From positions 1-64,000 of the forward strand of contig CACJXK010000003.1 of assembly GCA_902597335.1 (NCBI GenBank): a stretch of DNA of 64,000 nt, given 5' to 3'. This document shows, piece after piece, positions 1-64,000 of this stretch. Numbering within the stretch: position 1 is the stretch's first letter; every line of letters begins with the position of its first letter. This stretch comes from an uncultured Pelagibacteraceae bacterium. Its GTDB lineage: Bacteria > Pseudomonadota > Alphaproteobacteria > Pelagibacterales > Pelagibacteraceae. The translations under genes and the position numbers were made by a program. The notes under the pieces were generated by a model that was given only the letters and a program-made list of their open reading frames with translations, made no database searches and was not told the origin of the DNA.

Positions 1-599
1 AATCCAAGTTTCATTGGTTTAAAAAAATATGGTGTTGCCCAGGTATTGTCTATTGCTGTAAACACTTTCTTTTTTTTAGCAATAGAAATTATTTTTGATA
101 AATCTTGAAATTCAAAAGAATTACTTCCAGGATTTTCTACAAAAATTAATTTTGTTTTTTTATTTATAATCTTATTAAGAGACTTTAAGTCATGAGGATT
201 ATAAAAAGTTGTTTTAATATTAAATTCTTTTAAAAAGTCTTGAGTTAATACTCTTGTTGGATTATACACAGGATCAGCTACAACAATTTCATCTCCGGGT
301 CTTACAACACTAAAAATTGCTAAAAAAACAGATCCAAAACCTGTGGGTGTTAAAAAAACATGGTATGACTCCTCAAGTTTGTTTAAAATTTTTTGCAATA
401 TGTGTGTTGTTGATGTTCCTTGCCTTCCATAATCAAAATGTCCACCTCTAGGATCTTTTTTGTATTTAGACTGAGTACGTCTAATGTCGTTCATTGATTT
501 AAATATTATTGTAGATGCACGAACTACTGGTGGATTAACTGAGTGATTATGGAAATCTTTTGCTGTATGTTTCAAGAAAGTCTTAAACGATTTGCTCAT
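1..599 (-). CDS. metC: Cystathionine beta-lyase / Cys-Met metabolism PLP-dependent enzyme, 3' end beyond window
   Basis: Manual reverse-strand reading: MSKSFKTFLKHTAKDFHNHSVNPPVVRASTIIFKS...RGGHFDYGRQGTSTTHILQ...; open to window edge, so absent from ORF track. Confidence 0.75.
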   Translation of the reverse strand, partial: MSKSFKTFLKHTAKDFHNHSVNPPVVRASTIIFKSMNDIRRTQSKYKKDPRGGHFDYGRQGTSTTHILQKILNKLEESYHVFLTPTGFGSVFLAIFSVVRPGDEIVVADPVYNPTRVLTQDFLKEFNIKTTFYNPHDLKSLNKIINKKTKLIFVENPGSNSFEFQDLSKIISIAKKKKVFTAIDNTWATPYFFKPMKLG

Positions 600-674
600 A
601 AAAAAATTGCTATGTTGATTGGACAATGCTATATCCACCAAATAAGTCAATAAAATAGTAAAACTAAGGAGATT

Positions 675-758
675 ATGGGATACCCAAAAAAACATAGAGG
701 CCGTAGGAAAATGGGCTCAAAAAAGAGAAGAGCTAGAAAGAAAAACAAGAAAAAGTAA
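675..758 (+). CDS. 27-aa highly basic mini-protein MGYPKKHRGRRKMGSKKRRARKKNKKK (possible small ribosomal/RNA-binding protein)
   Basis: ATG preceded by AAGGAG; ORF read manually; shorter than ORF track cut-off. Confidence 0.6.
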   Translation: MGYPKKHRGRRKMGSKKRRARKKNKKK

Positions 759-773
759 TTAGAGTTAACAATA

Positions 774-1436
774 ATGCCATACAAGCTAAGATATATATCA
801 CTGGCTTGTTTTGTCCTGCCAGTTTTTACCGTTATCATCTCATATATTATCTCAATAAATCTTAATTTAGTTGCTAAATGTATTCCAAATTTAGAGGGGT
901 GCACTTCAATATCAAGAGTTGGGCGTTATGAGCCTGTAAAATTCTTTTTTAAACCAATGATGTATATTTATTCGCTGACAATATTTTTCTTTTGGATTAT
1001 TTTTTGTAAAGAAATTAATAATCTTAAGATTAAATCTAGAAACTTAGTTATTTTAACTTTCGTAACAGTTACTTTTTTTTGTTTGTACATTACCTTTTTA
1101 GGTGAAAGTAATCTTTATTCTTTTTTTAAAAGAATTGGTATTTATTTTTATATACTGTCAATTGTATTACTTCAATTTTCGTCAAATAAAACGTTAATTA
1201 ATAATCAAAAAAAATTATCAAAAATTTTTAATTATAGAATTGTTCAATTTAATTACTACTTATCCTGGTTTCTAATTATTTCTGGTTTAATTTTACTTCC
1301 TATTTTGATTATTAAAATTGAGACTTTTCCACAAATCAAAAATATAATTTCATGGAATTATTTTTTATTAATACAATTATTTTTTTTATTATTTTTTTTT
1401 TCTTTAAAAAAATTAACTTATCCAACCTCCACCTAA
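774..1436 (+). CDS. Multi-pass membrane protein, possibly Frag1/DRAM/Sfk1-like
   Basis: ORF; repeated hydrophobic segments. Confidence 0.6.
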
Positions 1437-2528
1437 ACATCTCTCGCCATATTCATCACTTTTGTAAAAAACACATGCTTGTCCTGGAGAAATACCATAT
1501 TCAGGGTTGTCTAAAATTACACTGACACTTTCGGCATTTAACAAATTAACTTTTGCATCTAAAAGTTTACCTGTTGATCTAACCTTAACTTTAATTTTAT
1601 CAGAAAATATACTCTCATTTTCTAACAAATTAAGCTTATGTAAATTAATTTTATTTTTTGCTAAATATTTTTTTTCACCAACTACTATTTCGTTTTTGTC
1701 TGGATCAATATTTATTACATATAATGGCTGTTTATTTGCAATTTTAATCCCTTTTCTTTGACCAATTGTAAAATTTATTATTCCATCGTGAACACCCAAA
1801 ACTTTTCCATCTAAATCTTTAATATTTCCTTTCTGAAAAGAGTCAGGTTTAAATTTCTCAATAACAGAGGCATAATCTCCATTGGGAACGAAACATATAT
1901 CTTGGCTGTCAGGTTTATCAGCAACATTTAAATTCAATTTTTTTGCAATTTCTCTTGTTTTATCTTTTAACATTTGGCCTAAAGGGAATCTTAAAAAATT
2001 TAATTGTTCTCTTGTAGTATTAAATAAAAAATAGCTTTGATCCCTATTAGTATCTAAAGCTCTGTACATGTTTGTTTGATTATTTTTTGTTAAACTTTTT
2101 ACATAATGTCCTGTGATAAGAGCATCAGCGTTTAAATCTTTTGAAAAATCAAATAAATCTTTAAATTTTACAGTTTGATTGCATTGAACACATGGAATTG
2201 GTGTCTCTCCTTTTAAATAACTTTCAACAAAGTTGTCTATTACTCCCTGTTTGAACTTATCTTGATAATAAAGTATTTTATGTTCTATACCTAATTTATG
2301 TGCAACTCTTTTTGCATCCATTATATCTTGTCCTGAACAGCATTGCTTAGATGCTGCTACTTCTTTACCGTCATCATATAATTTTAAAGTAATACCAATA
2401 ACATTATAGCCTTCTTTTTTCATAATACCTGCTACAGTAGATGAGTCGACGCCACCAGACATCGCAACAACAACTGTTGTATCGGATGGTTTTTTTAATA
2501 ATCCTATTGAGTTAGTTTCTAAATTCAT
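1413..2528 (-). CDS. mnmA: tRNA-specific 2-thiouridylase MnmA
   Basis: [18 protein letters not shown]-loop, [19 protein letters not shown] motifs. Confidence 0.95.
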
Positions 2529-2569
2529 TTGATGGTATTTATACTTATTTCTATTATAAATTAAATTAA

Positions 2570-2746
2570 ATGATTTTAGATTTTGAGCCAGGTGACAAAG
2601 TTATTAACCCTGCCAATAAAGACTGGGGTATTGGTCAAGTTCAGTCAATAATCAAAGATAAGGTAACTGTTAACTTTGAAAATGTTGGTAAAAAAGTAAT
2701 TAATGCGAATAATATTGAGCTAGAGAGAATTGAAAATAATGGATGA
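2570..2746 (+). CDS. 58-aa DUF3553-like protein
   Basis: [58 protein letters not shown] read manually; overlaps next start. Confidence 0.65.
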
Positions 2747-3512
2747 AATTAAATTAAAAAATATTATTGAAAATCTGATTGATACCTTCTTAATAGCAGG
2801 AGATCTTTCTATCAAACTAAGAAATCAAGGTTTAAAAAAAGAGATTAAGTCTGATAATACCCCAGTTAGTAATGGCGATATTGAAGTTAATAAAATTCTT
2901 ACAAAAAAAATATTAGAATTAACACCTGAAATTCCTATTGTGTCTGAAGAAACTTCGCATAACAAATCTAAAAATGATCTAAAAGACTTTTGGCTTATCG
3001 ATCCAATTGATGGAACTTATGATTATATAAATAATAAAGAAGAATTTACTTTAAACGCTGGCTTAATTTTAAACAGAAAAGCTGTTGCAGGATTAATTAA
3101 TGTTCCAGCAAAAAAAAGGATGTTTTATTCATATGGAAAAGGCAAATCATTTGAATTATCTAGTGATAAAAAAACTAAATTAGATTGTAAGAAATTAACT
3201 CCATTAAATTCAGTAAAATTTGTTTCATACTCAAATATATTAAAACCTGAAATAGAGAAAATTCATAAAAAAATTGGTGTTACAGAATATATTAAAATGA
3301 AAAGTTCACTAAAATTTTGTGTTATTGCAACAGGAGAATTCGATGGTTATATTGCTGAACCTAGAGCATGCGAATGGGACATTGCTGCAGGACATGCTAT
3401 ATTAGAAAACGCTGGTGGTATAATCACAGATTTTGATGGTAATGAAATTAGATATGGAAAAAAGGATTTTAAAAATCCAAGTTTAATTATCAAAAGAAGC
3501 TATAAACTATAA
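2739..3512 (+). CDS. cysQ: Inositol monophosphatase family / CysQ-like 3'(2'),5'-bisphosphate nucleotidase
   Basis: WLIDPIDGTYDYI and EWDIAAGHAILENAGG motifs; ATG at 2739 preferred over TTG at 2730. Confidence 0.8.
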   Translation: MDEIKLKNIIENLIDTFLIAGDLSIKLRNQGLKKEIKSDNTPVSNGDIEVNKILTKKILELTPEIPIVSEETSHNKSKNDLKDFWLIDPIDGTYDYINNKEEFTLNAGLILNRKAVAGLINVPAKKRMFYSYGKGKSFELSSDKKTKLDCKKLTPLNSVKFVSYSNILKPEIEKIHKKIGVTEYIKMKSSLKFCVIATGEFDGYIAEPRACEWDIAAGHAILENAGGIITDFDGNEIRYGKKDFKNPSLIIKRSYKL

Positions 3513-3661
3513 TGAGCGAACAATTAAGAATAATTTTAATAATCATTGTATCAGTTTCAATATTTGGCTTAGTAGTTTTTGTTGTGGTAAAAAATTATAT
3601 AAAAAGTAAAATTCAATATTATTTAGAGGAAAAAAATAGAAAATCTAAAGAAGATTTATAA
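3512..3661 (+). CDS. 49-aa single-TM small membrane protein
   Basis: MSEQLRIILIIIVSVSIFGLVVFVVVKNYIKSKIQYYLEEKNRKSKEDL read manually; start overlaps preceding stop region. Confidence 0.5.
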   Translation: MSEQLRIILIIIVSVSIFGLVVFVVVKNYIKSKIQYYLEEKNRKSKEDL

Positions 3662-4208
3662 TTTTTAAATATTCATCTTTATCTAAGTCCATTACCCTTC
3701 TTGAAACTTCAAAGTCAAAACCTGACCGAGCTAATACTCCTATATCTTTTTTATAAAATAAAGGTCTATTATCGTCCTGCCTTGATGGTCCAATTCTTTT
3801 TTTTTTACAGATTTTTATAGCTGAAAAAAAGTCCTGATCTTCATTTTTGTCTTTAATTTGTTCAATAGTGTTTTTTATATATTTTTCACCCACGCCTTTA
3901 TTCATTAAATAATTTCTTATCTTATTTATTGATGAACCTCTTTGTATTAAGCTTTTTGCTTTTGATTCTGAATAGAACTTATCATTAATAAATTTTGACT
4001 TTTCAAGATCTTCAAGAACAATATCTATTAAATTTGATACATCATTTTTTTTTATGTTTGGGGTTCTTGACGTAAGATATTTTTTTAACAAATATGTTCT
4101 CAATTGTTGTTTTGATGGAGCAAATTTTTCAACATAATTAAGTGCGAAGTTAGTCATTTCCTCTACAGTAACTTCTAATGACTTTTTTTTATTTTTTATA
4201 GGAATCAT
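3645..4208 (-). CDS. recX: RecX-like regulatory protein
   Basis: ORF 3645..4268; likely start at MIPIKNKKK; RecX-like repeats SKSLIQRGSSINKIRNYLMNKGV. Confidence 0.7.
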   Translation of the reverse strand: MIPIKNKKKSLEVTVEEMTNFALNYVEKFAPSKQQLRTYLLKKYLTSRTPNIKKNDVSNLIDIVLEDLEKSKFINDKFYSESKAKSLIQRGSSINKIRNYLMNKGVGEKYIKNTIEQIKDKNEDQDFFSAIKICKKKRIGPSRQDDNRPLFYKKDIGVLARSGFDFEVSRRVMDLDKDEYLKIINLL

Positions 4209-4236
4209 TTTCTTATTTATTATAATATAAATTATT

Positions 4237-4710
4237 ATGATTGAACAAATTGCAGCTTTTTTTACCATAGAGATGATCTATTTGTGGTTAAATATAGGTG
4301 TAATACCTTTTTGGCTGATACTAATTATTTTCCCACAATCTAAACTTTGTGGTTTGTTGGTGACATCTATTGTTCCATTTTTGATATTATCTGCTGTATA
4401 TGCTTATTTGGGATACTTCTTTTTTGTCTCTGGATACGATTTTAATTATAATTTTACACTTTATTTTGGCTTATACGATTTAAGAAATCTTTTTGAGTCA
4501 GAAGCTTTTTTAATAATGTTTTGGACACACTTTCTTGCTGTAAATTTATTTTGTGGTGCATGGATTATGAAAGATAGTCAAAAATTATTCGTATCAAAAT
4601 ATTTAGTTTTTATTCCATTAATTACAACTTACTTTATTGGACCAATTGGTTTACTGATCTATTGGATTATTCGGATGTTTTACGCTAAAAGAATAAATTT
4701 ATTGGATTGA
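4237..4710 (+). CDS. Hypothetical multi-pass membrane protein (abscisic-acid-deficient/DUF4281-like)
   Basis: ORF; hydrophobic with FGLYDLRNLF and GPIGLLIYWIIR segments. Confidence 0.55.
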   Translation: MIEQIAAFFTIEMIYLWLNIGVIPFWLILIIFPQSKLCGLLVTSIVPFLILSAVYAYLGYFFFVSGYDFNYNFTLYFGLYDLRNLFESEAFLIMFWTHFLAVNLFCGAWIMKDSQKLFVSKYLVFIPLITTYFIGPIGLLIYWIIRMFYAKRINLLD

Positions 4711-4718
4711 TTTCTAGA

Positions 4719-5105
4719 TTATTTTACAATTTTAAAACCTGAACTTTGCATTGAACCGAATCCACCGTCAATGTGACTAATATTTGTGAAACCCATATTT
4801 TGCAAAGTTTTAGTAGCTAAAGCTGATCTTAGTCCTCCTGCGCAAAATAAAACCATTTCTTTATTCATATCAATTTTGCCATCTTTAAAATATTGACTAT
4901 TTGGATCCATCCAAAACTCTAGCATACCTCTTGGTATATGAGAGGAATTTTCAATTCTACCTAGTCTTTCTAATTCTCTAACATCTCTAATGTCAATAAG
5001 ATTGCAGGTATTATTATTAACTTTTACCAAAGCTTCTTCGGGTGATATGGTTTTTATTTCTTTAAGCGCTTCTGCGACTAAAATTGATGCTGATTTTATT
5101 TCCAT
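4719..5105 (-). CDS. Rhodanese-domain protein
   Basis: LIDIRDVREL and active-site loop CAGGLRSA. Confidence 0.85.
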   Translation of the reverse strand: MEIKSASILVAEALKEIKTISPEEALVKVNNNTCNLIDIRDVRELERLGRIENSSHIPRGMLEFWMDPNSQYFKDGKIDMNKEMVLFCAGGLRSALATKTLQNMGFTNISHIDGGFGSMQSSGFKIVK

Positions 5106-5162
5106 AAATGTTTAATACACTAAAAATTATAAATTTCTATAAAATAAAATAAAGGTTATTAA

Positions 5163-5606
5163 ATGAAAGCTCCAAACTTTAAATTACTATCTACATCTGG
5201 AAAAACCGTTGAATTAAATAAAATAAAATCTAAATTTATTATCATTTATTTTTATCCAAAAGATAATACTAGCGGATGTACAATAGAAACAAATGATTTT
5301 AATAAACTAAAAAGTAAGTTTGAAAAACTAGGATGTATAATTTTTGGAATATCTAAAGACAGTATTGAAAGTCACAATAAGTGGAGCAAGAAACTAAAGT
5401 TAAATTTTGAATTGCTAGCTGATGAAGATAAGGTTTCTTTAAAAGCCTACAAAGTATGGGCCAAAAAGAAATTTATGGGCAGAGAGTTTATGGGAACTGT
5501 AAGAAGTACATTTGTAATTCAAAAAAACAAAATTATTAAAGAATGGACAAATGTTAAAGCAGCAGGGCATGCTCAAGAGGTTTTAGATTTTATTAAGAGT
5601 GCTTAA
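5163..5606 (+). CDS. bcp: Thioredoxin-dependent peroxiredoxin (BCP/PrxQ)
   Basis: YFYPKDNTSGCTIETNDF motif. Confidence 0.9.
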   Translation: MKAPNFKLLSTSGKTVELNKIKSKFIIIYFYPKDNTSGCTIETNDFNKLKSKFEKLGCIIFGISKDSIESHNKWSKKLKLNFELLADEDKVSLKAYKVWAKKKFMGREFMGTVRSTFVIQKNKIIKEWTNVKAAGHAQEVLDFIKSA

Positions 5607-5609
5607 TAA

Positions 5610-5635
5610 AAAAGGCCCCTTTTCAGGGGCCTTTT
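5610..5635. terminator. Bidirectional intrinsic terminator between bcp and amtB
   Basis: Perfect stem AAAAGGCCCC-TTTTCA-GGGGCCTTTT between convergent genes. Confidence 0.85.
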
Positions 5636-5665
5636 CTTAACTATAGAGAGAGAGATAGTTATTCT

Positions 5666-6967
5666 TTAGTCTCTTATTGCGTATGCAATCACTCCAGACT
5701 CTGAAACATCAGTTCCAAGTCTTTCTGCTTCTTTACTCAATCTTATACCCATTGTACCTTTCATAATTCCCCAAACTATTAGAGAAACTATAAATACAAA
5801 GGCATTAATTGATATTACTCCAAGAAGCTGCGCTCCAAATGATGCATCACCATTTGTAAGTGGAACAGCTAATGTTCCCCAAACTCCAGCGAATAAGTGA
5901 GCTGGTATTGCTCCAACTACATCATCGATTTTAAGTGAGAATAATAATTTAGTTCCGAAGACAACTATTAATCCACCAATTGCACCTATAAGAATTGCTG
6001 CTAGCGGCGAAGGCATTAATGGCTCGGCTGTAATTGCTACTAGACCACCAATTGCTCCGTTAAGCATTTGTATAACGTCAGTTTTACCTGCCATTAATCT
6101 AGTTACTGCTCCAGCTGCTAATACACCACCACAGGCTGCTAAGTTTGTATTAATGAAAATATTTGATACTGCAACTGCATCATCAAATGTTCCCATAGCT
6201 AATTGTGATCCACCGTTAAATCCGAACCAACCTAGCCATAAAATAAATACACCAACTGTTACCAATGGCACAGATGACGCCGCAAATGGCTTCATAGGTT
6301 TAGCTGCTCCAGATTTATCAAATCTACCTGTTCTAGCTCCTAAAAGAATTGCACCAGCTAATGCTGCTGCACCTCCAGTTGAGTGAACAAGAGTAGAGCC
6401 AGCAAAGTCTGAGAAACCAGCAGCTGCTAACCAGCCACCTCCCCACTGCCAACCCATAACGATTGGATAAATAATACCTGAGAGAATAGCTGCAAATAAA
6501 AAGAATGGCCATAATTTAATTCTTTCAGCTAGTGTTCCAGATACAATTGAAACTGTTGTTGCACAGAACACCATTTGGAAATACCAATCTGATCCATCAG
6601 CATAGCCAGTATCGACTGAACTTGCATCTGACCAAGGAGTAAAGCTTCCAATATATCCACCTTCTGGAATTCCGTATGCTAAATTATATCCAACCATCCA
6701 GAACATAATTCCAGCTATTGAAAATAATCCGATATTTTTGGCACATATCACTGATACACTTTTTGATGTAACCATTCCTGATTCGAGCATGGCAAATCCA
6801 GCTGCCATAAACATTACTAGAAAACCACAGACCAAGAAAAGAAATGTATTGAATATGAAACCTACCTCAGCTGAAACTGTAGTTTCAGCATAACCAGTAC
6901 TAGTCATATTAAGTAAGAAAAATAAACTTACTAATGGACCAACCAGTTTTTTTAAAAGTTTAACCAT
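5666..6967 (-). CDS. amtB: Ammonium transporter AmtB
   Basis: GFAMLESGMV, VHSTGGAAALAGA, GAIPAHLFAGVWGTLA motifs. Confidence 0.95.
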   Translation of the reverse strand: MVKLLKKLVGPLVSLFFLLNMTSTGYAETTVSAEVGFIFNTFLFLVCGFLVMFMAAGFAMLESGMVTSKSVSVICAKNIGLFSIAGIMFWMVGYNLAYGIPEGGYIGSFTPWSDASSVDTGYADGSDWYFQMVFCATTVSIVSGTLAERIKLWPFFLFAAILSGIIYPIVMGWQWGGGWLAAAGFSDFAGSTLVHSTGGAAALAGAILLGARTGRFDKSGAAKPMKPFAASSVPLVTVGVFILWLGWFGFNGGSQLAMGTFDDAVAVSNIFINTNLAACGGVLAAGAVTRLMAGKTDVIQMLNGAIGGLVAITAEPLMPSPLAAILIGAIGGLIVVFGTKLLFSLKIDDVVGAIPAHLFAGVWGTLAVPLTNGDASFGAQLLGVISINAFVFIVSLIVWGIMKGTMGIRLSKEAERLGTDVSESGVIAYAIRD

Positions 6968-7082
6968 TTCACCTCCGTTTAATTAAAGGTGCTGTTATAT
7001 TTTTAAAAAAATTAAAAACTATTGATTGTTAATTAAAAGAGATATGCAGTATTTGCATGTAGTTTATAAAATACTTGAATAA

Positions 7083-7126
7083 AAAAACAGCCTCTATTAA
7101 ATTTGTGTTTAATAAAGGCTGTTTTT
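7083..7126 (-). terminator. Intrinsic terminator downstream of HU gene
   Basis: AAAAACAGCCTCTATTAAA/TTTAATAAAGGCTGTTTTT stem with one mismatch. Confidence 0.75.
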
Positions 7127-7133
7127 AAAAAGT

Positions 7134-7409
7134 TTATTTGTTAAAAACTTCTTTAAGCGCTTTAGCAGGTAAAAACTTTACCTTTTGAGAGGCTGCGATT
7201 TGGATTTGCTCTCCAGTTCTTGGATTTCGTCCAATTCGGGCCTTCCTTTTAGCCACTTTATAAGTACCAAAACCAGCAATTTTCACATTATCGTCGCCTT
7301 TTAAAGCATCCAAAATAGTGTTGGTAATTGTATCAAAAGTACGTTCAGCATCAGCTTTACTTTGATTTAACGACCCAGCTAGTTTCGCTATAAGTTGTTT
7401 TTTGTTCAT
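7134..7409 (-). CDS. hupB: DNA-binding protein HU
   Basis: MNKKQLIAKLAGSLNQSKADAERT...GFGTYKVAKRKARIGRNPRTGEQI. Confidence 0.95.
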   Translation of the reverse strand: MNKKQLIAKLAGSLNQSKADAERTFDTITNTILDALKGDDNVKIAGFGTYKVAKRKARIGRNPRTGEQIQIAASQKVKFLPAKALKEVFNK

Positions 7410-7559
7410 TTTAGCTCCGGTTTTAAAGGTTAAATTTATATACTTTACAAAATCATTGATAATTCAAGCTTTTTTTTTGTGTCTAAAATAATTTTTAGCA
7501 CAACATGTAGTTGTAAAAAAGTGTTGATTTATATAGGTTTTTTACAGTCTAAAATGCCC

Positions 7560-8666
7560 TTAAAATAAGCCTAAATCTTTAAGATCATTAAAAGTTGCAA
7601 AAAACATCAAAGTTAACAATAAAAACATTCCGATTCGAAAAAAACCTTCCTGTGTTTTTTGGCTTAAAGGCTTTCCTAATACTTTTTCGAATGCATAAAA
7701 CATCAAGTGACCCCCATCTAAAAGTGGGATGGGAAATAGGTTAATTAAACCTAAACTAATTGAAATATAAGCCGTCATGCTTATGAATGGAAGTATTCCA
7801 AACTCTGCTACTTGACCTGAAATTTTAGCTATTCTAATAGGCCCTCCTAATTGAGAACTGTCTCCGGAGCCAGTAATCATAGAGCTCATATATTTAAGAG
7901 ATGAAGTGGTAACAAAGTATACTTCTTTAACTGATTCAATTAATGCCTTGGCCGGTCCTAATTTTTTATGGTTTATTTCATTGTTATATGGACTAAGTTT
8001 TATTCCAATAATTCTTTTGTTGATTTTGTTTCCTAGATTATCAACTCCAGAAACAATTTTTGGTTTTACTTTTAATAATAATTCTTGATCATATCTAGAA
8101 ACTTTAAAATCAACTATTTCAGATGTTGACATTAAAATTAGTTTAGAAACGTCAAGAATACTCTCTACTTTGTTATTATCAATTTCAAGAATTATATCAT
8201 TTTTTTTCATTCCAGCAATTTCTGCAGGACTATCTTTTTGAACTTCATCGATAATTGCTGGGGTAAAGTCTTTTCCAGCAAACATATATATGAATAAAAA
8301 AATAAATATTGCTAAAACAAAGTTTGCAATTGGACCCCCTGCAACAATTAATGATCTTTGATATAATGGTTTTGTAACAAAAAGCTTTTCTTGATCTTCT
8401 TTATTATATTTTTTTAAAAGTTCTTCTTGATCAGCCTGGGAAAAAACATTTCGATCACCAAAAAATTTAACATAACCACCTAGGGGTATCCAGCAAATTT
8501 TCCATCGTGTTCCAGACTTATCATTCCAACCAAATAATTCTTTTCCAAAACCTATAGAAAAGTCAGTTACTCCAACACCATATTTTTTTGCAAAATAGTA
8601 ATGTCCATATTCATGAATAAAGACAACAACAACGATCAAAATAATAAATGGTAATATAAAACTCAT
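7560..8666 (-). CDS. rseP: RIP metalloprotease RseP (site-2 protease)
   Basis: HEYGHYYFAKKYGV metal site, PDZ, NLFPIPLLDGGHL. Confidence 0.95.
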   Translation of the reverse strand: MSFILPFIILIVVVVFIHEYGHYYFAKKYGVGVTDFSIGFGKELFGWNDKSGTRWKICWIPLGGYVKFFGDRNVFSQADQEELLKKYNKEDQEKLFVTKPLYQRSLIVAGGPIANFVLAIFIFLFIYMFAGKDFTPAIIDEVQKDSPAEIAGMKKNDIILEIDNNKVESILDVSKLILMSTSEIVDFKVSRYDQELLLKVKPKIVSGVDNLGNKINKRIIGIKLSPYNNEINHKKLGPAKALIESVKEVYFVTTSSLKYMSSMITGSGDSSQLGGPIRIAKISGQVAEFGILPFISMTAYISISLGLINLFPIPLLDGGHLMFYAFEKVLGKPLSQKTQEGFFRIGMFLLLTLMFFATFNDLKDLGLF

Positions 8667-8710
8667 AACTTAATTATAGTATATTTATATAAACAAGATG
8701 TAAATGGTGC

Positions 8711-10141
8711 TTATTTTAGTTTCCAAGTTAAAATAGGTAAAAATGTTGCAACAACAAAAGAACAAAATAGTAAGGATTGAGAGACAAATATAGGCAAAAA
8801 GTCTATTGGCAATATTATTCCAACCAAAATTGATTTTGAAAAGTCTGGACTTGGAAAAAAAAGTATTCCTCCAACCAAGCCAACTATAATTGAAACATAT
8901 GCATTTTTTTCATTAAATTCTTTGCAGTAAAAACCATAAAATACACTTAATACGGCTGCACAACAAAATAAATCAGCTAATAAAAATAAATACAAAATAC
9001 TTAACCCCTGTGATGCCACAAAGAATGAGATCAAAGATATTAATATTATTATTTGCTTAGATAATTTTAAATAATTACCTTTGAATTTGATAACTTTATT
9101 TCCATCAACAATTATTAAACTAGAGATAGCGTTTACCAAAGTATCTATACTGCTTACTGTTAATGAAATAGCTAAAATTATTATTATAATTGATAGAAAT
9201 ATAACATTATCTTTAAGTAACAAAGAAAAAAACGCTAGATCAGGAATAACATTTGAATTTTGAGAGATGGCAATTAGCCCTGTGAATCCCATCAAAAATA
9301 CAATTGGTATAATAATTAAAAAAGAATAAATAAGACTACTTTTTAAAACTCTACTATCTTTAGCTGCATAAACTCTTTGCCAATTACCTTGATGAAAAAG
9401 ATTTGTCGCTGCAACAGCTATAAAAAAAGTTAGACCTGCAGTAAAATTTGGTAAATAGTTAAAGCTTAATAAATTAGGTTTATTTTGCTCGATAAATTCA
9501 AGACTAAACTCTTTAGAGTTTAAAGATATCAAATACGAAAATGATATCAACAAAAGTAAACCAAAAACTATAAACTGAATATTATCTGTAAATATTGAAG
9601 CTCTTAATCCACCATACAAAGTATACAAAAGAGAACTAATGATCACTATAGATGCTGTTATCCATAAGCTTGTTCCTGATATATAATTAATTAATATAGA
9701 AACAGCTGTCACCTCTGCTGTTAAAAAAATGGACATGTAAAAAATGGATAAAAATAAAATCAGTTTAAATAATTGTGAACCAAATCTATATCTTATAACC
9801 TCAATTAAGGATTTGCCTCTTGGATATTTATCTCTAAATTTTTTTCCTAAGTATATAAGAGCAAAAAGTGGAAATGCCGTGCCTAACGAATATCCGATAA
9901 CTGCACCTATACCTCCCCATGTAGCAGCAGATGCAGGACCAAATAATATCCATGCACCTAAAGCAGATGCGACCAAACTAGCTGTTAAAGAAAAAGTACC
10001 AACAGATCTGCTTGCAACTAAATAATTATTAAGACCTTGATACTTTTTAGAATAAAGAAGTCCAATTATTAAAAAAAGAATACTAATTGCTAAAGTTAAT
10101 ATAATTGCTGAGGATTGAGTGATGATATTTATTTGTTCCAT
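8711..10141 (-). CDS. thiV: Sodium:solute symporter, predicted thiamine-pyrimidine (HMP) transporter ThiV-like
   Basis: SSS family protein directly preceded by TPP riboswitch. Confidence 0.8.
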   Translation of the reverse strand: MEQINIITQSSAIILTLAISILFLIIGLLYSKKYQGLNNYLVASRSVGTFSLTASLVASALGAWILFGPASAATWGGIGAVIGYSLGTAFPLFALIYLGKKFRDKYPRGKSLIEVIRYRFGSQLFKLILFLSIFYMSIFLTAEVTAVSILINYISGTSLWITASIVIISSLLYTLYGGLRASIFTDNIQFIVFGLLLLISFSYLISLNSKEFSLEFIEQNKPNLLSFNYLPNFTAGLTFFIAVAATNLFHQGNWQRVYAAKDSRVLKSSLIYSFLIIIPIVFLMGFTGLIAISQNSNVIPDLAFFSLLLKDNVIFLSIIIIILAISLTVSSIDTLVNAISSLIIVDGNKVIKFKGNYLKLSKQIIILISLISFFVASQGLSILYLFLLADLFCCAAVLSVFYGFYCKEFNEKNAYVSIIVGLVGGILFFPSPDFSKSILVGIILPIDFLPIFVSQSLLFCSFVVATFLPILTWKLK

Positions 10142-10144
10142 TGT

Positions 10145-10216
10145 TCCCTTTCTGAATTACCGGACAGGTTCATTGGGTTTTTCTCAGCCTATATTGGCAC
10201 CCCATGTGTCAATATA
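10145..10216 (-). promoter_or_regulatory. TPP riboswitch (THI element)
   Basis: Minus strand ACACATGGGGTGCCAATATAGGCTGAGAAAAACCCAATGAACCTGTCCGGTAATTCAGAAAGGGAACAATG matches GGGGTGC / CTGAGA / ACCC / GAACCTG / GTAAT..AGGGA consensus. Confidence 0.93.
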
Positions 10217-10255
10217 AAGTATTTTTTTTATTTTAAAAACAATTAATTTATTGAA

Positions 10256-10648
10256 ATGTTTAAAAAAATTTTAATACTTACAATTTGCATGTTTGCATTC
10301 AATGTGAATGCAATGGAAAAGAAAACAACATTTGACCAAGAATTGTTTAACAAAGCTAAATCAGAGGGAAAAGTTATAGTGATTAGTTCTTGGATAGAAT
10401 ATTGCTCATCGTGTGCAAAACAAATGAAAATTTTACAAACAGCGAAAAAAGAAGGTGAGTTATCAGATATTAAATTTGATAATATTGAGTATTTTTCATT
10501 TGATGTAATGAATAGAGATATTGCTGATGCTTTCAATGTGATTTATCAGACTACTCTATTAATTTTCAAGGATGGCAAAGAAGTTTATAGAAGTATCGGC
10601 GAAACTACAGAAGATTTAATTTATGAGGCTTTAAAAGCTTCAATTTAA
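10256..10648 (+). CDS. Secreted thioredoxin-like protein (DsbD C-terminal-like)
   Basis: Signal peptide; SSWIEYCSSCAKQMK CxxC. Confidence 0.75.
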   Translation: MFKKILILTICMFAFNVNAMEKKTTFDQELFNKAKSEGKVIVISSWIEYCSSCAKQMKILQTAKKEGELSDIKFDNIEYFSFDVMNRDIADAFNVIYQTTLLIFKDGKEVYRSIGETTEDLIYEALKASI

Positions 10649-10672
10649 AAAAATAATTAAAATTATTAAATA

Positions 10673-13198
10673 TTATTCGTTTCTGACAAGTGGATAAACT
10701 TTTGGACTTAAGTATTTAAGGTTTGTCAATATTATAAGAGCAAGTGTTGTACAGCCCACACCGATTATTACATATAAAAATATATCAAATTCGAATAACC
10801 AATTGAGTTGAAAAATATTCTCAATAATAAACTTTGATGCTATTACAGAAAAAATAGTAGAAAATAATATTATAGATAAAAAAGATATTATGAATTCAAT
10901 AATTGAAGACATTAAAATTTCTTTTTTTGAAAAACCTATAATTTTAAAAATAAGATTTTGAAATGTTTTAATTTTTCCTTGAACAATAATTGCACTTGAA
11001 ATTACAACTAAGCCAATAATTACTGTGACAGCTGAAATTATACTAACCGCTACAAAAACTTTATTAAGCACATCAGTTACTTTTGACAAATAATCAGAAA
11101 TTTTTATTATTGATACACTTGGGAATTGGTCTAAGAAATTAACTTCATTGAAATTTTCAGTTTCTTTAAATTTTATTGTAGATAGGTACTCATGTGGAAT
11201 ATTTTTTGCGAATTGTGGATTAAGCAACATTGCAAAGTTAATACTTAAATCTTGATAATTCACCAATCTAAAATTAACTACTTCTCCTTCAATTTCTCTA
11301 CCATAAATTCTAAGTGTAAACTTATCACCAATTTTTACTCCAAAGTCTTTTGCAACTTTGCTATCTAATGAAATTTGCAATTTGTTAGGTTGTGAAGTGT
11401 CCCACCAACTACCCTCTAAAATTGGATTATCTTTTGGGATTGTATCTGTCCAAGAAACTCTTCTATCATTCATAATTACCCAATAACTATCATTAGTATT
11501 TGATATATAGGTTTTAGGATCTACTCCATTAATCTTAACAATTCCTGCCGACACCATAGGAACAATTTCTATTTCAGCATCTTTATCTGCTTCATTTATA
11601 GTTTTTAGAAATAAATCTTTCTGATTATTTTGAATACCTAAAAAAAAATAATCTGGTGCAATGTCTGGAATTGATTTTGCTATTTCTCTTTTAAAGTTAG
11701 AGCCCACAAATGCTAATGTCAGCAACAATGTCATTCCTAGTCCAAGAGACATAATAGTTATTGGTGTAATGCTTTTTGATTGAGTAATATTTTTAACAGC
11801 TATTTTTGAAGATATTCGAAGATTAATTAGATTGTTCCTCAGTAATAATATTATTAGACGGGAAACATAAAAAAATATAGCTAGACATACAAAGAAGGAG
11901 GCAAAATAAATCAAACTGTAATATGGGATAGAGGACCTAAATGCAAACAAGCTAATTAGAATAGCCAGTAGAAATAGACTTAATATTATTGACTTTTTTG
12001 AATATTTAAACTGCAAACTTTGAAAAACATTTCTAAACAAACTAGAGGCTTTAATTTGGTCAATAGAATTAACAGTTGGGATTGAAAATATTATTATTAC
12101 CAATAATCCAACTAAAAAAACTATTGATAAATTTGTTAATGAAAAAGAGGCCTCAATATTTAATCCAAGTCCATCTGATATATATTTATCTACAATTGGC
12201 ACCAATAGGAAACTTAATCCATAAGCAATTAGTGAAATAACAAATAAAATGATAAATAATTGCAAATAATAAACGGTCTTAATATTTACAGAATTAATCC
12301 CTATTGCTTTTTGAACTGCAATTGATGAATTTTTTTGATTAATAAATGAAAGAAGGGTATTTGCAATTCCTATTCCAGCAATAAGCATAGCGCTTATGGA
12401 TACCAATGACAAAAATTGTGAAAAATTATCAATAATTCTTTTAATTCCTCCAGCAGAATTTTCTGGATATCTTATTTTTACTTTATTATCATCTTTAAAA
12501 ATATTTATAATTTTATTTATTTTATTATCTTTGTTTTCGTTACTATCAAATCTAATTTTGTATTCATAATTCAAAAAGCTTCCCAAAGTATTTAGTTCTA
12601 AATTATCTAATGTTTTTTTTCCTGTAAGGGCAAAATCACCAAAAACAAAAGCTCCACCAATATCTGGCAGAGCTTTCACAATACCAATAACTTTAAATTC
12701 TTTATTTTGAACTTTAACGATATCATTAATTTTAAGTTTTAAGTTCTTAAATATATTTTCGTTTACCATTATGGTATTTTCAATTTTATTTAAATTTTTT
12801 AATGATCCACTTGGTTCATAAATTACATCTCCATATAGAGGGTAATTTTGATCTACTGCTTTAATTCTTGTAAATGATGTTTTATTATTTTTTTTTTTTG
12901 TTGTTGAAATCATTGTGCTGAATTCAACCATTTGCGATACTGTGGAAAAACTTCTAACCTGATTGATTAAACTTCTGTCACCTTCTTTATTATTGTAATC
13001 AATTTCTAAATCACCTCCTAAAAGAACTTTTGAATTTTCATCAAGTTCATTTTCTAAACTATCCTCGATAGTAAGAATGGCACTAAGTATAAATAGGCTT
13101 ATTAATAATGTAATAATAATACTTAATATTTTTGAGTAACTTCTAGATAAATCTCGAAATGCGTATCCAGAGTAAAGACTTAAATCATTTATTTTCAC
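10673..13198 (-). CDS. FtsX-like ABC permease (YbbP family)
   Basis: 841 aa, MacB-like core, paired FtsX domains. Confidence 0.85.
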   Translation of the reverse strand: MKINDLSLYSGYAFRDLSRSYSKILSIIITLLISLFILSAILTIEDSLENELDENSKVLLGGDLEIDYNNKEGDRSLINQVRSFSTVSQMVEFSTMISTTKKKNNKTSFTRIKAVDQNYPLYGDVIYEPSGSLKNLNKIENTIMVNENIFKNLKLKINDIVKVQNKEFKVIGIVKALPDIGGAFVFGDFALTGKKTLDNLELNTLGSFLNYEYKIRFDSNENKDNKINKIINIFKDDNKVKIRYPENSAGGIKRIIDNFSQFLSLVSISAMLIAGIGIANTLLSFINQKNSSIAVQKAIGINSVNIKTVYYLQLFIILFVISLIAYGLSFLLVPIVDKYISDGLGLNIEASFSLTNLSIVFLVGLLVIIIFSIPTVNSIDQIKASSLFRNVFQSLQFKYSKKSIILSLFLLAILISLFAFRSSIPYYSLIYFASFFVCLAIFFYVSRLIILLLRNNLINLRISSKIAVKNITQSKSITPITIMSLGLGMTLLLTLAFVGSNFKREIAKSIPDIAPDYFFLGIQNNQKDLFLKTINEADKDAEIEIVPMVSAGIVKINGVDPKTYISNTNDSYWVIMNDRRVSWTDTIPKDNPILEGSWWDTSQPNKLQISLDSKVAKDFGVKIGDKFTLRIYGREIEGEVVNFRLVNYQDLSINFAMLLNPQFAKNIPHEYLSTIKFKETENFNEVNFLDQFPSVSIIKISDYLSKVTDVLNKVFVAVSIISAVTVIIGLVVISSAIIVQGKIKTFQNLIFKIIGFSKKEILMSSIIEFIISFLSIILFSTIFSVIASKFIIENIFQLNWLFEFDIFLYVIIGVGCTTLALIILTNLKYLSPKVYPLVRNE

Positions 13199-13859
13199 TT
13201 ATTACTCCATCTTTAATAATGATTTTTCTTTTTGTTAAATTAGCCAAATTATTGTCGTGAGTAACCATTATTAAACTTGCATTTTCATCTTCAATATAAT
13301 TAAAAAGTAAACTAGAAATTTTGTCTGTATTTTCACTATCTAAGTTACCAGTAGGCTCATCCGCTAAAATTAGCTCTGGTTTCATTGCAACAGACCTTGC
13401 AATGGCAACCCTCTGTTGTTCGCCTCCTGAAAGTTGGCTTGGAAAATTATTAAATCTATTACTTAAACCAAACCTATCTAAAATTTCTTTTGCTTTCGCT
13501 GTTGGATTATCAAATTTATTTATTTCTAAGGATAGGCTAACATTTTCAAGTGCAGTATAATTTGGTATTAAATAAAAGGATTGAAATACTATTCCTATAT
13601 TTTTTCTTCTAATTTTAGAAATTTCATCCTCATTCATTTTAGACAACTCTGAATCTCTAAAAAAAATATTTCCTGATGATACTTTTTCTAGACCTCCGAT
13701 CAACATGATTAAACTTGTTTTGCCTGAACCACTTTCCCCAACTACTGAAATAGTTTCTTTATTATCTGCTTCGAAACTAATATTTTTTAAAATATTTATA
13801 GACTTGCTGTCTATTGTATAATTTAAATTAACATTAGATAATTTTAAAAGTTTACTCAT
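13185..13859 (-). CDS. ABC transporter ATP-binding protein (YbbA/LolD family)
   Basis: [10 protein letters not shown] Walker [25 protein letters not shown]; start at 13859 preferred to ORF start 13916. Confidence 0.85.
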
Positions 13860-14469
13860 GATAAAAAAATTAATTATAAAAATAATTGTTTTATTAATAC
13901 CAGCATTTGTAGCCAAAGCCGATTACAAAGTTGTCTTATTTGGTGATAGCCTTATGTCAGGTTATGGTTTAGATAAAAAATATCATTTATCGAATGTGCT
14001 TGAGAAAAATTTAAATAAAAAAGGCTTAAAAGTAAAAGTGATCAATGCAAGTGTATCAGGAGATACATCTGCTGGAGGTTTAAACAGGATTGACTGGACA
14101 ATTAGTGAAAAGAATATTGACATAATTTTATTATGCCTTGGTGCAAATGATATGTTGCGTGGAATAAGTCCAAATGAAACCAAAAAAAATTTAGATCAAA
14201 TTATAATAAAAATATTAAATAAAAAAATTCAAATAGTTATTGCTGGAATGATTGCACCTGAAAGTCATGGAAAAGATTATAAAAATGAATTTGATAAAAT
14301 TTTTAAAAGTTTGTCTGTCAAATATGAAATGGATTTTATACCTTTCTTGCTAGATGGAGTTGCTTTAAATCCTGATTTAAATTTAGATGATGGTATGCAT
14401 CCAAATGAAAAAGGTGTCATAGTAATAAGTAAAAATATAGAGAAAAAACTACTTAGTATTCTTGATTAA
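13858..14469 (+). CDS. tesA: SGNH arylesterase/acyl-CoA thioesterase I (TesA-like)
   Basis: FGDSLMSGYGL, LGANDMLRG, DGMHPNEKG. Confidence 0.85.
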   Translation: MIKKLIIKIIVLLIPAFVAKADYKVVLFGDSLMSGYGLDKKYHLSNVLEKNLNKKGLKVKVINASVSGDTSAGGLNRIDWTISEKNIDIILLCLGANDMLRGISPNETKKNLDQIIIKILNKKIQIVIAGMIAPESHGKDYKNEFDKIFKSLSVKYEMDFIPFLLDGVALNPDLNLDDGMHPNEKGVIVISKNIEKKLLSILD

Positions 14470-15581
14470 TTTAACGCATCTCGAGCAGTTAAATAATCAT
14501 ATCCAAAAACGTCCGCGACTGCCTTATATGTAATTTGTCCTTTATGCACATTTAGTCCAGCTAAAAAATTATGATCATCTTTTAATGCTTTATGATATCC
14601 ATCATTTGCTAGTTTTGTTAAGAAAGGTAAAGTTGCTTTATTTAATGCTAAAGTTGAAGTTCTAGGTACTCCACCTGGCATATTTGCAACACAATAATGT
14701 ACAATGTCATCAACAATATAAGTTGGTTCTGCATGAGTTGTGGGTTTGCTTGTTTCAACACATCCACCTTGATCAATTGCAACATCGACAATAACTGATC
14801 CACGTTTCATATTTTTAATCATTTTCTTAGTAACTAATTTAGGAGCCTCCGCACCTGGAATTAAAACTCCACCAACTAAAAGATCACATTTAGAAATTAA
14901 TTTTTCCAAGTCTGTCTTATCACTTAATTGAGGAATAATCTTATCACCAAACATTTCAGTCAATTGTTTCAATCTAGCCTCTGATTTATCAACAACATGT
15001 ACTTTTGCTCTCATTCCAGTTGCTATTATTGCAGCATTTTCACCAACTACACCTCCACCAAGTATAACTACTTCTGCTGGATCTCCACCAGGAGCACCTC
15101 CTAACAATATTCCTCTGCCCTTTTGATTTTTTTCTAAACAATGTGCACCTGCTTGTACTGACATTCTACCAGCAACAGCGCTCATGGGCGCTAATAGAGG
15201 CAGTCTCCCATTATCATCTGTAACAGTTTCGTAAGCTATACAAATTGATTTTGAATCTACTAATCCCTTAGTTAATTCTTTTGCTGCTGCTAAGTGCAGG
15301 TAAGTAAAAACTATTTGATTTTCTTTAATCATTTTGACTTCATTTGAAAGAGGTTCTTTCACTTTTACAATTACATCCGCATCATTAAATATATCCTCTG
15401 CTTGATTAACTATTTTTGCTCCAGCAGACTTGTATTGATCGTTTTCAAAACCTGCTTCGTATCCTCCATTATTTTCAACTAATACTTCATGACCATTAGA
15501 TATAAGGGTTTTAACACTTTCAGGAGTTAAGCCGACTCTGTTTTCTTGAGGTTTTATTTCCTTTGGAACACCTATTTTCAT
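14466..15581 (-). CDS. ald: Alanine dehydrogenase
   Basis: MKIGVPKEIKPQENRVGLTPESV; GGGVVGENAA; PGGVPRTST. Confidence 0.95.
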   Translation of the reverse strand: MKIGVPKEIKPQENRVGLTPESVKTLISNGHEVLVENNGGYEAGFENDQYKSAGAKIVNQAEDIFNDADVIVKVKEPLSNEVKMIKENQIVFTYLHLAAAKELTKGLVDSKSICIAYETVTDDNGRLPLLAPMSAVAGRMSVQAGAHCLEKNQKGRGILLGGAPGGDPAEVVILGGGVVGENAAIIATGMRAKVHVVDKSEARLKQLTEMFGDKIIPQLSDKTDLEKLISKCDLLVGGVLIPGAEAPKLVTKKMIKNMKRGSVIVDVAIDQGGCVETSKPTTHAEPTYIVDDIVHYCVANMPGGVPRTSTLALNKATLPFLTKLANDGYHKALKDDHNFLAGLNVHKGQITYKAVADVFGYDYLTARDALN

Positions 15582-15590
15582 ATAAGTGAG

Positions 15591-16934
15591 TTAGTTTTTT
15601 TTACTTTTAGAGTAATTCGTAATTCCTGTTCTAAGTTTATCGATTATTTCATCAATATGTTTCTTTTCACAAATGAACATTGGAGCAATAATTAAACAAT
15701 CTCCAGTAGCTTTAAAATTGACGCCAGCTTCATAACAATGTTTAAAACAAGTAAATCCAGCCGCTCCTGGTTTTTTATCCATTTTAATGTCAATTCCACC
15801 CATCATTCCATATCCTCTTATATTATCCACTACATCAATATCTTTTAAAGACATTAAGCCTTCTTGAAAATAAGGAGCCAAATTTTTTGCTCTATTAAAT
15901 ATGTCTTCCTTATCAAAAATATCTTGGACAGCTAATCCTGCTGCAACAGAAACTGGTATCCCAGAATAAGTATAGCCATGAAATAGTTCAATTGAACCTT
16001 TTGGTGACCCATCCATTACTGTGTCATAAATTTCTTCCTTGCAAGCAACTGCTCCTAGAGGACTAATTCCATTTGTTGTAGCCTTAGCCATAGTAATTAT
16101 GTCAGGTGTTACTCCGTACTCTTGAGATGCAAATGGTGAACCTGTTCTTCCCCACCCTGTAATTACTTCATCAAAAATTAAAAGAATACCGTGTTTGTCA
16201 CATATCTCTCTAAGTCTTTGCAAGTATCCTTTTGGAGGAACAAGTGTTCCTGTTGATCCTGCAATCGGTTCAACTATGCATGCAGCAATATTTTCAGATC
16301 CAAAGTTAGTACAAATTCTTTCAAGATCTTCAGCTATCTCAGCTCCAGTTTCTGGTTGTCCAGAAACAAATTTATGTTCTGGTAAATGAGTATGTCTCAT
16401 GTGAACAACTCCTGGCATTAAAACACTCGCAAAAGTTTTGACGTTATTAATCATTCCACCAACTGAGGTAGCACCAATATTCATACCGTGGTAAGCTCTT
16501 TCTCTTCCTACAAATCTAAATCTTTGTCCTTCACCTCTAGCCTTATGATAAGCAACTGAAATTTTAATTGCTGTTTCAACAGCAGTTGATCCACATATAG
16601 TATAAAAAATTCTATTCAAATTTCCTGGTGTATGTTTTGAAATTCTTGTGGCAAGTTCAAATGAACCACCAAAGCCTTGTTGAAAGGGTTGAGCGTAATC
16701 AACAGTTCTTAATTGTTTTGTTATAGCCTCAATAATTTCTTCTCTTCCATGGCCTAATGGATTACAAAATAAACCCGAACTCGCATCTATTTGAGTTTGT
16801 CCTTGATGATTTTTTAAATAAACTCCTTTTGCCTCTACTATCAATCTTGGATTTGCTTTAAAATCTCTATTTGAAGAGAATGGCATCCAATGTTCATTTA
16901 ATGAATTTGGTATTTGTGGTTTTTCAGAACTCAT
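15591..16934 (-). CDS. tpa: Class III aminotransferase, probable taurine:pyruvate aminotransferase
   Basis: PLP class III motifs (LLIFDEVITGWGRTG); next to ald and tauABC. Confidence 0.75.
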   Translation of the reverse strand: MSSEKPQIPNSLNEHWMPFSSNRDFKANPRLIVEAKGVYLKNHQGQTQIDASSGLFCNPLGHGREEIIEAITKQLRTVDYAQPFQQGFGGSFELATRISKHTPGNLNRIFYTICGSTAVETAIKISVAYHKARGEGQRFRFVGRERAYHGMNIGATSVGGMINNVKTFASVLMPGVVHMRHTHLPEHKFVSGQPETGAEIAEDLERICTNFGSENIAACIVEPIAGSTGTLVPPKGYLQRLREICDKHGILLIFDEVITGWGRTGSPFASQEYGVTPDIITMAKATTNGISPLGAVACKEEIYDTVMDGSPKGSIELFHGYTYSGIPVSVAAGLAVQDIFDKEDIFNRAKNLAPYFQEGLMSLKDIDVVDNIRGYGMMGGIDIKMDKKPGAAGFTCFKHCYEAGVNFKATGDCLIIAPMFICEKKHIDEIIDKLRTGITNYSKSKKN

Positions 16935-17162
16935 AATTATTTAAAAATTGTTAATTATACTCTCTCATAGACTAATTTAAAAAAATAGAAAATAATTAAT
17001 GCGCACATTTAATATGTGTTTAGGTAATATACGATACAACCTACAATTGAACCCATTTTAGACATCTTCATTTACCTGTGGTTATGATGCCTACAAAATT
17101 CATTTACTTATATTCAAAATTGAACTTAAATAACGCTAATTAAATTTAATTAAGGAGACAAA

Positions 17163-18104
17163 ATGAAGAAAATAATTAGTTTTATTTTAGGAAGTTTATT
17201 TGCTCTTAACCTATCAATTTCAGCTGCAAATGCTGCTGCAAATGAAGTTAGGGTTGCATACTTTCTAGAATGGCCTAGTCCAAATCTAGAGGACATGCAA
17301 AAAAAGAATTTTGCTAAAGCTCTTGGAGTTCCAGTAAAATGGACGAACTTCACAAATGGTGGAGCAATGACAGATGCAATGCTAGCAGGAGACATTGATA
17401 TATCATATTCACAAGGGCTAGTGCCTTTTATTAATGCTGTAAAATCTAATGCACCTATCAAGTTAGTTGATATTGCTATGGAATACGGAATGGGGGGAAC
17501 TACTTGTGTTACATCTAACGCTTCTGGAATTACAAAAGCAAATGCAACAGAATTAGAAGGTAAAAAAGTTGCAGTTCCACTTGGAACAATGGCTGAATAT
17601 GTATTTGATGAAAGTATGAAAGTTGTTGGAGCTGACAGAAGTAAAATGGATATAATTCAAATGGACCCTGAAGAAGGTGCTGCTGCGTTAGTAAGTGGTG
17701 ATGTTGTAATGGCATGTTTATTTGGTGGTAACTCTATCAAAGCAGCAGTAGCTGTTGGTTCGAGACTACTAACAGTAGATGAAGCAAGAGCAGCTGGAAT
17801 TCTAGGAATAGATATTACTTCAGTAACTGATAAATTTATGAAGGAAAACCCTGGAATGTTAAGAACTTTCATAGAAGTAACTCACGAAGCAAATGACAGA
17901 TACAGAGCAGGTAAGAGTGATATGAATGCTATGTCTAAAGCTTCTGAAATGAAAGTTGCAGATATGAAAGAAACTTTAAGTGGATTTAAATTTTTAACTC
18001 CAGAAGAAACTAAACAATCTATGGAAAGTGGAAACCTTGATGCATTCTTAAAAGGAATGGGAACGCCTGGTGGAAATGTAGATACAAGTTTCTTACCTTT
18101 ATAA
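17163..18104 (+). CDS. tauA: Taurine ABC transporter substrate-binding protein
   Basis: Signal peptide; EVRVAYFLEWPSPN...; operon with tauB/tauC. Confidence 0.85.
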   Translation: MKKIISFILGSLFALNLSISAANAAANEVRVAYFLEWPSPNLEDMQKKNFAKALGVPVKWTNFTNGGAMTDAMLAGDIDISYSQGLVPFINAVKSNAPIKLVDIAMEYGMGGTTCVTSNASGITKANATELEGKKVAVPLGTMAEYVFDESMKVVGADRSKMDIIQMDPEEGAAALVSGDVVMACLFGGNSIKAAVAVGSRLLTVDEARAAGILGIDITSVTDKFMKENPGMLRTFIEVTHEANDRYRAGKSDMNAMSKASEMKVADMKETLSGFKFLTPEETKQSMESGNLDAFLKGMGTPGGNVDTSFLPL

Positions 18105-18126
18105 TTTAAAGAGTAGAAATATTTAA

Positions 18127-18160
18127 TAGGCGCTAACTAAAATTAGCGCCTATTTTTTTT
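18127..18160 (+). terminator. Intercistronic hairpin with T8 between tauA and tauB
   Basis: TAGGCGCTAA-CTAAAA-TTAGCGCCTA followed by TTTTTTTT. Confidence 0.8.
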
Positions 18161-18187
18161 AACAAAATTTTTATATAAAGTTATCTT

Positions 18188-18985
18188 ATGAGTGACTTAG
18201 TTTCCCAAGATCTGAATATGATCTTTAAAACGCCAAAAGGCGAGACTGTTCATGCGTTAAAAGATGTAAGTTTCACTCTGAAAAAAGGTGAACTACTTAC
18301 AGTTTTAGGACCTTCGGGTTGTGGGAAAACTACACTTTTAAATATAGCAGCTGGATTTTTAAGACCGACGTCCGGTTCTATCGTTCTTGGAGGAAAGGAA
18401 ATTAATGGCCCTGGTGTAGAACGAGGAATGGTATTCCAACAGGGAGCTTTATTTGAATGGTTAACGGTTGCTGAAAATGTTGACTTCGGCCTAAGGATGA
18501 AAAAAGAAGATCCAATTAAAACAGCTAAAAGAGTTGATGAATGGCTAGAAATTGTTGGATTAAAAGGTTTTGGTAATACTCCTACATACCAATTATCAGG
18601 AGGTATGCAGCAGAGAGTTGCACTTGCAAGATGTCTTATAAACGATCCAGATTTAATATTAATGGACGAGCCATTGGGTGCTCTTGATGCTTTGACAAGA
18701 GAAAAAATGCAATCTTTAGTTCTTAAGATTTGGAAAGAAACGGGAAAAACAATTATTTTAATTACTCACTCAGTAGAGGAGGCATTGCTGCTTGGTGAAA
18801 GATTATATGTAATGGCACCAAGACCAGGTAGAATACATAAAGAGTACAATCTTCCTTTTGCAGAAATGGGTTTAAAAGAGGATTTAAGAGAAATTAAAAA
18901 GAATAAAGAATTTTCATCTAAACGTGAGGAAATATTATCCATGATTTGGAACATGGAAGAAGAAATAATGGGGAAAGAAAATTAA
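18188..18985 (+). CDS. tauB: Taurine ABC transporter ATP-binding protein
   Basis: GPSGCGKTTL; LSGGMQQRVALARC. Confidence 0.9.
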   Translation: MSDLVSQDLNMIFKTPKGETVHALKDVSFTLKKGELLTVLGPSGCGKTTLLNIAAGFLRPTSGSIVLGGKEINGPGVERGMVFQQGALFEWLTVAENVDFGLRMKKEDPIKTAKRVDEWLEIVGLKGFGNTPTYQLSGGMQQRVALARCLINDPDLILMDEPLGALDALTREKMQSLVLKIWKETGKTIILITHSVEEALLLGERLYVMAPRPGRIHKEYNLPFAEMGLKEDLREIKKNKEFSSKREEILSMIWNMEEEIMGKEN

Positions 18986-20911
18986 ATGTTAACCCAAATA
19001 GTAACAATACTAATTTTTGTATCTATTATTGGATGTATACTTTATGGGAGAAGACTTATTCAAACTGAAAAAGTTGATGCAGTATTTGGTAATCCAGAAA
19101 GAGCCAAAGGAGGAACACACTGGGTTATTGTTGGTAGTGCTGCAATATTATTAGTTTGGCTTTATTATTCATGGGATATTGCAAAAGGGTTTTATCCAAA
19201 ATCTGCAAATGAATTATGTCAAGTTGCAAAAATAAATGAATCGTTATTAGGATTAAAATATCAATTTCCTATCGAAGAAAGAGAATTTAAAAGTACCTCA
19301 ATTATTAAAATCGAGAACAAAAATCTAAAAAAAATTACATCTGAAATACAGAATTCTAAAGATTTAAATAATCAACAAAAAACAATTTTAGTTAGTTTTA
19401 TAAACAAGACTAAACAATTAATACCTCTTTTAACAAATGAAGATTTAATTGAAATGGATACAAAAATAAAAATTGATGAGATGACTAAAGAAATAAGACT
19501 TTTAAGTTCTAATTTTAAAAAGCAAGATTATCCATTTGAAACTAATGATCAAAAAAATGATAGACTTAAAGCAATTTCAGAACAGGGTGAATGGGGTATA
19601 ATTACAGTAAGATCTGGAACAGGATCAATAGAAAATACAATAGAAGTCCCATTTGTTGCTGAAACAGCAAAAGGATTGAAATTTCAAGCAGCAGCTGAAG
19701 AACTTAAAATCATAAATGATAAATTTTTTAAGTTGAGAAATCACAATCCACAATTCAAAAATTCTATAAAGCAATTAAAAGATGAAGTAAAAGCTTATAG
19801 AAAAAATCTAGATGACTCTGAAGAAATTGCATCTGATTATGCAAAAAATATTGTCAAAATTGCAAGAAGAATAGAATTTGCAAGTATTTATCCACCAAAT
19901 GCTCTAAATGAAATGCAAAAAGCAATTATTGAATTTGATAACCTTCAGGAAAGTGAGCAAGCTGGCCTAAGATTAATTGACATTCTTTTATTTCCAGCTG
20001 GAACAATTGTTGCTAGTGGACCAAGTTGTTCTGAACAAGGATCAGGAAGATGGCTTCCTAAACCTTCAGATACTTTTAATAAATTTATATTAATGTCTAA
20101 ACCAAGTGTAGGTTATAAAAATATCCCTCTTCTTTGGATAGAAATGATAGATGTTAGCTCAATTATTGGATTTATTTTACCAGATTGGATTGCTGATATT
20201 TTACCAGGTGAATATCCTGTTCATACCAGTGAGGGGATTGTTAAAGAAAACTTTAAAGGAAAAGTATTAAAAATTGTAACAGGTGATTTTAAATTATTTA
20301 AGATACCTGTTCCTTATGGTCATATCTGGGACTCCTTCTTAAGAGTATTATTAGGATTAGTTTTTGGAATAATTATTGGAGTGCCATTGGGTTTATTTAT
20401 GGGACTAAATAGATTTGCCAAAGGTTTCTTTGATCCTTTAATCGAACTATACAGACCTGTTCCACCATTAGCTTGGGCACCTTTGATAATTTCTGTTCTT
20501 GGAATTGATAATACAGGTAAAGTATTTTTATTATTTATGGTTTCATTATCAATTATGATTATATCAGCTAGAGCGGGAGCATCTGGGACACAACTTTCTA
20601 AAATTCATGCTGCACATTCGCTTGGGGCATCAAAAAGACAAATACTAAGGCATGTTATTTTTCCAAATTCTTTACCTGAAATTCTTACTGGAATAAGAGT
20701 CGCTGTAGGAATGTGTTGGGGAACTTTAGTTGCAGCAGAATTTTTAGCTGGAACAACAGGTATTGGTTTTGTTGAAAATGTTGCAAAAAAATATTTTCAA
20801 TATGAGGTAATTTGGATAACAATATTTATAATGGGTATGCTTGGTTTATTGTTTGATGTGACCTTAAGAAAAATAATAGACAAAACTATACCTTGGAGAG
20901 GCAAAGGTTAA
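18986..20911 (+). CDS. tauC: Taurine ABC permease with ~430-aa N-terminal extension
   Basis: C-terminal SsuC/TauC domain (YRPVPPLAWAPLIISVLGIDNTGKVFL); unusual long N-terminus. Confidence 0.85.
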   Translation: MLTQIVTILIFVSIIGCILYGRRLIQTEKVDAVFGNPERAKGGTHWVIVGSAAILLVWLYYSWDIAKGFYPKSANELCQVAKINESLLGLKYQFPIEEREFKSTSIIKIENKNLKKITSEIQNSKDLNNQQKTILVSFINKTKQLIPLLTNEDLIEMDTKIKIDEMTKEIRLLSSNFKKQDYPFETNDQKNDRLKAISEQGEWGIITVRSGTGSIENTIEVPFVAETAKGLKFQAAAEELKIINDKFFKLRNHNPQFKNSIKQLKDEVKAYRKNLDDSEEIASDYAKNIVKIARRIEFASIYPPNALNEMQKAIIEFDNLQESEQAGLRLIDILLFPAGTIVASGPSCSEQGSGRWLPKPSDTFNKFILMSKPSVGYKNIPLLWIEMIDVSSIIGFILPDWIADILPGEYPVHTSEGIVKENFKGKVLKIVTGDFKLFKIPVPYGHIWDSFLRVLLGLVFGIIIGVPLGLFMGLNRFAKGFFDPLIELYRPVPPLAWAPLIISVLGIDNTGKVFLLFMVSLSIMIISARAGASGTQLSKIHAAHSLGASKRQILRHVIFPNSLPEILTGIRVAVGMCWGTLVAAEFLAGTTGIGFVENVAKKYFQYEVIWITIFIMGMLGLLFDVTLRKIIDKTIPWRGKG

Positions 20912-20927
20912 AAATAAATTTTAAGAA

Positions 20928-21437
20928 CTAAACCTTTTTGAAAAAACCAATTGCAGCACCAATGGTCGTCAAAAATCCAGCTAAAGGTAAGATTGCAACT
21001 GCATATTTTTTGGGCATATAATTTGGTTTGAACTCAATACCTTGCATACTAATTTCAAAATACCACATTTCCCAGTACTTTCCTCGCATACCCTCTACAA
21101 GTTCAATTCCATAAATAATTAAGACTACACCAATTATCATAATCATAATTTTCCAGAACTGACGTATATATAAAGAAAATCTGTCTGGTAATTTTTCATA
21201 AATTAAATTTAAAGCTACATGTTCATTATCTCTTGCTGTTAGAGAAAGTGCTATAAACATCAACCAAATATTACTTAATACTGTTAGCAAATCCCCCCAA
21301 ACAGGAGGGTTGTTAAAAACATATCGCATCGTAACATTGTAAAGAGTGAAACCAACCATCGCAGCTAACAAGAGTGAGCACATAGCTTCCAACGTGCGGT
21401 GAACAAAACGGTCAATGTTATTTAAAAAATTTTTCAT
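20928..21437 (-). CDS. dctQ: TRAP transporter small permease (DctQ)
   Basis: DctQ-like NNPPVWGDLLTVLSNIWLMFIALSLTARDNEHVAL. Confidence 0.85.
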   Translation of the reverse strand: MKNFLNNIDRFVHRTLEAMCSLLLAAMVGFTLYNVTMRYVFNNPPVWGDLLTVLSNIWLMFIALSLTARDNEHVALNLIYEKLPDRFSLYIRQFWKIMIMIIGVVLIIYGIELVEGMRGKYWEMWYFEISMQGIEFKPNYMPKKYAVAILPLAGFLTTIGAAIGFFKKV

Positions 21438-21441
21438 ATAA

Positions 21442-22725
21442 CTAATTACTTAATAGGTTTGGAAGAAACATTGTCAACTGTGGGATAATAAGAATAAAAA
21501 ATAAAAGTAAAAATAATCCAATCAAATAAGGAATTAACGCGATAGCAACCTTTTCAAGGCGGACTTGTGCTATTGTTGCAGATGTAAAGTAGGCAACACC
21601 AACTGGTGGTGTTACTGATCCAATTAAAAATCCAACTATTACAACCATAGCTGCTTGCACCTCTGGAAATCCTGCTTGAGACATAACATTCACTAGTACT
21701 GGACCAACAATGATAATGTTAACTGCTGAGTCCATTACCGTTCCAAGAAGGAAGATGAATAATATCAAAGCTAAAATAAACAATATAGGAGAGTCTGCTA
21801 AACCTAAAAGCCAGGTTTCGAGGTCACCAATTGCTCCAAGGGAAGTAAGCAACCAACTAAAGGGTCCTGATGCAGCAATTATAATAAAAACCATTGCTGA
21901 ATTACGGAATGCTCGACGAAAAGCACCAGTACAATCTTTCCACTTGATAGTTCTATAAACAAATACACCTGTAAATAAAGCAACCAAAGCAGTTATGGCT
22001 CCTGCCTCAACAACCGATGCTATACCACCCATAACTGAACCTACTAAAACTAAAGGTATTAAAAGGGCGAATGAAGATCTATATAATTCTTTTCCAGCTC
22101 GTCGTACTGAGAATGGTTCATCGCTTCGCTCAAAGTTATATTTAACTGCGAAGTAATGATTGATTACCATTATCACAACACCAATCAAGATCCCTGGTAT
22201 AATCCCAGCTGCAAATAAAGATGCAATCGAAATTTCAGTTGCGTTAGCAAGTACAATCATCATGATACTAGGCGGAATGATCCCTCCTATTGTAGAACTT
22301 ACTCCTGTAACCGCTGCTGAAAATGCAGCAGGGTAACCAGCTTTTTTCATTGCTGGCAGAACTAATGCTCCAACTGTAGCTGTATCTGCTACAACAGAAC
22401 CGTTCATTCCAGCAAAAAACATACTCACAAGTACATTTACTTGAGCCAACCCTCCTCTAATACGACCAATTAATGCCCTACTTAAAGCAACTAAACGGTC
22501 AGTAATCGTTGCACTTGTCATTAATTCACCCGTCAACATAAAGAATGCTATTGCTGTTAATGGTACTGAGTCAATAGCGGTAAACATTTGACTTGGAATT
22601 AAAACAAGAGGAACGGCGTCTGTTAGTAAAATGTAAACAAATGGTATAAGTATTAATATAAATCCAATAGGAGCTCCTAATAAAATTAAAAAAAGGAGTA
22701 CTACGAGTAAAATAATACTTTCCAT
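21442..22725 (-). CDS. dctM: TRAP transporter large permease (DctM)
   Basis: DctM motifs GVSSTIGGIIPPSIMM, GSVTPPVGVA. Confidence 0.92.
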   Translation of the reverse strand: MESIILLVVLLFLILLGAPIGFILILIPFVYILLTDAVPLVLIPSQMFTAIDSVPLTAIAFFMLTGELMTSATITDRLVALSRALIGRIRGGLAQVNVLVSMFFAGMNGSVVADTATVGALVLPAMKKAGYPAAFSAAVTGVSSTIGGIIPPSIMMIVLANATEISIASLFAAGIIPGILIGVVIMVINHYFAVKYNFERSDEPFSVRRAGKELYRSSFALLIPLVLVGSVMGGIASVVEAGAITALVALFTGVFVYRTIKWKDCTGAFRRAFRNSAMVFIIIAASGPFSWLLTSLGAIGDLETWLLGLADSPILFILALILFIFLLGTVMDSAVNIIIVGPVLVNVMSQAGFPEVQAAMVVIVGFLIGSVTPPVGVAYFTSATIAQVRLEKVAIALIPYLIGLFLLLFFILIIPQLTMFLPNLLSN

Positions 22726-22757
22726 AAATATTTTTAAGTTATGACTTGTTTTTTTTA

Positions 22758-22794
22758 AAGACCATCTAATTCTTAAAAAGAATTAGATGGTCTT
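22758..22794 (-). repeat. Perfect 17-bp inverted repeat (RNA hairpin) between dctP and dctM, no U-tract in dctP orientation
   Basis: AAGACCATCTAATTCTT-AAA-AAGAATTAGATGGTCTT. Confidence 0.85.
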
Positions 22795-22817
22795 CTTTAT
22801 ATAGTTTTTCGAACGAT

Positions 22818-23858
22818 TTATAGAGCTCCTGCTGCTTCTAACTGAGCAACAAATCCATCCATACCTTGTTCTAGAAGTACTCTTTTAGCTACTGCAGGTT
22901 CAAAAGTACCCTTAGCGTCTAACCAGGCACCAATTGCACCTGCTCTCCACTTAGTCATTTCCGCTTCTGTTGGCACATACCACTCTTTAGCAGATGCTTT
23001 AATTGCATCCTCACCATTCTTAATCCAAGCGTTATCTAACTCGTTTACTTTCTCTCCATAAGCATCGGCTGCTTCGTGTAACCATTTTCTTTGTTGATCA
23101 GTCAATGCATTATATTGCTTAGCATCCATCGCTAAAATATTTCCAGACCACATTCCACCAATCTCAGTAAAATATTTTGCAACTTCGTGAAGTTTTGCAA
23201 CATGCTGCCATGGACTTGCAACATATTGTCCTTCAACTACACCAGATTGAAGACCTTGATATAATTGACTCCAGTCATAAGGTGTTGGAGTTGCGCCCCA
23301 ATTTTTAACCAACATAAATTCAACCGGACTCTTAGTAGTTCTCCATTTAAGTCCTTTCATATCATCTGGTTCATGAACAGGTTTAGTTGCATTTCCAAGC
23401 TGTCTAAATCCACCACTTGAATATACAGAAAGGCAAATATGACCAGCATTTTCAAGAGCGAGTTTACACTGTCTTTCAGCTAACCATTCGTCTGATATTC
23501 TTTTCGCATCTTCAAGTGATTTGAAAATAAATGGTAAATCGAAAATTGCTAACTCTGGACCAAAATTACCGTAATTTGCAGTAGAACTAGTCCACAAAGC
23601 AATAAGTCCTTGGTTGGCTTGTTCACCACATTTTTGCTCTGCACATAAACTTCTTTGGTAATGAGGTTCAATTTTCATTTTACCTCCAGATGCTTTCTCC
23701 ATTGCTGGTATCAATGCCTGGTCTATTGCGTCACCAATTGGCATACCCAATCTTCCAGTTGTACCAAGCTTTAGAGTTATCTCTGCATAAGCAGCTTGAG
23801 CAAAAAATGCAATCGCAAAACCTGTGAGTAATGTCTTACAAATTTTTTTAATATACAT
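22818..23858 (-). CDS. dctP: TRAP transporter solute-binding protein (DctP)
   Basis: DctP family: signal peptide, GLKWRTTKSPVE, QLYQGLQSGVVEGQ. Confidence 0.9.
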   Translation of the reverse strand: MYIKKICKTLLTGFAIAFFAQAAYAEITLKLGTTGRLGMPIGDAIDQALIPAMEKASGGKMKIEPHYQRSLCAEQKCGEQANQGLIALWTSSTANYGNFGPELAIFDLPFIFKSLEDAKRISDEWLAERQCKLALENAGHICLSVYSSGGFRQLGNATKPVHEPDDMKGLKWRTTKSPVEFMLVKNWGATPTPYDWSQLYQGLQSGVVEGQYVASPWQHVAKLHEVAKYFTEIGGMWSGNILAMDAKQYNALTDQQRKWLHEAADAYGEKVNELDNAWIKNGEDAIKASAKEWYVPTEAEMTKWRAGAIGAWLDAKGTFEPAVAKRVLLEQGMDGFVAQLEAAGAL

Positions 23859-24073
23859 ATATTTATCTCCTATAATTTAATTAAATTATTGATATTTAAA
23901 TTCAAATCGAGCGCGAAGTAAAACAAAAAAGATAATTTTATTATCAAAATGGGTTTGCAATCAAAAGTTGTATTATTAATTTTTAGTTAATCTATTTATT
24001 TTAGTCTAAAGGTGCCTTAGATTTAAAATTATTAAATAAAATAAAATAAATTTAAATTTATAGAAAGAATTTT

Positions 24074-25561
24074 ATGAGCTCAGGAAACAAGTATAAATCA
24101 ATAGCCAATAAACTCAAATTTGAAGGAAGAGCATTCATCAATGGTAAATATGTAAACGCAATCGATGGAAAAAAGTTTGAAACTATCAATCCTGCAACGG
24201 GTAAAAAACTTTGCGCTGTTGCAAAATGTAATCACAAAGATGTTGATTTAGCAGTTAAAGTCTCAAGAAAAGCTTTCAATAGTGGAGTTTGGTCTAAGAG
24301 TTCACCTGAACATAGAAAAGAAGTTTTATTAAAATTTGCTGAACTACTTAGAAAACATGGTGATGAAAATTCAGTTTTAGAGTGTATAGATACAGGAAAA
24401 CTTATTGGAGACTGCATTAATGAGGTTGCAAATGATGCGCCAATGCATTTTCAATGGTATGGAGAATTAATTGATAAAGTATTTGGGAAAGTTGGTCCAA
24501 CTGAACCATCCATTACAAGTTTAATTGTTAAAGAGCCAATAGGAGTTGTTGCTGGAATTGTTCCTTGGAACTTTCCCTTAATGATGGCTGTATGGAAGAT
24601 GGCGCCAGCTCTTGCAGCGGGTTGCTCGGTTATAATTAAGCCAGCAGAAGATACACCACTTACAGCAATAAGAGTTGCTCAAATTGGAAAAGAAGCTGGA
24701 ATACCAGATGGTGTTTTAAATGTACTTCCAGGTTATGGTGATGTTGGGGAGGCTCTAGGTAGACACAAAGATGTTGATGCAGTTTCTTTTACGGGATCAA
24801 CTGAAGTGGGTGGCTATTTCTTAAAATACTCAAGTGAAAGTAATTTAAAACCTGTCGCATTAGAGATGGGAGGAAAAAGTCCATTTATAGTTTTAGAAGA
24901 TGCTAAAATTACAGATGATCTAATTGATAATGCTATGAATTCTGCATTTTGGAACGGCGGACAAAACTGCTCAGCAAATATGAGACAGATAGTTCATAAA
25001 AAAGTTAAAGACGAATTTTTAGACAAAGTTATAAAAAAAGTTAAAAAACTTAAAGTAGGAGATCCGTTAGATTTAAAATCAAATATGGGATCTATGATTT
25101 CAAAAGGACATTTACAAACTGTTGATGGATATATTCAAAAGGGGATTGATGAGGGAGCAAAACTTTTATCTGGAGGAGTTTCAAGTAAAAACCAAAAAGG
25201 TTTTTATGCAAAACCGACACTTTTTGATGGATTAAAAGAAAATATGACTATTGCTCAAGAGGAAATATTTGGACCAGTGCTTGGTGTTTTGACAGTTAAA
25301 AATGATGAGGAAGCTTTGAAAATTGCCAGTAATTCGAAATATGGATTGCATGCTAGTGTATTTACTCAAGATATTAATAGAGCGTTTCATTTAGCTAAAA
25401 GTTTGCCTTGTGGAACTGTATCAGTAAACACTTTTTCTGAAGGAGACATTAAAACTCCATTTGGAGGCTATAAACAATCTGGCTCACTAAGTAGAGATCA
25501 AGGTACTGAGGCTCTAAATTCGTTTCTTCAAACAAAAACAATTTGGATAAGTCATAATTAA
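24074..25561 (+). CDS. NAD-dependent aldehyde dehydrogenase
   Basis: VPWNFPLMMAVWK, LEMGGKSPFIV, NGGQNCSAN. Confidence 0.93.
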   Translation: MSSGNKYKSIANKLKFEGRAFINGKYVNAIDGKKFETINPATGKKLCAVAKCNHKDVDLAVKVSRKAFNSGVWSKSSPEHRKEVLLKFAELLRKHGDENSVLECIDTGKLIGDCINEVANDAPMHFQWYGELIDKVFGKVGPTEPSITSLIVKEPIGVVAGIVPWNFPLMMAVWKMAPALAAGCSVIIKPAEDTPLTAIRVAQIGKEAGIPDGVLNVLPGYGDVGEALGRHKDVDAVSFTGSTEVGGYFLKYSSESNLKPVALEMGGKSPFIVLEDAKITDDLIDNAMNSAFWNGGQNCSANMRQIVHKKVKDEFLDKVIKKVKKLKVGDPLDLKSNMGSMISKGHLQTVDGYIQKGIDEGAKLLSGGVSSKNQKGFYAKPTLFDGLKENMTIAQEEIFGPVLGVLTVKNDEEALKIASNSKYGLHASVFTQDINRAFHLAKSLPCGTVSVNTFSEGDIKTPFGGYKQSGSLSRDQGTEALNSFLQTKTIWISHN

Positions 25562-26716
25562 TTGATGATCAAACAATACAAAATAAGTGTGCCTAAAAGC
25601 ACACTTAACGACATTTATAAAAAAGTAAGAGAATTTCCTTGGAATGATGCTCAAAATATGGGTGGTTGGGAGTATGGAACCAACTTAAATTATTTAAAGA
25701 GTATATCTAAATACTGGATTTCAAAGTACAATTGGAAAAAATTTGAAAACAAAATCAATTCATTTAAAAATTATAAAACTAAAGTTGAAGATATAAACTT
25801 ACATTTTATTTTTGAAAAAAGTAAAAATCCTAATTCTAGACCATTATTACTTTTACATGGATGGCCAGGAAGTATATCCGAATTTTTGAATATCATTCCA
25901 AGACTTGCTCACCCAGAAAAATATGGAGGAAAAATTGAAGATGGATTTGATGTAATTGTTCCATCTTTACCAGGATTTGGATTTTCCTCTCAAATCAAAA
26001 AAGCCTTAGGACCAAGAAAAATAGGAAAGATGTTAAATAAATTTATGGTTAAAAATTTAGGCTATAAAAATTATTTTGTTCAAGGTGGTGATTGGGGAGC
26101 AACTATTGCTGGATGGATTGGTCTTGATAGCTCAAAGAATTGCAAAGGGATACACATTAATTGTTTACCTCTTAGACATCCAAAAGGACCAAAAAATAGT
26201 AAAGAAAAAAAATGGGAGAAAAAATTTAACTTTGACCAAATTATGCAAGAGGGATATAGAACTCAACAAGCTACAAAGCCTCAAACCTTGTCTTATGCAA
26301 TGATAGATAGTCCTGTAGGAACAGCAGCATGGATTTTGGAAAAATTTCACGGTTGGTCAGATTTAAAAATGGGTAAGATTGAAAAAACATTTTCAAAAGA
26401 TGAATTGTTATCAAATATAATGATTTATATTATAACTAAAAGTTTTAATACTGCCAGCTGGATATATTTTGGTAGAAGAAAAGAAGGTGGAAGATCTTTT
26501 CCAAAAAACTTTAAAAGAATAAATGTGCCTACAGCAATAGCAATTTTTCCAAAAGAAATGCTAGAATGGCCTCCTAAATCATACGTAAATAGAATTTTTA
26601 ATATAAAAAGATGGAGGAAATTTCCAAACGGTGGTCATTTTGCAGCTTTGGAAGAACCAGAAATTCTAGTGAGCGATATACTTTCATTTTTTAACAAGGA
26701 TTTAAAAAGTTTTTAA
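25562..26716 (+). CDS. Epoxide hydrolase (EHN/alpha-beta hydrolase family)
   Basis: LLLHGWPGSISEF; GGDWGATIAGWIG; GGHFAALEEPE. Confidence 0.88.
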   Translation: MMIKQYKISVPKSTLNDIYKKVREFPWNDAQNMGGWEYGTNLNYLKSISKYWISKYNWKKFENKINSFKNYKTKVEDINLHFIFEKSKNPNSRPLLLLHGWPGSISEFLNIIPRLAHPEKYGGKIEDGFDVIVPSLPGFGFSSQIKKALGPRKIGKMLNKFMVKNLGYKNYFVQGGDWGATIAGWIGLDSSKNCKGIHINCLPLRHPKGPKNSKEKKWEKKFNFDQIMQEGYRTQQATKPQTLSYAMIDSPVGTAAWILEKFHGWSDLKMGKIEKTFSKDELLSNIMIYIITKSFNTASWIYFGRRKEGGRSFPKNFKRINVPTAIAIFPKEMLEWPPKSYVNRIFNIKRWRKFPNGGHFAALEEPEILVSDILSFFNKDLKSF

Positions 26717-27732
26717 TGGAAAAAAATAAACTTAAAAAAATCATAATTGAAATATTTAGAAAACATAAACTATCAACAAATCACTCAGAAATATGTGCTG
26801 ACGCAATAATTAATGCCGAGTTAGTTGGCGCTCCAACTCATGGTTTGTCTAGACTAAAAATGTACTGTGAACGCATAAGACATAAATTAATTAATCCAAA
26901 ACCTAAAATAAAAATTAAAAATATTTCTCAATCTGTAGCTCATATAAATGCTGATGATAGCATTGGTTTTGTTGCAGCCGATATAGCAATAAAAAAAGCG
27001 ATAAAAAATGCCAAAAAAAGTGGAATTGGATTAGTAGCTGTTAAAAATAGTGGTCATTATGGAATGTCAGGATATTACGCGGAACAAGCAGTAAAAAAGA
27101 ATATGATAGCTTTGGTATTTACTAATGCCCCACCTGCAATTGCCCCCCATGGTGCTATCAAGTCATTGTTTGGTACAAATCCAATTTGTTTTGGATCGCC
27201 AACAGGATCAAATGCACCATTCATTTTAGATACATCTGTTTCAATGATCAATAGAGGAAAAATTAGAGTTGCATCGAGAACTAATTCAAAAATTCCAGAA
27301 GGAGTTGCTTTAGATAAGTTTGGCAAACCTACAACTAATGCTATTAAAGCGCTTGAAGGTGTCCAGCTTCCTATTGCAGGTTTTAGAGGTTCTGGTCTTG
27401 CATGGATGGTTGATATATTAAGTGGAGTTTATACTGGAGGTAATCATGGTGGAAAAGTAAAAGATCCGTTTGATGATTTTTCAGGACCACAAAATATTGG
27501 TCATTTATTTATAGTAATGAAAGCAAATTTGTTTCAATCAAATTTTAAAAAAAGAATTAAAGAAAATATAAAAAGAATAAAAAAACTTCCAAAACTGAAA
27601 GGGTTAAAGGAGATATTATATCCCGGAGAAAATAAATTAAGAAGATACAAAAAAAATTTAAAATCAGAAATAAAAATACCAGAAAATATAAAAGAAGATA
27701 TTCGAATTCTTATTAGTAGTAAAAATTTTTAG
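26716..27732 (+). CDS. Ldh2/malate-L-lactate-ureidoglycolate dehydrogenase family oxidoreductase
   Basis: AELVGAPTHGLSR; NSGHYGMSGYYAEQA; GTNPICFG. Confidence 0.9.
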   Translation: MEKNKLKKIIIEIFRKHKLSTNHSEICADAIINAELVGAPTHGLSRLKMYCERIRHKLINPKPKIKIKNISQSVAHINADDSIGFVAADIAIKKAIKNAKKSGIGLVAVKNSGHYGMSGYYAEQAVKKNMIALVFTNAPPAIAPHGAIKSLFGTNPICFGSPTGSNAPFILDTSVSMINRGKIRVASRTNSKIPEGVALDKFGKPTTNAIKALEGVQLPIAGFRGSGLAWMVDILSGVYTGGNHGGKVKDPFDDFSGPQNIGHLFIVMKANLFQSNFKKRIKENIKRIKKLPKLKGLKEILYPGENKLRRYKKNLKSEIKIPENIKEDIRILISSKNF

Positions 27733-28064
27733 CCTGCGCGCCCTAAATAATTTACCATTATAACTCCAGTCACAATTAAACAAATCCCAATAAAACCATA
27801 TACATTAGGTACTTGATTATATTTTAACATTCCAAATATTACTACTCCCGCTACTGTCAAACCACTATAAGTGGAGTAACTAAAAGCAACAGGTATAACT
27901 GACATTGCTTTAGCTAATGAAAACATTGTTATAGTCATTAAAAGTAGGCATGCGATTGTAGGAGTTAATTTTGTGAAACCTTCAGAAATTTTAGCAAAAC
28001 TATTCGCTGCTATTCCTGTTGTTATTCCTAAAGCTAAAATTAAATAACTTGTAAATGGTTTCAT
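27729..28064 (-). CDS. SMR-like small membrane transporter
   Basis: Four-TM SMR pattern with FAKISEGF; Glu14-equivalent is Gly. Confidence 0.75.
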   Translation of the reverse strand: MKPFTSYLILALGITTGIAANSFAKISEGFTKLTPTIACLLLMTITMFSLAKAMSVIPVAFSYSTYSGLTVAGVVIFGMLKYNQVPNVYGFIGICLIVTGVIMVNYLGRAG

Positions 28065-28153
28065 TGAATCATTATTAACTAATAATTATTAATTACAACA
28101 ATAGATAATAGTTTAAAATTCTAAGGTTTCTTTAACAATTAATTTTGAAAATC

Positions 28154-28366
28154 TCAGTTAGATACAAAAAAGCCAATAGCACCTAAGACTAAAATTAATA
28201 TGAGAGTATAAACTCTAGTCTTTAAAGACTCTTTTTTTTCTTTTTTGATAATTCTTAGTTTAAGAGCACTGATATTTACTTTTTGAGGGGTATCAATATT
28301 TACGTCACCTGTTAATTGAGAAGAAATTTCAATATCAGATGCTCTTCTGTTATTATTATAACTCAT
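28154..28366 (-). CDS. Hypothetical 70-aa protein with C-terminal TM
   Basis: ORF with hydrophobic C-terminus. Confidence 0.45.
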   Translation of the reverse strand: MSYNNNRRASDIEISSQLTGDVNIDTPQKVNISALKLRIIKKEKKESLKTRVYTLILILVLGAIGFFVSN

Positions 28367-28414
28367 ATAGTTTGATTAAAACACATCTTTAATTTTAAAA
28401 ATTTTATACTGTGT

Positions 28415-28456
28415 CCAAAATGGGTTTTGAACAACTAATTGTATGTCCATTTTGGG
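28415..28456. promoter_or_regulatory. Candidate operator: CCAAAATGG(G) and CCATTTTGG(G), 32 bp start-to-start
   Basis: Paired near-palindromic boxes upstream of regulator gene; related sequence at 23945. Confidence 0.5.
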
Positions 28457-28486
28457 TTTGAAGTAATAGAATAGTATTCTATCAAT

Positions 28487-29434
28487 ATGATTATAGACAC
28501 TTGTGATTTTAACAAAAAATATATTCAAAAAATAATTAAAGAAAATTTTGAAAAACTTGCACCAACATACTACAGATTGTTATCTGAATGGATGAATTCA
28601 TCTTATGAGATTTTTAACGATATAGATAAGTACCGGATTATTCTTTATCTAATAAATAAAGATTTTGATCATTATATACAAATTAAGAAAATAGAGAGCT
28701 ATGATAATTTTTTTATGTTTGATAAATCTTTAGAACTAGATCGAATAAATATAATTGAAATATCAAAAAATTTAAATATCCCAAAAGAAAGTGCTAGAAG
28801 AAAAATTCTAGACCTTGAAAAATTAGGAGTGCTTAAAAAAATTGGAAAAAAAATATATATAGATAGATCAGCTTATAAATTAGTCCGACCTAGAAACACT
28901 CTTAAAAATTTAAGCATATTATTGTCAAATATTGCTGAAGTATTTAAAAAAGTAGAATTTGCAAACAAATCTTTGAATGTTGACGAAGTATCAGAACATT
29001 TAAAGAATAATTTTACATATTGCTGGTACTATTTTTATATATTTATTTTTACTTTAACCTCAAGATGGAAAAGACAGCTAGGAGATCTTGAAATTTATGC
29101 AGTAGGTATGGTTATTACTTGTCACTCTATTGAAAATAAATCTTACGAAGGGGTTGGTTTAAATTTTTCAGAATGGAAGAAAGACATTTTAAATATTAAT
29201 GAAAGCGGAGTAAACACTATGTCAATTTCAGAAATAACTCATATTCCAAGACCAACTGTTGTTAGAAAATTAAATTATTTATTAAAAAATAAATACATAA
29301 GTGTTAATAAAAAAAAACAATTTACAATAAATATGAAAGATCAAGCCTTAGTTGATACAATTAAAATTCAGGAGCAAAATATATCGTCTTTATCAGATTT
29401 GGTTTTTAAAATATTTCAAAAGATTAAAAATTAA
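28487..29434 (+). CDS. Transcriptional regulator with two winged-helix DNA-binding segments
   Basis: IEISKNLNIPKESARRKILDLEKLGVLKKIGKKIYI and MSISEITHIPRPTVVRKLNYLLKNKYISVNKKKQFTI. Confidence 0.65.
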   Translation: MIIDTCDFNKKYIQKIIKENFEKLAPTYYRLLSEWMNSSYEIFNDIDKYRIILYLINKDFDHYIQIKKIESYDNFFMFDKSLELDRINIIEISKNLNIPKESARRKILDLEKLGVLKKIGKKIYIDRSAYKLVRPRNTLKNLSILLSNIAEVFKKVEFANKSLNVDEVSEHLKNNFTYCWYYFYIFIFTLTSRWKRQLGDLEIYAVGMVITCHSIENKSYEGVGLNFSEWKKDILNINESGVNTMSISEITHIPRPTVVRKLNYLLKNKYISVNKKKQFTINMKDQALVDTIKIQEQNISSLSDLVFKIFQKIKN

Positions 29435-30279
29435 TTAGCCCTTCTAAGTATAAGAATAAATATAAAACCTGTTAAGTACATTATAAGTGCGTATGCGGCT
29501 GTAGGAATTATATAACTAATATCATTAAATATTTGTGTAGCTACAAATATTGCTAATGTTCCATTTTGAAGACCACATTCAATTGAAATACATTTTCTTT
29601 GTTTAATGCCACTCGCGAATAATTTTGCGATAAAGTATCCCAATGTCATCATTACAATGTTAAGAATAAGCACGGCTATTCCAGCCTGTTTAAAATAGTT
29701 TAAAATATTATCTTTTTCTTCAACCAAAATTGCAGCAAAAACGATTAGAAATAAAACTATTGTAATTTTCTCAATTATAGAAATATTTGAGGAAATAAAG
29801 TTACCTGCAAATTTTCTAATAATCATTCCTAAAATCACAGGCACTGTAACAACTAAAGCCATTTTTAACGCAATACCAGTCATGGTTAGATTAGAGGATA
29901 TATCTGAAACACCCAACAAATCTGCAGATTTGAAAATAATGAAAGGTACGGAAATAATACTTATTAGGCTAATTATTGCAGTTAAAGATATTGATAATGC
30001 AACATCTCCATTTGCAAATTTTGTCATTACATTTGAAGTCACTCCTCCTGGTGCAGCTGCGATAATCATAACACCCACAGCAATTACAGTAGGTAAATTC
30101 AATATTAGCACAAGGATGTATGCAATGACGGGTAATAGTATCAGTTGGCAAGCAAAACCAATTAGAAAATCTTTTGGATTATTAAGTACTCTTAAAAAAT
30201 CTCGACCTGTTAAACCTAATCCAAGGCCTAACATTATAAGAGCTAAAGAAATTGGAGCTATTTTTGTAACTATTTCCAC
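29431..30279 (-). CDS. Bile acid:sodium symporter (BASS) family transporter
   Basis: AAAPGGVTSNVMTKFANGDVALS; IECGLQNGTLA. Confidence 0.88.
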   Translation of the reverse strand: MEIVTKIAPISLALIMLGLGLGLTGRDFLRVLNNPKDFLIGFACQLILLPVIAYILVLILNLPTVIAVGVMIIAAAPGGVTSNVMTKFANGDVALSISLTAIISLISIISVPFIIFKSADLLGVSDISSNLTMTGIALKMALVVTVPVILGMIIRKFAGNFISSNISIIEKITIVLFLIVFAAILVEEKDNILNYFKQAGIAVLILNIVMMTLGYFIAKLFASGIKQRKCISIECGLQNGTLAIFVATQIFNDISYIIPTAAYALIMYLTGFIFILILRRAN

Positions 30280-30341
30280 TATTTATCCTTATATCAATAA
30301 TAGTATATTAGTTTAACTATTATTTTAGTATATATAATCCA

Positions 30342-31253
30342 ATGCTTTCAGATAAATCAACAGTCTGCCCAAACAACTTATTGGATATCGCTCAACAAAA
30401 AAGAGGTATAAAAGCTGCTATTGTAAATGCTGGTAAAGAATTACCAATGTTATCTGTAATAGATGCTGTCAAAGAAAAGCTAATCATTCCTGTTTTAATT
30501 GGTGAGGAAGATAAAATTAGAGAAATAGCTGAAAAATTAAAGTTTGATATATCAGAATTTAAAATCATCAATGAGCCAAATGAAAATAATACTGCTAAAG
30601 TTGCCGCTAAACTTGCGGGAGATGGTGAGGTAAAAATTATTGTTAAGGGTCATATTCATACTGATATTTTAATGAAAGAAGTTTTGCAGAGAAAATATAA
30701 TTTAATTGGTAAAACTAGATTGAGTCATATTTGGCATATGACTCTAGATAAAGAGGATAATCCCCTGATTATTACTGATGGAGCTTTAAATGTTAATCCA
30801 AATATTAAAACTAAAATGCATATTTTACGCAATGTTGTAGATTTTTGTCATAGAATAAAAATAGCTAAACCTAAGGTTTCTATTTTATCTGCAACCGAAG
30901 AGGTTTTGGATAGCATGCAAAGTTCAATTGATGCTAAAGAAATTTGTGAATTGGCAAAAAAAGAGGATTTAAACGCAGATATATTTGGACCTTTAGCTTT
31001 TGACAATAGTGTTTCAAAGAAGTCTGCAACTATTAAAGGAATTCAAAATGACGTTGCAGGAAATGCCGATGTTTTATTAGTTCCAAATGTTGAGACTGGA
31101 AACGCCTTGGTAAAAATGATGATATATTTTATGGGTGCATGTGCGGCTGGAGTAGTTGTTGGAGGTAAAGTTCCAGTTGTAATAACAAGCAGATCAGATG
31201 ATGCGACAGCAAGACTAGCCTCAATTGCTGCAGCTGTGGTAGCTTTAGATTAA
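30342..31253 (+). CDS. pta: Phosphate acetyl/butyryltransferase
   Basis: VKGHIHTDILMKEVL; ITDGALNVNPN; SRSDDATARLASIAAA. Confidence 0.88.
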   Translation: MLSDKSTVCPNNLLDIAQQKRGIKAAIVNAGKELPMLSVIDAVKEKLIIPVLIGEEDKIREIAEKLKFDISEFKIINEPNENNTAKVAAKLAGDGEVKIIVKGHIHTDILMKEVLQRKYNLIGKTRLSHIWHMTLDKEDNPLIITDGALNVNPNIKTKMHILRNVVDFCHRIKIAKPKVSILSATEEVLDSMQSSIDAKEICELAKKEDLNADIFGPLAFDNSVSKKSATIKGIQNDVAGNADVLLVPNVETGNALVKMMIYFMGACAAGVVVGGKVPVVITSRSDDATARLASIAAAVVALD

Positions 31254-31294
31254 ATGAATATTGAAAAAAATAAAAATTAAATTAGGATTTATAT

Positions 31295-32581
31295 ATGGCA
31301 ATTACATACTTAAAAAAATCACCAAAAACATCGTCGACAGATGATACAAAAACAAGAGAAATAGTTGAAAATATTCTTAAGGATATCGAAAAAACTAAAG
31401 AAAAAGGGTGCATCGAGTTATCAAAGAAATATGACAAATATGAAGGTGAAGTAATTGTTACAAGAGAGAAAATTGAAGAAATAAAAAAAAAATTAGATCC
31501 TAAGACAAAAGATGATATTCAATTCTCGCATGAGAGGGTTAGAAAATTTGCTGAAGCACAATTAAAAAATTATGGTCAAGATTTTGAAGTAGAGCTTTCT
31601 GATGGTTTGTATGCTGGACAAAAATTAATACCAGTAAATACTGCAGGTTGTTATGTTCCTGCTGGAAGGTATGCTCATATCGCTTCCGCTGTGATGAGTG
31701 TAACAACTGCAAAAGTAGCTGGTGTAAAAAATATTATTGTTTGCAGTTCACCAAAACCAGGTATCGGTGTTCATCCTGCAATTGTCTATACTGCAGACCT
31801 TTGTGGTGCAGATGTAATTATGAATTTGGGTGGAGTTCAAGCAATCGCTGCAATGACTTATGGTCTTTTTGGTAACGCACCAGCTGACATGCTAGTAGGT
31901 CCAGGAAATCAATTTGTTGCTGAGTCAAAGAGAATTTTATTTGGAAAAGTTGGAATTGATTTATTTGCTGGCCCAACAGAAATCGCAGTAATAGCTGATG
32001 AAACTGCTGATCCTGAGTTAGTTGCTTTTGATTTAGTTGGACAAGCAGAGCATGGATATAATTCTCCAGCTTGGTTATTCACTACAAGTAAAAAACTTGC
32101 TGATTATGTCATGCAAAGAGTACCTGAACTTATTGCAGATCTGCCAGATTTACCAAGAGAAAACTCGGGTGCAGCTTGGAGAGATTATGGAGAAGTCATT
32201 CTTTGCGATACAGATGAGGAAATGGCAAAAATTAGTGACGAATACGCACCTGAACATCTAGAAATTCAAACCAAAAATCTTCAATGGTTCCATGACAGAT
32301 TAAAAAATTATGGCTCATTATTTATTGGAGAGGAGACTACAGTTGCTTATGGTGACAAATGTTCAGGTACAAACCATATTTTACCTACCAAAGGTGCAGG
32401 AAAATATACTGGTGGTTTATTTGTTGGAAAATTTATTAAAACATTAAGTTTTCAAAGAATGACTAAAGAGTCTACTAAAGAAGTAGGCGCAGCATGTGCA
32501 AGAATTTCAAGATATGAAGGTATGGAAGCTCATGCAAGAACTGGAGATGTGAGGCTAAGAAAGTACGGATTTCAAAATTAG
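31295..32581 (+). CDS. hpsN: HisD-family dehydrogenase, probable sulfopropanediol 3-dehydrogenase (HpsN-like)
   Basis: HisD fold (GPGNQFVAESKRILFG, IDLFAGPTEIAVIAD, SGTNHILPT); MAITYLKK start like HpsN. Confidence 0.75.
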   Translation: MAITYLKKSPKTSSTDDTKTREIVENILKDIEKTKEKGCIELSKKYDKYEGEVIVTREKIEEIKKKLDPKTKDDIQFSHERVRKFAEAQLKNYGQDFEVELSDGLYAGQKLIPVNTAGCYVPAGRYAHIASAVMSVTTAKVAGVKNIIVCSSPKPGIGVHPAIVYTADLCGADVIMNLGGVQAIAAMTYGLFGNAPADMLVGPGNQFVAESKRILFGKVGIDLFAGPTEIAVIADETADPELVAFDLVGQAEHGYNSPAWLFTTSKKLADYVMQRVPELIADLPDLPRENSGAAWRDYGEVILCDTDEEMAKISDEYAPEHLEIQTKNLQWFHDRLKNYGSLFIGEETTVAYGDKCSGTNHILPTKGAGKYTGGLFVGKFIKTLSFQRMTKESTKEVGAACARISRYEGMEAHARTGDVRLRKYGFQN

Positions 32582-32586
32582 TTTTG

Positions 32587-33486
32587 TTAAATTCTTGAAA
32601 ACAATAAAAGTGTTACACCTAAGACAAAAATTAAAATACCTATTATTTCCCTTACTTTTACTTTTTCCTTAAAGAAATATCTTGAGGAAAAATAACTAAA
32701 TAATAATTCAATTTGACCAACAGCTCTAACAAATGATGCTTGAATTAAAGTGAAAGCATAAAACCATGATAAAGATGCAAAAAAACCACCTAAGCCAATT
32801 AACATACAATCATATTTATCATTATAGAGTTTTCTAAATTCCTTTTTTTCAAATATTAAGAGATATATGGTTAAAATTATTGTGGGAATTAAAAGGCCAA
32901 ATAACAAGGTTGATATTACTTTTTCAAAGTTTGACTCAAAATTTTCTAAGGAAAGCGCCGCAGATCTAAAATAAACAATACTCAGAGCTAAGAATAAACC
33001 TGAGATCAATCCAATTAATGTGGTTTTAGAAAAAATATTTTGGAAAAAAAATTTTAAATTTTTAATTGATAAAATTATTACACCTAGTGTTGATATTATA
33101 ATTCCACTAATCCCTATTAAGTTTAACTTTTCATTAAGTATTAAATATTCAAATATAGCAACTTGTACAACTTCAGTTTTACTAAGCGATGTACCTACGA
33201 CAAAATTTGAAAATTTAAAAAGGTAGAGTAACACGAATGTAAAAATTACTTGAAAAATTGATGCAAAAGTAACGTTTATTAAGAAACCAGGCTGATTAAT
33301 TATATCTTTTAGTATTGCGAATTCTCTAAAATATAAAAAAAATAAAAGTAAAGCTAAAGGTAATGCAAAAGAAAACCTTACATATGTTGATGCAATAGTC
33401 GATACATCTTTATTTATTTTTTTCTGGAATGATGATCTTAAGTTTTGAAAGAAAGCAGCGATGATTGTAACTATAATCCAGTTCAT
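32587..33486 (-). CDS. EamA/DMT family transporter
   Basis: 10-TM EamA-like. Confidence 0.75.
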   Translation of the reverse strand: MNWIIVTIIAAFFQNLRSSFQKKINKDVSTIASTYVRFSFALPLALLLFFLYFREFAILKDIINQPGFLINVTFASIFQVIFTFVLLYLFKFSNFVVGTSLSKTEVVQVAIFEYLILNEKLNLIGISGIIISTLGVIILSIKNLKFFFQNIFSKTTLIGLISGLFLALSIVYFRSAALSLENFESNFEKVISTLLFGLLIPTIILTIYLLIFEKKEFRKLYNDKYDCMLIGLGGFFASLSWFYAFTLIQASFVRAVGQIELLFSYFSSRYFFKEKVKVREIIGILIFVLGVTLLLFSRI

Positions 33487-33519
33487 TGAGAGTAAAATTT
33501 ATTGAGTTTTCAAAGAAAT

Positions 33520-34569
33520 TTAAATTCTTCTTCCATTTTCATCAAATATAAAAATATCTTTAACATCAAATTTAAGTTCGTTTTGAAAATCTACCTGACT
33601 AGATATTTTTGCACTAAGCTCTAAATTATCATTACTCATGTAAACTATTTTTTCATTTCCTAAATTTTCTACTAATTCAATTTTAGGTTTAAATTTAAAT
33701 TCAGATGACTCTGACGTATTAAAGTGTTCAGGTCTAATACCAACAGAATAATTTCTTTTATTAAATTTTATTTTCTCAAAAGTTATTTCATTACCTAAAA
33801 AGTTAATTTTATTTTCTGAAATTATATTTTCATTTTTTAAAGGTAAAATATTCATTTTTGGTGTCCCAATAAATTGTGCTACGAAAATATTTGTTGGATT
33901 ATTGTAAATTTCATCAGGAGTTCCTACTTGTTCAATATTTCCATGATTTAGAATTACAATTCTATCAGCTAAAGTCATTGCCTCTACTTGATCATGAGTA
34001 ACATAGATCATATTCGTTTTGATTTGATTGTGAAGCTTTGAAATTTCTACCCTCATCTCTGCTCTTAAAGCTGCATCCAAGTTAGATAAAGGCTCATCAA
34101 ATAAAAATATTTTGGGGTTTCTGGTAATTGCACGTCCAATAGCAACTCTTTGCCTCTGCCCTCCAGATAACTGCTTGGGTTTTCTTTCAAGCAATTCCTC
34201 AATTTTTAAAATTTTAGCTGCTTGCATAACTTTTGTTTCAATTTCTTCCTTAGATTTCTTTTCAATCTTCAGTCCAAATGACATGTTCTCATAAACATTC
34301 ATGTGTGGATAAAGAGCATAAGACTGAAATACCATTGCAGTTTGTCTTTTTGAGGGATGAAGATCATTAATTTTTTGATCATTTATAAATATTTCGCCCT
34401 CATCAATTTTTTCTAAACCTGCTATCATTCTTAATAAAGTTGACTTTCCACACCCAGATGGGCCAACTAATACAAGAAATTCGTCATCTTTTCCCATTAG
34501 GTTAAAATCAGTTATAATCTTGTTTGATCCGAATGATTTATGAACGCCTGCGAATTTTATATTTGCCAT
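33520..34569 (-). CDS. ABC transporter ATP-binding protein (UgpC/MalK type)
   Basis: GPSGCGKSTLLRMIAGLE; LSGGQRQRVAIGRA; TOBE-like C-terminus. Confidence 0.93.
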   Translation of the reverse strand: MANIKFAGVHKSFGSNKIITDFNLMGKDDEFLVLVGPSGCGKSTLLRMIAGLEKIDEGEIFINDQKINDLHPSKRQTAMVFQSYALYPHMNVYENMSFGLKIEKKSKEEIETKVMQAAKILKIEELLERKPKQLSGGQRQRVAIGRAITRNPKIFLFDEPLSNLDAALRAEMRVEISKLHNQIKTNMIYVTHDQVEAMTLADRIVILNHGNIEQVGTPDEIYNNPTNIFVAQFIGTPKMNILPLKNENIISENKINFLGNEITFEKIKFNKRNYSVGIRPEHFNTSESSEFKFKPKIELVENLGNEKIVYMSNDNLELSAKISSQVDFQNELKFDVKDIFIFDENGRRI

Positions 34570-34570
34570 T

Positions 34571-35656
34571 TCAACTTTTAACTTTTTCTAAAATATCTAA
34601 GCCTATTTGTTTTAAAATATGAAGTATATCAATTGGTACCCAATTTTCACGAATTTTTCCTTCATCATGATGATAAAAATCCATAACTCTCATCGAGAGT
34701 TTTTGATTATTTGCTGTAAAACCTAACCAATCATTTGATCCATAATAAGCCTCTAAACTATGCCAACCAGCACATAAAGAAAATTTACCATCCCCTATTT
34801 CACAATAATGACCAAGTTTGAAATAATCTCTTTCAGTAAATGATTTTCTAAATGGCAACTGATGCATATCAATAAAACCCTCTAAAGATCTTGAGGTGCC
34901 AATCCCACATGGTCCATACCATATCATTTTATCATGCCAATATTCTCTTTGAGGATGATCTATTAATCTTTTTTTTAATTCTTCATCAGATAGGTTCTCT
35001 GTTTCAGGTTTAAAATTAAGACTTCTATTCATTGAAAGAGCTTGTCTCAAACTTGAATTTGAGATTTCAATATCTTTTTCAAAAAAATTTACACCATCAG
35101 TATTTATTGGGGGTAACCAAGCTCCTTCAGATCCTCTCGATGGATTGATTGGAAAAATACCACATTGTCTTAAGAAATCTATAACATCAATTAATATATG
35201 GCTTTCTACTATTTTGTCTTCTTTAAGTTCATGTATTTCACAACATCTGAGATTAATCATTTTAAAATTTGGTTTAATCCCTAACCATGACTTTTTAAAG
35301 TATCCAGATAACGTTGAATATGACCCTACTAAAATTTTATCCCTAAAAGCTCCCCCTACTACAATGTTTTCTCTTCTTTCTAAATCTGGGAAGGCTTCTA
35401 GTAATGGTGTCCAGAGCTTCTCTTTTAAATTTTTTATTCCAACAAACTCATTTAAAGGATGAAAACAATTGACCTTTACATCGTTTATAAAAACCTTGTC
35501 TAAACTTTTATCTATTTGTTTCAATCCTAAATTTACAATTTGATTTAAATAGGTTCTAATTAAATTTTTATTTTGAAAATTTTGTTCTGGTGAGAGATCA
35601 ATATCTTTTATATTTGTTTTAGTTTTAAGTCCTGTATCAAATTGCTCTATTTGCAT
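34571..35656 (-). CDS. Double SnoaL/NTF2-like (ester cyclase-like) protein
   Basis: Two SnoaL-like halves. Confidence 0.65.
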   Translation of the reverse strand: MQIEQFDTGLKTKTNIKDIDLSPEQNFQNKNLIRTYLNQIVNLGLKQIDKSLDKVFINDVKVNCFHPLNEFVGIKNLKEKLWTPLLEAFPDLERRENIVVGGAFRDKILVGSYSTLSGYFKKSWLGIKPNFKMINLRCCEIHELKEDKIVESHILIDVIDFLRQCGIFPINPSRGSEGAWLPPINTDGVNFFEKDIEISNSSLRQALSMNRSLNFKPETENLSDEELKKRLIDHPQREYWHDKMIWYGPCGIGTSRSLEGFIDMHQLPFRKSFTERDYFKLGHYCEIGDGKFSLCAGWHSLEAYYGSNDWLGFTANNQKLSMRVMDFYHHDEGKIRENWVPIDILHILKQIGLDILEKVKS

Positions 35657-35708
35657 ATATTTATTTATTGGAAATATTCGTGTATCACAATATTATAACT
35701 AAAAAAAT

Positions 35709-36653
35709 ATGAATATTAGACTTGCTAAATTTAAGGAATTAACTCCAAGCACTTTACCCTTTGTTGAGGGTAAATTGGATGGTCATAAAGAGAGAAAAAA
35801 TTATTCTATTTTAGGACCAGGTGTTGCTGAAGATGCAAATCAATCAATAAAAATATCAGAAAGACATGGATTTAACTTGGGCGCTGTTTCAGCAAAACCC
35901 TTTAATGGTTCTGGTCTTCATAGCCATTTGACTGCCGAAGTATTCATAATTTATTCAGGTAAATGGAGGTTTTATTGGGGTTCAAAAGGCGGAGATGAAA
36001 CAATATTAAATGCAGGGGATGTTATTTCTATGCCTACAAATATGTTTAGAGCATTTGAAAATGTAGGAGATGAAGAGGGTTTTATTTTTGTTGTTCTTGG
36101 TGGAGATGACCCTGGAATTGTTACTTGGATACCTGAAGTTCTAAAAAAAGCAAAACAAACAGGTATGGCGCTATTAGATGATAATTCCTTGATTGATTTA
36201 AATAGTCAAGAAATCCCAAACGGTAGAAAATTACTTAAGCCTATATCTAAGGATGAAATTATAAAATTTGACAATTATAAGCTAGAACAATTACAAAAAA
36301 ATATATGTGAGACTAGCAAAAAACTAAAACATGAAATTAATATTGGAGATAATGTTAAAATTTCACATATTTTAGGTAACAAATTTCAAAATAAATCAAT
36401 AACGCCAATTATAAAACAGGATACTGGATTTAGCTTAAGCACTTTAAAATCTACAATAGGAAAAGTTGAAAATTTAAAATTTGACAAACCTACAATTTTT
36501 TTTTCACAAAAAGGAAAATGGAATATTCAAACAGACAATTCTTCCTTTGAATTAGATTATAAAGACACATTTTCAGTTCCAGTTGGATCCAACATTAGTA
36601 TTCAAATTGACGAAAAAAATGAGTCACTACTTAATTGTGTGTCAAAAATATAA
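35709..36653 (+). CDS. Cupin-domain protein (probable bicupin)
   Basis: GLHSHLTAEVFIIYSGKWRFYWG cupin motif. Confidence 0.8.
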   Translation: MNIRLAKFKELTPSTLPFVEGKLDGHKERKNYSILGPGVAEDANQSIKISERHGFNLGAVSAKPFNGSGLHSHLTAEVFIIYSGKWRFYWGSKGGDETILNAGDVISMPTNMFRAFENVGDEEGFIFVVLGGDDPGIVTWIPEVLKKAKQTGMALLDDNSLIDLNSQEIPNGRKLLKPISKDEIIKFDNYKLEQLQKNICETSKKLKHEINIGDNVKISHILGNKFQNKSITPIIKQDTGFSLSTLKSTIGKVENLKFDKPTIFFSQKGKWNIQTDNSSFELDYKDTFSVPVGSNISIQIDEKNESLLNCVSKI

Positions 36654-37621
36654 TGAAAGGTTTTGATAAGAAATACAAAGACTTTCCTGACTATATATTA
36701 AAAATAACTGAGCAAATTTGGGAAGGTAAAGATGTAGAGTCTATTGGTAAATTTTATACAAAAGATATACCAGTAAGATCACCATTTGGTGTTACTTATG
36801 GCAACAAACCAGTTATAGACGCAACATATGCAACTTTAAAAGAATTTCCTAACAGACAATTGTTAGGTGAAGATGTGATTTGGAATGGTAATGACGAAAT
36901 TGGATATCATTCTTCCCATAGAATATTAAGCAAAGGCACCCATCTAGGTAATGGTTTTTACGGTAAACCTAGTGGAAAAAATATTTATTATAGAGTAATT
37001 GCTGATTGTGCATGTAAAGAAAATCAAGTTTATGACGAGTGGATTGTTAGAGATCAAGGAGCAATTGTAAGACAGATTGGTTACTCTCCAAAAGAATTTG
37101 CAAAGAAAATAATAGAAAGTGAAGGGGGAATTTTAACTGCATCCAAGTTATTCAATTGTGAAACTGATAAAAGCTCGAATTATGAAGCTGAGAGATATAA
37201 AAAAGGATCAAAAGCTGAAAAATATACAGAGATACTTAAAAATATTTTTAATAATAGCTATAAATTTGAGGGATATGATAGAGCTGCTAATATTTTTTGG
37301 CCTGGAAATGTAATTAGCCATGGAAGAGAGGGTATTAAAGAAAAATGGATTTCTTTAAAATCAATATTTTCAAACATAAAATTTACTATAGAACATGTAG
37401 GTTTTTTAGAGGAAGCAGGTCAAAACCCAAGGGTATCAGTTAGATGGTTTTTAGAAGGCGCTCACAGTAACGAAAGTAAGGATTATGACAAACCCTCAAA
37501 TAAAAAAATATTTATAATGGGAATTAATCATGCAGAATTTTACTCCAACTCTATTATAAGGGAGTGGGTGTTATTTGATGAAGTTGCTATATGGAAACAA
37601 ATTTTATTAAATCATGGTTAA
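36653..37621 (+). CDS. Double SnoaL/NTF2-like protein
   Basis: Two SnoaL-like halves; ATG at 36653 preferred. Confidence 0.65.
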   Translation: MKGFDKKYKDFPDYILKITEQIWEGKDVESIGKFYTKDIPVRSPFGVTYGNKPVIDATYATLKEFPNRQLLGEDVIWNGNDEIGYHSSHRILSKGTHLGNGFYGKPSGKNIYYRVIADCACKENQVYDEWIVRDQGAIVRQIGYSPKEFAKKIIESEGGILTASKLFNCETDKSSNYEAERYKKGSKAEKYTEILKNIFNNSYKFEGYDRAANIFWPGNVISHGREGIKEKWISLKSIFSNIKFTIEHVGFLEEAGQNPRVSVRWFLEGAHSNESKDYDKPSNKKIFIMGINHAEFYSNSIIREWVLFDEVAIWKQILLNHG

Positions 37622-38741
37622 AATAAAAACTACACATGTTGGAAGTTTGCCCAGGTCAAATGAACTCTCAAGTCTTTTAGCATCAAAGGATAATAAAGAG
37701 GAAATTAGCATAGAAAAATTTGACGAAGTTGTAAGGAAAAATGTTTTAGAAGTTGTAAAAAAACAAATTAACACAGGAATTGATATTGTAAGTGACGGAG
37801 AAATGTCAAAAATAAGTTATGCTACATACATTAAAGATAGAGTTAATGGTTTTTCTGGTGAAAGTGAGAGAAAAGCTCCAAAAGATTTAGATGATTTTCC
37901 ATCTTTTAAAAAAAAACTAGTTCAATCTGGAGGAACCCCTACATATAAAAGACCTTGTTGCACAAGTGAATTAAAAGTAAAAGATAATGTTTCGATTAGT
38001 AAAGATATAATTAATTTTAAAGATGCATTAAATAAAAATTCTCATAGTGAAGGGTTTATGAATTCTCCATCTCCAGGAGTTATTTGTAACTTTCTGCCCA
38101 ATAAATTTTATAAAAATGATGATGAATATTTAGAAAAGCTTTCAGATATTATGAAATTTGAATATGAAAAAATTATTGACAGTGGTCTTTCTCTTCAGAT
38201 CGATTGTCCTGACCTCGCTCTATCAAGACATATGATATATAAAGATATTTCAGAGCAAAATTTTTTAGAGAGAGCTAATAAACATGTTGAAGTTTTAAAT
38301 AAGTCACTAGAAAATATTGATCCATCTAAAGTAAGAATGCATATTTGTTGGGGAAATTATGAAGGACCTCATACACATGATATTGGGTTAAACAAAATTA
38401 TTGAGATAGCTTTTAAAGCTAAAATAAATAAGTATTTGATAGAGTCTGCTAACCCTAGACATGCTCATGAATGGGAAGTATTTGAAAATATAAAACTACC
38501 AAAAGATAAGATTATTATTCCAGGGGTAATAGAGTCCACGAGCAATTTTATTGAACATCCAGATGTTGTAAAACATAGAATTTTAGTCTTTTCTAAAGTA
38601 ATAGATCCTAGTCAATTAATGGCTGGCACTGATTGTGGTTTTGGCACATTTGCAGGATTTGGAAATGTTGATGAGAATATAGCTTATAAAAAACTTGAGT
38701 CACTTGTGATTGGATCAAGACTTGCGTCAAAAGTGATTTAA
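37614..38741 (+). CDS. MetE-like (cobalamin-independent methionine synthase II core) methyltransferase-family protein
   Basis: THVGSLPRS; HICWGNY; LIESANPRHAHE; GTDCGFGTFAG, retaining candidate His/Cys/Glu/Cys zinc ligands. Confidence 0.82.
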   Translation: MVKIKTTHVGSLPRSNELSSLLASKDNKEEISIEKFDEVVRKNVLEVVKKQINTGIDIVSDGEMSKISYATYIKDRVNGFSGESERKAPKDLDDFPSFKKKLVQSGGTPTYKRPCCTSELKVKDNVSISKDIINFKDALNKNSHSEGFMNSPSPGVICNFLPNKFYKNDDEYLEKLSDIMKFEYEKIIDSGLSLQIDCPDLALSRHMIYKDISEQNFLERANKHVEVLNKSLENIDPSKVRMHICWGNYEGPHTHDIGLNKIIEIAFKAKINKYLIESANPRHAHEWEVFENIKLPKDKIIIPGVIESTSNFIEHPDVVKHRILVFSKVIDPSQLMAGTDCGFGTFAGFGNVDENIAYKKLESLVIGSRLASKVI

Positions 38742-38818
38742 ATATCTCTTTTATTAGATAATCCTTAAAGATATATTTTATTAGAATAATTATAAACAAC
38801 AAAAAAAAGAGAGATAAT

Positions 38819-40045
38819 ATGAGAAAAATACTAATAACCTTATTGTTCGCGCTTTTTGGAACAACAGCAAATGCCGATGGGCATTGCAGTAAACCAAGTG
38901 GTTCAATAAATATTTTAGCAAATGATTTTCCTGCGTTAAGAACTTTTGTAGAAACAGCTAAAGGATGTAAAGGAAGTGCAGATTTTAAAGTTACTCACTC
39001 ATCTGAACACAACAAAATAGCTGTTCCAGCTTTAACTGCAAACCCTTCTGAATTTTCGGCAAGAATTGCAGCTAATAGCTCAATTGTTCCTTTAATGAAT
39101 CAAGATTTAATTAGACCTATGGATGATCTAGTTAAAAAATATGGAAAAGGAATACAAGACTCGCAATTAATAACAATTGATGGAAAAGTAATGGCTGTTG
39201 CTTTTATGGCAAACACCCAACATTTGTATTACAGAGAAGATGTTTTAAAAGAATTAGGTATACCTGTGCCTAAAACTTACGAAGAGGTTGTTGCAGCATC
39301 TGAAAAAATAAGAGCTTCAGGTAAAATGCAACATCCATATGCAGCAGCATATAAAGCTGGATGGAATTTAGCTGAAGAATTTGTAAACATGTTCATTGGT
39401 CATGGGGGTGAATTCTTTAAAGCTGGAACTGCTGAGCCAAATATCAATAATGCAAAAGGTGTGGCTACACTAAACATGTTAAAAAAATTAGCGAGTTTAA
39501 GTAATCCTGATTATCTAACTCACGATAGTGAAGCAATTAAAGTTGAGTGGGAGTCTGGAAAAGTTGCTCTTATGACATTATGGGCATCAAGATCTGGAAC
39601 TTTATTAGATGATGAAGGTGATGCAAAAATTACCGCAGCAACTAAATTAACAGGACCGGCAACTGTTGGTGGTGGAAATATTCCTGCAGCTACATTATGG
39701 TGGGATGGATTTACTTTAGCAAAAAATAGATCTGACAGTGATGCAGAAGCAACTTTTATTGCTTTAGCTCACGCTGCTTCAAATAAAAAAATGGTTGCAG
39801 ACGCTGCTGACCAAGCTGTTTGGTTAGTAGAGGGTTTTGTGCCAGGACCAAAATCTATTGGTGTAATTGAGGCTGTAAAAATGGGAGCTAAACCTTATCC
39901 TATGTTACCACAAATGGGTTTAATGCATGGTGCATTAGGTAGTGAAATAGTTGAGTTCTTACAAGGTAAAGAATCTGCAGAACAAGCATTGAAAGATGTG
40001 GAAGCTGCTTACATCAGTAAAGCTAAAGAACAAGGCTTTCTATAA
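38819..40045 (+). CDS. ABC extracellular solute-binding protein family 1
   Basis: Signal peptide; HLYYREDVLKELGIPVPKTYEE. Confidence 0.9.
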   Translation: MRKILITLLFALFGTTANADGHCSKPSGSINILANDFPALRTFVETAKGCKGSADFKVTHSSEHNKIAVPALTANPSEFSARIAANSSIVPLMNQDLIRPMDDLVKKYGKGIQDSQLITIDGKVMAVAFMANTQHLYYREDVLKELGIPVPKTYEEVVAASEKIRASGKMQHPYAAAYKAGWNLAEEFVNMFIGHGGEFFKAGTAEPNINNAKGVATLNMLKKLASLSNPDYLTHDSEAIKVEWESGKVALMTLWASRSGTLLDDEGDAKITAATKLTGPATVGGGNIPAATLWWDGFTLAKNRSDSDAEATFIALAHAASNKKMVADAADQAVWLVEGFVPGPKSIGVIEAVKMGAKPYPMLPQMGLMHGALGSEIVEFLQGKESAEQALKDVEAAYISKAKEQGFL

Positions 40046-40055
40046 AACAAATATT

Positions 40056-40080
40056 TAAGTGGGGATTTAATCCCCACTTA
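40056..40080 (+). repeat. Intercistronic hairpin between SBP and permease genes
   Basis: TAAGTGGGGAT-TTA-ATCCCCACTTA, perfect 11-bp stem ending 7 nt before next ATG. Confidence 0.85.
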
Positions 40081-40087
40081 ATTTAAA

Positions 40088-41116
40088 ATGCCAAATAAAA
40101 CTTTTTTCTGGTTTTTCTTGCCAACTGGATTGGCAATGATTTTATTTATTGGTCTGCCAATTATATCTACTGGCATTCAATCTTTCTATGCCCAACATGA
40201 TCAAGTAGTAAAAGAAGTAAAAAAATGTGATCCATTTGGTTGTACGGTTTCAATAGTAGTTGATCAAGAAGCAACCTCTATATTAAGAGATGAAAAACCT
40301 TTAGGTAAATTTAATGGATTTGGCACTTATGTAGATAGAAATCACTTGGCTATTGAGCAAATTTCTGATTTTTGGAAAGAAACTGACTCATTTGGAGAAT
40401 TTATCAATCAAGTTACAAATTTGCCTTTTTACAAAGCTCTTTTGTTTACTTTAACGTATTGTTTATTTGTGACTCCCAATGTTTTGTTACTAGGTTTCAT
40501 TATAGCATTAAGTTTAAATGCAATATCCAGAAAAATAAGAGGCCCACTAATATTTGGCACAATATTACCAATGATAGTTACTCCATTAGTAGGATCTCTC
40601 GTTTTATTTTGGATGATTGATGCAGAAGGTATTATTGGTGCAAATTTACAATTAATGATGGAAGATCCATATTTATCATTAAAATCATCTAGAACGCTTA
40701 CATGGATAACGATAATTATCTATGGAATTTGGCATCACTCTCCTTTTGCTTTTGTAGTTTTTTATGCTGCATTACAAACTGTTCCTCAAGAACCTGTTGA
40801 GGCAGCAATTATCGATGGAGCGTCAAGATACCAGAGAATTAGACATATTGTGTTGCCACATATTTATCCAGTTGTTACTTTTGTGGCTTTAATATCATTA
40901 ATGGATAATTTTAGAGTCTTTGAACCAATAATTGGTTTTAGTGCTGAAGGAAGTGCTCAATCTTTATCATGGTTAATCTATGATAATTTAGTTAATGAAG
41001 AAGTAATTTTATTTGGATCTGCAGCAGCAACCTCAATGATGACTATTATTGGAATAGCCATATTGCTTGCACCAGTATTAATTAGGACTTGGAAAGAATT
41101 TAGGACGGCAAGATAA
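40088..41116 (+). CDS. ABC sugar-type permease (MalF/UgpA-like)
   Basis: EAAIIDGASRYQRIRHIVLPHI EAA loop. Confidence 0.9.
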   Translation: MPNKTFFWFFLPTGLAMILFIGLPIISTGIQSFYAQHDQVVKEVKKCDPFGCTVSIVVDQEATSILRDEKPLGKFNGFGTYVDRNHLAIEQISDFWKETDSFGEFINQVTNLPFYKALLFTLTYCLFVTPNVLLLGFIIALSLNAISRKIRGPLIFGTILPMIVTPLVGSLVLFWMIDAEGIIGANLQLMMEDPYLSLKSSRTLTWITIIIYGIWHHSPFAFVVFYAALQTVPQEPVEAAIIDGASRYQRIRHIVLPHIYPVVTFVALISLMDNFRVFEPIIGFSAEGSAQSLSWLIYDNLVNEEVILFGSAAATSMMTIIGIAILLAPVLIRTWKEFRTAR

Positions 41117-41997
41117 TGGAATATGGTTTAGACAAAAGATCAAACGCTCTTAAAACATTTAATACAACTTTTATAATCATTTGGTTATTAATTGCATGCT
41201 TTCCATTTATTTGGACTTTCTGGGGATCGTTTAAAGTAAGAGCAGATTTTTTTTCCAGAGCTGATTGGTGGTATGCAATCTCAGCATTTAATACTTTATT
41301 AGAAACAGGTGGTCAGTTTACTTCAAAAGCATATTCTGAAGCTTGGACTGAAGGTGAGTTTTGGAAAGCATCAAGAAATACGATTATAGTAACGGTTTTT
41401 GTTGTCTCTATATCTCTATTTTTAGGAACTTTAGGAGCTTATGCTTTATCTAGATCTACTGAAAGATATGCATTTTGGATATTAATTGCAGCATTAATTT
41501 TTAGAGCGATGCCACATATTACTTTAGTCTCTGGGTATCTTTTTCCTTTTTTTGAATTACAAATTTGGGGAATCTTACCAACCACAATTGTAGTTTTAGT
41601 TGCGATCAATCAACCTTTTACATTATGGCTTCTCTACTCTTTCTTTAAAACTGTTCCTAAAGAATTAGATGAAAGTGCGTTAATAGATGGTTGCTCATAT
41701 TTTCAAGCATTTAGATATATAATCATGCCAGTGATGTGGCCTGGAGTAATAACGGCTGGTTTGTTTAGTCTTATGTTAGCATACAACGACTTTACAGTCA
41801 CTGCATTATTATTAAATCAAGAAAACCACACAATGGTTCCAAAAATACAAAGTTATCTTGGTACTAATCAGCATGAAGGTAATTTAATGTGGGCTGTTTC
41901 AGCGGTTGTGTCTGCAACTGCACCATTGTTTATGTTAGTCATGTTTTTTCAAAGACAAGTAATAAGTGGCTTAACCACTGGTGCTGTTAAAGGGTAA
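41116..41997 (+). CDS. ABC sugar-type permease (MalG/UgpE-like)
   Basis: DESALIDGCSYFQAFRYIIMPVMWPG EAA loop. Confidence 0.9.
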   Translation: MEYGLDKRSNALKTFNTTFIIIWLLIACFPFIWTFWGSFKVRADFFSRADWWYAISAFNTLLETGGQFTSKAYSEAWTEGEFWKASRNTIIVTVFVVSISLFLGTLGAYALSRSTERYAFWILIAALIFRAMPHITLVSGYLFPFFELQIWGILPTTIVVLVAINQPFTLWLLYSFFKTVPKELDESALIDGCSYFQAFRYIIMPVMWPGVITAGLFSLMLAYNDFTVTALLLNQENHTMVPKIQSYLGTNQHEGNLMWAVSAVVSATAPLFMLVMFFQRQVISGLTTGAVKG

Positions 41998-42659
41998 TGG
42001 CAATCAAAGCCATAATATTTGGTTCTATTGGCACGATAGTAGAAACATCAAATATTCAAAGAAATTGCTTTAATTCAGCTTTTAAAATCTCAGGATTAAA
42101 ATGGTATTGGAGTAAAAAATTGTATCAATCAATGTTAAAAAAATCTGGAGGCGAAAAAAGAGTTAAAAAGTTTAGTCTAGAGAAAAAAACTTTAGTTAAT
42201 GCAAAAAAAATCAGAAATTTAAAAACCTTAATTTTTAATAATTATTTAAAAAAGAATAAATTGAAGCCACGTGCTGGAGTAATTAATGTAATCAAATATT
42301 GTAAAAAAAATAAAATTAAGATTGGCTTTGCAACCTCTACTACAAAAAATAATATTGATTCAGTATTTATATCTTTAAATAAATATTTAAAAAAAAGTGA
42401 TTTTGATTACATCGGACACAACAAAATTATAAAAAACTTTAATAATAAAACTGATATTTACTTACATTGTCTAAAAAAATTAAAACTTTCAAATAAAGAT
42501 TGTTTAGCAATTGAAGATACAGAGATTAGTTTAAAATATGCTAAAAAAGCTAAATTAAGATGTGTTGCCTTCCCGGGCGATTATCACCGCTCCGGGAAGT
42601 ACAAGGATTCATTTACAAAAGTTAAACTTCTTAATTCAAAAATATTTGCTGATTTATAG
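41997..42659 (+). CDS. HAD-superfamily hydrolase (CbbY/beta-phosphoglucomutase-like)
   Basis: AIIFGSIGTIVETSN; IGFATSTTKNN; CLAIEDTEISLKYAKKA; first catalytic Asp appears replaced (FGSIGT). Confidence 0.75.
   Translation: MAIKAIIFGSIGTIVETSNIQRNCFNSAFKISGLKWYWSKKLYQSMLKKSGGEKRVKKFSLEKKTLVNAKKIRNLKTLIFNNYLKKNKLKPRAGVINVIKYCKKNKIKIGFATSTTKNNIDSVFISLNKYLKKSDFDYIGHNKIIKNFNNKTDIYLHCLKKLKLSNKDCLAIEDTEISLKYAKKAKLRCVAFPGDYHRSGKYKDSFTKVKLLNSKIFADL
42569..42599. repeat. GC-rich palindrome within HAD CDS
   Basis: CTTCCCGGGCG-ATTATCAC-CGCTCCGGGAAG. Confidence 0.85.
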
Positions 42660-43097
42660 TTGGTCTATCAAACCTGGTGCTAATTTCTTAGACTTTGATG
42701 AAAATCTTAACTTCTTAATAGCATCTAGGTTAGATTTATCTTCTCCAACAACCACAAAACCAATCATTCCCATATTTTTGTGTGGTGTACACCAGTAAGC
42801 ATAAATTCCTGGAACCTCGAACTTGTATTCAACATCCTTATTAAACTTTGATTTAAACTTACCAACTCCTTCTGGTACACCCTTTTTTATGAATTCAACG
42901 TTATGTCCTTTATCTGTTGCCTTCCAAAGAACTGTATCACCAGGGTTAACTCTTACTATTTTAGGCTCAAAAACATTTGATTCTTTATCAAGCCTATTAA
43001 GCATTTCCACTGTTACATCCGCACCTAAAGCTATATTCGTAAAAAATATACTGATTAATAATATAAATGAACTTGTTGATTTATTATATTTAGTCAT
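42654..43097 (-). CDS. Pseudoazurin/plastocyanin-like cupredoxin
   Basis: KGHNVEFI...YAYWCTPHKNMGMIG type-1 Cu site; start at MTKYNKS preferred. Confidence 0.88.
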   Translation of the reverse strand: MTKYNKSTSSFILLISIFFTNIALGADVTVEMLNRLDKESNVFEPKIVRVNPGDTVLWKATDKGHNVEFIKKGVPEGVGKFKSKFNKDVEYKFEVPGIYAYWCTPHKNMGMIGFVVVGEDKSNLDAIKKLRFSSKSKKLAPGLIDQL

Positions 43098-43162
43098 AGC
43101 GCTGATATATTCTTTTAAAGTCAATAAACAATAACCATATGGTGTAACAAGTTGACACGTCT

Positions 43163-44332
43163 TTAATTGGTTTTATCTAATAATCTATCAGCCCTCAGAG
43201 TAGTGAAAATTATTATTATTAAAAATGGGATACATAATATGTTCATTATTTTCCAACTTGTAAAACTAAGAACAATTCCTGCCGTTAAACTTGCAGTAGC
43301 TTGAACTGAAAAAACTATAAAATCATTAAATCCTTGCGCTCTAAATCTTTCCTCTTCCTTATAATTTAAAACTAATAAGCTTGTTCCAGATATAAATAAA
43401 AAATTCCATCCAAGACCCAAAAAAACTAATGAAAAAAGATAATTTATGACTGTTTGATCAAAATAACTAAGTAAAATTGTAAAGATAAAAAATAAAACAC
43501 CAAAATACATTATTTTACTGTGTCCATATTTTTTTATTAGATTTCCTGTAACTAAAGCGGGAAGGAACATGCTTATGATATGTAATTGAATTACAAAACT
43601 CGTATTATTTAAGGACATATTATCATGAACATGCATACTAATAGGAGTAGCTGTCATTAAAAATGACATCACCGCATAAGCAAAAGATGATGATACAAGA
43701 GCTTGTAAAAATCTAGGCTGAGATATCAATTCTAAAATTGTTCTACCCTTTAATGTTTTTTTATTATTAATGACTTTATTTTCTTTATAAAAAATTAAAA
43801 AAATAATAGATGATAAAGTTAATAAAGATAAACAAAGATACGAGCCGACATACAATCCCTCTGAAATAATATTTTTTCCAAAATTTGCTAAGTTTGGACC
43901 CAGTAAAGCTGACAAAATCCCCGCAAAAAGTAATAAGGAAATAGCCTTTGGTGCAAGTTCTTTATCAACACTCTCAGCTGCAGCGAAACGATACTGATGA
44001 GCAAAAGCCATTCCAAATCCAAGGCAAAAACAAGAAAATGAATACAGAATAAAGTTTTGCCTATATACGGAATATGCTGCTAATAATGCAAATAATGAAG
44101 TTGTAATAGATGAAAGTATAAATCCTTTTTTTCTTCCGGTAATACTCATTATTTTAGAAGCAGCAATAATAAAAATAGCCGTACCCACAATTGATAATGA
44201 CATTGGCAATGTTGAAAGAGATTTAATTGGACTGATACTAGTTCCAATGATTCCACTTAAAAAAACAGTTACAGGTGCAACAGAGAATGCAAATGCATTG
44301 CTAGCAAATAACAACCATACATTTTTGTTCAT
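43163..44332 (-). CDS. MFS transporter
   Basis: 12-TM MFS-like. Confidence 0.85.
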   Translation of the reverse strand: MNKNVWLLFASNAFAFSVAPVTVFLSGIIGTSISPIKSLSTLPMSLSIVGTAIFIIAASKIMSITGRKKGFILSSITTSLFALLAAYSVYRQNFILYSFSCFCLGFGMAFAHQYRFAAAESVDKELAPKAISLLLFAGILSALLGPNLANFGKNIISEGLYVGSYLCLSLLTLSSIIFLIFYKENKVINNKKTLKGRTILELISQPRFLQALVSSSFAYAVMSFLMTATPISMHVHDNMSLNNTSFVIQLHIISMFLPALVTGNLIKKYGHSKIMYFGVLFFIFTILLSYFDQTVINYLFSLVFLGLGWNFLFISGTSLLVLNYKEEERFRAQGFNDFIVFSVQATASLTAGIVLSFTSWKIMNILCIPFLIIIIFTTLRADRLLDKTN

Positions 44333-44339
44333 TAAGGTA

Positions 44340-45860
44340 TTATACTCTTTTCTTACCTTGAACTACTCTATCCAATATTAATGCAACAAATAATATTGCA
44401 ACACCAGCTAAAATTCCTTGCCCAACATTTGCATATTGAAGTGCCTCTAGTACGTCTTGTCCTAAACCTTTTGCTCCAATAAGTGAAGCCACAACAACCA
44501 TTGCTAAACTTAACATTACAGTTTGATTTACACCAGCAAGTATTGATGGTGTTGCAAGCGGTAAATCTACTTTTCTAAGAAGATACCATTTAGATGCACC
44601 GTAAGCTATTGCCGCCTCTCTAATAGTTTCAGGAACTCCTCTTAAGCCTAATACTGTAAGTCTTACAACAGGTGTTCCTCCAAAAATCATTGTAATGATT
44701 ACTGCTGCAACCTTCCCTGTTCCAAAAAATGCAATGACGGGAATCATAAATACAAATGCAGGCATTGTTTGCATAAAATCCATTATTGGTCTTATCATTG
44801 AATAAAATCTTTGACGTCTTGCACAATAAATTCCTAGAGGTATTCCAATAACAATACTTAAAATTGCAGCCGTTCCCAGTAAGGCAAGTGTAGTCATTGC
44901 TTTAACCCAAAATCCCAAAAAACCCATGTAAGCTAAAAATCCTGCAGAGTATATTGCAGTCCTTATGCCTGCTGATAAGGCAGTTAAAACTACAATGGTA
45001 GTTATAATCACAATCCATGGTGTTTTGACAAATAAAAGTTCTAAAAAATCAAGAACAGATCTAATTCCAATTGTTATTGCGGTAAATACTGCATCTCCTT
45101 TTATTACTGCGTAATCAAAAATCGTTTCAACCCATTTAATTGAGGTAAGTCTTATTTCTGGATGTGTAGGAAAATCATTCATTATTGAGAAGAAACCTGG
45201 AAAGCTATAATGAATTACTGAAAAAAACATAATAATTATAGTAAAACCAATACTTAAAAAATAATTTTTTATTTTCATTCCAGGACTAATTGATTTATTC
45301 GACAACCATTCAGAGTATCTTTTTTCTAAAACTGTATTTGCTAATATTCCTTGAATAAATTTTACAAAAATTAATAACGCAATTCCTGAAATAGTAATCC
45401 ATATTGCTGAAGCTTCGATTTGCTGAACATCAACTACATATTCCTTCATTGCGTCTTCGAGTGATTTAATTGCCCTCTCGTAGACTTCGACTTTATCTGG
45501 ATTATTCTCTTTTGCAGCCTCTAATTGTTTGTATCTAAAATCAATAGTTGATTGAATTTTATCAATTTTTTCTAAGGCATCTTTAGTAATATTTCCAAAT
45601 AAGCCTCTAATTATTTGAACAACAGCAAATGTTTCGATTATTAAAAATGCTAGCGCATAATTCCAAATATTTCTTAATCCAAACCACATTGGTCCAAATA
45701 ATGCAGCAAATAAATTAAATGAAAAAGAATAAGAGGGTTTACTTCCAATTTTTTTAAATTCATCAATGTAGTAATCTGGACTAGAAATCACAAAATTTTT
45801 AATTAATTCAGATCTAGATAAATTTTTAATTTCTTTACTCACTGTCATTCCCCTCAACAA
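44340..45860 (-). CDS. proW: Glycine betaine/proline ABC permease with extended N-terminus
   Basis: MDFMQTMPAFVFMIPVIAFFGTGKVAAVI; operon with proV, proX. Confidence 0.9.
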   Translation of the reverse strand: MLRGMTVSKEIKNLSRSELIKNFVISSPDYYIDEFKKIGSKPSYSFSFNLFAALFGPMWFGLRNIWNYALAFLIIETFAVVQIIRGLFGNITKDALEKIDKIQSTIDFRYKQLEAAKENNPDKVEVYERAIKSLEDAMKEYVVDVQQIEASAIWITISGIALLIFVKFIQGILANTVLEKRYSEWLSNKSISPGMKIKNYFLSIGFTIIIMFFSVIHYSFPGFFSIMNDFPTHPEIRLTSIKWVETIFDYAVIKGDAVFTAITIGIRSVLDFLELLFVKTPWIVIITTIVVLTALSAGIRTAIYSAGFLAYMGFLGFWVKAMTTLALLGTAAILSIVIGIPLGIYCARRQRFYSMIRPIMDFMQTMPAFVFMIPVIAFFGTGKVAAVIITMIFGGTPVVRLTVLGLRGVPETIREAAIAYGASKWYLLRKVDLPLATPSILAGVNQTVMLSLAMVVVASLIGAKGLGQDVLEALQYANVGQGILAGVAILFVALILDRVVQGKKRV

Positions 45861-46887
45861 CTGCTTTCAGTAAATCTGATTGTGTAATTATACCAACTTC
45901 TAAGTTGTCATTATTTGTAACTATTATTGGTTTGTCTTCTGATACTGAAGTTTCAATAAGTTTGCTTAATATGTCGTTTTCATTAACTCTTTCATTATTG
46001 CTTAAATTATCTCCAAAAGTTTTCTTATATTCTTCGATAGATTGCATAATTGACTTAGCCTGAACAACTTTTAATCTTGAAATTCCTTTTACAAAATCTG
46101 CAACATATTCATCAGATGGATTTACTACTATTTGCTCTGGTGTTCCAATTTGTACTACCTCTCCATCTCTCATAATAGCTATTCTGTGACCTACTCTTAC
46201 TGCTTCATCTAAATCGTGAGTTATAAATACAGTTGTTTTTTTCATTTGCTTTGAAAGTTTTATAAATTCACTTTGAAGTTGTCGTCTAATTAACGGATCT
46301 AAAGCACTAAAAGGTTCATCCATCAAAAGAAATTCGGGATCTGCTGCTAATGCTCTAGCTAGACCTACTCTTTGCTGCATTCCTCCAGATAACTCATGAG
46401 CATATTTATTTCCCCATCCTTGTAATTCGACAATGTTTAAAATGTTATTTGCAGCATCTAATCTATCATTTTTACTAACACCCCTAATTTCCAAAGGCAT
46501 AGCTATGTTATCTAAAACTGATCTGTGAGGCATTAATGCAAAATTTTGAAAAACCATACCAATTTTTTTGTTTCTTAATTCTTGAAGGTTTTCCTTATTA
46601 AATTGCATTACATCCTGATTATTTATTAATATTTTTCCGGATGTTGGTTCTAATAATCTATTAATGTGTCTAACTAGTGTTGATTTTCCGCTTCCAGACA
46701 AACCCATTACACAAAATATTTCACCCTTATTGACATCAAACGAAACATCCGAAACACCAATTACAGAATTATATTTCTCTAGTGCTTCTTGTTTTGAAAT
46801 TTTTTTTTTTTGGATTGCATCTAATGCATCTTGTGATGTATTACCAAATATTTTCCAGACATTTTGAATTTGTATAGCTGCTTCCAT
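45835..46887 (-). CDS. proV: Glycine betaine/proline ABC ATP-binding protein
   Basis: GLSGSGKSTLVRHINRLLEPTSG; C-terminal CBS-like. Confidence 0.93.
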   Translation of the reverse strand: MEAAIQIQNVWKIFGNTSQDALDAIQKKKISKQEALEKYNSVIGVSDVSFDVNKGEIFCVMGLSGSGKSTLVRHINRLLEPTSGKILINNQDVMQFNKENLQELRNKKIGMVFQNFALMPHRSVLDNIAMPLEIRGVSKNDRLDAANNILNIVELQGWGNKYAHELSGGMQQRVGLARALAADPEFLLMDEPFSALDPLIRRQLQSEFIKLSKQMKKTTVFITHDLDEAVRVGHRIAIMRDGEVVQIGTPEQIVVNPSDEYVADFVKGISRLKVVQAKSIMQSIEEYKKTFGDNLSNNERVNENDILSKLIETSVSEDKPIIVTNNDNLEVGIITQSDLLKAVVEGNDSE

Positions 46888-46920
46888 GAAAATATTTTAA
46901 CTTAAAATGAATGAAAATGA

Positions 46921-46947
46921 TACCTGGCAACCAACGGTCGCCAGGTA
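46921..46947 (-). repeat. Intercistronic hairpin between proX and proV
   Basis: TACCTGGCAACC-AAC-GGTCGCCAGGTA, one mismatch. Confidence 0.8.
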
Positions 46948-46967
46948 ATTTAATTTTTATTACTAAA

Positions 46968-47930
46968 TTATAAACCTAACCAGCCGTCAACTGTTGATTT
47001 ATTTTTAGACATCCAATCTCTTGCAACTTCTCCTGGATCTCTTTTTTGCACAGAAACTTCGTATGCCATCCAAGAAACATCATCTGCTGTTATTTGAAAA
47101 TTTTTGAAAAATTCTACAATTGCTGGAGATTTGCTCTCAAGAGATGTACCCCATCCAATTTGTATTTGTTTCAAAGCATCCTTTGAAGCAACATATGATT
47201 TTTGATACCAATCAGCGTCTGCTTTTGGTTGGATCATTTTATATTTTGCAGGATCATATGCTGGTTCCTCAAGCATAACTACGTCTGCCATACCCCATAT
47301 TGCATGTGGTTTGTAGCAATAAAATGCATAACCCTCACCTTTTTTAATAGAGTCGAGAACTCTAGCATTTTTAACTGCTTCTGCTGCTCTGATAGGCTCA
47401 ATTCCAGCATCATATAATTTATAATCTCTTAATTTAACTTGGTTAACATTAGCTGAAGCCCATCCATCTGCACCAATCCAAAATTCACCTTTACCATTTC
47501 CATCGCTATCCATAGCTTTGACAACTTCGGGTCTACCTAAATCTTCTATTGCAGTGATATTCATTTTTTTTGCAAATTGTTGAGACACACAATATCCTTG
47601 GTTACCTTCGTAAGGATTTTTACTTAATTTTAGAGTTCCTTTTGGTACTAAATCATTTGTGTATGCTTCTTGGTTTGGAAGCCATATATCAGGATGAACT
47701 TCAATCTCACCTTTACTTCTATCAATTGCTCCATAGATAGCAGTATTATTTCCTGGTACTAATTCAGCTTCACCACCCATTTTATCTATAACAACTGCCG
47801 CAAGTAAGTTTGCTATTGCCGTAGCACCAGTCCAACCTGGATCACCAATTTTTACTTTTTCAGCAAAACTTGATACTGGTAAAAAAAGTGAAATTACTCC
47901 AGCTACAAGTATTTTTTTTATTATATTCAT
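46968..47930 (-). CDS. proX: Glycine betaine ABC substrate-binding protein
   Basis: OpuAC-like; VKIGDPGWTGATA. Confidence 0.88.
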   Translation of the reverse strand: MNIIKKILVAGVISLFLPVSSFAEKVKIGDPGWTGATAIANLLAAVVIDKMGGEAELVPGNNTAIYGAIDRSKGEIEVHPDIWLPNQEAYTNDLVPKGTLKLSKNPYEGNQGYCVSQQFAKKMNITAIEDLGRPEVVKAMDSDGNGKGEFWIGADGWASANVNQVKLRDYKLYDAGIEPIRAAEAVKNARVLDSIKKGEGYAFYCYKPHAIWGMADVVMLEEPAYDPAKYKMIQPKADADWYQKSYVASKDALKQIQIGWGTSLESKSPAIVEFFKNFQITADDVSWMAYEVSVQKRDPGEVARDWMSKNKSTVDGWLGL

Positions 47931-48045
47931 ATTTCCCTCGATTTTATTTAATTTATAAAAACAAATCTTAACTTTTTTTTAAATTATGAGTCAATGATTA
48001 CAGTATGGTAAAATGTTAATTCAGATATGCAAAAACCTAAAATGG

Positions 48046-48855
48046 TCAAAACTCATTTAAAAAATTTTGTACAATTCTGTTAAACTTTTCAGGCTCCTCA
48101 AGATGAACGTTGTGACAGCAATTTTTAAATATTTCAATTTCGCAATTTGGAATATTATTGGTCAGCATTGAAACCTGATCAAAATTATAGGATCTATCTT
48201 GATCGCCCCATATTACTAGGGTTTTGTTTTTAATATTTTTTAAATTTTCTAAACCATTCCAGTCTCTCATAGCAACTAATGCGTTATGAGCAGCTTCTTC
48301 ATTTATATATTTAACCGCATTCTCACACAAATAATAATTTTTATTTTTATCGCCATCTACAAACCATTTTGGTGGTATTCTTTTTACTTGTTCTTTTATC
48401 CCCTCTTCTCTAAGTTTTTTTATAGAAGTATTTATGGGTTCAAAACGACCTGGAATATCACCAATAGGTCCAGTCGCAAAACAAATTAATTTATTTATTC
48501 TTTCTCCGCATAATTTTGCAATTTCTTGGACTATCATTCCTCCCATTGAGTGCCCCATTAAATTAAATTTTTCAATTTTTTTTTTATCAATTTCATTGAT
48601 AATGAATTTTGCCATTAAATTTATACTGTTTAAAGATTTTGCTTTATGACTTTCGCCAAACCCCGGTAAAGCAGGAGAAATAATTCTGAAATTTTTAGAT
48701 AAATAATCTTTTTGGAATTTCCACATTTCTGAAGATCCAAGGTATCCATGTACCAAAATAAGTGGAAATCCTGAACCAATATCATCTGTATAAATTTCTT
48801 GCATAATTATATTTAAAATATAGTTGTATAACTTAACTTTTAAAACAAAATTCAA
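48046..48855 (-). CDS. Alpha/beta hydrolase
   Basis: LVHGYLGSSEMW; MGHSMGGMIVQE. Confidence 0.88.
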   Translation of the reverse strand: MNFVLKVKLYNYILNIIMQEIYTDDIGSGFPLILVHGYLGSSEMWKFQKDYLSKNFRIISPALPGFGESHKAKSLNSINLMAKFIINEIDKKKIEKFNLMGHSMGGMIVQEIAKLCGERINKLICFATGPIGDIPGRFEPINTSIKKLREEGIKEQVKRIPPKWFVDGDKNKNYYLCENAVKYINEEAAHNALVAMRDWNGLENLKNIKNKTLVIWGDQDRSYNFDQVSMLTNNIPNCEIEIFKNCCHNVHLEEPEKFNRIVQNFLNEF

Positions 48856-48863
48856 AAAATATT

Positions 48864-49571
48864 ATGATTGGTATTCTTGGAGGAATGGGAACACAAGCTG
48901 GTTTAGATTTTTGCAATAAACTTGCTAAAATAAATAGAGGCAAACTAGATCAAGACTACCCAATGTTTGTTTTATACAATAAATCTAATACACCTAAACG
49001 ACCAGAAAACATAAAAAAATATTATAATGTATTAAATGCTTTAGTTGAAGGTTGTAAGAGATTACAAAAAAATGGCTGCAAATTTATTGTAATGCCATGC
49101 AATACTGCTCACTACTGGTATGATGATCTAAGTAAAAAAATTAAAATTCCAATTCTTAGTATGCCTCAAGAAGTATACTTAGATGCTTTAAAAAGTTGTA
49201 AAAAAAATTCTAAAATAGGGATATTATCTACCGAAGCTACATTAAAGACTAAAGTTTATAATAGATATTTTGACAAAAGTTTTAATTTAGTAAGCCCAAG
49301 TCAAATTCTTCAAAAATCATCTGTAAATAAATCAATTAAATTTGTTAAAATGGGTAAAATAAAAGAAGCTGAGAAAGCAATTAGGCCTGCAGTAAATTAT
49401 CTTATAAAAATCAAATGTAAGAAAATTATTTTAGGATGTACGGAATTACCTATTGCAATTTTTGCTTATAAATCTTTTAAAAAAATCAAACAATCTAAAG
49501 TTTTTGTTGATCCGAATCTGCTTTTAGCTAACGTTTCAATGAAAAAATATAAAAAGTTAAAAAAACAATAA
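48864..49571 (+). CDS. Aspartate/glutamate racemase family protein
   Basis: MIGILGGMGTQAG; MPCNTAHYWYDDL; GCTELP. Confidence 0.9.
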   Translation: MIGILGGMGTQAGLDFCNKLAKINRGKLDQDYPMFVLYNKSNTPKRPENIKKYYNVLNALVEGCKRLQKNGCKFIVMPCNTAHYWYDDLSKKIKIPILSMPQEVYLDALKSCKKNSKIGILSTEATLKTKVYNRYFDKSFNLVSPSQILQKSSVNKSIKFVKMGKIKEAEKAIRPAVNYLIKIKCKKIILGCTELPIAIFAYKSFKKIKQSKVFVDPNLLLANVSMKKYKKLKKQ

Positions 49572-49626
49572 CCCAGTTTCAGAATTTACTAACTAAAACT
49601 GAGATTATTGTTTATTTTGTTACCCT

Positions 49627-50286
49627 TTATTTTGAAGGGTCAGGTACTTTTCTTAAATATGGTTTAACTGTTTCCCAACCATCTGGATAAATTTTCTTAG
49701 CCTCTTCATCTTTAACTGCTGGAAGAATAACTACATCTTCACCTTTTTTCCAGTTAGCTGGTGTTGCAACTTTATGTTTTGCAGTAAGTTGCATTGAGTC
49801 TATGGCTCTTAAAATTTCATGGAAATTTCTTCCTGTTGCCATAGGATAAGTTAAATAAAGACCAATTCTTTTATCTGGTCTTACAACAAAAATAGTTCTT
49901 ACAGTCTCATTATCTACTGCAGTACGACCCATTGATGTTGTTCCTGCATCGGCTTCCAACATATTAAAAAGTTTTGCAACTTTTAAATCTTCGTCAGCGA
50001 TTATAGGATAATCTGGCATTGTTCCAGACACATCTTTAATATCATTCAACCATTTTTTATGATCCTCTACCCCATCAACACTTAATCCAATAACTTTTAC
50101 ATTTCTTGCATCAAACTCAGCTTTCATTTGTCCTAATGAACCTAATTCTGTTGTACAAACTGGTGTAAAATCTTTTGGGTGAGAAAATAAAACGCCCCAA
50201 CTATCTCCAAGCCACTCATGAAAAGAAATATCTCCTTCAGTAGTTTTGCATTGAAAATCTGGACACATACTGTTTATTTTAAGCAT
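49627..50286 (-). CDS. 1-Cys peroxiredoxin (Prx6 family)
   Basis: FSHPKDFTPVCTTELGSLG. Confidence 0.93.
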   Translation of the reverse strand: MLKINSMCPDFQCKTTEGDISFHEWLGDSWGVLFSHPKDFTPVCTTELGSLGQMKAEFDARNVKVIGLSVDGVEDHKKWLNDIKDVSGTMPDYPIIADEDLKVAKLFNMLEADAGTTSMGRTAVDNETVRTIFVVRPDKRIGLYLTYPMATGRNFHEILRAIDSMQLTAKHKVATPANWKKGEDVVILPAVKDEEAKKIYPDGWETVKPYLRKVPDPSK

Positions 50287-50364
50287 ATAGTCTCTCCTTA
50301 ATTATTATTTAGAATAATTATAATCAAGATTGATTTGGTATGCAAATTTTAATAATCTTAAAAA

Positions 50365-51057
50365 ATGATATTTAATCAACTATTTGATCAAAAATCATCA
50401 ACCTACACTTATATTATATCGAGTGGTAAAGGGAGAGAAGCATTAATCATTGACCCTGTGATTGAACATACTGATGGATATATTAATTATTTAGAAAATT
50501 TAGATCTAAAATTGGTTAAAGTAATAGATACACATATTCATGCAGATCATGTAACTGGATTAAACGAATTAAACAAAAGAACAAATTGTACTCGTATAAT
50601 GGGTGAAAATTCTAAATCTGAAGTTATTGATATTAAATTAAAAGATGAAGAAAATGTGAGTATTGAAAATATTAACCTTAAAGCTATTTACACCCCTGGT
50701 CATACTGACTGTTCTTATAGCTATCTAATGAAAGATAGAGTTTTCACAGGGGATACTCTTTTAATTAATGGAACTGGTAGAACTGACTTTCAAAATGGTA
50801 GTGCTCATCAGGCTTATGAGTCATTATTTGGTAAATTGTTAAAACTTCCTGAAGAAACGCTTGTATACCCTGCCCATGATTATAATGGAAAAAAAAATTC
50901 AACAATAGGTAATGAAAAAAATAATAACCCAAGACTTCAGGTTAGCTCAAAAGAGGAGTATGTTGAAATCATGGATAATCTTAATCTAACAAATCCAAAA
51001 ATGATGGATGTAGCAGTTCCAGCGAATTTAAAGGGTTTGACGCTCAAAGAACTTTAA
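50365..51057 (+). CDS. MBL-fold hydrolase, ETHE1-like persulfide dioxygenase
   Basis: DTHIHADHVTGL; YTPGHTDCSYSY; GDTLLINGTGRTDFQNG; YPAHDYNG. Confidence 0.88.
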   Translation: MIFNQLFDQKSSTYTYIISSGKGREALIIDPVIEHTDGYINYLENLDLKLVKVIDTHIHADHVTGLNELNKRTNCTRIMGENSKSEVIDIKLKDEENVSIENINLKAIYTPGHTDCSYSYLMKDRVFTGDTLLINGTGRTDFQNGSAHQAYESLFGKLLKLPEETLVYPAHDYNGKKNSTIGNEKNNNPRLQVSSKEEYVEIMDNLNLTNPKMMDVAVPANLKGLTLKEL

Positions 51058-51111
51058 AATCAAGCTTTATAAAAGTGTTGTTTTTAGAAAATTAAGAATT
51101 ATATAAGACTT

Positions 51112-51222
51112 ATGGTATGCAATAATTCACACTGCAAATGTAAAAACTGTTCTTGTGACAGATGTGTTTGTAAAAACTGTGATTGCAAACCATCATCAGA
51201 AAACTGCTGTTGTAATAAGTAG
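51112..51222 (+). CDS. 36-aa polycysteine mini-protein (metallothionein-like or Cys-responsive leader peptide)
   Basis: MVCNNSHCKCKNCSCDRCVCKNCDCKPSSENCCCNK: 12 Cys in 36 residues, read manually; missing from ORF track. Confidence 0.75.
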   Translation: MVCNNSHCKCKNCSCDRCVCKNCDCKPSSENCCCNK

Positions 51223-51250
51223 TTTAATTTAAAATTTATCTTAAACATTT

Positions 51251-51832
51251 ATGAATGATTTTTTAGAGTCGATAATTAAAAGAGATCCTGCTGCAAGGTC
51301 AAAGTTAAGTTTAATACTTACTTATCCTGGTGTTAAAGCTGTATTTTTTCATAGAATTGCGAACTTTTTTGCCGTAGCAAAATTTCATCTTTTAGCGAGA
51401 ATAATTTCTCAATTTTCAAGATTTTTAACTGGTATTGAGATTCATCCAAACGCAAAAATTGGTAAAAATCTTTTTATTGATCATGGTATGGGAGTAGTTA
51501 TTGGTGAAACTTCAGATATAGGTGATAATGTAACTATTTATCATATGGCAACATTAGGTGGTATTGCTCCAAGTATTAATTCAGATAATCAAAGAAATAT
51601 TAAAAGACACCCAACGCTAAAAGAAAATGTAGTTGTAGGATCTGGCGCACAAATACTTGGACCAGTTGTAGTTGGTAAAAATTCAAAAATTGGAGCTAAT
51701 GCTGTTGTTACAAAAGATGTTCCAGAAAATGCAGTAATGGTTGGAATTCCAGCAAAAAATGTTGGAACTGCATCTGAAGAATTTAAACCCTATGGTGTTG
51801 CACCAGGGGGTGATACAAAGCTTGATGTATGA
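51251..51832 (+). CDS. cysE: Serine O-acetyltransferase
   Basis: [43 protein letters not shown]. Confidence 0.95.
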
Positions 51833-52830
51833 AAACTTTACAAAATAATTTTGTCGAAGCAATAGGAAACACTCCTTTATTTAAATTAAAGGCCGCATCA
51901 GAAATTACTGGTTGTAATATTTATGGAAAAGCAGAGTACCTTAATCCAGGAGGCTCTGTAAAAGATAGAGCAGCTTTAGCTTTGATAAGAGACGCTGAAG
52001 AAAAAAAACTAATTTCAAAAGGAGGAATAATTGTTGAAGGGACTGCTGGCAATACTGGAATTGGTTTATGTCTTTTAGGAAATTCGATTGGTTACAAAAC
52101 TATAATCGTAATGAATGATAATCAAACACAAGAAAAAAAAGATTTACTAAGAAGTATAGGTGCTGATTTGAGATTGGTACCACCAAAACCATATAAAGAT
52201 GAAAATAATTTTGTTAAGTATGCAGGTCGTTTAGCTGAAGAATTAAAAAGTAGCAATAATCATGGTGTCGTTTGGGCTAACCAATTCGATAATACTGCAA
52301 ACATGAAAGGGCATTATGAAACTACTGGACCTGAAATATGGGAACAAACTGAGGGAAAAGTTGATGGATTTGTTTGTTCCTCTGGAACTGGAGGAACTAT
52401 TGCTGGAGTTAGTAGTTTTTTAAAAGAAAAGAATAAAAACATTAAAATATATTTATCAGATCCAACTGGTTCATCCCTATATAATTACATTGAAAATGGG
52501 GAATTAAAGAGTGAGGGTGGCTCGATAACCGAAGGTATTGGATCTAGTAGAGTTACTGCAAATTTTGCAAAAGCAAATATTGATGGAGCATTTTCAATAA
52601 GTGATCATGAGTCTTTACCTGTTTTATTCGATTTAATTGAAAAAGAAGGTCTTAGTTTAGGTACTAGTTGTGGGGTGAATATAGCTGGAGCTATTAGATT
52701 GGGTAAACTTTTAGGTCCTGGTAAAACGATTGTAACAATACTTTGTGATAAATCTGATAAATACAACTCAAAGATGTTTAATAAATCTTTTTTAAAAGAA
52801 AAAGGCCTTCCCTATCCTCACTGGATATAA
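51829..52830 (+). CDS. cysK: Cysteine synthase
   Basis: [30 protein letters not shown]; overlaps cysE via ATGA. Confidence 0.92.
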
Positions 52831-52915
52831 TCACGCATAGCAGTACTGTAATAAATTCATTACATTTCTATCTTATAATAAACTCTAATATGTCAATTAA
52901 TTTAAAGGAGAAACT

Positions 52916-53299
52916 ATGGACGTAAAAGAACAAACTAAAAAAGCATATGAACTTTTTGGTTCTGGAGATATGGAAACATTTTTTAACGATATGATCGATG
53001 ATGAAATCGTTTGGACTTTTCCAGGTAAAGAAGGTGTACATCCACTTTCTGGAGTTCACAAAGGAAAACAAGCTATGATGGCTGCAATGTCTAAAATCCC
53101 AGCTACTTGGCCAAATTTCCATTTAAAAGTTTTAGATATGATAAGTGAAGGAAATAAAGTTTTTGCAAGAGTTCATGCAACTGCAGATAACATGGATACT
53201 ATGTTTGGTCACTATTTTGAAGTAAGTGATGAGGGAAAAACTAAAGTTATGATGACTTTTGATGATACACTTAGCATGTTCAATGCAATGAAGAAGTAA
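52916..53299 (+). CDS. SnoaL/NTF2-like protein
   Basis: VKEQTKKAYELFGSGDMETFFNDMIDDEIVWTFPG; strong SD AAAGGAG. Confidence 0.8.
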   Translation: MDVKEQTKKAYELFGSGDMETFFNDMIDDEIVWTFPGKEGVHPLSGVHKGKQAMMAAMSKIPATWPNFHLKVLDMISEGNKVFARVHATADNMDTMFGHYFEVSDEGKTKVMMTFDDTLSMFNAMKK

Positions 53300-53307
53300 G
53301 GAACAAT

Positions 53308-53634
53308 ATGTCAATTTTAGAAAAACTAAATAAAGCAATCATGGAAAAAGATGGTGCAGCAGCTGGTGAGCTGGTGCACGATGACTACAAAATGTTTTCC
53401 CATCTTAAAGGAGAATATGTGCATATGGGTAAGGCAGGTATGGTTGAAGCCGTAAGTAAAGGGATGATGAGTCCCGCAAAATACAGGATCCTTTTTGAAA
53501 ATGATGAAATTGGTTTTGATCATTCGTATGTTACTTATCAAGATGGAAATACAGAAGCTTTGATGTGCTGTTGGAAGTTTAAAGACGGTAAAATCATTGA
53601 ATTAGAAACTGGAGCAACAAAAATACCAAAATAA
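53308..53634 (+). CDS. Small NTF2/SnoaL-like protein, paralog of 56126..56446
   Basis: MSILEKLNKAIMEKDGAAAGELVHDDYKMF...LETGATKIPK. Confidence 0.75.
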   Translation: MSILEKLNKAIMEKDGAAAGELVHDDYKMFSHLKGEYVHMGKAGMVEAVSKGMMSPAKYRILFENDEIGFDHSYVTYQDGNTEALMCCWKFKDGKIIELETGATKIPK

Positions 53635-53658
53635 CTATAAACTTACAAAGGAGTTAAT

Positions 53659-53724
53659 ATGGCCAGCATTGAGTTTAAAGCTTTTGATAAAGCATATGAA
53701 TTTGCTGGGGTTTGGGGGGAATAA
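53659..53724 (+). other. 21-aa ORF with strong SD just upstream of next gene; possible broken or frameshifted 5' end
   Basis: AAAGGAG-TTAAT-ATG; MASIEFKAFDKAYEFAGVWGE; GGGGGG run before stop. Confidence 0.45.
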
Positions 53725-53725
53725 A

Positions 53726-53995
53726 ATGGTAAAAATGGTTGGTAACTTTGAGGTAAAAGACTGGGCTCATTGGAAAAAAATGTTTGATGAACATTCTGGC
53801 CCAAGAGAAGCAGCAGGTATTAAAACTATTTACGTTGGAAATGAAATAGAAAATCCAAATAAAGTACATATTGTGATGGAAACACCAGCAGCAGACACTA
53901 TGCAAAAATTTATGCAGAACCCAGAGAATGCTAAAGTAATTGCGGAATCTGGACATAAACAAGAGACAACAGTAATGAGCGTTTGCTCTGATTAA
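53726..53995 (+). CDS. Small alpha+beta barrel protein
   Basis: MVKMVGNFEVKDWAHWKKMFDEHSGPREAAGIKTIYVGNEIENPNKVHIVMETP. Confidence 0.7.
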   Translation: MVKMVGNFEVKDWAHWKKMFDEHSGPREAAGIKTIYVGNEIENPNKVHIVMETPAADTMQKFMQNPENAKVIAESGHKQETTVMSVCSD

Positions 53996-54021
53996 ATTAA
54001 CAAAAAAAAAGGAGATATATT

Positions 54022-54315
54022 ATGTTTGTAAAAATAGAACAAAAACTTTTAAAAGGTTTTAATTCTTGGAAGGAAATGATGCTTGCAAATAGTGAGAAAC
54101 TTAAAAAGTATGGAATGACAATAGCTTTTGCAGGTGCAGATAAAGAAGATGATAATGCTATGACTGTAGTTATTCATTTTGAATCACCCGAGGGCTTAAA
54201 AGGTTTTGGTGGAGATGCAGAACTAACTCAAGCAAGAATAGATTCTGGAGTAATAATGGACCAATCTAAAATGACCATGATGACTGATGAATCTGTAATG
54301 AACCACAAAGGATAA
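54022..54315 (+). CDS. Small alpha+beta barrel protein (DUF3764/ABM-like)
   Basis: ORF with AAAGGAG SD. Confidence 0.7.
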   Translation: MFVKIEQKLLKGFNSWKEMMLANSEKLKKYGMTIAFAGADKEDDNAMTVVIHFESPEGLKGFGGDAELTQARIDSGVIMDQSKMTMMTDESVMNHKG

Positions 54316-54320
54316 TTCTA

Positions 54321-54806
54321 ATGATGAAAAAAATATATGTAATTATGTTTTTTTTAATATTTACAACATCAAGTTTTGCAGATGGTCATAAAGGAAAAAT
54401 TGATCTTAAAGGTTTTATTGTTGGAGATAACAAATTTCTTACTGATAACGAGGGTAACTTTTTAACTTTTACTTACGATGGAGTTGGAGGATTAATGGCA
54501 GTCGAAGGTACAACATTCATGGATAATGCTTCACAATATTGCATTGGCGCAGGTACAATCCCAGGAAAGGGATTTGAAATGGGACACTGTAAAATAAATC
54601 AAATGGATGGGGATACTATTTTTACATACTACGAAATTCCACTTGGAGACTCAATGAATGGTACATTTAAATGCTTAGGGGGAACAGGAAAATATAAAGG
54701 TATAGAATGTAGTGGCGCAACAGGTTACACACAAATTAACTCAGCCCAAGAAAATAAATTTGCCTCATCAATTTATTTTAAAGGTGGATATTCTTTAATG
54801 AAATAA
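54321..54806 (+). CDS. Secreted protein of unknown function
   Basis: Signal peptide MMKKIYVIMFFLIFTTSSFADG; Gly-rich beta pattern GTFKCLGGTGKYKGIECSGATGY. Confidence 0.7.
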   Translation: MMKKIYVIMFFLIFTTSSFADGHKGKIDLKGFIVGDNKFLTDNEGNFLTFTYDGVGGLMAVEGTTFMDNASQYCIGAGTIPGKGFEMGHCKINQMDGDTIFTYYEIPLGDSMNGTFKCLGGTGKYKGIECSGATGYTQINSAQENKFASSIYFKGGYSLMK

Positions 54807-54859
54807 TTGAATAATCATTAGATTAATTTAAAATACGAAATAAAAAAAAGGAAAAAAAA

Positions 54860-55147
54860 ATGAAATACTATATGGTAACTCACACTTTTAAATCTAAAGA
54901 AATGAAAGACAAATTTAACGAGGTTTTAGGCGGCATGTCCAGAGAAGATATGATTAAATCTTCCACTAGCGATAAAGCTAAATGCCAAATGACATATTAC
55001 ACTCCAGGTGATACTATGACAATGTTTTGTCATTGGATGGCAGAAAGTACTGATGCTATTAATGAACAGCTTTCTCAGATGAATGATTTTTTTGAACCTC
55101 ACCAATTTACTGAGGTTAAAGAAGAAGTTTTCGATTTTAACAAATAG
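54860..55147 (+). CDS. Small alpha+beta barrel protein (DUF3303-like)
   Basis: MKYYMVTHTFKSKEMKDKFNEVLGG. Confidence 0.65.
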   Translation: MKYYMVTHTFKSKEMKDKFNEVLGGMSREDMIKSSTSDKAKCQMTYYTPGDTMTMFCHWMAESTDAINEQLSQMNDFFEPHQFTEVKEEVFDFNK

Positions 55148-55156
55148 GAGGAAAAA

Positions 55157-55447
55157 ATGGAAAAAGAAGTTTTAGTGATCGTAGATTTGAAAGAAGGAAA
55201 ACTTGAAAAATTTATGGGATGGATGCAATCAGATGAGGGTATGAGTGTAAGAAAATCAGCAGCTCATCCAGAAAAAACTATAGGAGCAGTAAAGCCAGAT
55301 AAAAGTGGTGTAATGTTTAAAGTATTTGTTCATAATATGGAAAAAATGAAAGAACTAGTATCTGGCACACATCCAGTTGCTAAGCCAATTTACGATGAGT
55401 GTGTTGAGAAAATGACTGCTTGGGATTTGACTAAAGTTGAAATGTAA
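55157..55447 (+). CDS. Small alpha+beta barrel protein
   Basis: ORF with AGGAGG SD; MEKEVLVIVDLKEGKLEKFMGWMQS. Confidence 0.65.
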   Translation: MEKEVLVIVDLKEGKLEKFMGWMQSDEGMSVRKSAAHPEKTIGAVKPDKSGVMFKVFVHNMEKMKELVSGTHPVAKPIYDECVEKMTAWDLTKVEM

Positions 55448-55448
55448 T

Positions 55449-55772
55449 ATGGCAAAATATTATGTAATTGGAAAAGTAAGTAAGGAGCTTTTACATCGAA
55501 TGCAGAAAGATCCATCAGCTGACAGATTTGCTTCAACAAAAAAAGTTGTTGAAGCTGTAGGAGGTAAAATGATTAGTTATGAGTGGGTTCGTGGTAGATT
55601 TGATGTAATGTGTTGCGTTGAAGGAGACGCTGAAACTGTTGTTGGAATGAAAGTAGCTTTTTTAAATTCAGGACTTATGGATGAATTAATGATCCATGAG
55701 GTAATTGATTATAATAAAGCATTTGGAAAAGCTGCTGATGCAGCCAAATCAGTAGTCAAACCCGCAGAATAA
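55449..55772 (+). CDS. Small ferredoxin-like fold protein
   Basis: MAKYYVIGKVSKELLHRMQKDPSADRFASTKKVVEAVGGKMISYEWVRGRFDVMCCVEGD; ATG at 55449. Confidence 0.65.
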   Translation: MAKYYVIGKVSKELLHRMQKDPSADRFASTKKVVEAVGGKMISYEWVRGRFDVMCCVEGDAETVVGMKVAFLNSGLMDELMIHEVIDYNKAFGKAADAAKSVVKPAE

Positions 55773-55803
55773 ATTATAATTAATTTATTGAAAGGAGAAG
55801 ATA

Positions 55804-56091
55804 ATGAGCGCATATCTATTGGCGAATATAACAGTAAATAACCCTGAGAATTACAAAGAGTACGTTGAGAAAGTAAAATCCATTGTTGAAAAATTTGATG
55901 GAGAGTATTTGGTTAGAGGGGGAGAAATGTCTGTTATAGAAGGTGATTGGCCTCACAAAAGAAATATTGTTATTAAATTTCCATCTCATGAAAAAGCAAT
56001 GGAGTGGTACAATTCTGAAGAATATAAACCAATTAGACAAATAAGACACGACAATGCTGTGTCAAATTCTATAATTGTTGATGGAGTTTAA
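55804..56091 (+). CDS. DUF1330 family protein
   Basis: MSAYLLANITVNNPENYKEYVEKV...PSHEKAMEWYNSEEYKPIRQIR. Confidence 0.85.
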   Translation: MSAYLLANITVNNPENYKEYVEKVKSIVEKFDGEYLVRGGEMSVIEGDWPHKRNIVIKFPSHEKAMEWYNSEEYKPIRQIRHDNAVSNSIIVDGV

Positions 56092-56125
56092 ATATAATAA
56101 TTTTACAAAAACTAAGGAGATTAAA

Positions 56126-56446
56126 ATGTCAATATTAGAAAAATATAGCGCGGCTATAAAAGATAAAGATGAAGCAGCAATGAATGAGCTTTTGCATGAT
56201 GATTTTAAATTTACTATGCATAAATCAGGTAATACTTTAAGCAAATCTGATGTGATCAAATGGGCCATGAGTGGAGATATTAAACAGAGAGACACTAGAA
56301 TTGTTTACGAAAATGATGAGGTTGGAGTACATCATGCCTTTGTAACATTTGACGATGGTAATGTTGAAGCAGTAATGGCAGTTTACAAATATGATAATGG
56401 AAAAATCATGAGTTTAGAGACTGGCGCAACTCCTATGCCAAAATAA
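56126..56446 (+). CDS. Small NTF2/SnoaL-like protein, paralog of 53308..53634
   Basis: MSILEKYSAAIKDKDEAAMNELLHDDFKF...LETGATPMPK; SD AAGGAG. Confidence 0.75.
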   Translation: MSILEKYSAAIKDKDEAAMNELLHDDFKFTMHKSGNTLSKSDVIKWAMSGDIKQRDTRIVYENDEVGVHHAFVTFDDGNVEAVMAVYKYDNGKIMSLETGATPMPK

Positions 56447-56943
56447 TGAAAAAGCTTATACTTTTATTTGTTTTAATAGCCTTTAATTCAAATGCAGCGT
56501 CAATGAAGATGATTGGATCTAAGGGTGATCCGAATGAAGTAACCAGAGTAATAGAAGTAAAGATGTATGACAATTATTATGAACCAAGCTCAATTAAAGT
56601 GAAAAAAGGTGAAACTGTAAAAATAATTGTAAAAAATTTGGGTGAACTTGTTCATGAATATAATATTGCTACAAAAGAGATGCATATAAAACATCAGCCT
56701 GAAATGGCAAGATTAATAGAGCATGATATTTTATTAGGAGATAGTATCGATCATGCTAAGATGAAAGAAATGTCTAAAAAAGATCACTCGCTTGGACATA
56801 AACATGCTAATAGCGTGATGTTAGAACCTAGTAAAACTGGAGAGATAATTTGGAAATTTTCCAAAGATACAGCTTTAGAAATGGCATGCAATATTCCTGG
56901 TCATTACGAAAGTGGAATGGTTGGGCCAATAATTATTGAGTAA
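56446..56943 (+). CDS. Secreted cupredoxin-domain protein
   Basis: Signal peptide; VHEYNI...MACNIPGHYESGMVG type-1 copper ligands. Confidence 0.88.
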   Translation: MKKLILLFVLIAFNSNAASMKMIGSKGDPNEVTRVIEVKMYDNYYEPSSIKVKKGETVKIIVKNLGELVHEYNIATKEMHIKHQPEMARLIEHDILLGDSIDHAKMKEMSKKDHSLGHKHANSVMLEPSKTGEIIWKFSKDTALEMACNIPGHYESGMVGPIIIE

Positions 56944-56992
56944 CATCAAAATTTTGTAGATATTAATTTTAGATAATATTATTCTTTTTTAA

Positions 56993-57328
56993 ATGAGTAA
57001 TATAACTTCTTACATAATATTAATTATTGCAGTTGCTTTAGGGACTGCTGCAAATGGATTTGCTAAAGCTGCGAATGGTTTTACAATTTTTTTACCAAGT
57101 ATTTTTACTGCGATAGCTATAATTGCTTGTATGTACACATTGTCCTTAGTTATGAAAACTATACCTGTTGGAATAACTTATGCTTCATTTGCTGGATTAT
57201 GTATAATTGCAACTTCTATAGTTGGAATTTACAAATTTAATCAAATTCCAGACTTATTTACAATCATTGGTCTAATACTAATCATTTCAGGAGTATTGAT
57301 TGTAAATTTAGTTGGAAAATCAAGTTAA
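56993..57328 (+). CDS. SMR-like small membrane transporter
   Basis: Four-TM SMR pattern, paralog of 27729..28064; Glu14-equivalent is Gly. Confidence 0.75.
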   Translation: MSNITSYIILIIAVALGTAANGFAKAANGFTIFLPSIFTAIAIIACMYTLSLVMKTIPVGITYASFAGLCIIATSIVGIYKFNQIPDLFTIIGLILIISGVLIVNLVGKSS

Positions 57329-57329
57329 C

Positions 57330-57677
57330 TTATTTAATTTCACTTGGTATTTTATGATTGCCATCTTCTTTTAGATCCAAAGAATATTCTTTAACTACAC
57401 AATCTATATCGAAATCTGAGTATAGATGAGGAAACATGTCTCCAGAAGATGAATGTTCCCAAACTAATTTCTGAAGTTTAAGTGCGTCTACTTTTAAAAG
57501 TACTAAATTAGGTTGATTTAAATAAAATTTATTAAGTGTCTGTTTTACTTGATTTATATCAGAAAAATGGATGAAACCGTCCTTTAAATCAAGGGATGTG
57601 CCTTTAAAAATTTTATTTTCTTTTGCATCATTCCATTCAGATTTTGTACAAATTTTGTAAACAAAATCAAAATTCAT
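57330..57677 (-). CDS. DUF952 family protein
   Basis: VYKICTKSEWNDAKENKIFKGTSLDLKDGFIHFSDINQVKQT. Confidence 0.88.
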   Translation of the reverse strand: MNFDFVYKICTKSEWNDAKENKIFKGTSLDLKDGFIHFSDINQVKQTLNKFYLNQPNLVLLKVDALKLQKLVWEHSSSGDMFPHLYSDFDIDCVVKEYSLDLKEDGNHKIPSEIK

Positions 57678-57678
57678 T

Positions 57679-58071
57679 TTATTTTAGAAAATCATCGACT
57701 TCTACTTGGTATCCCTCAACTAGTCGATTTGTTTCATTTGCCATTCCAACTATTGCAATCATTTCATTTATCATCTCATCAGTGGCACCCTTTTTTTTTG
57801 CGGCCAATGTGTGAGATTTAATACAATACTCACAAGCATTTGTTATTGATACAGCAACATAAATTAATTCTTTAATCTCTGGCGCTAGAGCTCCTTTTTT
57901 CATTACTTGTTGTAGTGATCTCCAAGTCCTTTCTAGCGTTTCTGGACTGTTAGCCATAGTTTTCCAGAAATTTGGAATTTCAGTAATTTGTCTTGCTTCT
58001 TTTATTTCATCAAAAATTTCTTTTACTTTTCCAGATGCTTCTTTATCTGAAATTTTGTTAAACACTGTCAT
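57679..58071 (-). CDS. Carboxymuconolactone decarboxylase/AhpD-like protein
   Basis: CEYCIKSHTLAAKKKGATDEMI. Confidence 0.88.
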   Translation of the reverse strand: MTVFNKISDKEASGKVKEIFDEIKEARQITEIPNFWKTMANSPETLERTWRSLQQVMKKGALAPEIKELIYVAVSITNACEYCIKSHTLAAKKKGATDEMINEMIAIVGMANETNRLVEGYQVEVDDFLK

Positions 58072-58886
58072 AATTTTCTCCTTTTAGTTATAGGTTTTAG
58101 TAAACTCTTAATTTTAATGTGAATATTTTTATTTGAAGATGCAAGAATATTACCTGCAAATTTGGCATCCCTATTATCAATTGTTGAAACAATTCCACCT
58201 GATGCATTGATAATTGGTATTAAAGGATGAATATCCCAAATTTTATTACTGCATTGAAACACAACATCAAGCTTACCTTCGCAAACCTGTGCATAAGACA
58301 AAGCATCAGAACAAGGAAATTGCATTAAATTCAAAAATTTTGTAATTTTTTTTTGTTTATTTAAAGAAATTGCACCATGTAAACCTGCTGCTAATTTTAA
58401 ATCTTTAAATTTAGCTTTTTTATTTACGCTAATTTTTTTTCTTTTATTGTTTTCAACTACATATGCAACTTTATCAGATTGGTTGTAATAATATTTTTTG
58501 AGTATTGGAAAATTAGCCAAACCATAAATTGGATTACCTTTATAATTCAATGAAATTAAATTACTCCACGTTGGACTTCCAATTACGAAAGATCGTGTTC
58601 CATCGATTGGATCAATAACCCACGAGTAATCACTTTTTGATTTTTTATATCCAAATTCCTCACCAATGATTTCATGATCTGGAAACTTTTTATTTATCTT
58701 AAACCTTATAAATTTTTCAAATGCTTTGTCTGCTGTAGTAACGGGGTCATATCCTTTACCCTTGATTTTATTTTGAACTTTAAATTTCTTACTCAATTTG
58801 TAGTAATAAAACTTGGATAGATCTTTAGCCAGCTGGTTTAAAAATCTAGGATATGCATTATTATTTGAAATAATTTTTTTGTTCAT
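58068..58886 (-). CDS. hisN: Inositol monophosphatase family, histidinol-phosphatase-like
   Basis: DPVTTADKAFEKFIR; EEFGY; WVIDPIDGTRSFVIG; WDIHPLIPIINASGG. Confidence 0.82.
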   Translation of the reverse strand: MNKKIISNNNAYPRFLNQLAKDLSKFYYYKLSKKFKVQNKIKGKGYDPVTTADKAFEKFIRFKINKKFPDHEIIGEEFGYKKSKSDYSWVIDPIDGTRSFVIGSPTWSNLISLNYKGNPIYGLANFPILKKYYYNQSDKVAYVVENNKRKKISVNKKAKFKDLKLAAGLHGAISLNKQKKITKFLNLMQFPCSDALSYAQVCEGKLDVVFQCSNKIWDIHPLIPIINASGGIVSTIDNRDAKFAGNILASSNKNIHIKIKSLLKPITKRRKL

Positions 58887-58952
58887 TTTAAGGAAGTACT
58901 ATTTTATTTATCTTGATTAAAGATAAATATAAATTATTTTTAAAAAAGTCAT

Positions 58953-60056
58953 ATGAATATAGAAGTTGAAAATAATAGAATTTTCTTCAACGATGGTAAT
59001 AATAGACAAGAAATTCACCCATTCTGGCTTAGAGAAAGAGTTGAAAATAAAGAGTTCTTAGACGAAATCACACAACAAAGATTATTTGATCCCAGTAATT
59101 TGCAGACCGATATTTTAATAGAAAAAGTAAAATTAGAAAATGATGAATTAGAAATAAATTTCAATGATGGCGTCAAATCATATCTAAAAGTAAGCAATAT
59201 TATTAATGAGTATACTGATCAAAAAATGATCATGAGCTCTATAGAAAAAATTAAATGGGACTCTAATTTAAAAAATTTAAAAAACTTCATCTACAAAGAT
59301 GATATTAGTGAAACTAAGGAAATGTATGACTTGCTTGTTTCTTTTTATCAATATGGATTTGTGATTATTAAAAATGTTCCAACTAAAAATAATTTCATAA
59401 TAAGTTTTGCTAATTCTATTGGTAGTGTCAGAAGAACAAATTTTGGAGAGTTTTTTAATGTTAGATCAATACCTAACCCTAATGATTTAGCTTATACATC
59501 TTATAATTTGGCTCCTCATACGGATAACCCTTATAGAATACCAGTGCCATGTATTCAACTTCTTCATTGTATTGAAAACGAAGTATCTGGTGGCCTATCA
59601 ACTCTTGTTGATGGTTACACTGTAACAGAAGATTTAAAAAATGAATTTAAAGAGTTCTATGAAATTCTTACCAAGACAAAAGTTAAATTTAAATTTATTG
59701 ATAAAGAAGTCATATTAGAAGATTGGTCTGAACTTATAAAGTTAGATGAAAAAAAAGAGTTTAAACAAGTGAGATTTAGCCCTAGACTAGATTATGTGCC
59801 AATATTAAATAAGAAAGATTTAGATTTATATTACAAAGCCAGAAACAAACTTTCAGAATTTTATAATTCAGATAAATATAGAATAGAATTTAAATTAAAT
59901 CGTGGTGATTTATTAATGATGGACAATTATAGATTGCTTCATGGTAGAACTAGTTTCGACTCTAATGAAGGAAATAGATTTCTTCAGGGGTGCTACATTG
60001 ATTATGATAGTACTGAGGGAAAGATAAGACACCTAAAAAGAAAATTTAATATCTAA
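58953..60056 (+). CDS. Gamma-butyrobetaine/trimethyllysine dioxygenase-like (DUF971 + TauD)
   Basis: HPFWLRER N-terminal domain; APHTDNPYRIPVPCIQLLHC HxD; LLHGRTSFD. Confidence 0.85.
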   Translation: MNIEVENNRIFFNDGNNRQEIHPFWLRERVENKEFLDEITQQRLFDPSNLQTDILIEKVKLENDELEINFNDGVKSYLKVSNIINEYTDQKMIMSSIEKIKWDSNLKNLKNFIYKDDISETKEMYDLLVSFYQYGFVIIKNVPTKNNFIISFANSIGSVRRTNFGEFFNVRSIPNPNDLAYTSYNLAPHTDNPYRIPVPCIQLLHCIENEVSGGLSTLVDGYTVTEDLKNEFKEFYEILTKTKVKFKFIDKEVILEDWSELIKLDEKKEFKQVRFSPRLDYVPILNKKDLDLYYKARNKLSEFYNSDKYRIEFKLNRGDLLMMDNYRLLHGRTSFDSNEGNRFLQGCYIDYDSTEGKIRHLKRKFNI

Positions 60057-60057
60057 A

Positions 60058-60765
60058 TTATCCAAGATTTTGCATAAATGGAATATATTCTAGTAGGTAA
60101 TACCCTAAAGCTTGAAGTTGATTTGTAATCATTAATACTCCAGTAATCAAAAGTAGAGAGCCCCCTGTTTTATTTATAATATTCATTTTTGTTTTTAAAT
60201 TTTTAGAAAAAATCATAAATCTTTGTATTAAATATCCTGATAAAATAAATGGTAAAGCAAGGCCTAATGAATAAAATGATAAAAGTAAAATTCCTTTATT
60301 TATGCTTTCCTCTGTAGATGCTATTGCTAATATTGATCCAAGAATAGGTCCAATGCAAGGTGTCCAACCAAAACCAAATGCCATACCAACTAAAATTGAA
60401 CTAAATATCCCTGATTTTTTATCTGCTTGAAACCTTTTTTCGTAATTTAAAAACTTTAAATTAATCACACCTATAATTTGAAGTGAGAAAACTATAATAA
60501 TTGTGCCTGCAACAATTCTTAGAGTATTAGAGTTGTCTAGCACTAATGATCCTAAAAACGTTGCTGTTGCTCCAAAACTAATAAAAACAATTGAAAATCC
60601 GACAGTAAAAAGAACTATTGGAAATAAATTTATACTCTTTTTTTCAAGTAGTTCGCTAAGAGTTGAGCCAGATATATATGAGATATATCCTGGAATAAGT
60701 GGCAATACGCAAGGGGATAAAAAACTTATTAAACCTGCGCTAAATGCAAGAAATATTTCTATCAT
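60058..60765 (-). CDS. ccdA: Cytochrome c biogenesis protein CcdA
   Basis: AGLISFLSPCVLPLIPGYISYISG; GWTPCIGPILGSIL. Confidence 0.93.
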   Translation of the reverse strand: MIEIFLAFSAGLISFLSPCVLPLIPGYISYISGSTLSELLEKKSINLFPIVLFTVGFSIVFISFGATATFLGSLVLDNSNTLRIVAGTIIIVFSLQIIGVINLKFLNYEKRFQADKKSGIFSSILVGMAFGFGWTPCIGPILGSILAIASTEESINKGILLLSFYSLGLALPFILSGYLIQRFMIFSKNLKTKMNIINKTGGSLLLITGVLMITNQLQALGYYLLEYIPFMQNLG

Positions 60766-63452
60766 TATCCTGTATTTTTAATCGCTGCAGAAATTCCTGC
60801 AATGGATGTCATCATCGCATCATCAAGTAACTTTTTAGTTATTTTATTTAATTTCTTTTGTTTTTGTTTTTTCATAACAGTTACTTGTAAAACATTAAGT
60901 ATTTCCGAGTAAATATTTCTAATAATTGCAGGTCCTCGGAAAGCTTTCCTTTGTTTGAGTATTTCTTTAGGAGTAATATCATGATTTAATTTTTTTACTG
61001 CATTAAACTGAAATCTTAGCTTGTCCCCTACTCTAATTAATTTATGGTCAGCGAGATTTTTTTCATAGATTTTTGAAATTTCAGGATCAACTTTTGATAA
61101 GACCATGTCTAATAAGTCCATAGTAGAGTTAAAATACGGCCAGTTTTTTTCCATATCTGTTAAGGTTTTTCTAAATTTTTTAATCGATGAATACCTTAAA
61201 GCTTCAGCAGTTCCCAACCAGGCAGGCAACATCAATCTTATTTGTGTCCAAGCAAAGACCCAAGGTATGGCTCTCAAACTATTAATATTATCCACATTCT
61301 TTCTTTTGGATGGTCTTGATCCTATTGATAGTTTTCCCAGAGCCATATGTGGTGTAACAGTTTTAAAATATCTAATAAAGTCAGAGGTTTGATTTATATT
61401 TTTTCTATATGAGCTAGTTGAGATATTTGACATACCTTGTATTAGATTTCTCCATTCTTTTTTTGGGTTTGGTGGTGGATTTAAAGTTGCCTCCATAACA
61501 GAGCCAATATAACTACACAAATTATACTTTGCTAAAGGCTCATATCCATACTTTTGTTGTATTACTTCACCTTGATCTGTAATTCTTATTTTTCCATTAA
61601 CAGAATATGGTGGCTGTGATCTTAAAGTCGCTTGAATAGGTCCTCCCCCCCGACCTGCAGAACCACCTCTTCCATGAAAAAATGTAACATTAATTTTATA
61701 TTTTTTTGCTAATCTTATAATTTCTTCTTGTAATTTATATTGATGCCAACTAGCCGACAATTTTCCTGCATCTTTACTAGAGTCAGAATACCCAATCATA
61801 ATTTCTTGTTTATTTTGTATATATTTTCGATACCATTTTAATGAAAATAATTTTTCCATTATTTCTTTACCATTTATTAAATCTTCTAATGTTTCAAATA
61901 AAGGAACTACTCTTAACTTGCTTTTTATATTCGCCTCTTTTTGTAAAAACATTACTGATAAAATATCTGATGCACTTGATGTCATTGATATTACGTACGC
62001 CCCTAAACACTCTTTTGGTTGACTTGCCAAGACTTTAAAGGTGGACCAAACCTCTTTGTTTTCCTTATTTCTGAAAACAAAATTGTTAACTATATTTTTT
62101 CCTGTAATTCTTTTTGATAAATACTTAATTTTTTCAACCTCACTCCAAGAGTTATAATTTTGCCTAGATTTTCTTTTAATAAACTCATTCATTAATTGGG
62201 AATGTCTAGAAGACTCTTGTCTTATATCTAGTCTTGCAAGATTAATTCCAAAACATTTTGCTCTTCTCATTAAATCAAGCAACTCACCACTAGCAATATT
62301 TTCGTTCTGGTTTTGCTCTAAAGACTCTCTAACTACTCTTAAGGGCTTTAAAATTTCTTCTCTTTCAGAAAGAAGTTTTTTTTCATTTAATGGTTTATCG
62401 TAATTAAGATGTTGTTCTATTTCTCTATGGGTAAATCTGAGTTTATCCCTTAATGGTCTTAGATAAACTCTATATGGCTCAAAAGTTTTTCCTGTAGATT
62501 TTAATATTTTGTTAGAACATTTTTCCATAGAGTAAGATCTAATTAGTTTTGTTAAAGATTTTTCGTAAAGTTTGGCAGCTTCCCATCTTGATAAAAGAAT
62601 AACTCTCTCAGTTACCTTAGAAGTTACATAAGGATTTCCATCTCTGTCACCTCCCATCCATGATCCAAATTCAATTGGATTGAAATTTTTTGGAAGTCCT
62701 TTACCCATATTTTTTTCAAAAATTTGATTTAACCTTCTATACACTTTAGGAATTGTATCCCATAAACTATCTTCAATAATTGCCAACCCCCATCTTGCCT
62801 CCTCTGCAGGTGTAGGTCTCGATCTTTTAATTTCATCTGTATTCCAAATAATTGTAATTTCATCGTACAATTTCTTATCTAAAATTTTTAATTTTGATGG
62901 AAAATTACTTAAAAGAATTCTTTGTTCAAGAATCTCTGTCAGCGTATGATATTTTTGAATTAAGGTTCTTCTTTTTACTTCTGTTGGATGAGCTGTTAAT
63001 ACTATTCCAATATTTAAGCTTTTTGCAATATTATAAATTCTATTATTTGAAATTTTTTTATTTTTAAAAAAATTTTCGAAAATTTCCTCTATAAAAATAT
63101 TTTGAAATTTTTTGTTTGATTTTACATTTTCATATTGATCTAGAGTTCTGGATGCATCTATTGATTCTGCTAAATTATAAAAATTCATAAAATGATTAAA
63201 TGCTCTTGTTAATTTAAATAAAGACTGTGGACTAAGTTTATTAACTTCTTTTAGAATTTTCTTAAATGGGTCTTTTCTACTTTTATTTGCAACATTTGCC
63301 TTTGATAAGAGTCTAATCTTTTCAACTAAATTAAAAAATTTTAAACCCTCTTGTTTCTTTATTACTTTACCAAGAATATTACCTAAATGTCTGACATCAT
63401 CTCTAAGTGATTTTGTGGGAATTCTTTCATAGTAAAGATCTCTTTTTAACAT
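60765..63452 (-). CDS. ppc: Phosphoenolpyruvate carboxylase
   Basis: TAHPTEVKRRTL; GSWMGGDRDGNPYVT; FFHGRGGSAGRGGGP. Confidence 0.97.
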   Translation of the reverse strand: MLKRDLYYERIPTKSLRDDVRHLGNILGKVIKKQEGLKFFNLVEKIRLLSKANVANKSRKDPFKKILKEVNKLSPQSLFKLTRAFNHFMNFYNLAESIDASRTLDQYENVKSNKKFQNIFIEEIFENFFKNKKISNNRIYNIAKSLNIGIVLTAHPTEVKRRTLIQKYHTLTEILEQRILLSNFPSKLKILDKKLYDEITIIWNTDEIKRSRPTPAEEARWGLAIIEDSLWDTIPKVYRRLNQIFEKNMGKGLPKNFNPIEFGSWMGGDRDGNPYVTSKVTERVILLSRWEAAKLYEKSLTKLIRSYSMEKCSNKILKSTGKTFEPYRVYLRPLRDKLRFTHREIEQHLNYDKPLNEKKLLSEREEILKPLRVVRESLEQNQNENIASGELLDLMRRAKCFGINLARLDIRQESSRHSQLMNEFIKRKSRQNYNSWSEVEKIKYLSKRITGKNIVNNFVFRNKENKEVWSTFKVLASQPKECLGAYVISMTSSASDILSVMFLQKEANIKSKLRVVPLFETLEDLINGKEIMEKLFSLKWYRKYIQNKQEIMIGYSDSSKDAGKLSASWHQYKLQEEIIRLAKKYKINVTFFHGRGGSAGRGGGPIQATLRSQPPYSVNGKIRITDQGEVIQQKYGYEPLAKYNLCSYIGSVMEATLNPPPNPKKEWRNLIQGMSNISTSSYRKNINQTSDFIRYFKTVTPHMALGKLSIGSRPSKRKNVDNINSLRAIPWVFAWTQIRLMLPAWLGTAEALRYSSIKKFRKTLTDMEKNWPYFNSTMDLLDMVLSKVDPEISKIYEKNLADHKLIRVGDKLRFQFNAVKKLNHDITPKEILKQRKAFRGPAIIRNIYSEILNVLQVTVMKKQKQKKLNKITKKLLDDAMMTSIAGISAAIKNTG

Positions 63453-64000
63453 AATTAAAAGTAAATTTTTTTTGATTTATACCTTTCGCATTTGTTTCTA
63501 TCTTAAATAAACTTCCTGAAAATATAAATTTTTTAATTTCATTTTTTTTCATACCTTTTAAAGCTGAAGTTACAAATAATTCTGAGTTATTTTTACCTCC
63601 AAATGCACAGTTGGTTATATTTTTAGCGGGTAATTTAACTTTGTGTAATATTTTTCCTGATTTACTAAAGACCGATATACATGCTCCATGATAATGGCAA
63701 ACCCACAGATTTTTATTTTTATCTAAAGTCATTCCATCAGGTACTCCTTGATTCTTTGTAAACTTTTTAAATATTTTTTTTTTAATCATGTTTAAATTTC
63801 TGTTTACTTTTATTTTGTAAATAGTCCTTTTCCTACTATCTGTATGATAAAAATTGTTGCTATCTATAAATGCTGGACCATTAGTTATGTAATAACTGGT
63901 ATCAACTTTTTTTAAATTTAATTTTTTATCAAGGCAATATAATGATCCATTTGTCAAATTTCTTTCAGGATTATCCATAGTGCCAAACCATAGTCTACCT
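63427..64000 (-). CDS. SMP-30/gluconolactonase/LRE family protein, 5' end beyond window
   Basis: RLWFGTMDNPER...VPDGMTLDKNKNLWVCHYHGACI...TNCAFGG. Confidence 0.85.
   Translation of the reverse strand, partial: GRLWFGTMDNPERNLTNGSLYCLDKKLNLKKVDTSYYITNGPAFIDSNNFYHTDSRKRTIYKIKVNRNLNMIKKKIFKKFTKNQGVPDGMTLDKNKNLWVCHYHGACISVFSKSGKILHKVKLPAKNITNCAFGGKNNSELFVTSALKGMKKNEIKKFIFSGSLFKIETNAKGINQKKFTFNYVKKRSLL

Follow-up and report, generated by a model that had tools for sequence, protein, structure and literature searches.

A conserved cysteine-rich mini-protein encoded directly upstream of cysE in SAR11 bacteria: a probable thiolate peptide of the metallothionein type

A very short open reading frame, one third of whose codons specify cysteine, is located immediately before the cysteine biosynthesis genes in a 64,000 nt stretch of DNA from an uncultured Pelagibacteraceae bacterium (contig CACJXK010000003.1), referred to below as the window. 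The locus raises the question of whether this frame is a gene and, if it is, whether its product acts as a protein or its translation acts as a switch for the genes that follow. A sequence-only reading of the window had offered both a metallothionein-like peptide and a cysteine-responsive leader. The position and reading of the frame given there agree with the present analysis, as does the distance of 28 nt between its stop and the cysE ATG. The features of the locus are collected in Table 1.

Table 1. Features of the cysE locus in the window and the evidence on which each assignment is based.
Feature	Position	Strand	Evidence
MBL-fold protein, possibly persulfide/sulfur dioxygenase	50365..51057	+	PF00753; NF040641 partial
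Predicted sigma-70-type promoter: TTGTTT (51078-51083), 16 nt, TATATA (51100-51105)	51078..51105	+	Box position across homologues
Cys-rich mini-protein, 36 aa, 12 Cys (11 family-invariant)	51112..51222	+	ORF reading, homologue alignment, codon analysis, chance test
Weak A/U hairpin, -2.5 kcal/mol, in the spacer from peptide stop to cysE ATG	51222..51246	+	Folding
cysE, serine O-acetyltransferase, second cistron	51251..51832	+	TIGR01172 above curated cut-off
cysK, cysteine synthase A, 4-nt overlap with cysE stop	51829..52830	+	NF007989 above curated cut-off

The window peptide has the sequence MVCNNSHCKCKNCSCDRCVCKNCDCKPSSENCCCNK. It contains no aromatic residues, and its Cys are flanked by Lys, Arg, Asp and Asn in the fashion of metallothioneins. 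Of 342 window ORFs no shorter than 30 aa, the mini-ORF ranks first in Cys content at 33%, and the runner-up has 20%. Shuffling the window 20 times gave a highest value of 19%, and the number of ORFs this Cys-rich that is expected from the binomial distribution is 4e-8.

An initial search of relatives gave four homologues. A profile built from 12 members detected intact homologues in 61 of the 300 genomes searched from the window's genus (Pelagibacteraceae, SAR11), two partial and weak matches (G100 and G146) having been dropped. Outside the genus one genome of another Pelagibacteraceae genus carries a homologue (L117); no homologue was found in 384 other genomes of a class-wide sample or in the viral, phage and plasmid collections searched. 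For a second approach 101 genus genomes were taken and the sequence upstream of cysE was read, which gave three types of locus. In the first, the MBL-fold gene and cysE are separated by 24-52 nt with nothing between them. In the second the distance is 150-250 nt, and 21 of the 22 loci encode an intact Cys-rich peptide of 36-44 aa; the remaining one (G072) holds a decayed remnant of 19 codons. The third type has a different gene upstream of cysE and the peptide is absent. The decayed copy, MACNISNCKFKQASENCCC-stop, lies about 93 to 33 nt before an intact cysE in L007, the locus of G072; its middle is gone and its start and CCC-stop end are retained.

Members of the family are 36-44 aa long with about 11-13 Cys and nearly free of His, and share the core C-x4-C-x-C-x2-C-x4-C-x-C-loop-C-x-C-x-P-...-C-C-C. 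Differences in length are restricted to the loop that separates the two central CxC units and to the extreme C-terminus, and all are in frame; in nearly all copies the CCC is followed by 0-3 codons and then the stop. The strict five-residue CxC period described from the window alone is correct for the close clade of the window, where a Cys15 is added and the loop is the shortest of the family. It does not extend to the rest of the family, where neither Cys15 nor the short loop is conserved. The cysE tree requires at least seven changes of peptide state, three of its rows (L119, L142 and L153) being labelled peptide-less yet carrying a variant peptide. This number would be in keeping with an early gain and several later losses, without being proof of them.

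Across 83 distinct sequences the eleven Cys columns hardly vary, yet the codons behind them swap freely between TGT and TGC (590 and 365), and pN/pS at these columns is 0.002; these figures are biased since the members were picked by a profile rich in Cys and by a pattern of Cys. The set chosen by cysE, which escapes most of this bias, has two Cys replaced among 231 positions. L119, L142 and L153 are extra members outside the Cys pattern, with one Cys replaced in each. At the non-Cys columns a crude pooled estimate of dN/dS is about 0.42, Asn5 is found in 83 of 83 sequences and the Pro that follows the final CxC in 82. The constraint thus reaches every Cys from residue 3 onward, plus Asn5 and Pro, with fixed spacing. 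The sequence-only reading had called for comparisons of conservation, of purifying selection and of synteny with cysE, and all three gave positive results across the homologues. Judged by its codons and alignment, the mini-ORF is a real gene and a member of a selected small-protein family of SAR11.

The -10 box of the predicted promoter begins 12 nt 5' of the peptide ATG in the window. In 92% of the 83 distinct homologues a TATA box begins 12 nt ahead of the ATG, compared with 8% of the window genes that have an upstream gap; a generic consensus promoter scan of the window did not report this promoter. A transcription start 6-7 nt past the box would hit the ATG, and the peptide mRNA is therefore predicted to be leaderless, starting at the ATG in nearly all homologues. 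In relatives that lack the peptide a ACTATATA box precedes cysE itself, mostly 13-14 nt or 32-52 nt before the ATG, and a cysE with the box at -13 or -14 is predicted to be of the leaderless type. Because the same box stands before cysE in these relatives, the peptide is placed between the cysE promoter and cysE, and by gene order it is the first cistron of the cysE-cysK unit. Across most of the genus (L016-L075) the ACTATATA box is conserved before cysE at a distance that depends on the clade.

The identity of the two downstream genes as cysE and cysK, proposed earlier, is confirmed by the family matches in Table 1. The upstream gene had been read as a persulfide dioxygenase; its MBL fold is clear and the function is plausible, but the specific match is below cut-off, the second-best NCBIfam match being the sulfur-dioxygenase half of Blh. 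The lack of a Shine-Dalgarno motif before cysE is as noted before but unremarkable, since just 12 of 60 window genes have an SD-like motif, and as a sign of coupling it was rejected for that reason.

Of 84 genomes with the peptide, 83 have it as the immediate upstream neighbour of cysE, and two different gene neighbourhoods are represented. In the other genus (L117) a glyoxalase-fold gene is followed by the peptide and then by cysE and msrB, and the MBL-fold gene is absent. Because this copy sits in a different neighbourhood without the MBL-fold gene, the link of that gene to the peptide is weakened and looks incidental: it appears to be a genus-level upstream neighbour outside the conserved core, and on the gene orders compared the constant partner of the peptide is cysE. 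The exception is G227 (L101, positions 1-1500), where the MBL-fold gene is followed by a peptide with every Cys and then by small genes that resemble those normally 3' of cysK. Neither cysE nor cysK was found in this assembly, which is 66% complete. Retention of the peptide in this one incomplete genome suggests that it has its own function; the assembly may be chimeric, or the deletion may be very recent. In the window, cysK is followed (52916-56091) by a run of small genes, several of them SnoaL-like, DUF1330, DUF3764-like or SCO4226-like, and some without a family match.

The family is probably one of translated and selected thiolate peptides of the metallothionein type that act autonomously. 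That the product acts as a protein is indicated by the fixed CxC/CxxC spacing from residue 3, the constraint on non-Cys residues, the eleven thiols in fewer than 45 residues, the scarcity of aromatics and the copy in G227. Of the broad traits of metallothioneins the family shows very small size, about 30% Cys, CxC, CxxC and CC motifs, almost no aromatic residues and conservation of Cys at the protein level, and metal-thiolate binding would be the most economical reading. The metallothionein-like hypothesis is accordingly the better fit of the two that had been put forward, by its Cys spacing, constraint and G227, although none of the metallothionein families and structures searched gave a match. 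The strict linkage to cysE in two neighbourhoods exceeds the needs of a stand-alone metal buffer and counts against it, and no metal regulator was seen near the peptide.

As a mechanism, the peptide would be translated from a leaderless mRNA along with the enzymes that make its own cysteine, and a shared transcript with cysE-cysK would provide the cysteine that a product of one-third Cys requires. The eleven thiolates would bind d10 metal ions (Cu(I), Zn, Cd) in the cytosol. The peptide could then buffer metal, and possibly sulfane sulfur, in cells without heavy-metal P-type ATPases or a PF02069 metallothionein, and its translation may secondarily affect cysE. Heavy-metal P-type ATPases were found in none of 300 genomes of the genus (14 of 14 controls positive) and PF02069 metallothioneins in none of 151 genomes (Synechococcus control positive). 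SAR11 genomes, those of Pelagibacter included, are streamlined and have been described as having almost no detoxification systems (PMC4161860).

A regulatory contribution might involve the spacer before cysE (51223-51250 in the window), which is 25-38 nt long across loci. Spacers of 20 representatives folded with a mean z of -1.85 against -0.18 for 37 control regions (p 5e-5), a comparison in which related spacers within clades are not independent. Folding of the whole leader is ordinary (mean z -0.77, 18 representatives). The spacer hairpins consist nearly entirely of A-U pairs, range from 0 to about -5 kcal/mol and differ in sequence by clade, and their signal is taken as a lead only. Examples of the stems found in different clades are UUUUUAG/CUAAAAA, GUUUUUG/CAAAAAC and AUUUAAAU/AUUUAAAU. 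An Rfam scan of the whole window gave no family. No intrinsic terminator was found between the peptide ORF and cysE, and a transcription attenuator of the trp type was rejected on this ground.

One reading that uses the spacer is a dual role, in which a metallothionein-type peptide has its translation coupled to cysE by the terminal CCC and the spacer hairpin, so that its output and cysteine synthesis would reflect cysteine supply. This is unlikely, although it unites the peptide-level constraint with the strict cysE linkage, the predicted leaderless-type promoter and the spacer structure signal, and a start and a CCC-stop end persist in the decayed G072 copy. The hairpins on which it depends are weak and clade-specific and come from spacers that are not independent within clades. 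That such a bifunctional leaderless first cistron serves as the operon's own cysteine sensor is likewise unlikely.

A pure attenuator, in which the peptide itself is inert, is decidedly unlikely. Under a shortage of Cys-tRNA, ribosomes would slow at the Cys codons, mainly the terminal CCC, and slowing on the leaderless mini-ORF would change how accessible the cysE start is, 25-38 nt further on. The peptide heads cysE-cysK in all but one of the genomes that carry it, the other genus keeps the peptide-cysE order among different neighbours, and mycobacteria offer a precedent as far as it is described in PMC4633059 and, for Canestrari 2020, in PMC9031893. The earlier proposal of a cysteine-responsive leader holds up in so far as the predicted promoter would be of the leaderless type, consecutive Cys codons stand near the end of the ORF in nearly all copies with cysE next, and the spacer tends to form hairpins above controls (p 5e-5). 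It fails to account for a spacing and for other residues that are held constant along the entire peptide; even Cys3 is kept, for which a stalling model has no use. Selection would be expected to be confined to the Cys run, an expectation of the present analysis and not a published criterion, and it is not so confined. Against a pure attenuator stand also the absence of a terminator, the ordinary fold of the whole leader, the clade-specific hairpins of nearly all A-U pairs and the peptide kept in G227 without cysE. Most relatives, moreover, run cysE without the peptide, and in HTCC1062, a strain not known to carry it, sulfur limitation drew no response from cysE or cysK (PMC5069961). That the ORF is spurious or decaying and preserved by synteny is scarcely credible, for although about 80% of the genus is without the peptide and one copy has decayed, selection is purifying, the indels are in frame and a second genus has conserved the peptide, all of which speaks against this reading, and the codon evidence contradicts it.

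On the favoured metallothionein-type reading, an overlooked and conserved thiolate mini-protein would be tied into the cysteine operon in roughly one in five genomes of the genus. If it is metallothionein-like, it would be the first such system of SAR11 as far as the literature consulted shows, and one on which scarce reduced sulfur is spent. If the dual role were true, a single gene of 36 codons would both store thiol or metal and meter cysteine synthesis in bacteria that are among the most abundant in the ocean. Related genomes that either have or lack the peptide provide a clean natural comparison for leaderless upstream ORFs outside mycobacteria.

Searches of Pfam, NCBIfam and PHROG with all members gave nothing meaningful, and searches of the PDB by profile and by single sequences gave a chance match to a ZZ domain alone (E 0.25). 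An AlphaFold2 model of the peptide without metals had almost no secondary structure (pLDDT 72, pTM 0.34) and was uninformative. None of 12 members matched PF02069 at E up to 10. By these comparisons the family is without a match in the libraries searched and outside the known bacterial metallothionein family. The bacterial metallothioneins that have been studied use His as well as Cys and have a GATA-type zinc-finger fold (PMC10612145). The SAR11 peptide resembles SmtA and BmtA (PF02069) in being small and Cys-rich with CxC and CxxC motifs and no signal peptide, but it is shorter, nearly His-free and without a profile match in any member. The alpha domain of animal metallothioneins and yeast Cup1 have about 11-12 Cys in 30-50 residues, CxC and CC runs and few aromatics, and the vertebrate alpha domain uses eleven Cys for four divalent metals. 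The SAR11 peptide has a similar Cys count, the same kinds of runs and few aromatics; those proteins are eukaryotic with another order of Cys, and the peptide has no detectable homology to solved structures. The likeness would be convergent, if the two are alike at all.

Among regulatory systems, the SAM-II and SAM-V riboswitches that control sulfur genes in SAR11 (PMC5069961) likewise act at the level of the leader, whereas the window is without any Rfam family. The polycysteine attenuators of mycobacteria, as far as they are described in PMC4633059 and, for Canestrari 2020, in PMC9031893, have a leaderless-type first ORF before cysteine or sulfur genes, as is predicted for the SAR11 locus, and share with that locus a cluster of Cys codons at the C-terminal end. 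The SAR11 peptide differs from them in having eleven Cys spread over its length in fixed spacing, constraint on its other residues and a spacer of 25-38 nt before the next gene.
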